The notes under the pieces: generated by a model
Seen by the model: only the letters and a program-made list of their open reading frames with translations
Told to the model about the DNA's origin: nothing
Databases searched by the model: none
Made by a program: the position numbers and the translations under genes
Origin: a virus
DNA length: 31,484 nucleotides
IMG/VR virus record: IMGVR_UViG_3300050821_001673
Location: 1-31,484 of that record
Direction: 5' to 3' (one strand)
Shown here: positions 1 to 31,484 of the stretch, piece after piece
Layout: every line of letters begins with the position of its first letter
Numbering within the stretch: the first letter of the stretch is position 1

Positions 1-2
1 CG

Positions 3-449
3 AACTTGAGAGGCGCGGACTTGAGAGGCGCGGACTTGTACGGCGCGAACTTGAGCGGTGCGAACTTGAGAGGCGCGGACTTGTACGGCGCGAACTTGTA
101 CGGCGCGAACTTGAGCGGTGCGAACTTGAGCGGCGCGAACTTGAGCGGCGCGGACTTGAGCGGCGTGGACTTGTACGGCAAGAAAGTTCGTTCTATGTAC
201 GTCTTCTCAGGGCTTTACCGTTACATTGTGCAGGCTGTCATCTTCGAAGACGGTTCACAGTGGATTCGCATGGGTTGCTTGTTCCACAGCTTGGAAGATT
301 GGGATAAGATGGGTATTCGTAAAAGTAATCTTAGCGAATACCCAGCTGACGGCTCTGAGAAATGTGAAGAGCGCGTAGCGGCGTTTGAATTTGCTAAAGC
401 GCATTTGCTTAGAAAGGCGGCGCAAAGTGAACCCCGACCTGTTGCTTGA
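3..449 (+). CDS. Pentapeptide-repeat protein, 5'-truncated by window edge
   Basis: The reading frame is open to the left edge, so the true start lies outside the window; the first possible in-window start is a TTG at 6. About the first 58 visible residues are pentapeptide repeats of the form A(N/D)L(S/Y/R)G, which fold as a right-handed quadrilateral beta-helix. The last ~90 residues form a separate non-repeat domain with alternating hydrophobic strands (around [15 protein letters not shown]) and a helical end. I recall this C-terminal domain from other phage pentapeptide proteins, with no assigned function. Some pentapeptide proteins mimic DNA and inhibit gyrase, but nothing here proves that role. 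The 15-nt DNA repeats are almost identical to each other, which suggests recent expansion or conversion. Confidence 0.8.
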
Positions 450-684
450 CGCAGTACGTATCGGCCTGTCAGCTTGTGTGGCTGACAGGCCACGTCGCCA
501 CCCTGATTCCAGCCGTCAGCGCAAGGCGCGCCTACGCTCGGTAGAACGTTGCCGCGCGCGGGCGCTGAAAGGTCAGTACGTACCGCTTTGCTTTGTTGCT
601 CCGCCTTCGCCGCCTTCTTACTGGAACGCGCCGTACGACCGTTTCGAGCGTCGTCTAGCTTACATGATCGGAGGTCGCCTATGA
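427..684 (+). CDS. Small basic hypothetical protein
   Basis: An 85-residue product that I do not recognise. I chose the GTG at 427 because a purine-rich stretch (AAAGGCGG) lies shortly upstream; it overlaps the end of the pentapeptide gene by about 23 nt. The stop TGA overlaps the ATG of the following DUF6011 gene as ATGA, which fits translational coupling and is the main reason to think the ORF is real. The product is rich in Arg and has no clear domain. A perfect 10-bp inverted repeat (463-491) lies inside it, so the alternative is that this stretch is a structured leader of the next gene rather than coding. Confidence 0.45.
463..491 (+). repeat. Perfect inverted repeat (hairpin)
   Basis: GGCCTGTCAG (463-472) and CTGACAGGCC (482-491) are perfect reverse complements around a 9-nt loop. 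No T-run follows, so it is not a standard intrinsic terminator. It lies shortly after the end of the pentapeptide gene and inside the small ORF at 427-684. It could be an RNA processing or stability hairpin, or a dyad operator. Confidence 0.7.
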
Positions 685-1184
685 TCGTCGATCACGATTA
701 CGACGCGCATTCCGGTCCAGCGGACAAGGCACTGTGGAACTCGCTCAAACCGGCGGACCGTCCAGGCGCACTACGCACCTGGGCCGACATACGGCAGTTT
801 GTATTCGCCGGCAACGCCACATTCACGCTGGAAAGCAAGAGCGGCGTGCGGTTCACGTACAAGGTGAGCACCAGTAAAGACGGCGGTGCGTTCTTTGTCG
901 GCCTACTGCGTGGTCCGGACAACAACAGCGACTACGCCTACATGGGAATGGTGAAGCCCGGCGAGCCGTTCACCTTCACGCGTGCGTCCAGGGTGACGCG
1001 CGACGCCCTGAGCGCGAAAGGCGCTGTGTGGTTCTTTGACGCTCTCCTTCTCGAGAAGGAGAGCGCGCTCCCGCAGTTCACCTTCTGGCACGAGGGCCGG
1101 TGCGGGCGCTGCGGCCGGAGGCTGACCGTGCCTAGCTCCATCGCCAGCGGAATAGGGCCGGAGTGCGCTGGGAGGATGGAATGA
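681..1184 (+). CDS. DUF6011-domain zinc-binding protein
   Basis: The ATG at 681 follows a strong GGAGG (670-674) and overlaps the previous stop as ATGA. The 167-aa product ends in a Cys-rich stretch of the form HEGRCGRCGRRL followed by a GIGPEC motif, which matches the DUF6011 domain of phage and actinobacterial proteins; the CxxC and later Cys are likely zinc ligands. The upstream ~135 residues hold a beta-rich domain (FTLESKSGVRFTYKV, FFVGLLRG, YAYMGMV) that often precedes DUF6011. Function is unknown, and a nucleic-acid-binding role is only suggested by the zinc motif. The codons just before the zinc motif lie in a perfect 26-bp palindrome. Confidence 0.8.
   Translation: MIVDHDYDAHSGPADKALWNSLKPADRPGALRTWADIRQFVFAGNATFTLESKSGVRFTYKVSTSKDGGAFFVGLLRGPDNNSDYAYMGMVKPGEPFTFTRASRVTRDALSAKGAVWFFDALLLEKESALPQFTFWHEGRCGRCGRRLTVPSSIASGIGPECAGRME
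1040..1065. repeat. Perfect 26-bp palindrome
   Basis: The two 13-nt halves are exact reverse complements with no spacer, centred on CTCGAG at 1050-1055; the left half begins CGCTCTCC and the right half ends GGAGAGCG. It is coding within the DUF6011 gene, where it gives DALLLEKESA, and the opposite strand reads the same LLLEKES peptide. Such a long spacerless dyad is typical of a site for a symmetric dimeric protein or a cruciform former. Confidence 0.9.
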
Positions 1185-1473
1185 GGATGTGGATGGTTGA
1201 TCCAGCCGTCATGTGCCGTAAGCATTTGCCGGCACGCTGCGGCGCGGCAAGCGTATCGCCGGTTTCCTACGCACCGGGCTCCTGGACCCTAGCCGGATGC
1301 AAACGCGCCACGACGCCCTAGTGGCGGAGATGGAACGGCGTGGCTACCGTCACCGTAGTCCGTTACCCTGTCTCCCTGGCGGCTTGCCGTTGGGCGCGGT
1401 GGACGCCGCTGCGTCGCTCTTGGAACTCCGTCGACGGTGCGCCGCATGCCGGGTCTTAAAGACCAGAAAATAA
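1181..1473 (+). pseudogene. Broken pyrimidine-dimer DNA glycosylase-like gene
   Basis: From the ATG at 1181 the frame gives MRMWMVDPAVMCRKHL, a start I recognise from phage relatives of T4 endonuclease V (DenV-like). It then diverges and stops at TAG 1319-1321. The rest of the family sequence continues in another frame from 1231 (GTLRRGKRIAGFL, then RHDALVAEMERRGYRHRSPLP) to TAA 1471-1473, ending in the usual CAACR-like tail. What is missing between KHL and GTL is the conserved LGEHVELHMFV-like segment, about 11 residues, so the junction looks like a deletion of roughly 31 nt that also shifts frame. The lost segment corresponds to the part of DenV with catalytic Glu23. The product should be inactive. 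The alternatives, a sequencing error or a variant family, are less likely because a conserved block is absent. Confidence 0.7.
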
Positions 1474-1476
1474 AGT

Positions 1477-1505
1477 TCTTGCGACCCCAGATTTCGCGCT
1501 ATAAT
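1477..1505 (+). promoter_or_regulatory. Sigma70-like promoter
   Basis: A perfect -10 box TATAAT (1500-1505) lies 32 nt before the start of the 67-aa ORF. Upstream, TTCTTG (1477-1482) gives a 17-bp spacer; TTGCGA (1479-1484) is a closer -35 match but gives only 15 bp. It sits right after the broken glycosylase gene and is the best promoter I see on the plus strand. It would drive 1538 onward. Confidence 0.6.
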
Positions 1506-1512
1506 GGTATCA

Positions 1513-1532
1513 GACCGCCAGAAAGGACGGTC
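1513..1532 (+). promoter_or_regulatory. Ribosome-binding site in hairpin loop
   Basis: GACCG (1513-1517) can pair with CGGTC (1528-1532), which places the Shine-Dalgarno-like AGAAAGGA in the loop, just before the ATG at 1538. The same arrangement, with nearly the same wording, precedes the gene at 2820. The stem is only 5 bp, so the structure is weak on its own. Confidence 0.4.
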
Positions 1533-1537
1533 GCCAA

Positions 1538-1741
1538 ATGACTCAAGTCACTGAAAACAGAGAACTTAGGACGGTAAAGGTTCAACACAACCGTTCAGTC
1601 GTCTACGTAACGCTGGACGCGCAAGACCGGCTGGTTCGCGCTAACCTGGGCGGCGACTACATGGACATAACCGAAAAGCTGACCGGCGAAGACTGCATCC
1701 GCCTTGTACGGAAGGCCAAGAAGGTGGTGGCCCGTGGCTAA
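1538..1741 (+). CDS. Hypothetical protein, 67 aa
   Basis: The ATG at 1538 follows AGAAAGGA with good spacing and lies 33 nt after a TATAAT box, so this is the first gene of a transcript. The product has two short beta segments (TVKVQHN and SVVYVTLDAQDRLVRANL) and a basic C-terminal helix (LVRKAKKVVARG). I recognise no domain. Its stop overlaps the GTG start of the DUF2786 gene by 8 nt, which suggests coupled translation and perhaps a joint role. Confidence 0.65.
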   Translation: MTQVTENRELRTVKVQHNRSVVYVTLDAQDRLVRANLGGDYMDITEKLTGEDCIRLVRKAKKVVARG

Positions 1742-2780
1742 CGTCCAGACCGTTGATGACAGCGTCGTCCGTAAGATTCAGCTCCTCCTGAACCTCGCCG
1801 CCCGGTCCGAGGGCAACGAGGCTGAAGCTGCAGCCGCGATGGCGCGGGCGCAGGAGATTCTGGCGAAGTACAACCTGGACCTCGCTACTGTACAGGACAA
1901 AGTGGTCACCGGCGGAACCGCTGAGCGCGAAGCTGAGTCCAAGCGCGACTACGCACTTAGCAAGCGCAGCGCGATGTACAAATGGCAACAGAACCTTGTA
2001 CGCGCTATCGCCGAAGCTAACTACTGCATCTACTGGATCGCTGAAGTCAAGGAGCAGGCCTACATCCCGCCGAAGAACAGAAAGTCCTACGAGGACTACG
2101 ACGAGAACGGTATGGGCACTATCCACGTCAAGCGCCACCGCGTACTGGGACGCGTAGCCAACACGACAGGCGTCATGATCATGGTGGATTACCTCCTGGA
2201 TACCATAGAGCGCCTCCTGCCCTATCCGCAAGCACAGCGCCTGAGCCGCGAAGCTAACCTTTGGCGTGAGGGCTGCGCTGACCGGCTGGTAGAGCGCGTC
2301 AACGCTAAGGCCGAAGCGATGCGTAAAGCCGACTACGCTACGCAGGGTGAACAACAGTACAGCGTAGCGATCCAGGTGGCCGCTATGGCGGAGAAGGAAG
2401 AAGCCGGGAACTACGACCACCAGCACGGAGCCGGTGCGTGGGCCAAGCGTAAAGCCCGTAACGCTGAGATGGACCTGTACTGGAGCGACGAGGCGGTAGC
2501 AGCGCGTGAAGCCAAGCGCGAAGCTGAGATCGCCGCGAAGCGCGCGCTTGAAACGCCCGCACAGCGTAAGGCCCGCGAACGTGAAGAAGAGCGCGAACGG
2601 AAGCGCCAGGAACGGGCTAGCGAAGCCTACAGCCGTCGCTACTGGGCGCGCGCTGACCGTGAAGCGGAGCGGGCCGAAGCCCGCCGTGAATCCAGCGCCT
2701 ACCGCGCTGGAAGCGACAAGGGTAACTCTATCGGACTGGACGCGCAGGTTAGCGCGTCCACCACAAAGAACCTGAAGTAG
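1734..2780 (+). CDS. DUF2786-domain protein with coiled-coil tail
   Basis: I start this at GTG 1734 (product VANVQTVDDS...), preceded by AAGAAGG at 1718-1724; the longer frame from 1704 lacks support. Residues ~10-45 (KIQLLLNLAARSEGNEAEAA through MARAQEILAKYNLD) are a clear DUF2786 domain. A middle region of ~180 residues resembles the DUF7168-type partner that follows DUF2786 in many phage and actinobacterial proteins. The last ~110 residues are rich in Arg, Glu, Ala and Lys with long charged heptads, so a coiled coil is likely. Function is unknown. A long antisense frame (1641-2795) reflects the codon bias of this gene and is not a gene. Confidence 0.85.
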   Translation: MANVQTVDDSVVRKIQLLLNLAARSEGNEAEAAAAMARAQEILAKYNLDLATVQDKVVTGGTAEREAESKRDYALSKRSAMYKWQQNLVRAIAEANYCIYWIAEVKEQAYIPPKNRKSYEDYDENGMGTIHVKRHRVLGRVANTTGVMIMVDYLLDTIERLLPYPQAQRLSREANLWREGCADRLVERVNAKAEAMRKADYATQGEQQYSVAIQVAAMAEKEEAGNYDHQHGAGAWAKRKARNAEMDLYWSDEAVAAREAKREAEIAAKRALETPAQRKAREREEERERKRQERASEAYSRRYWARADREAERAEARRESSAYRAGSDKGNSIGLDAQVSASTTKNLK

Positions 2781-2794
2781 TAACCCGCAGGCCA

Positions 2795-2812
2795 ACGGTT
2801 AGAAAGGACCGT
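2795..2812 (+). promoter_or_regulatory. Ribosome-binding site in hairpin loop
   Basis: ACGGT (2795-2799) pairs with ACCGT (2808-2812) around a loop containing AGAAAGG, eight bases before the ATG at 2820. The loop and the following CCAAATGA match the leader at 1513-1541 closely, although the stem bases differ in a compensating way. Confidence 0.4.
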
Positions 2813-2819
2813 AGACCAA

Positions 2820-4634
2820 ATGAAAAACGCAAACGTAACGTCCGCCGCTGCCCACACCACTACCGAAGTCCTGAAGAGCGGTGTAGTGATCGAAACCAAG
2901 TACGCCAACCGTCCCACCGCTGCCAAGCCGATGACGTCCATCCTGGACGCACTGAACGGTAACGGCCATAAGGTAGCAGCGATGCAGCAGGCTTCCGGCC
3001 CGGTTACTTCGTCGTACGTGAAGAACGGCAACGGTAAGAAGCCTGTGCACCTAACCGTAGAAGAAGCGCAGAAGTTGACCGATAAGAGCCGCGCTAAGAA
3101 CGCCGCTGAGAAATGCCAACATCTACGCGCTGACGAAGCCAGCGGTAAGTGCACAGATTGCGGCGCGCAATTGTACGACCCGAAGCCAGCACCGAAGGTT
3201 AAGGTGGCGAAGTCCGTCGATCCCCGCACCCACCCGTACCACGCCGCGCTGGATAAGGCGGGCTTCGTATTCGTTCAGGCGCAGGGCGCTGCTCTCGGCT
3301 ACCAAAACGCCGACGGGCGTGCCGCGCTGGTGAACGGGGAGGCTTGGTCGGTCCTTCTCCCTGGCGGAGCGTCCAAGGACTCCGGTGAGTCGCTTAAATC
3401 GCTCAAGGAGACGCTCCTGAAGCCGTCGGTCCCGGCCCACGTGGTCAAGGTGATCGCGATGCTGGGCGGATACACTCTCCAGCGCTACAAGCTGGACGGG
3501 CTGGGCGGCGACGCCAAGTACGCCACCCGCGTCAAGCTGCTGAAGGTTCTCCGTAAGACGGACAAGGTTCTGGTCAAGGGCAGCGATCTCCCTACGCTGC
3601 GTAAGGAGCTCTTTGCCGCTGTAGGCGCGAAGGACGCCGCCGATTTCATCGGGCGCGCTAAGGCCATCGCCCTGGCGGACCGCACTATCAAGGCGCAGGC
3701 CAAGAAGGACGAAGAGGAGCTCATCACGCGCGCCAAGCGCGCTAGCCTGCCCGAGCGCACCGTACCCGGCGAAATCCTGGACGTGGAGCCCCGCCTCAGC
3801 AATAAGAAGCGTGCTGCAAAGGACGCCGCCGACATGGACGCGCTCAAGGCGGAGTTGGCTGCGCCGAAGAAGGAAGCCGCAGCGCCTGGGCCCAGGGCGT
3901 CGTTCACAGAGCCGAAGAAGGCTACGTTAGTATTGGCCTCCGTGGAAGGCTCCGAGGAGCGCGCTGCTAAGGGTACGGTCCCCGCGCCGCAGCACCGGGC
4001 GGAGGACATTCTCCTCCTGGAAGATACGCGTACCGGGCTTGTAATTCTCCGGCTGGAACGCCCAAATTCACAAGGCGCGATTTGCGTGTATAATAACGGT
4101 AACAGAGTTGCTTGCGGTCTCGTTGAGACGGAGACCCTTAGTCACTTCCGTAAGATTGAAGGCGCAGACGTTCCGACGGCTGCACGAGAGTTACTTCACC
4201 CCATCATCTCGGGTGTCGTCGTAACGCCAGTGGCAGAACGCCACCTAACCGCAGTCCTGAACTGCAAGGAGCTCATCATGGCCGCTACCGCCGTTGTAAC
4301 ACCGAAGTTCGCCGCACCCGCTTCCAAGACAACCACTAAGGCACCCAAGCCCGTCAAGGCAGCGAAGCCCGCCAAGGCCGAGAAGCCTGCCAAGGCAAAG
4401 AAAGAAGCCGCTGCACCCGCCGCTGACCGCAAGATCAAGGCGCTCATCAAGGCCAAGGACGTTACGCTGCGCGAGGGAACGTTCTGCTACGCGCAAGTGA
4501 TGGCCGCTGTGGGCGGAGCCAAGACGGTAGCCGAAGCGCAGGCCGTGCTGGACAAGGATAAGAACAACCCGTCCAAGGGTCGCAAGCTGGAAGTCGCGTG
4601 GTTGAGCAAGAAGGGCTTCATCAGCGTAGCGTAA
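2820..4634 (+). CDS. Large Ala/Lys-rich protein with zinc-ribbon-like and histone H1-like segments
   Basis: A 604-aa product starting at ATG 2820 after AGAAAGGA. Around residues 100-120 is a possible zinc site (CQHLRADEASGKCTDCG). Residues ~290-370 are highly charged. Residues ~505-535 are a Pro/Ala/Lys tract (KAPKPVKAAKPAKAEKPAKA) like histone H1 tails. The final ~70 residues (KIKALIKAKDVTLREGTF ... AWLSKKGFISV) resemble a small DNA-binding-like domain seen at the end of other phage proteins of this type. Nucleic-acid binding is likely but not proven. A strong ribosome site (AAGGAG 4266-4271) precedes an in-frame ATG at 4278, so a second, 118-aa product covering the H1-like tail is possible. 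Confidence 0.75.
   Translation: MKNANVTSAAAHTTTEVLKSGVVIETKYANRPTAAKPMTSILDALNGNGHKVAAMQQASGPVTSSYVKNGNGKKPVHLTVEEAQKLTDKSRAKNAAEKCQHLRADEASGKCTDCGAQLYDPKPAPKVKVAKSVDPRTHPYHAALDKAGFVFVQAQGAALGYQNADGRAALVNGEAWSVLLPGGASKDSGESLKSLKETLLKPSVPAHVVKVIAMLGGYTLQRYKLDGLGGDAKYATRVKLLKVLRKTDKVLVKGSDLPTLRKELFAAVGAKDAADFIGRAKAIALADRTIKAQAKKDEEELITRAKRASLPERTVPGEILDVEPRLSNKKRAAKDAADMDALKAELAAPKKEAAAPGPRASFTEPKKATLVLASVEGSEERAAKGTVPAPQHRAEDILLLEDTRTGLVILRLERPNSQGAICVYNNGNRVACGLVETETLSHFRKIEGADVPTAARELLHPIISGVVVTPVAERHLTAVLNCKELIMAATAVVTPKFAAPASKTTTKAPKPVKAAKPAKAEKPAKAKKEAAAPAADRKIKALIKAKDVTLREGTFCYAQVMAAVGGAKTVAEAQAVLDKDKNNPSKGRKLEVAWLSKKGFISVA
4278..4634 (+). CDS. Possible internal-start product (118 aa) of the Ala/Lys-rich gene
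   Basis: AAGGAG at 4266-4271 lies six bases before an in-frame ATG, giving MAATAVVTPKF followed by the Lys/Pro/Ala tract and the C-terminal domain. This would be a small basic nucleoid-type protein made from the same message. An alternative is that two once-separate genes fused here. The evidence is only the ribosome site and the change in composition at this point. Confidence 0.35.
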   Translation: MAATAVVTPKFAAPASKTTTKAPKPVKAAKPAKAEKPAKAKKEAAAPAADRKIKALIKAKDVTLREGTFCYAQVMAAVGGAKTVAEAQAVLDKDKNNPSKGRKLEVAWLSKKGFISVA

Positions 4635-4670
4635 CACAACGACGGAGCAAGACGAATTCAGCGAAGTAAA

Positions 4671-4697
4671 GCGCCCGCCTGAACCTGAGGCGGGCGC
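4671..4697 (+). repeat. GC-rich hairpin between transcription units
   Basis: GCGCCCGCCT (4671-4680) and AGGCGGGCGC (4688-4697) pair perfectly around a 7-nt loop in the 84-nt gap before the glycosyltransferase gene. No T-run follows on either strand. It could be a weak or factor-dependent terminator, or an RNA stability element for the upstream message. Confidence 0.65.
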
Positions 4698-4718
4698 ACC
4701 ACGTAAGGAGGAACTCTG

Positions 4719-5567
4719 TTGCAGAACGTTACGCTAGTAATTCCCACCCATGGCCGCGTCGGCCGCCAAATCACCCTCCAGGCTCTCCCCGTAGCCCTTC
4801 AGAGCGAAGCTATACTTGTGGCGTCGCTTCCTGAAGAAGCCAAGGCGCTTCGCTCCCTGTACCCTGACAACGAGTTGCTAGTGGCGCGCGGTGTAAAGTC
4901 CATAGCCGAGAAGCGCCATTGGATCATGCAGAACGTCAAGGGTCACATGGTGTTCATGATGGACGACGATCTGGCCTTCTTCCAGCGGTGCCCGCCACGG
5001 TGGCGCGTGTGGGAGGAAGAGCGCGGAGCCTACGCGCTGAAGCCGGGCGCTCCGGCCGGTTCAGCCCTGATGACGCGGCTGTATCCGCAAGACGCCGCCC
5101 TGCTACGCCTGTTCCAGGACCTGGACAAGCGTATGACCACCCACGATCCAGCCATGCTAGGCATCGCCCATCGCCGTCACAGTGATAAGCAGAAAGAATC
5201 GTGGGCTGTTAACGGGCGGATGATGTATGCATTCGGTGTGAATCCGGATGTGTACAAGCGGCTGAAGGTGAAGTTCACCGCCGTAGCGCTACGCGAAGAC
5301 TTCCACGTCGTGCTCAGCATCCTACGCGCCGGAGGCCAGGGCCACTCCTACGTGGAACTACTGAACAACGAATACGGAAGCTTCGGCGCGGCGGGCGGAT
5401 GCAGCGCCGAACGTAGTATGGAGTTCAGCGACGCGCAGTGCTTCGTACTACAGAAGCTTCACCCGCAGTTCGTCAAGGTAGTAGACCGAGCCTACAAAGG
5501 CTCCATACCGCGCAAGGAAGTGGTCGTATCTTGGAAGAAGGCTTACCAGTCCAGCAAGGAGAAGTGA
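4719..5567 (+). CDS. TET-associated-type glycosyltransferase (TAGT)
   Basis: A 282-aa GT-A-fold glycosyltransferase. It begins at TTG 4719 behind a strong TAAGGAGG (4704-4711). Visible motifs are the N-terminal nucleotide-binding strand LVIPTHGRVGRQ (residues 6-17), a metal-binding DDD in MVFMMDDDLAFF (82-84), NGRMMYAFG (165-173), an EDF motif (193-195) before VVLSILRAGG, and GAAGGCS (223-229). This motif order matches the TAGT family predicted by Iyer, Aravind and colleagues to glycosylate 5-hydroxymethylpyrimidines in phage DNA, usually next to TET/JBP oxygenases. Here the neighbours are a donor-making kinase and nucleotidyltransferase and a thymidylate synthase homologue instead. The sugar and the target base are inferred, not seen. 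Confidence 0.82.
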   Translation: MQNVTLVIPTHGRVGRQITLQALPVALQSEAILVASLPEEAKALRSLYPDNELLVARGVKSIAEKRHWIMQNVKGHMVFMMDDDLAFFQRCPPRWRVWEEERGAYALKPGAPAGSALMTRLYPQDAALLRLFQDLDKRMTTHDPAMLGIAHRRHSDKQKESWAVNGRMMYAFGVNPDVYKRLKVKFTAVALREDFHVVLSILRAGGQGHSYVELLNNEYGSFGAAGGCSAERSMEFSDAQCFVLQKLHPQFVKVVDRAYKGSIPRKEVVVSWKKAYQSSKEK

Positions 5568-6301
5568 TGATTACTGAACCATTTCGTCGTAATTCTGGGG
5601 CTCTTCTAGAGCCATGCGTGCGCAAGTCTGGCTTAGGATGTTATCAACAAGGTGTGAAGATGCAGAAGTATCCAGGCATATTTGCTCCAGTGTGGACTGC
5701 TGATTACACTACTGATTCGTACGTCATGCCGGCTCTTCAGGAGCCAGTTATACCTTACGATTATGTCACGGCATTTGCAAAGCTGAAAGCACTGTGGGAG
5801 GCTGGCGTGCAGCATGTGCCAGAACCACTGAGTAGACGCGAACGGCATCACAGAGAACAGGTAGAACCACTAGCCACCAATGAACTAGCCGAAGCACTGT
5901 CGTATTGGTGGAGCGCGGTGCGTAGCTTGGACGGCCTTACGGTGCACGCCGTGCACGGTGATCCTACGCTGGAAAACATCATGTCCTACAACGCACACGC
6001 AGTATGGATAGATCCAAGTACGCGAACGACTCCATTGGAAGCGGAATTCGACGCCGCCAAGATTTTACAGTCAGTGTTCGGGTACGACAGGCTGAACAAC
6101 GACGAAGCACATGATGGCCATCGACAGGCAATAAAGTTCGTACAAGATCTAAACATTGATTGGAGTTTAACAGGTTACTATCTCGTAACGCACCTTGTAC
6201 GCTTGTACAAAGTACAGCCGCAAGCCCGCGCGTGGGCCGTCGACCTAGCTCTACACCTTGAAGAAAGAATGGAGGAACTGCGATGCAAGTCGTTATTCTA
6301 G
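5567..6301 (+). CDS. APH/choline-kinase-like small-molecule phosphotransferase
   Basis: The ATG at 5567 overlaps the glycosyltransferase stop by one base (TGATG), with AAGGAGAAG just upstream. The 244-aa product carries the Brenner motif HGDPTLENI (residues 130-138: catalytic D132, N137) followed by the metal-binding VWIDPS (D149), typical of aminoglycoside phosphotransferase and choline/sugar kinase folds. The N-lobe is short. Its place between a glycosyltransferase and a nucleotidyltransferase suggests that it phosphorylates the sugar or alcohol that is later activated and attached to DNA; antibiotic resistance is unlikely in this context. The first part of the gene is more A+T-rich than its neighbours. 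The substrate is unknown. Confidence 0.7.
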   Translation: MITEPFRRNSGALLEPCVRKSGLGCYQQGVKMQKYPGIFAPVWTADYTTDSYVMPALQEPVIPYDYVTAFAKLKALWEAGVQHVPEPLSRRERHHREQVEPLATNELAEALSYWWSAVRSLDGLTVHAVHGDPTLENIMSYNAHAVWIDPSTRTTPLEAEFDAAKILQSVFGYDRLNNDEAHDGHRQAIKFVQDLNIDWSLTGYYLVTHLVRLYKVQPQARAWAVDLALHLEERMEELRCKSLF

Positions 6302-7017
6302 CCGCCGGAAGCGGCAAGCGGTTCACGGACGCTGGTTACAGGAAGCCCAAACCGCTCATACAGGCGCGCGGGCGCGCTATGGTTGAATACGCGCTGGAAG
6401 CGGCATCGTTCATAACGGATCAGCCAATCGTGGTGTGTACGTGGGGAATCGTAGGACCTCTGTACGGGCTTGCGCCTGCTGGGGTCGTTCCTAGGCTAAT
6501 TCCAGTAAGACACCTGCAGAGCGGCGCAGCTATGAGCCTGCTTGCGGCCGCAGCTGCGCTCGACGAAATGCAGCCCGTCATGACCATGGACTGCGACAGC
6601 ATTATCCCACCCAGCATGCTGTCGCAGTTCGCCGCCTGGAGCGTGGAAGCGTTCGCCGCCGGATACAGTTCCACCGTGATGACGTTCACACCCGCCGACG
6701 ACAGTGCTCGCTACAGCTTTGTACGGCTAGTGCAGACGCCTGACTCGCGGTTCCCCGCCGTGGTGGAGATCAAGGAGAAGTTGCGCATAAGCGACGTGGC
6801 CACTTGCGGTGCGCACGTGTTCAGTTCCTGGGCGGAGCTACGGCGTGCTATAGCGGCCATGGTGTACCGCGACGCACGCGTAAACGGAGAGTACTACATG
6901 GCTCCGGTGCATCGCTACGTAGAACGTACTACGGCGGCAATGCACGTGACGGACTTCACCTGCATCGGTACTCCGGAAGAACTGGAGGCGTATGAGCAAG
7001 CGGTTCCCATTACTTAA
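6283..7017 (+). CDS. Sugar-phosphate nucleotidyltransferase-like protein
   Basis: A 244-aa NTP-transferase of the GT-A-like nucleotidyltransferase family. The N-terminus VVILAAGSGKRF (3-14) is the nucleotide-binding signature, KPKPL (21-25) holds the catalytic Lys pair, and MDCDSI (102-107) contains the metal-binding Asp pair. Such enzymes join NTP and a sugar-1-phosphate (or phosphocholine) to give NDP-sugar or CDP-choline and pyrophosphate. The ATG at 6283 follows GGAGGAACTGCG and overlaps the kinase gene by 19 nt, so the two are translated together. With the kinase upstream it would supply the activated donor for the TAGT enzyme. Which nucleotide and sugar are used cannot be read from the sequence. 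Confidence 0.8.
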   Translation: MQVVILAAGSGKRFTDAGYRKPKPLIQARGRAMVEYALEAASFITDQPIVVCTWGIVGPLYGLAPAGVVPRLIPVRHLQSGAAMSLLAAAAALDEMQPVMTMDCDSIIPPSMLSQFAAWSVEAFAAGYSSTVMTFTPADDSARYSFVRLVQTPDSRFPAVVEIKEKLRISDVATCGAHVFSSWAELRRAIAAMVYRDARVNGEYYMAPVHRYVERTTAAMHVTDFTCIGTPEELEAYEQAVPIT

Positions 7018-7858
7018 GGAGTTTGCCGCATTCATCACGGAAAGGCAGCATATACACGAGTTGCGCTGCATAGGCGCGGAGCCGCCGTGGACGAAGGATG
7101 AGATACTGCGTACTTACCGGTTCACGAATGTCAGGAGAGAGGACGACCGCGTAACTCGGTGGATTCACAAAGAGTGGGTAGCGCCAAACGAGCATGACGG
7201 CGACCGGTTAGTATTCGCCATGTGCCTAGCTCGGCTGGTGAACTTGCCAGCTACGCTAGCGCTGCTAGATTACCCCATGAAGTGGGACGCCGCACGATTC
7301 GTACGTATCATGGACAAGGTGCGCGCGAGCGGTAATTGCGCCTACAACAATGCATACATGATAAACGCCGTGGGAGCTACTAAAGGTCAGAGCAAGGCTT
7401 CTTACTTGGCAGAGTGCGTACTTACACCGATGTGGAAGCAGCGTAGTTTACTACAAGGCAAGCTTACGCTACGCGAGCTTCACGAGCAACTCTTGACGTT
7501 CCACGGTTTCGGCGGTGGCTTCATGGCAGCGCAAGTCGTAGCCGATGTGAAGTGGGCTCCAGCTTGGCGCGTTGCGCCGGACTGGCACACGTTCGCTTGT
7601 AGTGGCCCGGGAAGTAGGCGCGGGCTAGGGTGGCTTTGCTTCAAGGAGCCGACGCTGCGCTGGAATGAGGCGGTGTGGCAGAGCACGTTGGTGCAGCTAC
7701 GCGGTGAACTAATGCCGCTGTTGCCGGCTGCGCTGCAGGACTTGGATGCTCAGAATTTACAAAACGCATGCTGCGAATTCTCAAAATGGTGTAAAGTGAA
7801 GTATCTTGATAAGCGCGCAAAACAAAAGTTTAAACCTTCGGAGGAATCGTATGGGTAG
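6992..7858 (+). CDS. Alpha-glutamyl/putrescinyl thymine pyrophosphorylase-family (HMUDK_hel-like) protein
   Basis: A 288-aa product starting at ATG 6992 after TGGAGG, overlapping the previous gene by 26 nt. Key motifs are YRFTNVRREDDRVTRW (42-57), GFGGGFMAAQVVAD (172-185), DWHTFACSGPGSRRGL (197-212) and NLQNACCEFSKW (255-266). These define the helical, DNA-glycosylase-like family that occurs alone or fused to 5-hydroxymethyl-dU DNA kinases in phages with hypermodified thymidine. The proposed role is to act on 5-(pyrophosphoryl)methyl-dU in DNA and replace the leaving group with an amine or amino acid. No P-loop kinase domain is present here, so this copy would need a kinase from elsewhere. 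The last ~35 codons are more A+T-rich, like the adjoining HNH gene. Confidence 0.75.
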   Translation: MSKRFPLLKEFAAFITERQHIHELRCIGAEPPWTKDEILRTYRFTNVRREDDRVTRWIHKEWVAPNEHDGDRLVFAMCLARLVNLPATLALLDYPMKWDAARFVRIMDKVRASGNCAYNNAYMINAVGATKGQSKASYLAECVLTPMWKQRSLLQGKLTLRELHEQLLTFHGFGGGFMAAQVVADVKWAPAWRVAPDWHTFACSGPGSRRGLGWLCFKEPTLRWNEAVWQSTLVQLRGELMPLLPAALQDLDAQNLQNACCEFSKWCKVKYLDKRAKQKFKPSEESYG

Positions 7859-8474
7859 ACCAAAGAAGACTGTCGAAGAGTACATGACTGAAACTGTACG
7901 CATAGGTAAGTGTCGCCTGCACAAGAATAGCGTGGCGAGACATGTTTATCAACTGCGTCACGGTCTTGTTCCAAGGACGCTCTGCGTTTGCCACACATGC
8001 GACCGAGGCAATTGTCTCACAGATAAACACCACTTTCTAGGCACGCACGGTGCTAACGTAGCTGATGCCATTAAGAAAGGACGCATGGCAGGACCAGAAT
8101 GGCGCGCCGCTGTCAGTGCGCGCGTAAAAGAACAGCATAAAGCAAAGAAATTCGGCAGACACACTTGGTCTGAATCTACTAAGAAGTATGTTGCTGCTAA
8201 GGTCGGCGAAGCTTTACGTGGGAGAACTGGCCCACAGCATCCTTGTTACGGTCGTAAAGCTTCGCCAGAACAACGTGAGCATTATCGTCAGGCAGCTTTA
8301 GAAAGAGAACGTAAACGTCGTACAGGTGAACTACCAACTTACAAGCATTGGGCTAACGGCACTAAGTGGAAAGAAACCACAAGAAACAAGATTGCCGTTG
8401 CTAAAGCGGCCACAAAGAAACGTCGCCACGAAGAAAGCATTGATGAATACTTCTTTCAGACAAGGAGCAAATGA
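7851..8474 (+). CDS. HNH homing endonuclease with NUMOD-like C-terminus
   Basis: The ATG at 7851 follows CGGAGG and overlaps the upstream stop by 8 nt. The 207-aa product has an N-terminal MGRPKKT segment, then an HNH-type nuclease domain with VCHTCDRGNCLTDKHHFLGT (residues ~45-64), where HTCD and the CxxxxHH supply the zinc and catalytic ligands. The C-terminal half has short repeats such as HTWSESTKK, GRKASPEQREHY and WANGTKWKET, like NUMOD3 DNA-binding motifs. Free-standing homing endonucleases often sit beside thymidylate synthase genes, as here. The gene is clearly more A+T-rich than its neighbours, which supports recent arrival. Confidence 0.82.
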   Translation: MGRPKKTVEEYMTETVRIGKCRLHKNSVARHVYQLRHGLVPRTLCVCHTCDRGNCLTDKHHFLGTHGANVADAIKKGRMAGPEWRAAVSARVKEQHKAKKFGRHTWSESTKKYVAAKVGEALRGRTGPQHPCYGRKASPEQREHYRQAALERERKRRTGELPTYKHWANGTKWKETTRNKIAVAKAATKKRRHEESIDEYFFQTRSK

Positions 8475-8475
8475 G

Positions 8476-9528
8476 ATGTTCAGCTTTACTGCCAACTCAG
8501 TCAACGACGCACTACGCAAGGGCCTCCGCCACTTACTTGACGACGGCGTCGTGGAAGACAGCCGCAACGGGCCAGTGCTTGTAGCGCCTGGCCCTGTATG
8601 TACGGAGTACGTGAACCCGCGTGCCCGTGTGCTTTACTCGCCCACCAGGGATGCCAACCCGTTCTTCCATCTCTTCGAGTCTTTGTGGATGCTCTCCGGA
8701 GCCAACGACATTGAATTCCCTTGCTACTTCGCCAAGTCATACGGTCAGTACAGCGACGACGGCAAGACTATGTGGGACGCTTACGGCTACAGGTGGCGGC
8801 AGTTCTTCGGCTGGGATCAGCTTGAGGCGCTCGTAACAGAGCTCAAAGCGAATCCAGCTTCCAGGCGCTGCGTGCTGGCTATGTGGAACGCGGGCAGCTT
8901 ACTTAACAGAAACGGTCAGTCCGTAGACGGGCCAATCAAAGATGATTTCTTCGTGGCTACGAACGGCGGCAAGGCCGTGCCGTGCAACACGCACGCATAC
9001 TTCGACCTACGCTACGGCGTGCTGAATATGACGGTCTGTAACCGCAGTAACGACGCTGTTTTCGGCTGCTACGGAGCCAATGCCGTACACTTCAGCTTCC
9101 TACAGGAGTACGCAGCCGCGCGTGTAGGCGCGCCCGTGGGCGTGTACCGCCAGTTCAGTAACAATCTGCACATGTACACTGATGTGCACAGTCGCGCTTG
9201 GGCTGAGCAAGTCATTACGGAATCCGACGTAAAGGAGGACTACACCGACTGCCCGCCCATTAGCGGTGGATTTGATGAAGACCTCAAGATATTCATGATC
9301 TGGGCTCGCGAAGTTATACGCGGTGAACAGAAGCCGGGCGACATGCTCAGTCTGTACGTGCCCGACATGAAGACCAACCTGATGGGCGACGTGGCCGTGC
9401 CCATGTTCCTAGCTTGGTACTACCGTAAACAGAAGGACGAGTATTCCATGAACATCTGCCTGGACGGCATTGATGCGCCGGACTGGCAGAAGGCTTGCCG
9501 TGAGTGGGTTGAACGGAGGCGTAAGTGA
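8476..9528 (+). CDS. Thymidylate synthase homologue, probable dUMP hydroxymethyltransferase
   Basis: A 350-aa protein from ATG 8476, after AAGGAG (8463-8468). It keeps the TS core: FESLWMLSGAND (67-78), the phosphate-binding Arg pair in ASRRCVLAMWN (128-138), catalytic Cys170 in VPCNTHAYF, Arg190/Ser191/Asp193 in NRSND, Asn202 in GANAVHFS, and NLHMY (230-234). The Asn at the N177 position points to dUMP, because dCMP hydroxymethylases carry Asp there. It lacks the standard APVAI-type C-terminus and has a ~100-residue extension of its own. Next to DNA-thymine modification genes, TS homologues of this type usually make 5-hydroxymethyl-dUMP, using methylene-THF and water. True dTMP synthesis cannot be excluded from sequence alone. 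Confidence 0.82.
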   Translation: MFSFTANSVNDALRKGLRHLLDDGVVEDSRNGPVLVAPGPVCTEYVNPRARVLYSPTRDANPFFHLFESLWMLSGANDIEFPCYFAKSYGQYSDDGKTMWDAYGYRWRQFFGWDQLEALVTELKANPASRRCVLAMWNAGSLLNRNGQSVDGPIKDDFFVATNGGKAVPCNTHAYFDLRYGVLNMTVCNRSNDAVFGCYGANAVHFSFLQEYAAARVGAPVGVYRQFSNNLHMYTDVHSRAWAEQVITESDVKEDYTDCPPISGGFDEDLKIFMIWAREVIRGEQKPGDMLSLYVPDMKTNLMGDVAVPMFLAWYYRKQKDEYSMNICLDGIDAPDWQKACREWVERRRK

Positions 9529-9746
9529 GGATTACGTTGTTGACAGTTCTAAAACAAATCGACATTGCTGAACGCCGCTACATGGCTGAAATTCAATCCA
9601 TCATCAAAGCCAGCGGATTTTGTTTTGATTTATACGAAGATCGTGATGTTGGCAGAGCCTATTGCAGGCTTGGCAGTGGGCACGTAGGACCGCATAAAAG
9701 TAGCTACCTTGAATGGACGGGAACACACCAATGGAGGCGTAAGTGA
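9525..9746 (+). CDS. Small Cys/His protein, 73 aa
   Basis: It starts at GTG 9525, overlapping the TS stop as GTGA, with GGAGG six bases upstream. A helical N-terminus (LLTVLKQIDIAERRYMAEIQ) is followed by a C-terminal segment CRLGSGHVGPHKSS...TW. The C-x-GH-x-GPH pattern recurs in many small phage proteins and looks like a zinc site. I know of no assigned function. Both ends of the gene carry the same 14-nt junction (GGAGGCGTAAGTGA), so it may be a cassette inserted between the TS and HD genes. Confidence 0.65.
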   Translation: MRITLLTVLKQIDIAERRYMAEIQSIIKASGFCFDLYEDRDVGRAYCRLGSGHVGPHKSSYLEWTGTHQWRRK

Positions 9747-10321
9747 ACGCAACGGAGAAATGGCTTTACTTCTTAATGGAAGGCGCACAGGTTGTGCGCT
9801 TCCATTCGCGGCCTACGTTGAAGCCGATAACCGACGGACAGCACCAGCACGGAGTGGCGCTTATCTGCTGGTTTCTCAGTAACGGAAAGCCCAGCGCCAA
9901 CCTGCTCATGGCCGCGTTGACGCACGACCAAGCTGAACAAGCCGCTAGCGACATGTCCAGCCCGGCCAAGTGGGCTCTTGGGCTGAGTAAGGTGCTGGCC
10001 GCGTACGAACAGTCGCACCTCACAATGCAGGGCTTCCACGAATGGGCTGAGCTGACGGAGGAAGAATCGGAGATACTCAACTGGGCCGACCAGTTTGAAG
10101 GTATGCTTAGTTGCGTCCGTGAGCGCTTCCTAGGCAATCGCTACGTGAATCTAAGTTACTGGAAGTGGCGCGGGTGGGCGGAGGCGCAATCCATGTCCGT
10201 AGTTGCGCATGAACTCTACAGCGCCATCCACAAGATGTGGCTCTGGGCCGATAGCAACGAAGCACCAATATTCGACGTGTTCAAGGAGGTTCCACAACAT
10301 CATGTCAAGACCGAAGGGTAG
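9743..10321 (+). CDS. YfbR-like HD-domain nucleotidase
   Basis: A 192-aa protein from GTG 9743, GTGA-coupled to the preceding gene. The HD metal site is visible: HQHG (H34/H36), the HD pair in ALTHDQAEQAASDMSSPAKW (H61, D62, with D70 in the YfbR-like SDMSSPAK turn), and a later Asp in NWADQFEGML. This order is that of 5'-deoxynucleotidases such as YfbR and of the phage dATP hydrolase DatZ. In an operon for a modified thymine it could remove dTMP/dTTP or another nucleotide that competes with the modified precursor, or supply dUMP. The substrate is inferred; the fold assignment is fairly firm. Confidence 0.72.
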   Translation: MNATEKWLYFLMEGAQVVRFHSRPTLKPITDGQHQHGVALICWFLSNGKPSANLLMAALTHDQAEQAASDMSSPAKWALGLSKVLAAYEQSHLTMQGFHEWAELTEEESEILNWADQFEGMLSCVRERFLGNRYVNLSYWKWRGWAEAQSMSVVAHELYSAIHKMWLWADSNEAPIFDVFKEVPQHHVKTEG

Positions 10322-10679
10322 TAAGAACAAACGAAAACCCACGCCTACGCAATTACGTAAAGTAGAGGCGCGTGTTGAAGAACTGATAACGCTGCCAGCG
10401 CCGCACGAGATAACTCTGAAGGACAAACTCAGAGCGTCGCTCGCTGTAACGCCAGCCAACGAAGTCCAGGTAGGCGGTACGCACTATCAGGCCGGAGCCG
10501 GGTGCTGCCCGCACTGCGGTAACAAGCTACAGCACTGGGACATCGTAGCTATGTTCGGGATGGATTACTTCATCGGTAACGCGACCAAGTATCTGTTCCG
10601 ATTCACACTCAAAGACGGCGCGGAAGGGCTGCGTAAGGCCGTCCATTACATTAACAAGAAACTAGAGCTGATGAAATGA
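10302..10679 (+). CDS. DUF3310 protein with basic N-terminus and CxxC insert
   Basis: I start this at ATG 10302, 12 bases after AAGGAGG (10283-10289); the longer frame from 10203 is antisense-like sequence inside the HD gene. The 125-aa product begins MSRPKGSKNKRKPT, an AT-hook-like basic stretch, and ends in a DUF3310 domain (VQVGGTHYQAG, QHWDIVAMFGMDYFIGNATK, YLFRF, KDGAEGLRKAVHYINKKLEL). DUF3310 is often labelled a nucleotide kinase in phages without direct proof. A short CCPHCG sequence inserted between GGTHYQAG and QHWD looks like part of a zinc knuckle. It is the last sizeable gene of the plus-strand block. Confidence 0.8.
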   Translation: MSRPKGSKNKRKPTPTQLRKVEARVEELITLPAPHEITLKDKLRASLAVTPANEVQVGGTHYQAGAGCCPHCGNKLQHWDIVAMFGMDYFIGNATKYLFRFTLKDGAEGLRKAVHYINKKLELMK

Positions 10680-10741
10680 TGGAAGGCGCTCTTTGCCTAC
10701 TTTGCGTGCTGTATCTTGCCTGGCGTTATTACAAGCAATAA
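10676..10741 (+). CDS. Possible 21-aa membrane peptide
   Basis: ATGATGGAAGGC begins within an ATGA overlap with the DUF3310 stop and encodes MMEGALCLLCVLYLAWRYYKQ, a short hydrophobic helix with a basic end, stopping at TAA 10739-10741. The coupling and the membrane-like composition make it plausible as a micro-protein. It may equally be chance. Confidence 0.3.
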   Translation: MMEGALCLLCVLYLAWRYYKQ

Positions 10742-10791
10742 AAAGAGCCCGCCGCACGACCCATCCCCGAAGGATAGGCCGCGCGGCGGGC
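10740..10791 (-). terminator. Intrinsic terminator of the late operon
   Basis: GCCCGCCGC (10747-10755) pairs with GCGGCGGGC (10783-10791), with an inner ATCC/GGAT stem. Read on the minus strand, the hairpin is followed by TC and five T residues. It lies just past the endolysin stop and between convergent gene blocks. On the plus strand it has no T-run, so it is mainly a minus-strand terminator. Confidence 0.85.
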
Positions 10792-10809
10792 GTCGTGGGG
10801 CAAGTGGCT

Positions 10810-11223
10810 CTAGCTTAGAAACATCTCAACTTCCTTATTACGTCTTGCAATCAATCCGTCATTCTTGACGCCGTTGACGTGGCACCACAACGGTATCTGC
10901 GTCGTGACTTGGCTCCAGCCGTGCGACAGCATAGTACGCAGCGCGCCCAAGCCCAAGTTATACGCGAAGTCGATACAGGCGTCGAACTGTCCCTGCGTAC
11001 AGGCGGGCGGTACCAGCGCGTTGACCGTGGGCTCGAACCGCGATGTAACGTCACGTACGAGTAATTCATGCGCCTGCTCAGGCATCAGCCCATTGGAGAA
11101 TTCTTCGCCCGGTTGCAAGTCGTGTCCGTAGCCGATGGCCGGTTTGCCGTTGTCGTCGTAAACGTGCGTGGAGAGTCCTTCGCTCTGAGCTATGAACTGT
11201 AAACATGCGTCTGAAGTATTCAT
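10810..11223 (-). CDS. GH24 (T4-type) endolysin, muramidase
   Basis: A 137-aa lysozyme that cleaves the MurNAc-GlcNAc bond of peptidoglycan at lysis. The fold signature is clear: catalytic E15 in QFIAQSEGLS, D24 in VYDDNGK, then PAIGYGHDL (28-36), GQFDACIDFAYNLG (78-91) and IARRNKEVEMFL at the end. In T4 lysozyme the third catalytic residue is Thr26, within TIGIGH; here the aligned residue is Ala29 (AIGYGH), a departure also seen in some relatives. There is no signal peptide, so export should depend on a holin. The start overlaps the upstream gene's stop as ATGA. It is the last gene of the minus-strand operon. Confidence 0.88.
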   Translation of the reverse strand: MNTSDACLQFIAQSEGLSTHVYDDNGKPAIGYGHDLQPGEEFSNGLMPEQAHELLVRDVTSRFEPTVNALVPPACTQGQFDACIDFAYNLGLGALRTMLSHGWSQVTTQIPLWCHVNGVKNDGLIARRNKEVEMFLS

Positions 11224-11891
11224 GGAAAATTCCTCGCTATAGCTGATAGAATGTCAATGCCTTCACCGGCTCGCTTCACCGGCACCATGTACCACTTCGT
11301 AGGCTTCAGGAATTCCTTAGTCTCCTTGTCCGCCACCTGCCGGAAGTCGCCCATGATGCCGTCCGTGCTGGAGGCTACGCCGCGCAGGTGGTCCATAAGG
11401 GCGTCCACGCGCGGGTCGGCTATTCGGGCGTCAAGGTCGTTCAACGTCTTCCCAGACGACTGAGTGGTCGTAGCCAGCGCCTCTATTAGAGGACGGGCCG
11501 TTTGGAGGGCCAGGTTGGCGCTGGCGACGGTGGCGCTGGCTGTGCGAGCGGTGTCGGACAGGGCATCGGCCGTACCGGCAAGATGCAGTGATAGGCTGTG
11601 AATATCTCCGCCCAACTGATCAGCAACGGCGTCATAGTGATCAAGACTGTGGCCCTCGTGGATCAGGATCTTGTTGGTGGCGTCCAGCGTGAGCCTACTG
11701 TTCAACAGTACGCTGTCAACCTGCGCCAGCGTGCCCCACTTTGGCCGGTTCAGTATTTGCCCGGCTTGCGCCAGCTGTGCGCCCGCCGCGCCCCACTGAT
11801 CCAGCGCCATGATCAGGTGCTGTGTAACTCCGAAGCAGCCCCACACGGCCAGACAGCCTAATGGGATGAACAGCAGTAGAAGCCACTTCAT
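11220..11891 (-). CDS. Membrane-anchored helical protein in lysis region
   Basis: A 223-aa product that I do not recognise by family. Residues 1-20 (MKWLLLLFIPLGCLAVWGCF) form a signal-anchor or transmembrane segment with two Cys, but no good lipobox. The rest is predominantly helical, with Ala/Thr/Ser-rich heptads (ALSDTARTASATVASANLAL), like the extracytoplasmic part of a chemoreceptor or spanin. It is ATGA-coupled to the endolysin gene and ATGA-coupled to the gene before it, so a role in lysis or the envelope is likely but unproven. Confidence 0.65.
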   Translation of the reverse strand: MKWLLLLFIPLGCLAVWGCFGVTQHLIMALDQWGAAGAQLAQAGQILNRPKWGTLAQVDSVLLNSRLTLDATNKILIHEGHSLDHYDAVADQLGGDIHSLSLHLAGTADALSDTARTASATVASANLALQTARPLIEALATTTQSSGKTLNDLDARIADPRVDALMDHLRGVASSTDGIMGDFRQVADKETKEFLKPTKWYMVPVKRAGEGIDILSAIARNFP

Positions 11892-12253
11892 GACTTTATA
11901 CCGAACAGCGCCGCAGCCTGTGCTACGTACTGCGGATTCTGCTTCATAAGTTGTTCGACCTGCGACAGTACGACGGGATCGGCCTCAGGATGTACCGTAG
12001 CGGCTGCCGCAGCCGTGCCGTGCGCTTGAACTAAGGCTGCGAACTCACCTAGACAAGCCATGGCTACACGCTCAATCTCCACGGCCGCAATTGCCGGCGG
12101 ATAGAATACGGCAACTTGCGATGTGATGTTCTCAGCCACAGTACCCGCCTGCTGTATCTGCGCATTATGCGCAGCCACGGCTCTGGCTCCCACAAGCACG
12201 TCGTGGAAGCCAGAAGCGAAGAAGTGGCCTACAGAACTCCAGGTTATGGCCAT
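11888..12253 (-). CDS. Hypothetical helical protein, lysis region
   Basis: A 121-aa product starting at ATG 12253, right after the stop of the preceding gene (TAAGATG); a TTG five codons earlier is the alternative. It is Ala-rich and helical with mild hydrophobicity (TSQVAVFYPPAIAAVEIERVAMACL) and ends LMKQNPQYVAQAAALFGI. I see no known domain. Its stop overlaps the start of the membrane-anchored protein as ATGA. Confidence 0.6.
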   Translation of the reverse strand: MAITWSSVGHFFASGFHDVLVGARAVAAHNAQIQQAGTVAENITSQVAVFYPPAIAAVEIERVAMACLGEFAALVQAHGTAAAAATVHPEADPVVLSQVEQLMKQNPQYVAQAAALFGIKS

Positions 12254-12254
12254 C

Positions 12255-12683
12255 TTACGCAGCAGCAACCGGAGGCGCGGCGGGCGTGGCGGGAATCATG
12301 GAGATGACCACGTTAGCCTCAGCAATCAGCGCATTGACCAAGTTGGTAATCTTGGCCGCATTGGCTGAGTTCTTCACATGCGCGTCGGACAAGATAGCGC
12401 CAAGATTGCTACTGATGGTGGTAAGCAACGTGGAGATACGCGCGCCCACGGATGCGTCGCCACTCTGCGCCTGCGTAAGCAGCATCGTAACAGTTCCGAG
12501 ATCAGTCTGCACTTCGTTAATGACTGACTGCGCCTCAGCCGCATCGGCCGTGCCAAGCGTGTCCTGGAGGATGAGGATTGCGGGCGGGCCAGCAACGGCC
12601 AGCCCAACGCTGGCATTATGAGCCCAGTTAGTATTGGAGAAGAACTTCTTGAACCAAGCTTCTGCCTTCGTAAACCACGACAT
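12255..12683 (-). CDS. Hypothetical helical protein (142 aa), lysis region
   Basis: I start this at ATG 12683, behind AAGGAG with good spacing, giving MSWFTKAEAWFKKFFSN; the longer frame to 12914 overlaps the upstream gene and is unlikely. The N-terminus is an amphipathic aromatic helix, then a hydrophobic stretch (ASVGLAVAGPPAILILQDTL), then Ala/Ser-rich helices ending in IPATPAAPPVAAA. It may be a membrane-associated or holin-like accessory protein, but I recognise no family. Confidence 0.65.
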   Translation of the reverse strand: MSWFTKAEAWFKKFFSNTNWAHNASVGLAVAGPPAILILQDTLGTADAAEAQSVINEVQTDLGTVTMLLTQAQSGDASVGARISTLLTTISSNLGAILSDAHVKNSANAAKITNLVNALIAEANVVISMIPATPAAPPVAAA

Positions 12684-12687
12684 AGAG

Positions 12688-13017
12688 TTACTCCTTGTTA
12701 GGTTGAGAGGTTTGAGTTGGGCGGTAGAGTAGACGGACCGCCGTAAGTCCGCCAACGGCGCAGAGGGTAGCGAGTTTATGAAGCCCGTCGAGACTGAAGT
12801 CGATCTTCCCAGTCCGAAGCGCGTCGTCAATGAAGTTGACGGCAACACCCGTGACGCCACCTTCAAAAGCCACGAAGTAAGGGTTTGAACGTACTGCCAT
12901 CCACGTTTTGACAATTGGATTGACCACCTTGACAGCTGGTGTAGGTTGCGAGACTGGCGGGCGTGGGTTACCCGTAGGTGATGGCGGGCCTGAGGGAACC
13001 GGAGTGGGCGTGCTCAT
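12688..13017 (-). CDS. Possible holin-like small protein with Pro-rich N-terminus
   Basis: A 109-aa product from ATG 13017, preceded by TAAGGAG. Residues 1-30 are Pro/Thr/Ser-rich (MSTPTPVPSGPPSPTGNPRP). The rest has two hydrophobic helices (YFVAFEGGVTGVAVNFI and LHKLATLCAVGGLTAVRLLY) followed by a basic tail. Two membrane helices in a small protein near the endolysin suggest a holin, but the match is structural only. Its start overlaps the upstream stop as ATGA. Confidence 0.6.
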   Translation of the reverse strand: MSTPTPVPSGPPSPTGNPRPPVSQPTPAVKVVNPIVKTWMAVRSNPYFVAFEGGVTGVAVNFIDDALRTGKIDFSLDGLHKLATLCAVGGLTAVRLLYRPTQTSQPNKE

Positions 13018-13427
13018 GGATTGCTCCTTACGTAATCAGCTGGTAGTTCGGTCTGTTGCTTGTCAACATGCGCATGGGTTGACGAGCCCGACCGATAGGC
13101 CATTATGATCGTACAAATGGCGCAAATCAGCATGAAGAAAGCCAACACGGCTCCGATCACGGCGATACGACGATTGGAAGAGTCCATCTTTTCCTGGTTC
13201 TCACGGTGCCGTTGCGATTGCACTTCTTCCATGGCTTTCTGTTCTCCGTCGTAATGATCCCAACGCTTACGTTGCTCTACCAGCACTTTCTCGGTTTCAT
13301 TCTGAGCAGCTTCGTGATCATCCATACGTTGCTCAACCAAGTTGAACCTACCATCACACGTTTCTCTGAACGTCCGCAACTCACCACGCAGCCGCTCCAC
13401 TATTACATCCTGCGAATCTTCAGACAT
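13014..13427 (-). CDS. Coiled-coil protein with one transmembrane helix
   Basis: I chose ATG 13427 because GGAGGGG lies just upstream; this gives 137 aa. Residues ~5-85 are a charged coiled coil (VIVERLRGELRTFRETCDGR and onward) with no aromatic core. Residues ~88-110 (IAVIGAVLAFFMLICAICTI) are a single membrane helix, followed by a short polar C-terminus. It heads the lysis region. A regulator of holin, an anti-holin or an inner-membrane spanin-like component are all possible; no family is recognised. Confidence 0.7.
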   Translation of the reverse strand: MSEDSQDVIVERLRGELRTFRETCDGRFNLVEQRMDDHEAAQNETEKVLVEQRKRWDHYDGEQKAMEEVQSQRHRENQEKMDSSNRRIAVIGAVLAFFMLICAICTIIMAYRSGSSTHAHVDKQQTELPADYVRSNP

Positions 13428-13496
13428 TTCACGGCACCCCTCCAATTTATTCAACGCCCAGGGTAAGTAATCAAACACGCAATACGTACGTAGAAC

Positions 13497-15422
13497 TCAG
13501 TTTATCTGCCAGCAGATGCTTGAGGCATCCCCTGTTTGCGTCGTTACAGCACCAGCCGTAAGCGCCGTGATTTTGAATGAGGCTCCGACGGAAACATTGG
13601 TAATTTCATAAATCCCTACGGCGGTACTGGCGTTGACTCCGCAATTCGTGAGTTTGTAGACGCACGTCGCGCTCGGCGTGCAGGCCGCGATGGTGGATAT
13701 TGTGCCGCTCACCCCTGCGGTCAAAGCAGAAATACCGAATGTTTCCGGACCGGGAACAAGTGATACTAGACCGGTGCTTGCCCCGGTGTTTCCGGTAGCC
13801 GTAGAGGGAATGACCGTGCCATTTGCATTCTGAAATGATGACCCCGCTTTAATACCTCCCCCGCCATCAAAGCTAACTGGAGTAGTACCAGGGCTCACGC
13901 CCGCTGAAATCTGCAACGCAGTACCTATATTCTTCAACCACCATATTTGCCCTCCTCCGGATTGAGGTTCCATCTCAATATAGCTAGGATTAGTAGCATC
14001 TCCCAGTGTGAGATAGTTTGTATTGATGCTTTGATATCCGAGTATCGTCTCTGCTCCTAGACCGCTTAAGGCAAAAGTGAATCCATTAGTAGATGGATTT
14101 ATCGACCACTTTCCGCCGCCAGAGTCAACCATGTTGACGATAGGAACCTTGTTATAAGGAAGAGCAAAATCGGTAATAAAATTCTGACTGCCGCTGTCGG
14201 ACGAAGCATCGTGCGATCCATACACGAAGTTTCCTGAGAGGCTATTTAGCTTCGTATTTGCGTCAAGAGTGTATGAATTCTGAGTGGCTCCGCTGAATCC
14301 GTAGTCCCATAGGTTAAAGTTGGAGAACATATTACCGTAGGTATTAGATCCAGTGGACCCCTCTATGTAAATTCCAGTTTGTCCAGATATATTCCCCGCT
14401 CCCGACTCGCAGGAGGAATTGACGAACTGGTTACCTGTCACATCGCCAGGGTTGGAGTAGAGCGTGATGCAGTATTTAGAATTCGTAACTGTGACATCAT
14501 TGACCTTCGTGTCGTTCACATAATACCCACTGGATATTGAACCCGTTGCCGTCAAATAAAGACCGTTGAGAAACCCCACGATACGGCCGTGCTCCACAAC
14601 CGCGCCGGCCAGAAAGTTCGCCCCATTGGTTGCCTTGAGAAGAACAGCCGTTCCCGTCAATGGGTTGGCGCTATTGGTGCCGTTAATTAGATCGAAGTTT
14701 CGCAGAGTGCACTGCTGCGCAACCGCGATGCCACAACTTCCAGTGAAACTAACCATATTTCCACTATAAGAAACGTTGAGCGCATTAGATGTAAGACCAT
14801 CAATAGCTCCCCCAGCGCCGATTGCGAACATATTAACGGCTCCGGTTGACGGCTGGAATGTGGTCGCTCCGCGTGCAAATAGAAGTGTTTGACCCGCGCC
14901 TACTGTCACGGTGGCCGCGATGTTCTGCGTGCTGTATCCGTAACATCGACCATCTACCGTGCCACCGTTTGGAATTAGTGCCAGAGCCGCATTGATTTGT
15001 ACATCGGCGGTTGATCCTGATTGGAGGCAAGGATTGATAACTGCATTGATCGTCGGAGCATTTAACGGCCCGGCTAGTGATTGCGCTGAAGTTTGCGTAG
15101 TCGAAACACCGAACAAGTTCTGTAACGTAGCATTGGCAAAGCTGGAAGACGAAAAGGCAATGGCTCCGGTCATTGTTCCGCCAGAAGAAGGCAACCCACC
15201 AGAACCACTGTTGATCAGCCACCCTCCAGGCGTGCATACATACGTGGCGTTCGTGCTTAAGTTGAGATAAGGCGCGCCGTAGTTCGCAGCGCCACAACTA
15301 GACGACGGCACACCTACGCCTGAAGCTTGCGGCCAGTTTATCTGTGTGTTAGGGTTGATGATCTGAGCAACACCCGCAATACTACACAGCAGCATTACTA
15401 CGAGTGCAAATAAACGGCCCAT
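13497..15422 (-). CDS. Tail fibre or tailspike with beta-helix and signal-peptide-like N-terminus
   Basis: A 641-aa protein. Residues 1-20 (MGRLFALVVMLLCSIAGVAQ) are a textbook signal peptide, odd for a virion protein assembled in the cytoplasm. Then comes INPNTQINWPQASG and a Cys-containing ANYG...YVCTPGGWL segment that I associate with secreted acidobacterial proteins. Residues ~130-420 have the pectate-lyase-like beta-helix pattern (ADVQINAALALIPNGGTVDG, then many short N/S/G-rich turns). The C-terminus (STIAACTPSATCVYKLTNCG) is Cys-rich. Likely host recognition or polysaccharide depolymerase. The middle of the gene is more A+T-rich than neighbouring genes, which suggests transfer. It overlaps the upstream gene by 25 nt. 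Confidence 0.75.
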   Translation of the reverse strand: MGRLFALVVMLLCSIAGVAQIINPNTQINWPQASGVGVPSSSCGAANYGAPYLNLSTNATYVCTPGGWLINSGSGGLPSSGGTMTGAIAFSSSSFANATLQNLFGVSTTQTSAQSLAGPLNAPTINAVINPCLQSGSTADVQINAALALIPNGGTVDGRCYGYSTQNIAATVTVGAGQTLLFARGATTFQPSTGAVNMFAIGAGGAIDGLTSNALNVSYSGNMVSFTGSCGIAVAQQCTLRNFDLINGTNSANPLTGTAVLLKATNGANFLAGAVVEHGRIVGFLNGLYLTATGSISSGYYVNDTKVNDVTVTNSKYCITLYSNPGDVTGNQFVNSSCESGAGNISGQTGIYIEGSTGSNTYGNMFSNFNLWDYGFSGATQNSYTLDANTKLNSLSGNFVYGSHDASSDSGSQNFITDFALPYNKVPIVNMVDSGGGKWSINPSTNGFTFALSGLGAETILGYQSINTNYLTLGDATNPSYIEMEPQSGGGQIWWLKNIGTALQISAGVSPGTTPVSFDGGGGIKAGSSFQNANGTVIPSTATGNTGASTGLVSLVPGPETFGISALTAGVSGTISTIAACTPSATCVYKLTNCGVNASTAVGIYEITNVSVGASFKITALTAGAVTTQTGDASSICWQIN

Positions 15423-15781
15423 ACCGTATCTCCAGTACTGAGTGCTGTTGTAAAGGTTAGGGTAGCGCCTGAAACAGAGTAATCAAGCGCTGGCCGCTGA
15501 AATACGCCATTCTTGTAAGCACCTATGACAGCACCTGGTATACGACTGAGCGTGAACACCGACCCTGGAACGGACCCCGCCGGTGCCTCAGATACTAAGA
15601 TAGCAGCAATGGTCGCTGCCAAGTTGCCGACTACAAGCGATAATACGTTCAAAGCTGGAACCTGCACCGACCCACCGAATATTAAGTCCAGCAGGTTCAT
15701 GTCGTAGTTAAACGGAACTTGCCAATTCGGCTGATTAAGTCCGGGTATTTGAAGCCCAATATTCGGCGTACTGGTAGCCAT
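15398..15781 (-). CDS. Short fibre-associated protein with beta-sandwich module
   Basis: A 127-aa protein. The N-terminus (MATSTPNIGLQIPGLNQPNW) is typical of phage fibre-attachment proteins. Residues ~65-125 form a module EAPAGSVPGSVFTLSRIPGA...NGVFQRPALDYSVSGATLTF...GDTVWAVY. The same module is inserted in the connector proteins at 26717-27304 and 28530-29513. It probably lies at the tail tip between the baseplate and the large fibre. Confidence 0.75.
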   Translation of the reverse strand: MATSTPNIGLQIPGLNQPNWQVPFNYDMNLLDLIFGGSVQVPALNVLSLVVGNLAATIAAILVSEAPAGSVPGSVFTLSRIPGAVIGAYKNGVFQRPALDYSVSGATLTFTTALSTGDTVWAVYLHS

Positions 15782-16351
15782 TTAGCTCACCGCCATGGGT
15801 GTCTTAGCGTGCATGAGGTTGTCAGATAAGAACCAAAATGTCTGTATGCTGGCCGAACCTACGCTGGAACCTATAGTACCTTGGCCGCGCATGATGGACG
15901 GCCAAGTCAACGTGTAACCACCCGAACTGCCCTGTATGAAGGCTACGTTGATAGGCGACCCAGGAAGCACATTGATAAACGACAGTGTGGCGTTGCCCGT
16001 CAACGTGCATACGAAGCCCTTAGACTTACTACAGTCAAACACAAGCGAAGGGCTGTAGGCTACGTTCAAATATTCTGGCAGTAAGTCAGCCGTGGTGAGT
16101 ATGTTGGCCAACGTCGACGTCAACGTGCTGAACGTGACGTCAGAAACTGTGTATCCCTTATTAGCCATCATCTGCATCAACGCGGCCATGCCCGTACTGA
16201 GCTGATAGGCCAGCTTGTTGAACGTAGGCGATGGTAATATGGCTCCGATAGTGGCTCCGCCAGAACGCAGTGAATCGGCTGTGTACGCAGCGTCATTCTC
16301 TTGATTGGCACTGGCTGGGTTCCACTGTTGAAAATTACTACTACCTGGCAT
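15782..16351 (-). CDS. Tail fibre/structural protein
   Basis: A 189-aa product from ATG 16351, after AGGAG. The N-terminal region (SSNFQQWNPASANQENDAAY, then SGGATIGAILPSPTFNKLAY) and the segment MAALMQMMANKGYTVSD are typical of fibre proteins that attach to the baseplate. The C-terminal half is a beta-rich domain (NVAYSPSLVFDCSKSKGFV, TLTWPSIM). It lies between the DUF2612 protein and the other fibres, the standard place for the fibre connector. Confidence 0.75.
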   Translation of the reverse strand: MPGSSNFQQWNPASANQENDAAYTADSLRSGGATIGAILPSPTFNKLAYQLSTGMAALMQMMANKGYTVSDVTFSTLTSTLANILTTADLLPEYLNVAYSPSLVFDCSKSKGFVCTLTGNATLSFINVLPGSPINVAFIQGSSGGYTLTWPSIMRGQGTIGSSVGSASIQTFWFLSDNLMHAKTPMAVS

Positions 16352-16358
16352 AGAGCTC

Positions 16359-16994
16359 CTATACGAAATGTCCGGTGTCTAACCCGGCCACAAAGCTGTT
16401 ATTGGTGTCAAACCCTAGGAACGGCATTGTGCCGAACAAGTAGTTGTACAGGACGCCTTCAGGCCGCGGTACGATGTAGCCATTAGTGATCAGATCTTGA
16501 ACGATGGATGTGAACGAACCAGTGAGCACGATGTTGGCTGTCATGTTTTGCTGGTCTTCGATGATGATGTTACCACCAGGAAACAGCCCGCGCCAAAGTA
16601 AGTACAGTGAATCAATGGTTCCGTTCCACTGATTAGCAGCTATCTTAGCTTTGATGAGTATGCGGTAAGTAGCATCATCAAGGACAGGACTTACGCCACC
16701 GCTGGGCTGAAAGCCTACCGTGCGCGAAGCCTGCACGATAGTGCCTAGTTGATCAAGCTGAGCACCCACAGCGCTGTTCAAGTCAATAGCTGTGTCCAGC
16801 TTGACTAAGCACTGCGACACGTCGTCGAATTTCTTCAACAGCAAGTAGAGTAGCGCGTTCAGTTTTGCTGATTGCCGATACTCGCCAGTAAGTAGGTTGA
16901 GGTAATAGCCAATGGGCAGCGTTTCAATTGGCTGATTACCATACAGTCCAGAGCCGTAACCTAGAGCGCCGTAATTAGGGTTGACAGAGCTCAT
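16359..16994 (-). CDS. DUF2612 baseplate/tail protein
   Basis: A 211-aa product. The DUF2612 signature is clear: GAQLDQLGTIVQASRTVGFQ (residues ~76-95), then LDDATYRILIKAKIAANQWN with SLYLLWRGLFPG. In related phages this protein follows baseplate protein J and links it to the fibres, comparable to P2 gpI. The start overlaps the J stop as ATGA. The last ~60 residues probably contact the fibre. Confidence 0.88.
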   Translation of the reverse strand: MSSVNPNYGALGYGSGLYGNQPIETLPIGYYLNLLTGEYRQSAKLNALLYLLLKKFDDVSQCLVKLDTAIDLNSAVGAQLDQLGTIVQASRTVGFQPSGGVSPVLDDATYRILIKAKIAANQWNGTIDSLYLLWRGLFPGGNIIIEDQQNMTANIVLTGSFTSIVQDLITNGYIVPRPEGVLYNYLFGTMPFLGFDTNNSFVAGLDTGHFV

Positions 16995-18445
16995 ATAGTG
17001 CTCACCCCTACGTTAGCCAATAAGCCTTGTGATACGTCGTAGAAATTAGGCATGGCCACATCGCCTGTAGGCGCGCTTGCGGTAGTGTAACAGATTATCT
17101 GATCGGAAGAATCTGACACCAGCGCATTTGCCGAAGTCAGAATGACGCCAGTAGTAAAACCCGTAATGGTAGTTCCTGGCGGGAACAACGATAGGCCACT
17201 AGTCGTGCCTACGGCGTCGATGTTCATGCCGATGGCGGCGGTTCCGAATTCAGGTGTGTAAGTAATGGATGCTACGCCAGATACCGATACGCCGTAGCCA
17301 GCCGCAAACGCCGAGCCACTAATGTAAAGCGCTTTAACACCAAATGTCGGCATACCCAGATTCAGATTGACAGCCATGATGGCATAGTTGACAGCTGCGA
17401 TAGATACCGTTTCGCCGATCTGCAGTGTATTGAGATACACCACTACGGCAGCCTTCACCGCAGCTATGGTGGTGGTGGTGGGCGTGCCTGGATAGCCAGA
17501 CAGCACCATGTACACATACACAGACACATACGTAGGTCTGTAAAAGCTGATGGTCATTACGTAACCCGTATTAGGGTCTGTAACGACTACGGACGTAGTA
17601 CCGTGCGTGAGGCACCCGATACTACGTGCGCCGTAAATGGCCTGCGCCACGGCTGCATTGGTTCCGCCCTCAACCACCATGCTGATACTATGCGGCGGGT
17701 TGCCCCAGCTATCAGTAGCGTTAGTGGGATTCTCAATGGAACTACCAGGGCCACCAGCCGGAGTGGGCGACCCAGTGTTAATGCGCGTCACGCCCGATAC
17801 AGCTAGAATAGCAGCCAACGTACTCTGTAGTGCCGTAATGGACGGTAGCGCTACGCTGATAGTTTGCCGAGCGCGCAGTTTGGAGTCGGTCTCAACCGGG
17901 CTGCCAGGTGTAGCGGCTGAAGAATTGGTAACCGTATTCCAGCCCGTAATGGGCGACGAGATGAGCGAGATCTGCCCCGGTGAAGCAACCACGTTACCCG
18001 GAGTAGTACACGTAGCTACCACCGAGGCTGTACCGCCTATCAATATGGTGGGACTGGGGATTGCCCAAAGATTGCTGTTCACGTCCTGCGCAAATCCATT
18101 AGTGATGATCGTGCCGGCGGTGCCAGTAAGCGTAAGCGTAGCCGTGCTGTAAGAATAAGGGTCGCGCGCCAATCCATTCATCTTGACTACGCGGTCCAGC
18201 CCAGCACCGACGGCTGTAAGCGGTGACGTCTGATTATAAGCTAGCTGCGCAGCTAAGTTGACATCGGATTGTTTCAGTGAGATGAGGGACAGCAATTGGT
18301 AAATGGCGCTGCTGGGTCCTACGAATTGATTTACACCGTAGATGTTAAGGAAGCCCTGGATGTTATCAGCCAGGATGGATGCGTAACTCGCCACCGTCAG
18401 CCCAGCCGGGCCGATCGACGGCGGTGCGTATGGCGGTGTAGACAT
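16991..18445 (-). CDS. Baseplate J-like protein
   Basis: A 484-aa baseplate wedge protein (gpJ / T4 gp6-like). The family features are the N-terminal helical part (DNIQGFLNIYGVNQF, AAQLAYNQTSP), GLDRVVKMNGLARDPYSYST, the repeated beta segments (TLTLTGTAGTIITNGFAQD), and the SPVETDSKLRARQTISVALP stretch diagnostic of Baseplate_J. The C-terminal ~130 residues are an extra beta-rich region. The protein forms the ring that couples fibre signals to sheath contraction. Confidence 0.92.
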   Translation of the reverse strand: MSTPPYAPPSIGPAGLTVASYASILADNIQGFLNIYGVNQFVGPSSAIYQLLSLISLKQSDVNLAAQLAYNQTSPLTAVGAGLDRVVKMNGLARDPYSYSTATLTLTGTAGTIITNGFAQDVNSNLWAIPSPTILIGGTASVVATCTTPGNVVASPGQISLISSPITGWNTVTNSSAATPGSPVETDSKLRARQTISVALPSITALQSTLAAILAVSGVTRINTGSPTPAGGPGSSIENPTNATDSWGNPPHSISMVVEGGTNAAVAQAIYGARSIGCLTHGTTSVVVTDPNTGYVMTISFYRPTYVSVYVYMVLSGYPGTPTTTTIAAVKAAVVVYLNTLQIGETVSIAAVNYAIMAVNLNLGMPTFGVKALYISGSAFAAGYGVSVSGVASITYTPEFGTAAIGMNIDAVGTTSGLSLFPPGTTITGFTTGVILTSANALVSDSSDQIICYTTASAPTGDVAMPNFYDVSQGLLANVGVSTI

Positions 18446-18448
18446 TTG

Positions 18449-18844
18449 CTAGAACCCCAATCCGGCCGAAGCCCCAGGCGTTTGATTAGTAACTGTGACT
18501 GGGCCGAATACGGTGTTGGCCGTGGCGGTGAATCCAAACTGCCCGTCTACAAACGAAAACGATACATTACTAACACCCGTCACGTACGGCACGCCCTCTA
18601 TCCTGCGCTGTAACGCCAAGTTCATCGCTGCCTGCCCACGCGCCGTGCCCAACTGACCAAGAATTACCTGGAATACAGGTGTACCAATACTCAGGTCTTC
18701 CCACCATTCACCAAGAAATAACTTCAGGTCAGTGAGTATGGCTTGCACCACGGCCTGTAAGTTGGTCAGCGATTGGGCAGGCGTGAACACGGGGTCGTAA
18801 CCGGAATCCAGAGCCAAGTAAGTAATCAGTACAGGCGATGACAT
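18449..18844 (-). CDS. gp25/gpW-like baseplate wedge protein
   Basis: A 131-aa product between the spike and J genes, the usual place of the gp25-like wedge protein. The sequence AVVQAILTDLKLFLGEWWED and TPVFQVILGQ...ALQRRIEGVPYVTGV fits that fold: early helix, EWW motif, then an edge domain. It would start sheath polymerisation at the baseplate. Its start overlaps the stop of the spike gene by one base. Confidence 0.8.
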   Translation of the reverse strand: MSSPVLITYLALDSGYDPVFTPAQSLTNLQAVVQAILTDLKLFLGEWWEDLSIGTPVFQVILGQLGTARGQAAMNLALQRRIEGVPYVTGVSNVSFSFVDGQFGFTATANTVFGPVTVTNQTPGASAGLGF

Positions 18845-19572
18845 TACTGACCTTTCAGTATCGTAGTCTCAGAGCCAAGAGGCGGCGTGGGCCCTGCGTA
18901 GCCCTTGGACTGCAGGAATGGTAGTATGTTTATGACCCAATACTGATAAAAGGTGTTGGTCATAAGCGCCTGCGGCGTTCCGCCGTTATCAGCTTTGACA
19001 AACGGAGCGGTTACAGTAACGCCCGCCTCAGCCACATCGATCGTCACTGTGCCATCGTCGCTACGCAACTGCATAGACGTAGTAGAGTAGTTACTCAGTA
19101 CGTTAGGCTGACTCCACATACCGGGTATGAAGCCGCAATCGTGCACGTGATGACGCCGTAACTCATTCTGTATCTGTGAGCCGCTGGGCGTCCCGTTAGT
19201 GTTGTTGGCCGCTAACGGTGCATTGTTCTGCCCACTGAGCCACCAAAAGTCGAAGCAAGCATCACAGAATACCAGCAGTCCTTCATCGCCTTTCTTCAAA
19301 GGCAGCGTAAGACTAAACCCGCCACCACGCGGTAGCACGATGGGAACCTTGATGATGGGCGGTACGTCCCACCACTCCTGACCCGTCTGTAGCTGGACTA
19401 ACTCCTGAAGCGCTACCTGTACGGTAACAGTCTGCGTAACTGCGTCCATATCCTGTGTAAGGAACGCAGGCGTAGCCACGCGAGCATCGGCCAGACCCTG
19501 ACGCATTACCAGTTTCCATTGCTCAGTGTCGGCGTAATTAAGCTGGAACGGAGTAAGTGTAGGTTGTGTCAT
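18844..19572 (-). CDS. Baseplate spike protein (Gp138 N-terminal-domain type)
   Basis: A 242-aa spike. The N-terminal OB-like domain has VTVQVALQEL, PIIKVPIVLPRGGGFSLTLP and KKGDEGLLVFCDACFDFWWL, the signature of the Gp138_N family of phage puncturing proteins. RRHHVHDCGFIPGMW follows, with clustered His. The C-terminal beta-strands (TSMQLRSDDGTVTIDVAEAG) form a short needle. It would sit on the hub and breach the outer membrane. Confidence 0.85.
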   Translation of the reverse strand: MTQPTLTPFQLNYADTEQWKLVMRQGLADARVATPAFLTQDMDAVTQTVTVQVALQELVQLQTGQEWWDVPPIIKVPIVLPRGGGFSLTLPLKKGDEGLLVFCDACFDFWWLSGQNNAPLAANNTNGTPSGSQIQNELRRHHVHDCGFIPGMWSQPNVLSNYSTTSMQLRSDDGTVTIDVAEAGVTVTAPFVKADNGGTPQALMTNTFYQYWVINILPFLQSKGYAGPTPPLGSETTILKGQ

Positions 19573-20612
19573 GTTCCTGACCCCGCCGCAAATACTCCGT
19601 TGAGTAGGTTATCGGCGTACGTGGTGCTGTAGCCGGTCACCTCTGTGTGCCAATCGTTACCGCGCGAGTCGCCGCTGTGCCGCACTTGCGCCACGAAGAA
19701 CGTAAGATTCTGCGTCAATGGCGTGGCTACGGTCTGCCCTGGGAGCACGCTGAGTTGTTGTATCAACGTGTTCTGTAGTTGTACTACTAACGGCGGTAGC
19801 TTCACGATAAGCCGTGGGTCCAGCAGCACGCTGAATATAACGCCGAACGGCGTTTGACGCGGCGTGCCGATGATGCTCTGCGTAACGCCGTTAACTGGTG
19901 TGTTCGTAGGTGAGTTAGGCGAGTAAGGCGGCGCGTAGACAAGATCGGCCTGCGTGTCCGGGTTGGTCATTTCCGAGATGTACAGCTTGTAACCGTCACG
20001 CCAGCTTTGTAGATTGTTACCGCGCGCTATCTGCCCCATGAGCCCGCCCGCTTTACCAAACACGGTGTTACCGCGCGGGTAAGTCTTGGCGCTCATGATG
20101 CTGGACGCTTGCTGACCCAGAGTACCGTTACCGGTGCTCATGGCTGGTAAATTTACTTGCTGCGCCATGCGCGCAACTAGCTGCTCTTGACTAGCAAACG
20201 GACCCACGGCGAACGCCACAAGCGAATCTTCAGCAAGAGGGTTAGCAACGCAATGCAGCACCACGCGTTGATCAACCACGTTCTCACGGTCGTACAGCAC
20301 CTGCAGAATGGGCCCGTCCCATATCTTGGAGAATAGGTTCTGACCGGTCTGGAAACCCGCCTTGAGCGTGACCCACGTGGCATTCAGCAGCGTGTTCTGA
20401 ATAGTAGCCAGATTGAGGTTGTAAATGCTGATGTCGGCAAACCACCACGGACTGGGCAGTGTACTCTGTAACACTTCAAACGTAATGCGCAGCGCTTCCG
20501 GTTCCCAGCCATTGGTAGTAATGGTAGTGCTCTGTGTTCCGCCAGACGTGGCGTACTGAACCGTGAGCTCCCATGCTTGGCCCCAAAGTGGCGTAGTAGA
20601 TATAGTGCTCAT
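19569..20612 (-). CDS. Baseplate hub protein (gp27/gpD-like)
   Basis: A 347-aa protein. Its order after the plug gene and before the spike, and beta-barrel-like segments (ALRITFEVLQ, WFADISIYNLNLATIQNTLL, VTLKAGFQTG, IWDGPILQVLYDRENVVDQR), match hub proteins of contractile tails. The C-terminal part (FFVAQVRHSGDSRGNDWHTE) has the characteristic hub ending with a H-x-GD pattern and W. It caps the tail tube and binds the spike. Confidence 0.82.
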   Translation of the reverse strand: MSTISTTPLWGQAWELTVQYATSGGTQSTTITTNGWEPEALRITFEVLQSTLPSPWWFADISIYNLNLATIQNTLLNATWVTLKAGFQTGQNLFSKIWDGPILQVLYDRENVVDQRVVLHCVANPLAEDSLVAFAVGPFASQEQLVARMAQQVNLPAMSTGNGTLGQQASSIMSAKTYPRGNTVFGKAGGLMGQIARGNNLQSWRDGYKLYISEMTNPDTQADLVYAPPYSPNSPTNTPVNGVTQSIIGTPRQTPFGVIFSVLLDPRLIVKLPPLVVQLQNTLIQQLSVLPGQTVATPLTQNLTFFVAQVRHSGDSRGNDWHTEVTGYSTTYADNLLNGVFAAGSGT

Positions 20613-20947
20613 GAGCCATTGTCCGTCCAGAGCAGTGAGTAACTCGATAGGTTGTTCGGTCCTGGGTAGTCGCTAGTAGCGTTGCCCGTGTTCAGCAAGT
20701 AAGCGCTGCCTATCTGCAAATACTGGTACTGAGCCAATAAATTGGCTGCTGGGTACCAGCCCGTTATCAGAGGCACTGAAGCCAGTAGCAAGTTGCCCAC
20801 CACGTCGGAGATAGACATCTGCCAGTAACCAGCCATTTCAGAGTAACCAAGCGCTAGATTCAGCGTGAGCGGCTGCTTGTTTACTACAAGCTGAACAGAG
20901 AACGTCTGGTTAGCGGCGTTGGAAAGTGGAACTATCTGCGCGCTCAA
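20609..20947 (-). CDS. Baseplate plug protein (Pam3 gp18-like)
   Basis: A 112-aa product. The layout PLSNAANQTFSVQL, a middle YWQMSISDVVGNLLLASVPL and LLAQYQYLQIGSAYL matches the plug family named after cyanophage Pam3 gp18, which sits in the tube at the hub. It overlaps both neighbours as ATGA. The gene order, Dit-like, plug, hub, spike, supports the name. Confidence 0.8.
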   Translation of the reverse strand: MSAQIVPLSNAANQTFSVQLVVNKQPLTLNLALGYSEMAGYWQMSISDVVGNLLLASVPLITGWYPAANLLAQYQYLQIGSAYLLNTGNATSDYPGPNNLSSYSLLWTDNGS

Positions 20948-21666
20948 TGATTGCCGCCTTGCAGATTGCTAGTATTCACGCTGGAATAGCTGCCAGCGCC
21001 TGGAGTGTTGTAAGTAGGTAGCGCCGGGTTGGCATTGTTTACGCCGAACTGATTGTTAACGGATGCCGATGGTGGTTGCGTGTTCACTTGGCCTAAGCCA
21101 GTAGAGTCCGTGTCGCCGGGCCGAGCACTGACAGGCTGCGAAGCTATGGCAGCAGTAAATATCTGCTCAAAGTCGATGCGCATGCGCAAGCCGGTTATGG
21201 TCTTGCTATCTTCGTGCGGCGCAACCGAAGTGATGATCATGTTCTTGTAAGTGCGCAACCGCGTAGTTATTGTGAGTGGTATACGCGACGCTTGCAAGTT
21301 GATCATGGTTAGGTAAGCCGACACGCTCTTGGACGGACTACCTGTGAACGGCGTGGTGGCACCGGTTAGCGAACTGGCGTAAGCCGCCATGGCGTCCGAC
21401 ATGCCGATGTACAAGCTAAGTTGTGCTGGCATCAAGTACGCATGACTACTGATGTCAGCGCCAGTCTGTACTGGGTGGCGTGTCTTCTCCAGCCTCTGTT
21501 CGTGGTCCAGAGTAAGTACGGCATCGAATACGTAAGTCAACTGCTGAGTGACTGACGGCGACGCGCTACCGCTGGTGTCGTTGGTGCTTGTGTTCTGTGG
21601 CGGCACCGTAACCGACACCATCGCCGGGCCATTCCATTGCGGTGGTCGGTAAATAGACGTGCTCAT
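20944..21666 (-). CDS. Dit-like baseplate protein
   Basis: I start this at ATG 21666, ATGA-coupled to the tape measure stop; a GTG three codons earlier is possible. The 240-aa product has the Dit-like core LTLDHEQRLEKTRHPVQTGA (residues ~52-71), then SSHAYLMPAQLSLYIGMSDA and TTRLRTYKNMIITSVAPHED. The last ~65 residues are Asn/Pro/Ser-rich and probably disordered. It joins the tail tube to the baseplate. Confidence 0.82.
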   Translation of the reverse strand: MSTSIYRPPQWNGPAMVSVTVPPQNTSTNDTSGSASPSVTQQLTYVFDAVLTLDHEQRLEKTRHPVQTGADISSHAYLMPAQLSLYIGMSDAMAAYASSLTGATTPFTGSPSKSVSAYLTMINLQASRIPLTITTRLRTYKNMIITSVAPHEDSKTITGLRMRIDFEQIFTAAIASQPVSARPGDTDSTGLGQVNTQPPSASVNNQFGVNNANPALPTYNTPGAGSYSSVNTSNLQGGNH

Positions 21667-23279
21667 GGTGCCCACCCTAAGTCGCTGAACTCGGCCAGAT
21701 TGCGCTGCGTGGCCTTGTTCTTAGCATCAGTTACGCCCTTGCTGACGGCGCTGGCTATCTGCTGCGGCGTAGCGTTAGGTTGCTTGATATCGATGGTGAT
21801 GCTGCCAATGGTGACGGAGCCTGTCTGGCCCATACGGCCCAGTACGCTGGCTATCTCGTTACGCGTCTCGGCGGGCATAGTGGCTTTGCCGGCTAGGAAG
21901 GAGTCCATGTGGCCCTGGCCCCAGTTGTACGCGCCCACGGCTTTTGCTATGTTACCGCCGTACTTCTTCAGCAAGTCACGCATGTAGAATGCGCCGCCCG
22001 TGGCGTTGGCAATTACATTCGACGGATCGACGCCGTATTGCTTGGCTGTGCCAGGCATCAACTGCATCAAGCCCAACGCTCCGGCCTTACTTGTAAGTAA
22101 GTGCCCTTGCGCGTCAGTCTGGTGCATGCCCGACTCCACCATGGCCAATGACATTAGTAGATTCGGATCAATGCCTGCCATCTTAGCAATACCACGCAAA
22201 CTAGCTGCGTTGTACGTGGGCATGGCCGGAGACAGGCCAAGTAAGCCCGGCGCGCGATTGGTCACTCCTTGCGCTAACGCCACACCCGCCGCTGCGCCCG
22301 CCGGACCGCCTACAGCGCCTCCGGCTACAGCGCCGAATAGCTTCACGGCGTCTTCTGTACTAATGCCCTTGTAGGCCGCTCCGAACTCCGCACCGGCTTC
22401 TTTCAACTTGCCGTCAGCAAGCAAGGAAAGGCCAAGCACGAAGTGCGATAGCGATTGCTCCAGGTGGTCCATCCACACAGCGAAGTCAGCGAAGCCCTTG
22501 ATAACGTGCTGCACAGCCGTGAGCATCTTCTCGAGATTGAACGTGGTTCCCTGGATAGACTTGTCGCCTGTGAACAGACCTACTAAGTTCGTAAAGACGA
22601 CGCCCGCATCTTTCAACGCCACGCCCGTCTCTCGCGCCACGTCCAGTAGCTCATGCCAAATAGGCGTGAACTCCGTAGCCATGCGGCTAGCAATGCCGGG
22701 CATGTCCTTGATGACCCAGTCGTTGAACTTCTGTAACTTCGCCAGCAGTTCATCAGGGCCAGAACCTAGGTTGTGGAGGAAAGCCATGACGGTGTGCATG
22801 GCCAGATACTTTAGCTCCACTTCCATGCGTGTGAACTCAAAGCGAATGTCGCGCACTTTACGCATCTGCGCGTCGAAGTCTCCGCCCGGAGCCATGGCGC
22901 GCTGATCCTCGAGAAGCTTCGCCGTACGCCCACGCAATTCAGGGTCCCATGTAAGATCTTCCAACGGAGCGCCTAGCGCATCCATGGCGATCTTGAGTGA
23001 GCGCGCAGCATCTTTGGACATGTACATGTGCAGAGCAAATAGGCGGTACTCCTGATCCGCCATGGCTACCTTATTAACAAGCCCGAGTGCGGCTGTGCCG
23101 ATGGCCGCGAAACCGCCTACGATCTCAGTCTGCGCCTTGAAGAATGAGCCAGCCATCTTGAACGACTGATGGTCAACGAACGATGTAGCGTCGCGCAACG
23201 CATTCTGAAAGCGCCGCATTCCGGCCTGATCTACCGTTGCGCCGAGCTCAATGAGATACTCATCTAGTATGTTCGGCAC
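21663..23279 (-). CDS. Tape measure protein with lytic transglycosylase domain
   Basis: A 538-aa protein starting at GTG 23279 after GGGAGG. The N-terminal two thirds is helical and hydrophobic, as in tape measures (FAAIGTAALGLVNKVAMADQ; AVAGGAVGGPAGAAAGVALA). Residues ~360-475 are a soluble-lytic-transglycosylase (SLT) domain: catalytic E382 in LAMVESGM, then GALGLMQLMPGTAKQYGVDP and AVGAYNWGQG. It sets tail length and may cut peptidoglycan on entry. At this size the tail should be short, an inference from the usual 1.5 Angstrom per residue. The start overlaps the frameshifted GT product by 20 nt. Confidence 0.9.
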   Translation of the reverse strand: MPNILDEYLIELGATVDQAGMRRFQNALRDATSFVDHQSFKMAGSFFKAQTEIVGGFAAIGTAALGLVNKVAMADQEYRLFALHMYMSKDAARSLKIAMDALGAPLEDLTWDPELRGRTAKLLEDQRAMAPGGDFDAQMRKVRDIRFEFTRMEVELKYLAMHTVMAFLHNLGSGPDELLAKLQKFNDWVIKDMPGIASRMATEFTPIWHELLDVARETGVALKDAGVVFTNLVGLFTGDKSIQGTTFNLEKMLTAVQHVIKGFADFAVWMDHLEQSLSHFVLGLSLLADGKLKEAGAEFGAAYKGISTEDAVKLFGAVAGGAVGGPAGAAAGVALAQGVTNRAPGLLGLSPAMPTYNAASLRGIAKMAGIDPNLLMSLAMVESGMHQTDAQGHLLTSKAGALGLMQLMPGTAKQYGVDPSNVIANATGGAFYMRDLLKKYGGNIAKAVGAYNWGQGHMDSFLAGKATMPAETRNEIASVLGRMGQTGSVTIGSITIDIKQPNATPQQIASAVSKGVTDAKNKATQRNLAEFSDLGWAP

Positions 23280-23490
23280 GCATGGCCTCCCGGTAACGTC
23301 GTTCGTTCTCCTCGCGCACGTCCAGGAACTCCAGCACCTCAGCTAAGTCCTGGAGGTCGTAAGTGCCGTCGAACGTCTCACGCTGCCACCACAAACCGGC
23401 CGCAACCGGACGCCAGAGTAATGGGTTCAAGGTGGGGAATGCTAAGGGCTCGTACTCTATTACTGCTTCTGAGCTATCGAGCCCTCGGAG
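23260..23490 (-). CDS. Tail assembly chaperone T extension, read by -1 frameshift
   Basis: After slippage on T TTT TTC (minus strand 23496-23490), translation continues in the -1 frame as LRGLDSSEAVIEYEPLAFPT and ends ...RYREAMRAEHTR at TGA 23262-23260, with no stop for 76 codons. The fusion would be 212 aa. Residues such as WWQRETFDGTYDLQDLAEVL look like real protein, and the frame ends 20 nt inside the tape measure gene, as in other phages. It has no start of its own, so it is made only as a fusion with the G form. Confidence 0.82.
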   Translation of the reverse strand, partial: LRGLDSSEAVIEYEPLAFPTLNPLLWRPVAAGLWWQRETFDGTYDLQDLAEVLEFLDVREENERRYREAMRAEHTR

Positions 23491-23897
23491 AAAAAACTCT
23501 CTAGGTTAAACGCCAACGACTCCAATACCAGTTTCTGCACCAATCCAGGGTCTTCATCAACTGACGTGTAGCGCGGCGATGGCACCCACTTGCCACCGTC
23601 GGTCATAAGTGGAATCACGGCGTCGCCATCTTCAATGCGCGACACCGTCATGATGGCCTGGTTCTGTGCAAACTGCATGTGGTCGAAGCTGAGTCCGCGC
23701 ATAAATGCCAGCGCGCAAAGCATGCGCGCCTTGTCGCGAGGTTTGATTTCCTTGGCCTGCTCCGATGGTTCTTCCGTGGGCGCGTCCGACGTCAGCAGCG
23801 CGCCCATCATCTTCATGTAAATGAAGCTACCTACAGTGGGTAGCATTCTTCGTAGTAAGTACTTCTGCCCCTGTACAGTTACTTCTTCGGTCTTCAA
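23460..23897 (-). CDS. Tail assembly chaperone (G form)
   Basis: A 145-aa protein between the tail tube and tape measure genes, the fixed place of the G/GT chaperone pair. It starts at TTG 23897 behind AAAGGAG. The sequence (VQGQKYLLRRMLPTVGSFIY, MLCALAFMRGLSFDHM) fits tail chaperones of phages with DUF3383-type sheath. A slippery T TTT TTC lies ten codons before its stop (23496-23490 on the minus strand), which allows a longer GT product. Confidence 0.85.
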   Translation of the reverse strand: MKTEEVTVQGQKYLLRRMLPTVGSFIYMKMMGALLTSDAPTEEPSEQAKEIKPRDKARMLCALAFMRGLSFDHMQFAQNQAIMTVSRIEDGDAVIPLMTDGGKWVPSPRYTSVDEDPGLVQKLVLESLAFNLESFFSEGSIAQKQ

Positions 23898-23908
23898 ACG
23901 ATGCTCCT

Positions 23909-24367
23909 TTACATGTTGATTACGTTTGCCGCCATCAAGCGCCAGGTAATCTTCTGCCCAGCAGCCTGATACGGCTTGTCAGGAATCTTCGAGAAGCTGA
24001 CTCCGTTGCAGATGTGCGTTGACCCATCTGTAAGTGTGCGGAAAGAGATAAGCGTGGATGCCCATCCCGATACGTCGTCGTTGTTGGCGGCCGTAGTCAG
24101 CTGGTTGTACAGGCTGAGCAAGGCATGGTGGAGCGCCGAAGTCTGTTGCACTTCGATGTCCACATCGCCGCTGTCGCCGGCAAGGTAGCTGGGCATGACC
24201 ACGCCGTCAGACGCAGTGTCGTGCGCTGTACGCTCCGTGACCATGCGGATAGTTACCTGACCCAGACCGACGTTGCCGCCAGTGAGCGAGAACGATACGC
24301 CGAAGTTAGGGTTATTCAAGGAACCAACTAGGTCCTTGAACGAATACGTTGTTCCTACTGCCGACAT
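23909..24367 (-). CDS. Tail tube protein (DUF3277)
   Basis: A 152-aa product from ATG 24367, after AGGAGG. The beginning (MSAVGTTYSFKDLVGSL) and the middle (TASDGVVMPSYLAGDSGDVD, LLSLYNQLTTAANND) match the DUF3277 family, which forms the inner tube of contractile tails with DUF3383 sheaths. It sits directly after the sheath gene in transcription order. Confidence 0.88.
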   Translation of the reverse strand: MSAVGTTYSFKDLVGSLNNPNFGVSFSLTGGNVGLGQVTIRMVTERTAHDTASDGVVMPSYLAGDSGDVDIEVQQTSALHHALLSLYNQLTTAANNDDVSGWASTLISFRTLTDGSTHICNGVSFSKIPDKPYQAAGQKITWRLMAANVINM

Positions 24368-24379
24368 TAGTGCCTCCTG

Positions 24380-25798
24380 TTACAGCTGCGTGTAGACGCC
24401 AATGAGCAAGCTCAACACCGCTCCGGCAGTGGTTATGGCGCAGTAAATAGGCATTGCCTGCCCCGCAGCGCGGTTGCCTTGTGACTGCGTCGCGAACGAC
24501 GGTGAGATGTTCAAGTAACCCAGCGGCAGCGACTCGCCCGGAATAAGCGCCGGATTGCTGGCCGACGGAATGGGAATGGCTGCGCCTTGCCATACCGCAC
24601 CGGCCAAGAAGCCAATGCTGGCCAGATAAGCACACGCCGTGTTTGCGGCTTGAATAAGCTGCTGCTGACCAGCATTAGTTTGCGGAACGGCGGGTGTAGT
24701 GGCCAACACGTTCATACAATCAATGGCGAGGTTGTTCACCAACATGGCGAGATATAGCCATAGGTACGACGGATCACCGCTGAACATCAAGCCCGGCTCG
24801 ACCAGCTGATACGGCGCGAAGTTGCCGTACACCAAGCCACCAGCGTTCTTGATGTTGTTGTACTGAGTTTGCGTAACCGGCTCAGCCGCAATGCCGACAA
24901 GTTGCTTGTGGGCCAGTGTGAAGAAGCTGCTGGCCAGCCCAGTATTCAAGCCCATCTCCACGCCCATCATGGCCACCTGAGCATAGATGTTGTTTGGATA
25001 CAGCCCGCTTTGCGTGGTGGCGTAAATACCCAGCACGCGCAGTTTGAGCGTCTGCAATTGCAGGAAGAGATTGTTAGTGGTTCCAGCCGGAATGGCTGCA
25101 TCGTTGGACCAGAGGTAGAAGCGCGTAGTCTGCCACAGTGGGTCGGCCCATTCGGAGATGGCCAAGTTATCGGCGTCTACAGCGCCTAGCACAGACAAGC
25201 CGTACCACGTAGCGCTGGCTAACCGGCACGCCGTAGACGCCTGAAGGAGCGACTCGCCAATGGCCGTGATGTCTACTTCCAGTCCCGTACCTGACCCACC
25301 AGTCGTAGCCAGCGCCGTCGCTACGGAGTAGCCCGTACCCTGCGTACCAGCGTTGACCCCTAAACTGGTCACAGCGCCGCTGCCTCCGATGGTGAGCACC
25401 GTAGCTTGGCCGTGTGACGCGCTGGACTGTGTAACGGTGATGACGTCGCCGACTACGTAGCCGGTGCCCGCGCTACCGCTATGCGGAATTAGCGTGCTGA
25501 TGGCCGTGAGATCTTGCCGGCCGATCCAGACGAACAGGGCTTGCGTAGGCGCGCTGAAGTAAATCTGCGCCGCGATGTATTCCGGCGAACTGGTAGTGAA
25601 TCCGTCGGTCAGCATAGCCGTACCGGGCGCAGCGTACTGCCGCAGCCTGGAGTTAGCGCCGTAGGACGGTATAACCGTGCTGGAGCCGATGATCAAGCCT
25701 TGGTTGAACCCGTTGGCCTGAGCCGCAGCGGGCGCTACCGTAACTGTAATATCGACAATGTTTGATAGTGCGAGAGGCGGCGTAGCCATACTCATCAT
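24380..25798 (-). CDS. Tail sheath protein (DUF3383) with inserted domain
   Basis: A 472-aa sheath protein. ALSNIVDITVTVAP at the start, YFSAPTQALFVWIGRQD and STACRLASATWYGLSVLGAV (residues ~188-207), and the end (AIPIPSASNPALIPGESLPL and onward) match DUF3383. Between WIGRQDLTAI and GESLLQ, residues ~105-178 form an extra Gly-rich beta domain (SGSAGTGYVVGDVITVTQ ... GGSGTGLEVDITA) that most sheaths lack. ATG codons at 25798, 25795 and 25789 all follow AAGGAG (around 25801-25806); the second or third has the better spacing, so the exact start is uncertain by three residues. Confidence 0.88.
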   Translation of the reverse strand: MMSMATPPLALSNIVDITVTVAPAAAQANGFNQGLIIGSSTVIPSYGANSRLRQYAAPGTAMLTDGFTTSSPEYIAAQIYFSAPTQALFVWIGRQDLTAISTLIPHSGSAGTGYVVGDVITVTQSSASHGQATVLTIGGSGAVTSLGVNAGTQGTGYSVATALATTGGSGTGLEVDITAIGESLLQASTACRLASATWYGLSVLGAVDADNLAISEWADPLWQTTRFYLWSNDAAIPAGTTNNLFLQLQTLKLRVLGIYATTQSGLYPNNIYAQVAMMGVEMGLNTGLASSFFTLAHKQLVGIAAEPVTQTQYNNIKNAGGLVYGNFAPYQLVEPGLMFSGDPSYLWLYLAMLVNNLAIDCMNVLATTPAVPQTNAGQQQLIQAANTACAYLASIGFLAGAVWQGAAIPIPSASNPALIPGESLPLGYLNISPSFATQSQGNRAAGQAMPIYCAITTAGAVLSLLIGVYTQL

Positions 25799-25803
25799 TC
25801 TCC

Positions 25804-26409
25804 TTAGTGAACGGTTATGTCGGCGACGACGCCGCTGCTGTCCTCGACCACGATCTCAACACTGGTCGCGATTCCGGGGTTGATGGTCTCCGTGACCTGT
25901 TCGTACATGTTGATGAAGTAATCAGCACGCTCCCACCATTGAGCGTTGTACTGCTCCGGCGCACGAACTACTTCTGGCGAATCAAGAACGGGGTATAGAT
26001 TACTGAGTGATAACTGTTCACTGAAGTAGTCCATATAGAGCGCACTGCGAACGGCACGCGCGTTGTCTTCACTGTTAGGTCCGTAGAACGTCCAGCTTAC
26101 GCGCCAACCTTTGGTGTACTCCCACGTTTGCGTAAGCACCGCCGGAGGGCCGACCACTTCACTAAATGCGTAATCACGCACACGATTGTAGTCCGTATCC
26201 CACGGCACGCACGCTACGTAACAGATGTCAGTTCCAACGTCTTGCGACGGCTGCCCCTGCGTTTGCCAGTCGACACGCACGCGCGCATAATCCGGCGGGT
26301 TTACACCGATCATGCCACAGGTAAGCGTCTGCAACAGCTTGGTGATGTTAGTGGGCGTGAGCGCCGTGCTGTTCAGTACTTGGCCGTTAGGGTAAGTAGT
26401 GGCGGTCAT
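25804..26409 (-). CDS. Neck/tail terminator-like protein (LIC_12616 type)
   Basis: I chose ATG 26409 because it is ATGA-coupled to the preceding stop; this gives 201 aa. The pattern LLQTLTCGMIGVNPPDYARV, RVDWQTQGQP, ICYVACVPWDTDYNRVRDYA and WRVSWTFYGPNSEDNARAVR matches the phage neck terminator family found just upstream of DUF3383 sheath genes. It would cap the tail tube and sheath at the neck. Confidence 0.78.
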   Translation of the reverse strand: MTATTYPNGQVLNSTALTPTNITKLLQTLTCGMIGVNPPDYARVRVDWQTQGQPSQDVGTDICYVACVPWDTDYNRVRDYAFSEVVGPPAVLTQTWEYTKGWRVSWTFYGPNSEDNARAVRSALYMDYFSEQLSLSNLYPVLDSPEVVRAPEQYNAQWWERADYFINMYEQVTETINPGIATSVEIVVEDSSGVVADITVH

Positions 26410-26720
26410 CGTAGTGTAGGCGGAAAGTCTCCGCCGTTCCAATCCTTCAGTTTAATGAATACATGCCAACCGCACCCGCCGCCTGCGTAGCCGATCTCAG
26501 GGTGCGGATTGGCATCGTGGAAGAAGCTGGCCGTGACCATGCCATCGGCGTGAACGTGATGGAGGCCGATGCCACTCCAGTGACCGCAATTACATCGAAT
26601 CAACGGTTTCAGTTTTTCGCCTGTGCCAGCCGTTACTGGCTGTATCCAACCAGGCTTATTCGGTTCATTCCAGTTTGAAGAACCTTCGTCCACGATTCTA
26701 GGAATCTCAATGTAACTCAT
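26406..26720 (-). CDS. Small Cys/His-rich protein in neck region
   Basis: A 104-aa product that I do not recognise. CNCGHWSGIGLHHVHADG (residues ~43-60), SFFHDANPHPE and GGCGWHVFIKL together hold several Cys and His, enough for a zinc or iron site. Its place between a head-closure-like and a neck protein, with overlaps at both ends, points to a virion or assembly role. Confidence 0.65.
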   Translation of the reverse strand: MSYIEIPRIVDEGSSNWNEPNKPGWIQPVTAGTGEKLKPLIRCNCGHWSGIGLHHVHADGMVTASFFHDANPHPEIGYAGGGCGWHVFIKLKDWNGGDFPPTLR

Positions 26721-27304
26721 ATCGCCGATGTCCTCGTGGCAAGCGCTTTCCAGAACGCTGAGCCGGGGAAGTAACGCACCGCCAGTACACGATACTGCTC
26801 ACCATTAGGCGGGTACACTAGTATGTCGCTCTCCGCCGGGCCATTGGGGTCTGTGGAAGGGTTGGTAAACCACAATACGGCATTGGACGGCGTAGGCAAC
26901 GCCAACGTGATGGTGCCGTTCACCAGCGTATAGTCCACATTGGGTATCATGAACGAGCCGTTGATGTACAACGACCCTGAGTTCAGCGGGCTACTGAGCG
27001 TATACACTGTGCCTGGAATTGCGCCCGCAGGCGTTTGCCCTTGCAGCGACGGCACGGGCTTCTTGCCGCTGGTGACGTACATGACTTGCGTCGACCAGAA
27101 AGCCATGATGCCTTCAACGCGGTCCGACTCAGGCAACATCTGTATCTCTTTACTGGAGGCGCGCTGAACTGGGCCCACGCGAACTAACGTGGTGGTAGTG
27201 GATTGGAAACCGCCGAGTACGTAAGCGCCAGTACTGCGCAGTATCTGGAACGGCTGCGGCGCTTCCATGTCGGGCGCAGCAACCACATCGTCCATTTGAA
27301 TCAT
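26717..27304 (-). CDS. Head-closure-like connector with inserted beta module
   Basis: A 195-aa product. The N-terminal part (YVLGGFQSTTTTLVRVGPVQ, KEIQMLPESDRVEGIMAFWS) and C-terminal part (ESDILVYPPNGEQYRVLAVR with YFPGSAFWKA) look like the two halves of a small SPP1 gp16-type head-closure protein. Residues ~89-148 between them are a module TPAGAIPGTVYTLSSP...INGSFMIPNVDYTLVNGTITL like those at 15398-15781 and 28530-29513. The module probably projects from the neck. Confidence 0.7.
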   Translation of the reverse strand: MIQMDDVVAAPDMEAPQPFQILRSTGAYVLGGFQSTTTTLVRVGPVQRASSKEIQMLPESDRVEGIMAFWSTQVMYVTSGKKPVPSLQGQTPAGAIPGTVYTLSSPLNSGSLYINGSFMIPNVDYTLVNGTITLALPTPSNAVLWFTNPSTDPNGPAESDILVYPPNGEQYRVLAVRYFPGSAFWKALATRTSAI

Positions 27305-27306
27305 GG

Positions 27307-27750
27307 CTAGTAACCCACAGCGATGAAGAACGCCGACGCGCCAGCGCCGTTAGCTAGTATGGTACATTGCGACGCACTTGCAACTGTACAGCCCATGGTA
27401 CGCGGGTTGCCGCTAGACGCGAATGAACTGTTGTCGTTAGCTACGACGGCAAAGCACTGCGTGTTAAATGGCGTAGGGAAATTCACCGTAGTAGGCGTAT
27501 TGTTGTTCAAGCTGAACGCCGTACCCCACTGGATGGTGAATCCACTCAGCCAAGTGGGAAACTTGATGTAACCGTTAGTGGCCAAAGAAATAACGAAGCC
27601 CAGCAAGCACCACGCCGTAGTGGCCGCGTTCGTGGAGTTATCACCGGAACTGGGCGTCGTAAACTTTGCCGTGGACACCGTGGTGGAACCAATGGGTGTG
27701 CTGTCCACGGTGGAGTTGGTCACGGCCACCGTGTTGATGGTAGTTGTCAT
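27307..27750 (-). CDS. Fibre-like protein with gp53-type C-terminal domain
   Basis: A 147-aa protein. The N-terminus carries fibre-type short repeats (STTVSTAKFTTPSSGDNSTN). Residues ~58-147 (NGYIKFPTWLSGFTIQWGTA, TVNFPTPFNTQCFAVVANDN, FFIAVGY) match the receptor-binding C-terminal domain of putative tail fibre gp53-like proteins. It lies in the connector region rather than with the tail fibres, so it may be a neck or head fibre. It overlaps the gene before it by 4 nt. Confidence 0.75.
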   Translation of the reverse strand: MTTTINTVAVTNSTVDSTPIGSTTVSTAKFTTPSSGDNSTNAATTAWCLLGFVISLATNGYIKFPTWLSGFTIQWGTAFSLNNNTPTTVNFPTPFNTQCFAVVANDNSSFASSGNPRTMGCTVASASQCTILANGAGASAFFIAVGY

Positions 27751-28289
27751 TTCTCCCTCACGAGTCCTACGATGGCTGCTCTCATGGCTCCAGAATCAAT
27801 CCCGGGCCGGTCGCTGCCCTTGCGCGCAATGGTGGACGGTGCATTAGGAGCCCAGCCATTGCGCGGGTCCGTGAACCATTTTCGTGCGGCATTCTGGCCA
27901 GCCAATGCGGCACGCATCATACCCTTCAACGCAGCGTCTTTATCACCGTCTAACGAGCTCTTCACGGAAGCGGCTAATTCGCGCGCAATGGGTTGCTTGT
28001 TACCGTCGGCTTCGACGGCTGGTTCAAGTACTGGGCGTGCAGGCTGGTGCCGCAGCGGCGAACCCTTACTAAGTAAGAAGAGTAGCTCGGCGTTGGTAAC
28101 GTCGTTCTTTGCGGCCTTCTTCAACTTTTTACTACTCTTGCCGGCCATGCGCAATAATTGCGCGCTGCGCTCAGCCGTGCCTGCGGCCGGAATGCCTACA
28201 AGGGCTGAGTACTTCGTTATTCCAACTACACGCTGCGCCAACGCTTTCACGCCGCTCTTACGAGCAATGGTGATCTTGGGCCCAGTCAT
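27747..28289 (-). CDS. HK97 gp10-like tail-completion/neck protein
   Basis: A 180-aa basic protein. NAELLFLLSKGSPLRHQPAR followed by PVLEPAV is the usual gp10-family motif of the type NAE-x-GSP-x-PARPFL, and the C-terminal APSTIARKGSDRPGIDSGAM is the ending seen in virion morphogenesis proteins. It likely joins the head connector to the tail. It overlaps both neighbours by 4 nt. Confidence 0.72.
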   Translation of the reverse strand: MTGPKITIARKSGVKALAQRVVGITKYSALVGIPAAGTAERSAQLLRMAGKSSKKLKKAAKNDVTNAELLFLLSKGSPLRHQPARPVLEPAVEADGNKQPIARELAASVKSSLDGDKDAALKGMMRAALAGQNAARKWFTDPRNGWAPNAPSTIARKGSDRPGIDSGAMRAAIVGLVREK

Positions 28290-28522
28290 TGTTTGATCTG
28301 TTTGATCTGTTTGATCTGCTTGTTAAGTGGGTTGAGGTCGATCAACTCACGCCGTTTGCACTCCACAGTATGTCGTAACTGCGTTATGTCTCGCAGAAGC
28401 TTCCATTGCGCAGTTTGTAAGTCAGACAATGGCGGCGCATTGACGTCGTGGTCCCAACTGTCAAACAATTCTTTCTCATCTGGCAGCAGCAACCTATATA
28501 GCAACAACTCCTTCGGGTCCAT
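28286..28522 (-). CDS. Small helical protein with Gln-Ile-Lys repeat tail
   Basis: A 78-aa product of charged helices (MDPKELLLYRLLLPDEKELF, LQTAQWKLLRDITQLRHTVE) without a known domain. It ends in NKQIKQIKQIKQ, encoded by three exact 9-nt repeats at 28292-28318 that run into the overlap with the next gene. Its location in the head-tail connector series suggests an assembly role. The repeat tail may vary in copy number. Confidence 0.6.
   Translation of the reverse strand: MDPKELLLYRLLLPDEKELFDSWDHDVNAPPLSDLQTAQWKLLRDITQLRHTVECKRRELIDLNPLNKQIKQIKQIKQ
28292..28318. repeat. Three tandem 9-bp repeats
   Basis: TTTGATCTG is present three times without a break at 28292-28300, 28301-28309 and 28310-28318, in frame at the C-terminus of the 78-aa protein. 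Slippage here would add or remove QIK units without a frameshift. Confidence 0.9.
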
Positions 28523-28529
28523 ACTACTC

Positions 28530-29513
28530 CTACCAGATCACCATTGGTCCACTACCAACAACCTTGGCCATCGTAGCAAGTTGTTGGCCATAGAGCGTGA
28601 GGTTCCACTGCCCCCAATCCTCCAGCGACGTAAGCACGCTGTAACTGGCACTGACGCTATCCACGCTCTTACTCGTCAGGATGCCGTTCGCCAAGCCCTG
28701 CGCCGCGACCTGCGCCGCATTGGGGTAGTAGGTAGTGTTGACAGTGGTGGCTACGGGCCAAGTGGCGTAGAAGGAGTCCGACAACTGAACAGCTACAGTG
28801 GTAGTGATATCCACGTCGTTGGTGAGCGTGTAGTCCACTCCAGGCGTAAGGAACGAGCCGTTCTTGGTCAGCGTTTGCAGCGTGCCATTAGGAGGTTCAG
28901 CGCTCAGCGTAAACGCCGTACCGGGGCGCGCGCCCGCTGGCACTTCGCCGTGCATGGCTGCGGCCACGGTCTGTATGATCTCGAGAGCATCACTGCGTGC
29001 GTAGAGCGTAGCATAGTGTGCCACGAACCACGACATGGCAATGTACCACTGCTCCTGCCACCTGACCTGCTGCAACGACGCCGTAGCCAGCGCAATGTAA
29101 AGCGTGAGCACGGCGATAGGTACGACCGGGTAAGGATAAACTATCAGCACCACGTTAGTAGCGCCCGCCGTGGCGGCGTTACTCACCGTGATGGAGCCGC
29201 CGCTGACGCCCGTGATGACGGTGTTAGTGGGCAGCCCAGCAGCCTGTAAGAACTGCCCCAGCATCAGCCCGCCAGTATTACTTATGGCGATGGTCTTAGA
29301 CGCATTGGTCAGTGTAGCGTTGACGTACTGAACCGGCTGACCAAAGAACTTAGGATAGACAGCCAGAAAGTCATCCAGTGCGTAGGGCGGATTCTGGCCG
29401 AATACTAAGTTGGTAGCAGCGCCTGTGAAGCCGCAGCTGGCCCAGAACTCAGCACCGGCTCCCCACGCAGTCTGTAGCCATGCGTCAAAATTCGGCCAAG
29501 AACCACTGCACAT
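28530..29513 (-). CDS. DUF4054 head-tail connector with two inserted domains
   Basis: A 327-aa protein. The DUF4054 core is in pieces: DDFLAVYPKFFGQP (~47-60), then IAVLTLYIALATASLQQVRW and WFVAHYATLYARSDALEI (133-179), then SKSVDSVSASYSVLTSLEDW with GQWNLTLYGQQLATMAKVVG at the end. The first insert, residues ~64-127, is a module with GGLMLGQFLQAAGLPTNTVI (81-100) and SGGSITVSNAAT. The second, residues ~189-262, is a PAGARPGTAFTLSAEP...NGSFLTPGVDYTL module. Related modules recur in other virion proteins of this window. The core is a portal/neck adaptor. Confidence 0.8.
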   Translation of the reverse strand: MCSGSWPNFDAWLQTAWGAGAEFWASCGFTGAATNLVFGQNPPYALDDFLAVYPKFFGQPVQYVNATLTNASKTIAISNTGGLMLGQFLQAAGLPTNTVITGVSGGSITVSNAATAGATNVVLIVYPYPVVPIAVLTLYIALATASLQQVRWQEQWYIAMSWFVAHYATLYARSDALEIIQTVAAAMHGEVPAGARPGTAFTLSAEPPNGTLQTLTKNGSFLTPGVDYTLTNDVDITTTVAVQLSDSFYATWPVATTVNTTYYPNAAQVAAQGLANGILTSKSVDSVSASYSVLTSLEDWGQWNLTLYGQQLATMAKVVGSGPMVIW

Positions 29514-29837
29514 TTACTTCCTCCGCGGTTGCTGCTGCTGCGGTTGTGTCGACGCGATGATGTTACCGGCCGGAATACGCGGCTGAGGCTGTGCTTGTGA
29601 CGCTTCTACGGCGGCTTCGCCTGCCTCCGTGGCGGTCTCCACTTCCGCTTCTTCGGCCGCAGCCTTGGCGCGCAAGTCGATGATGCTACCGTCACGGATG
29701 CCGGCCTTGAACGTTTCTGTTTGCGCAATCCAGGCAGGAGCGCGTCCATCAGTGCCGATAACGCCGACATAGCGGAGCTCGCCCTTGTCTGTGTCGTGTA
29801 GCATGAAGATCTTAGTGCGACTGAATAGCAACTGCAT
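29514..29837 (-). CDS. Small protein with acidic Ala/Gln-rich tail, next to capsid gene
   Basis: I start this at ATG 29837, after GGAGGG, giving 107 aa; a longer frame to 29858 has no good start. The first ~60 residues form a small beta domain (MQLLFSRTKIFMLHDTDKGE, LRYVGVIGTDG). The rest is low-complexity: Ala/Glu-rich, then QPQPRIPAGN and a Gln/Pro tail. I do not recognise the family. Confidence 0.7.
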   Translation of the reverse strand: MQLLFSRTKIFMLHDTDKGELRYVGVIGTDGRAPAWIAQTETFKAGIRDGSIIDLRAKAAAEEAEVETATEAGEAAVEASQAQPQPRIPAGNIIASTQPQQQQPRRK

Positions 29838-29863
29838 ATCTTTGCCCTCCGACTGCAAGGTTG

Positions 29864-29887
29864 CCGGGAGATATCTCTACCTCCCGG
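29864..29887. repeat. Hairpin between capsid and downstream gene
   Basis: CCGGGAG (29864-29870) pairs with CTCCCGG (29881-29887) around a 10-nt loop in the gap after the major capsid gene. There is no T-run on the minus strand. A processing or attenuation hairpin that lets capsid mRNA exceed the downstream message is the likely reading. Confidence 0.6.
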
Positions 29888-29896
29888 GAACTAAGG

Positions 29897-30907
29897 TTAG
29901 ATACCGTCTTGATAGACTTGTGTGGTGGTCCGCTTGAAGATAATTTGCGTAATGCAACCAGCCCACATGGTCTCGTACGCGCCGCCTGCGCGCGTCGTAG
30001 GCACGGTCATGGCCTGCATCATCGGCTGTGGAATCTTCAAGTACAGCGACTTCTTGCTGTTCTTGTAGTAGCAGCCACGGTCAGTAGCTCCAGTGCCCTT
30101 GCCGGTGATCCAGGGGTTTGGAAGGAAGTTGATCTTGAAGTCGATGCCGTGATGGGCCGCGACGCACTCCTTCTCAATGTAACTGATGATGCTCACCGCG
30201 ACCGGCGATCCGCCGATGGCCATGGGCTGCGTCAGATATGCAAACTGGGTGTAGGGCACAAGCAGGCGATCGGCCATACCTTCTTGTGCGTCGTAACCCG
30301 AGTTCTGCACCGTCTGGTTGAGCGACGTGTTAACGTCGGTGAGGATTTCCTGCGGAGTCTTCTTCGCCCACGTGGTGGAGCCGGCAGCGCCTACGGCTGC
30401 GGTGAACTCCGGCACGTTGGGATTGTTGATCAGCGCGGGATCGCCAAGGAAGCCGAGATACGTGACGTAGTCGAGCGCCTTGCCCCAGTTAGTCTCCACA
30501 GCTTCTTCGTAGAGCTCCTGAAGGCTGAACGGCGGAGCCTGCCCGGTACGAGTGGCAGTCTCCATACGGCGCAAGTCAACCCAGGTAATGGTCATTCCCA
30601 TTGCCCAGATGTACGTGCGCCAGATGCCCTTCTGGATGTCGGCCTGCGCTTCGGGGATCTCCGTGTTGTTAGTGCCCTGAAGTCCGAAGAACTGCGTGCC
30701 GGTGGTTCCGTAATTGGAAGCAAACGCCGAAATGAATTCCGGGAAGCCTCCGCCTACTTCAACGGCGATGTCGCGTTTGTGCGTCACCGCCTGCAACGGG
30801 CGTACTAGGTCCGTATCGATAAGTTCCAGCTGGCTCTGGAGAAATGCGAAACCAGACGCGCCAGCGGCGTCGAACGCGCGTGCGCGGGTAGCGGTAGCCT
30901 GTCTCAT
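29897..30907 (-). CDS. Major capsid protein (DUF2184)
   Basis: A 336-aa product from ATG 30907, with AAGGAG upstream. Residues such as FAFLQSQLELIDTDLVRPLQ, EISEAQ-like EIPEAQADIQKGIWRTYIWA, AVETNWGKALDYVTYLGFLG and MADRLLVPYTQFAYLTQPMA fit the DUF2184 family of HK97-fold major capsid proteins, which pairs with the cement-type gene just before it. There is no protease or scaffold in view; these would lie further upstream, outside the window. Confidence 0.9.
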   Translation of the reverse strand: MRQATATRARAFDAAGASGFAFLQSQLELIDTDLVRPLQAVTHKRDIAVEVGGGFPEFISAFASNYGTTGTQFFGLQGTNNTEIPEAQADIQKGIWRTYIWAMGMTITWVDLRRMETATRTGQAPPFSLQELYEEAVETNWGKALDYVTYLGFLGDPALINNPNVPEFTAAVGAAGSTTWAKKTPQEILTDVNTSLNQTVQNSGYDAQEGMADRLLVPYTQFAYLTQPMAIGGSPVAVSIISYIEKECVAAHHGIDFKINFLPNPWITGKGTGATDRGCYYKNSKKSLYLKIPQPMMQAMTVPTTRAGGAYETMWAGCITQIIFKRTTTQVYQDGI

Positions 30908-30921
30908 GTCCTAATGACTCC

Positions 30922-31482
30922 TTACGCCGCGAGGCGGTTCTTGAAGGTGATTTCCAGCATTCCGTTAGCATCCACGTAGCCGGTGCGGGCGACGCACCCT
31001 GGAATAGCAAACAGATTGCTGAATGTGAGTAGCGAGCCTGTGGCAGCGTAAGTGGCCAGCGCAGCCGTGCTGAGCGTGACGGACGTTCCACTAACCGCAG
31101 CCACATAAGTTGCCGTAGTACCGGGAATGGCCCCATCGGCGATTCCAGGGCCACGCACTAACATGCCGACCTGGATGTTGGTGCCCGACGCCACGGTGGC
31201 CGCAGTGCTGCCCTCCGTAAGTGTCGTGGCGACTTGGAACTGGTCAGTGGCGGCCGGATTGGTCTCCCAATCGCCGACAAGCCCAGCGGTCACAGCGCTA
31301 TTAAGGACAAGGCGCGTATACAGTTGCGCGCCCTGCGCCGGACTTCCGACGGAGAGTAGCACGGTACCGCTACCACGCTCCAGCACTTCAGCCATCTGCC
31401 CGTTGCTGTAATAGCCAACCTGCTGGATGCCCGGAGTGCCTGAGGGATAGGTGAGGCTCGTCTTCACCTCGCGCACGGCCAT
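30922..31482 (-). CDS. Head decoration/cement protein with inserted module
   Basis: A 186-aa product whose ATG (31482) is in the window, although its ribosome site is not. The first ~84 residues (MAVREVKTSLTYPSGTPGIQ, then QVGYYSNGQMAEVLERGSGT) and the last ~30 (LFAIPGCVARTGYVDANGML, then EITFKNRLAA) resemble the phage cement/decoration protein encoded next to DUF2184 capsids. Residues ~85-154 form a module with GTNIQVGMLVRGPGIADG and SGTSVTLSTAA, the same type as the first insert of the DUF4054 protein. Confidence 0.78.
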   Translation of the reverse strand: MAVREVKTSLTYPSGTPGIQQVGYYSNGQMAEVLERGSGTVLLSVGSPAQGAQLYTRLVLNSAVTAGLVGDWETNPAATDQFQVATTLTEGSTAATVASGTNIQVGMLVRGPGIADGAIPGTTATYVAAVSGTSVTLSTAALATYAATGSLLTFSNLFAIPGCVARTGYVDANGMLEITFKNRLAA

Positions 31483-31484
31483 GC

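Follow-up and report, generated by a model that had tools for sequence, protein, structure and literature searches.

The window, i.e. the whole stretch of 31,484 nt analysed here (positions 1 to 31,484 of IMG/VR virus record IMGVR_UViG_3300050821_001673), carries nine open reading frames at positions 4719-10679, all on one strand, most of them overlapping their neighbours at start and stop by 1-26 bp (Table 1). The region had been described in the initial annotation as nine tightly coupled genes, and these genes and their coordinates were confirmed. The order TAGT, kinase, nucleotidyltransferase (NTase), HMUDK_hel, thymidylate synthase (TS) homologue, HD protein and DUF3310 protein is kept in three or more further phages of the same clade, whose records are 69-101 kb long. 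It recurs in loci L007/L013, L008 and L009-L012, with 37-74% identity protein by protein, and likewise in L120, so the arrangement is not due to chance. Copies of the 604-aa protein, 38-42% identical, also lie upstream of TAGT in L007, L008 and L009-L012. The HNH gene, counted as an operon member at the outset, has no copy between HMUDK_hel and TS in L007-L012. Because it is missing at that position in the relatives we excluded it from the system; it is probably a free-standing homing gene that was inserted at this site, and lies outside the pathway. Scans for promoters and terminators gave results no better than those for shuffled sequence.

Table 1. Genes of the operon and its upstream neighbour (positions in the window).
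Feature	Position	Strand	Remarks
604-aa Lys/Ala-rich protein	2820..4634	+	directly upstream of the operon; conserved 5' of TAGT in the clade
TAGT-family GT-A glycosyltransferase	4719..5567	+	start TTG after AAGGAGG; PF20691, phrog_842
APH-fold small-molecule kinase	5567..6301	+	motifs and predicted structure
Sugar-1-phosphate-type nucleotidyltransferase (NTase)	6283..7017	+	PF12804, PF00483
HMUDK_hel ('aGPT-Pplase1')	6992..7858	+	PF18723
HNH endonuclease	7851..8474	+	phrog_1872 endonuclease, 8.8e-13
TS-family pyrimidine hydroxymethylase, predicted dUMP-type	8476..9528	+	PF00303
73-aa ORF	9525..9746	+	coupled to TS; 4 bp overlap with neighbours; weak phrog_20343 match
HD-domain 5'-deoxynucleotidase-like protein	9743..10321	+	YfbR-like, phrog_6047
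DUF3310 protein	10302..10679	+	PF11753, 1.7e-5; same position in all close relatives

The TAGT protein matches PF20691 (E = 1.7e-13; 51.4 bits at a curated cut-off of 27.5) and phrog_842, 'beta-glucosyl-HMC-alpha-glucosyltransferase' (4.6e-38), and its GT-A DxD site (D82-D84) is invariant across eight homologues. No solved relative was found by sequence in the profile search, and a TAGT profile search of the genome contigs yielded one contig only. TS is present in 139 of 143 TAGT loci. The TAGT of T6/T2 (beta-glucosyl-HMC-alpha-glucosyltransferase; PMC13216743) belongs to the same Pfam family; in T6 it transfers a further glucose onto glucosyl-hmC, whereas the window has a dUMP-type base route and its donor probably derives from phage genes. 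As the T6 enzyme uses glucosyl-hmC, hydroxymethyluracil (hmU) as the TAGT acceptor is an extrapolation. A search of 53 records with PF12851 (TET/JBP) gave no match, in a run in which no positive control was recovered either. That a TAGT should occur without TET had been regarded as novel, a view which is no longer tenable: of 753 phage genomes, 288 have a solitary TAGT (without alpha-GT or beta-GT), and the substrate of the T6 enzyme is glucosyl-hmC (PMC13216743).

For the TS homologue (PF00303, Thymidylat_synt; 5.8e-16), the nearest solved protein is the CMP 5-hydroxymethylase MilA (1.1e-17), far ahead of any TS. The catalytic residue is C170, and N202 aligns with an Asp of MilA. This Asp at the base-reading position, a trait of dCMP/CMP hydroxymethylases, is absent from the window protein and from all ten phage homologues, in which Asn202 is invariant. 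By family, Cys170 and Asn202, the protein is a predicted 5-hmdUMP synthase. It is about 40-44% identical to that of M6-like phages, which carry 5-hmdU-derived thymines (PMC6449724), and about 25% to that of LC53. The adjacent HD protein is YfbR-like (6.1e-5, below the Pfam cut-off) and matches phrog_6047 (1.8e-25); its homologue adjoins TS in M6-like phages as well, and it probably trims normal pyrimidine nucleotides.

HMUDK_hel was identified by PF18723 (E = 5.8e-38; 131.3 bits at a curated cut-off of 25). A profile search found no solved relative by sequence, and Foldseek returned nothing significant for the structure model (pLDDT 93), the best match being DUF2419 with E = 0.87. With VIA-align, the 38 best structural matches of the model all belonged to the HhH glycosylase superfamily (Z 6.0-10.5), the fold being shared with HhH DNA glycosylases and the PaMx11 glycinyltransferase. 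Since the modelled fold is that of an HhH DNA glycosylase, the family label used so far, 'pyrophosphorylase' or 'aGPT-PPlase', would be a misnomer here. Members of aGPT3, the family of proven amino-acid transferases (PDB 8z2m/25qc), are missing: a search for an aGPT3-class amino acid:DNA transferase matched nothing in the G001-G003 pieces or in any TAGT locus, and the AN14 control matched PDB 25qc/8z2m. No fusion of HMUDK_hel to kinase or TAGT within one ORF was found.

The kinase has no Pfam match in the window copy, and its APH fold was derived from motif conservation and structure. K20, H130-G-D132-x-T-x-x-N137 and D149 are invariant in 12 relatives, and the AlphaFold model (pLDDT 88.8) matches maltokinase (E = 1.4e-5), glucosamine kinase, FN3K, LicA and APH(4)-Ia (Z 13.8). 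With its N-lobe Lys, HGDxxxxN motif, metal-binding Asp and fold, it belongs to the APH/choline-kinase-like small-molecule kinases, and by fold it groups with sugar kinases. The NTase matches PF12804 (NTP_transf_3, 2.4e-11) and PF00483 (1.5e-5); the motifs G-x-G-x-R-F and D103-C-D105 are conserved, and profile matches include the NDP-sugar pyrophosphorylase 4evw (1.5e-12) and GlmU (2.8e-8). Judged by GxGxRF, DxD and its GlmU/RmlA-like profile, it fits the sugar-1-phosphate nucleotidyltransferases. Kinase and NTase are likely to be the first and the second step, respectively, of donor synthesis. Both genes occur in 15 of 143 TAGT loci, spread over about six branches of the tree (two further loci have the APH kinase alone), and in none of 88 P-loop kinase loci. 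Several loci have a HAD gene between kinase and NTase. No HAD phosphatase or Ara5P isomerase of other donor cassettes was found in the records of the window clade, so arabinose is not specifically supported; APH kinases act on many non-sugars as well, so the sugar donor is putative. Relatives of the NTase in cyanophages lie in surface-sugar-like clusters, which are uninformative on DNA.

Throughout about 230 loci, HMUDK_hel was paired either with TAGT or with a P-loop 5-hmdU DNA kinase, never with both; the sets of loci were built from HMUDK_hel-linked seeds and include near-duplicates, and most records are fragments. Loci found via HMUDK_hel comprised 65 with TAGT, six with the P-loop kinase and none with both. 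HMUDK_hel was present in 63 of 68 loci found via TAGT, none of which had a P-loop kinase, and in 69 of 80 found via the P-loop kinase, none of which had TAGT. The same holds for whole records: TAGT was detected in 0/40 P-loop kinase records and the P-loop kinase in 0/40 TAGT-group records, with controls recovered. Nor was the P-loop kinase found in the window (a fragment record) or its relatives of 69-101 kb, with controls likewise detected; G000-G003 gave no match to PF18748 or alignment A8, which did recover the M6-like controls. In the HMUDK_hel tree (106 non-redundant sequences) the partner changes about 12 times, and the invariant residues of the HMUDK_hel alignment A7 cover both partner types. 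HMUDK_hel is not always needed, since the Manatee Spring phage MW202897 has TAGT, TS and HD without HMUDK_hel in its whole circular record. The exclusive pairing and the restriction of the donor pair to TAGT loci are what is new here.

A thymidine hypermodification pathway was reportedly described by Lee in 2018 and 2022 from Pseudomonas phages of the M6-like and PaMx11-like types, represented here by AN14 and AIIMS-Plu-RaNi. Such phages share with the window the TS-family dUMP-type hydroxymethylase, HMUDK_hel/aGPT-Pplase1, the HD protein and a DUF3310-like gene adjoining the DNA polymerase. M6-like phages also encode a P-loop 5-hmdU DNA kinase (PF18748) and an amino acid:DNA transferase, along with PLP or radical-SAM enzymes; in the window the 5-hmdU kinase and the transferase are absent, and TAGT, kinase and NTase stand in their place. 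Like base J (beta-glucosyl-hmU) of kinetoplastids, the predicted window product would bear its sugar on 5-hydroxymethyluracil. Synthesis of base J involves JBP oxygenases, which act on thymine in DNA, and a separate glucosyltransferase, whereas in the window the hydroxymethyl group would arise at the nucleotide level. The core of TS, HMUDK_hel and TAGT is not unique to the window. The cultured Brevibacterium phage LuckyBarnes has a run of four genes (gp38-gp41) for TS, TAGT in two copies and HMUDK_hel, although the proteins are only about 25-29% identical, the donor pair is lacking and no HD match adjoins. The same core near PolA is already in print for pelagiphages (PMC9599517), where it was read as M6-like hypermodification, with no donor pair or partner-switch rule described; the claim that the combination is a first must therefore be withdrawn. 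The T4-like arabinosylation loci of the RB69/LC53 type (PMC6024577, PMC13390438) contain an isomerase and a fusion of an NTase with an APH-type kinase. Among phage proteins, only the kinase half of the LC53 fusion was found to be related to the window kinase; these loci differ in the cytosine base, a GT-B arabinosyltransferase, the presence of Ara5P isomerase and NTase halves that are not recognisably alike.

From what was observed directly, namely the genes present, their conservation, their folds and catalytic motifs and the exclusive pairing, we consider it rather probable that the operon makes glycosylated 5-hydroxymethyluracil in phage DNA. The TS homologue would convert dUMP to 5-hydroxymethyl-dUMP, by which we infer the identity of the base, while the HD protein would trim competing nucleotides and the 5-hydroxymethylated base would enter DNA at replication. 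After replication, HMUDK_hel with its DNA-glycosylase fold may engage 5-hmdU in the duplex, letting TAGT act on DNA as its presumed substrate and put a sugar on the 5-hmdU hydroxyl. The donor would be supplied by the APH-fold kinase, phosphorylating a small sugar or polyol, and by the NTase, turning the phosphorylated product into an NDP-donor for TAGT. More tentatively, at somewhat short of even chances, HMUDK_hel could be a general reader of 5-hmdU in DNA plugged into alternative transferases, the kinase leading to the amino-acid route and TAGT to a base-J-like glycosyl-hydroxymethyluracil, with an unusual sugar self-activated by the APH-fold kinase and NTase in the window clade and several other lineages. 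The original proposal of one pathway comprising TAGT, donor makers, a pyrophosphorylase-type protein and a dUMP synthase is retained insofar as TAGT, HMUDK_hel, the dUMP-type TS and kinase/NTase go together, with no P-loop kinase in the window or its 69-101 kb relatives; it falls short in the pyrophosphorylase naming, the TET-less novelty and the first-of-kind combination.

It is unlikely, though worth considering, that kinase and NTase do not make the sugar donor of TAGT but decorate a DNA-bound sugar later by phosphorylation and nucleotidylation, or make a non-sugar donor (CDP-choline, CDP-polyol), leaving a phosphodiester-linked group on the final base. The choline kinase LicA falls within the APH fold and has an NTase as its partner in bacteria, and SP-15-type thymines bear phosphate- and sugar-containing groups. 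SP-15 has a carbohydrate gene cluster (PMC5977210), and the one phage relative found for the kinase forms half of an NTase-kinase fusion in an arabinosylation locus whose route has not been worked out (PMC13390438). However, NDP-sugar pyrophosphorylases and GlmU are among the profile matches of the NTase, the pair follows TAGT and is never in the P-loop kinase branch, and the intervening HAD gene of several loci resembles sugar-1-phosphate routes. That HMUDK_hel is itself the transferase, or acts with the APH-fold kinase as a stand-in 5-hmdU DNA kinase, giving DNA with phosphorylated or displaced thymine and placing TAGT elsewhere in the path, strikes us as improbable. A second HhH-fold family (aGPT3/PUGT, PDB 8z2n) truly transfers onto modified thymine, and its fold aligns with that of HMUDK_hel at Z 10.3; yet in LuckyBarnes, in L023 and in most TAGT loci HMUDK_hel occurs with TAGT and TS but without the APH kinase, which is thus not the general partner of HMUDK_hel.

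Slightly less probable again is a TS homologue making 5-hydroxy-dUMP instead of 5-hydroxymethyl-dUMP, with the sugar bound directly to a hydroxyl of the ring, an arrangement known from Mosigvirus and its arabinosylated cytosines. The Mosigvirus TS-family enzyme does make 5-hydroxy-dCMP (PMC13390438), and a kinase/NTase cassette adjoins the TS-family gene in loci of this type, but the window TS resembles the M6-type enzyme (about 44%) rather than that of LC53 (only about 25%), and HMUDK_hel elsewhere belongs to 5-hmdU pathways. Very improbable, finally, is a role of TAGT and the donor pair in decorating a protein or cell-surface glycan, with TS, HD and HMUDK_hel as chance neighbours serving a separate nucleotide function: the closest phage NTases do lie in glycosyltransferase clusters without annotated DNA-modification genes, but the window genes overlap, and TS is a near-constant companion of TAGT (see above).

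As far as could be found, DNA with a sugar-bearing hydroxymethyluracil of the predicted kind has not been described before. If our favoured reading of a glycosylated hydroxymethyluracil is true, a large set of environmental phages would replace some of their thymine by this base, forming a hypermodification branch that is distinct from the amino-acid one already known and chemically near base J. Such bases would bear on defence by restriction, Cas and glycosylases; the transferase pairs might become tools to label hydroxymethyluracil in DNA. Under the partner-switch rule the HMUDK_hel family, so far poorly understood, acquires a testable role, and gene content predicts which branch a phage uses.

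On its minus strand, the window, an IMG/VR virus record of 31,484 bases, carries tail and head genes, including tail sheath, baseplate and major head protein. The plus strand encodes nine coupled ORFs, as the initial annotation had correctly recognised. Pfam and PHROGs assign these to a TAGT glycosyltransferase, a MobA/NTP-transferase-like protein (NTase), HMUDK_hel, an HNH endonuclease, a thymidylate synthase (TS) homologue, a YfbR-like HD protein and DUF3310. The second gene received no family from either collection, having HGDPTLEN and IDP motifs, and a 73-aa ORF lies between the TS homologue and the HD protein. A TAGT search of viral contigs yielded seven loci, all seven with the tandem order TAGT, kinase, NTase, HMUDK_hel, TS, HD, DUF3310; the 604-aa upstream protein is conserved as well in those that extend far enough. 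The HNH gene is missing at the same position in every relative and is therefore an insertion; it has the appearance of a free-standing homing endonuclease that settled within the modification operon. Since the longest relatives measure 100 and 101 kb, the window is probably a fragment of a phage of about 100-101 kb. The 101-kb relative also encodes DNA polymerase A, ligase, a dCTP deaminase-like protein, 5'-nucleotidase and inorganic pyrophosphatase, a set that fits, and does not prove, a supply of dUMP.

Features of the window and of gathered viral loci (L numbers)
Record	Positions	Strand	Feature
Window	1-449		Contig start within pentapeptide-repeat-like protein; NLSGANL-type repeats in first 180 bases
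Window	2820-4634		604-aa Lys/Ala-rich protein, Cys pair motif, matches no known family; kept 5' of TAGT in L007-L012
Window	4671-4697		Perfect 10-bp GC-rich hairpin between 604-aa gene and operon, immediately 5' of TAGT ribosome-binding site; possibly terminator or attenuator
Window	4719-10679	plus	Nine-ORF operon
Window	7851-8474	plus	HNH gene between HMUDK_hel and TS
Window	10747-10791	minus	Strong 20-bp hairpin with T-tail between operon and convergent lysis/structural genes
L009	3164-3577		HNH, 40% identical to that of the window, at another site
L023 (33.5-kb contig)	4170-8939		TAGT, ATP-dependent DNA ligase-like gene, TS, HD, DUF3310-like, HMUDK_hel, then PolA-like; another minimal form of the core
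L122	7215-9930		TAGT, kinase, HAD, NTase; HMUDK_hel and TS absent from the 18 kb of record; may have a different acceptor or be a split locus
L149	3986-5032 and 9150-9995		HMUDK_hel in two distinct copies within a single phage record, adjoining TAGT with donor genes; one branches among kinase-partnered rows
L268	7588-10718		TAGT, HMUDK_hel, TS, HD in a row on a contig assigned to a Methylobacter MAG by binning, a hint of a methanotroph host for one such phage

Loci were collected in three ways, via HMUDK_hel, via TAGT and via the P-loop kinase of M6-like phages; the kinase alignment stood in for PF18748 (5-hmdU DNA kinase), whose own model matches that gene in an M6-like phage. In these sets, which were seeded from HMUDK_hel-linked sequences, were limited to the 80 best matches, come mostly from fragmentary records and cover TAGTs other than those of T-even type, HMUDK_hel-found loci had TAGT in 65 cases, the P-loop kinase in six, neither in three and both in none. 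TAGT-found loci contained HMUDK_hel in 63 of 68 cases and the P-loop kinase in none, and those found by the P-loop kinase contained HMUDK_hel in 69 of 80 and TAGT in none. Whole-record searches, with positive controls, detected TAGT in 0/40 kinase records and the P-loop kinase in 0/40 TAGT-group records. A tree was built from 106 non-redundant HMUDK_hel sequences, of which 58 were kinase-partnered, 44 TAGT-partnered and four without either; the partner changed on it at least about 12 times, versus 34-35 times with shuffled labels.

Five TAGT-found loci are without HMUDK_hel, in some owing to the contig end; Manatee Spring phage (MW202897) has TAGT, TS and HD, and HMUDK_hel is absent across its whole record. 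Several kinase-branch loci (L225, L247, L248, L254, L257, L258 and L263) have two P-loop kinase copies and TS, with HMUDK_hel not detected.

The core itself is already known, since the cultured Brevibacterium phage LuckyBarnes has it as four adjacent genes and TS, aG/PT-PPlase1, a nucleotidase and a TAGT-like glucosyltransferase near PolA were reported for pelagiphages in 2022 and interpreted as M6-like thymidine hypermodification (PMC9599517). TAGTs without other DNA glucosyltransferases are common (PMC13216743). The literature searched contained no statement of the P-loop kinase/TAGT exclusion, of a functional HMUDK_hel-TAGT coupling or of a kinase-NTase donor pair alongside them, with prior mention of each possible in Lee 2018, Lee 2022 and Iyer 2013.

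Among solved proteins, the TS homologue is nearest to the CMP hydroxymethylase MilA (1.1e-17), which outscores every thymidylate synthase by a wide margin. The Asn202 residue of the homologue lines up with an Asp of MilA, at the position that distinguishes dUMP from dCMP enzymes, and is kept together with the catalytic Cys170 in 10/10 aligned phage TS homologues; identity to the M6-type homologue is about 40-44%. As 5-hmdU is thought to be the common intermediate of phages M6, ViI and phiW-14 (PMC6449724), these sequence features make 5-hydroxymethyl-dU the most likely intermediate. We keep as a rival that the enzyme makes a 5-hydroxy rather than a 5-hydroxymethyl base, which is what a Mosigvirus TS-family enzyme yields (PMC13390438).

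Pfam names the HMUDK_hel family (PF18723) after the helical domain of 5-hmdU DNA kinase, and phage annotations call it aGPT-Pplase1. Its AlphaFold model is confident (pLDDT 93), and a Foldseek search with it gave no significant match. In a second structural comparison the top 38 rows, PaMx11 glycinyltransferase (8z2n) and DUF2419 among them, all belonged to the helix-hairpin-helix DNA glycosylase superfamily, at Z 6.0 to 10.5, values that by the tool's own caution are only suggestive for helical proteins; the next row falls to 4.1. It is the uniformity of these leading rows, rather than the Z values alone, that makes the reading persuasive, and the model suggests a helix-hairpin-helix DNA-glycosylase-like fold.

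The second operon gene keeps a full kinase signature across 12 relatives, and its model matches APH-fold small-molecule kinases (maltokinase, glucosamine kinase, fructosamine-3-kinase, choline kinase and APH(4)). The GxGxRF and DxD motifs are retained in the NTase, whose profile hits include NDP-sugar pyrophosphorylase and GlmU. Fifteen TAGT loci carry both kinase and NTase, a further two only the kinase, and none of the 88 kinase-branch loci has the pair. Beyond the clade of the window the pair recurs in L121, L122, L124, L125/L126, L149 and L180, and five records (L122, L124, L125, L126 and L149) have a HAD gene between its members. A BLAST search with the kinase recovered one phage relative only, the latter half of an NTase-kinase fusion in Serratia phage LC53; the fusion adjoins an arabinose-5-phosphate isomerase and resembles in length and locus RB69 ORF53_52c, a candidate for UDP-arabinose supply (PMC6024577). 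Because the NTase half of the LC53 fusion is not recognisably like the NTase of the window, and the records of the window's clade showed neither an isomerase nor a HAD of these donor-cassette types, arabinose as the sugar is a lead and no more.

Gene content and order, conservation, folds, motifs and the exclusive pairing are direct observations. In the route we propose, the TS homologue would synthesise 5-hmdUMP, 5-hmdU would be incorporated into phage DNA and recognised there by HMUDK_hel, and TAGT would glycosylate it with a donor that the APH-fold kinase and NTase would supply. We consider it reasonably probable that the product of this route is a sugar-bearing 5-hydroxymethyluracil.
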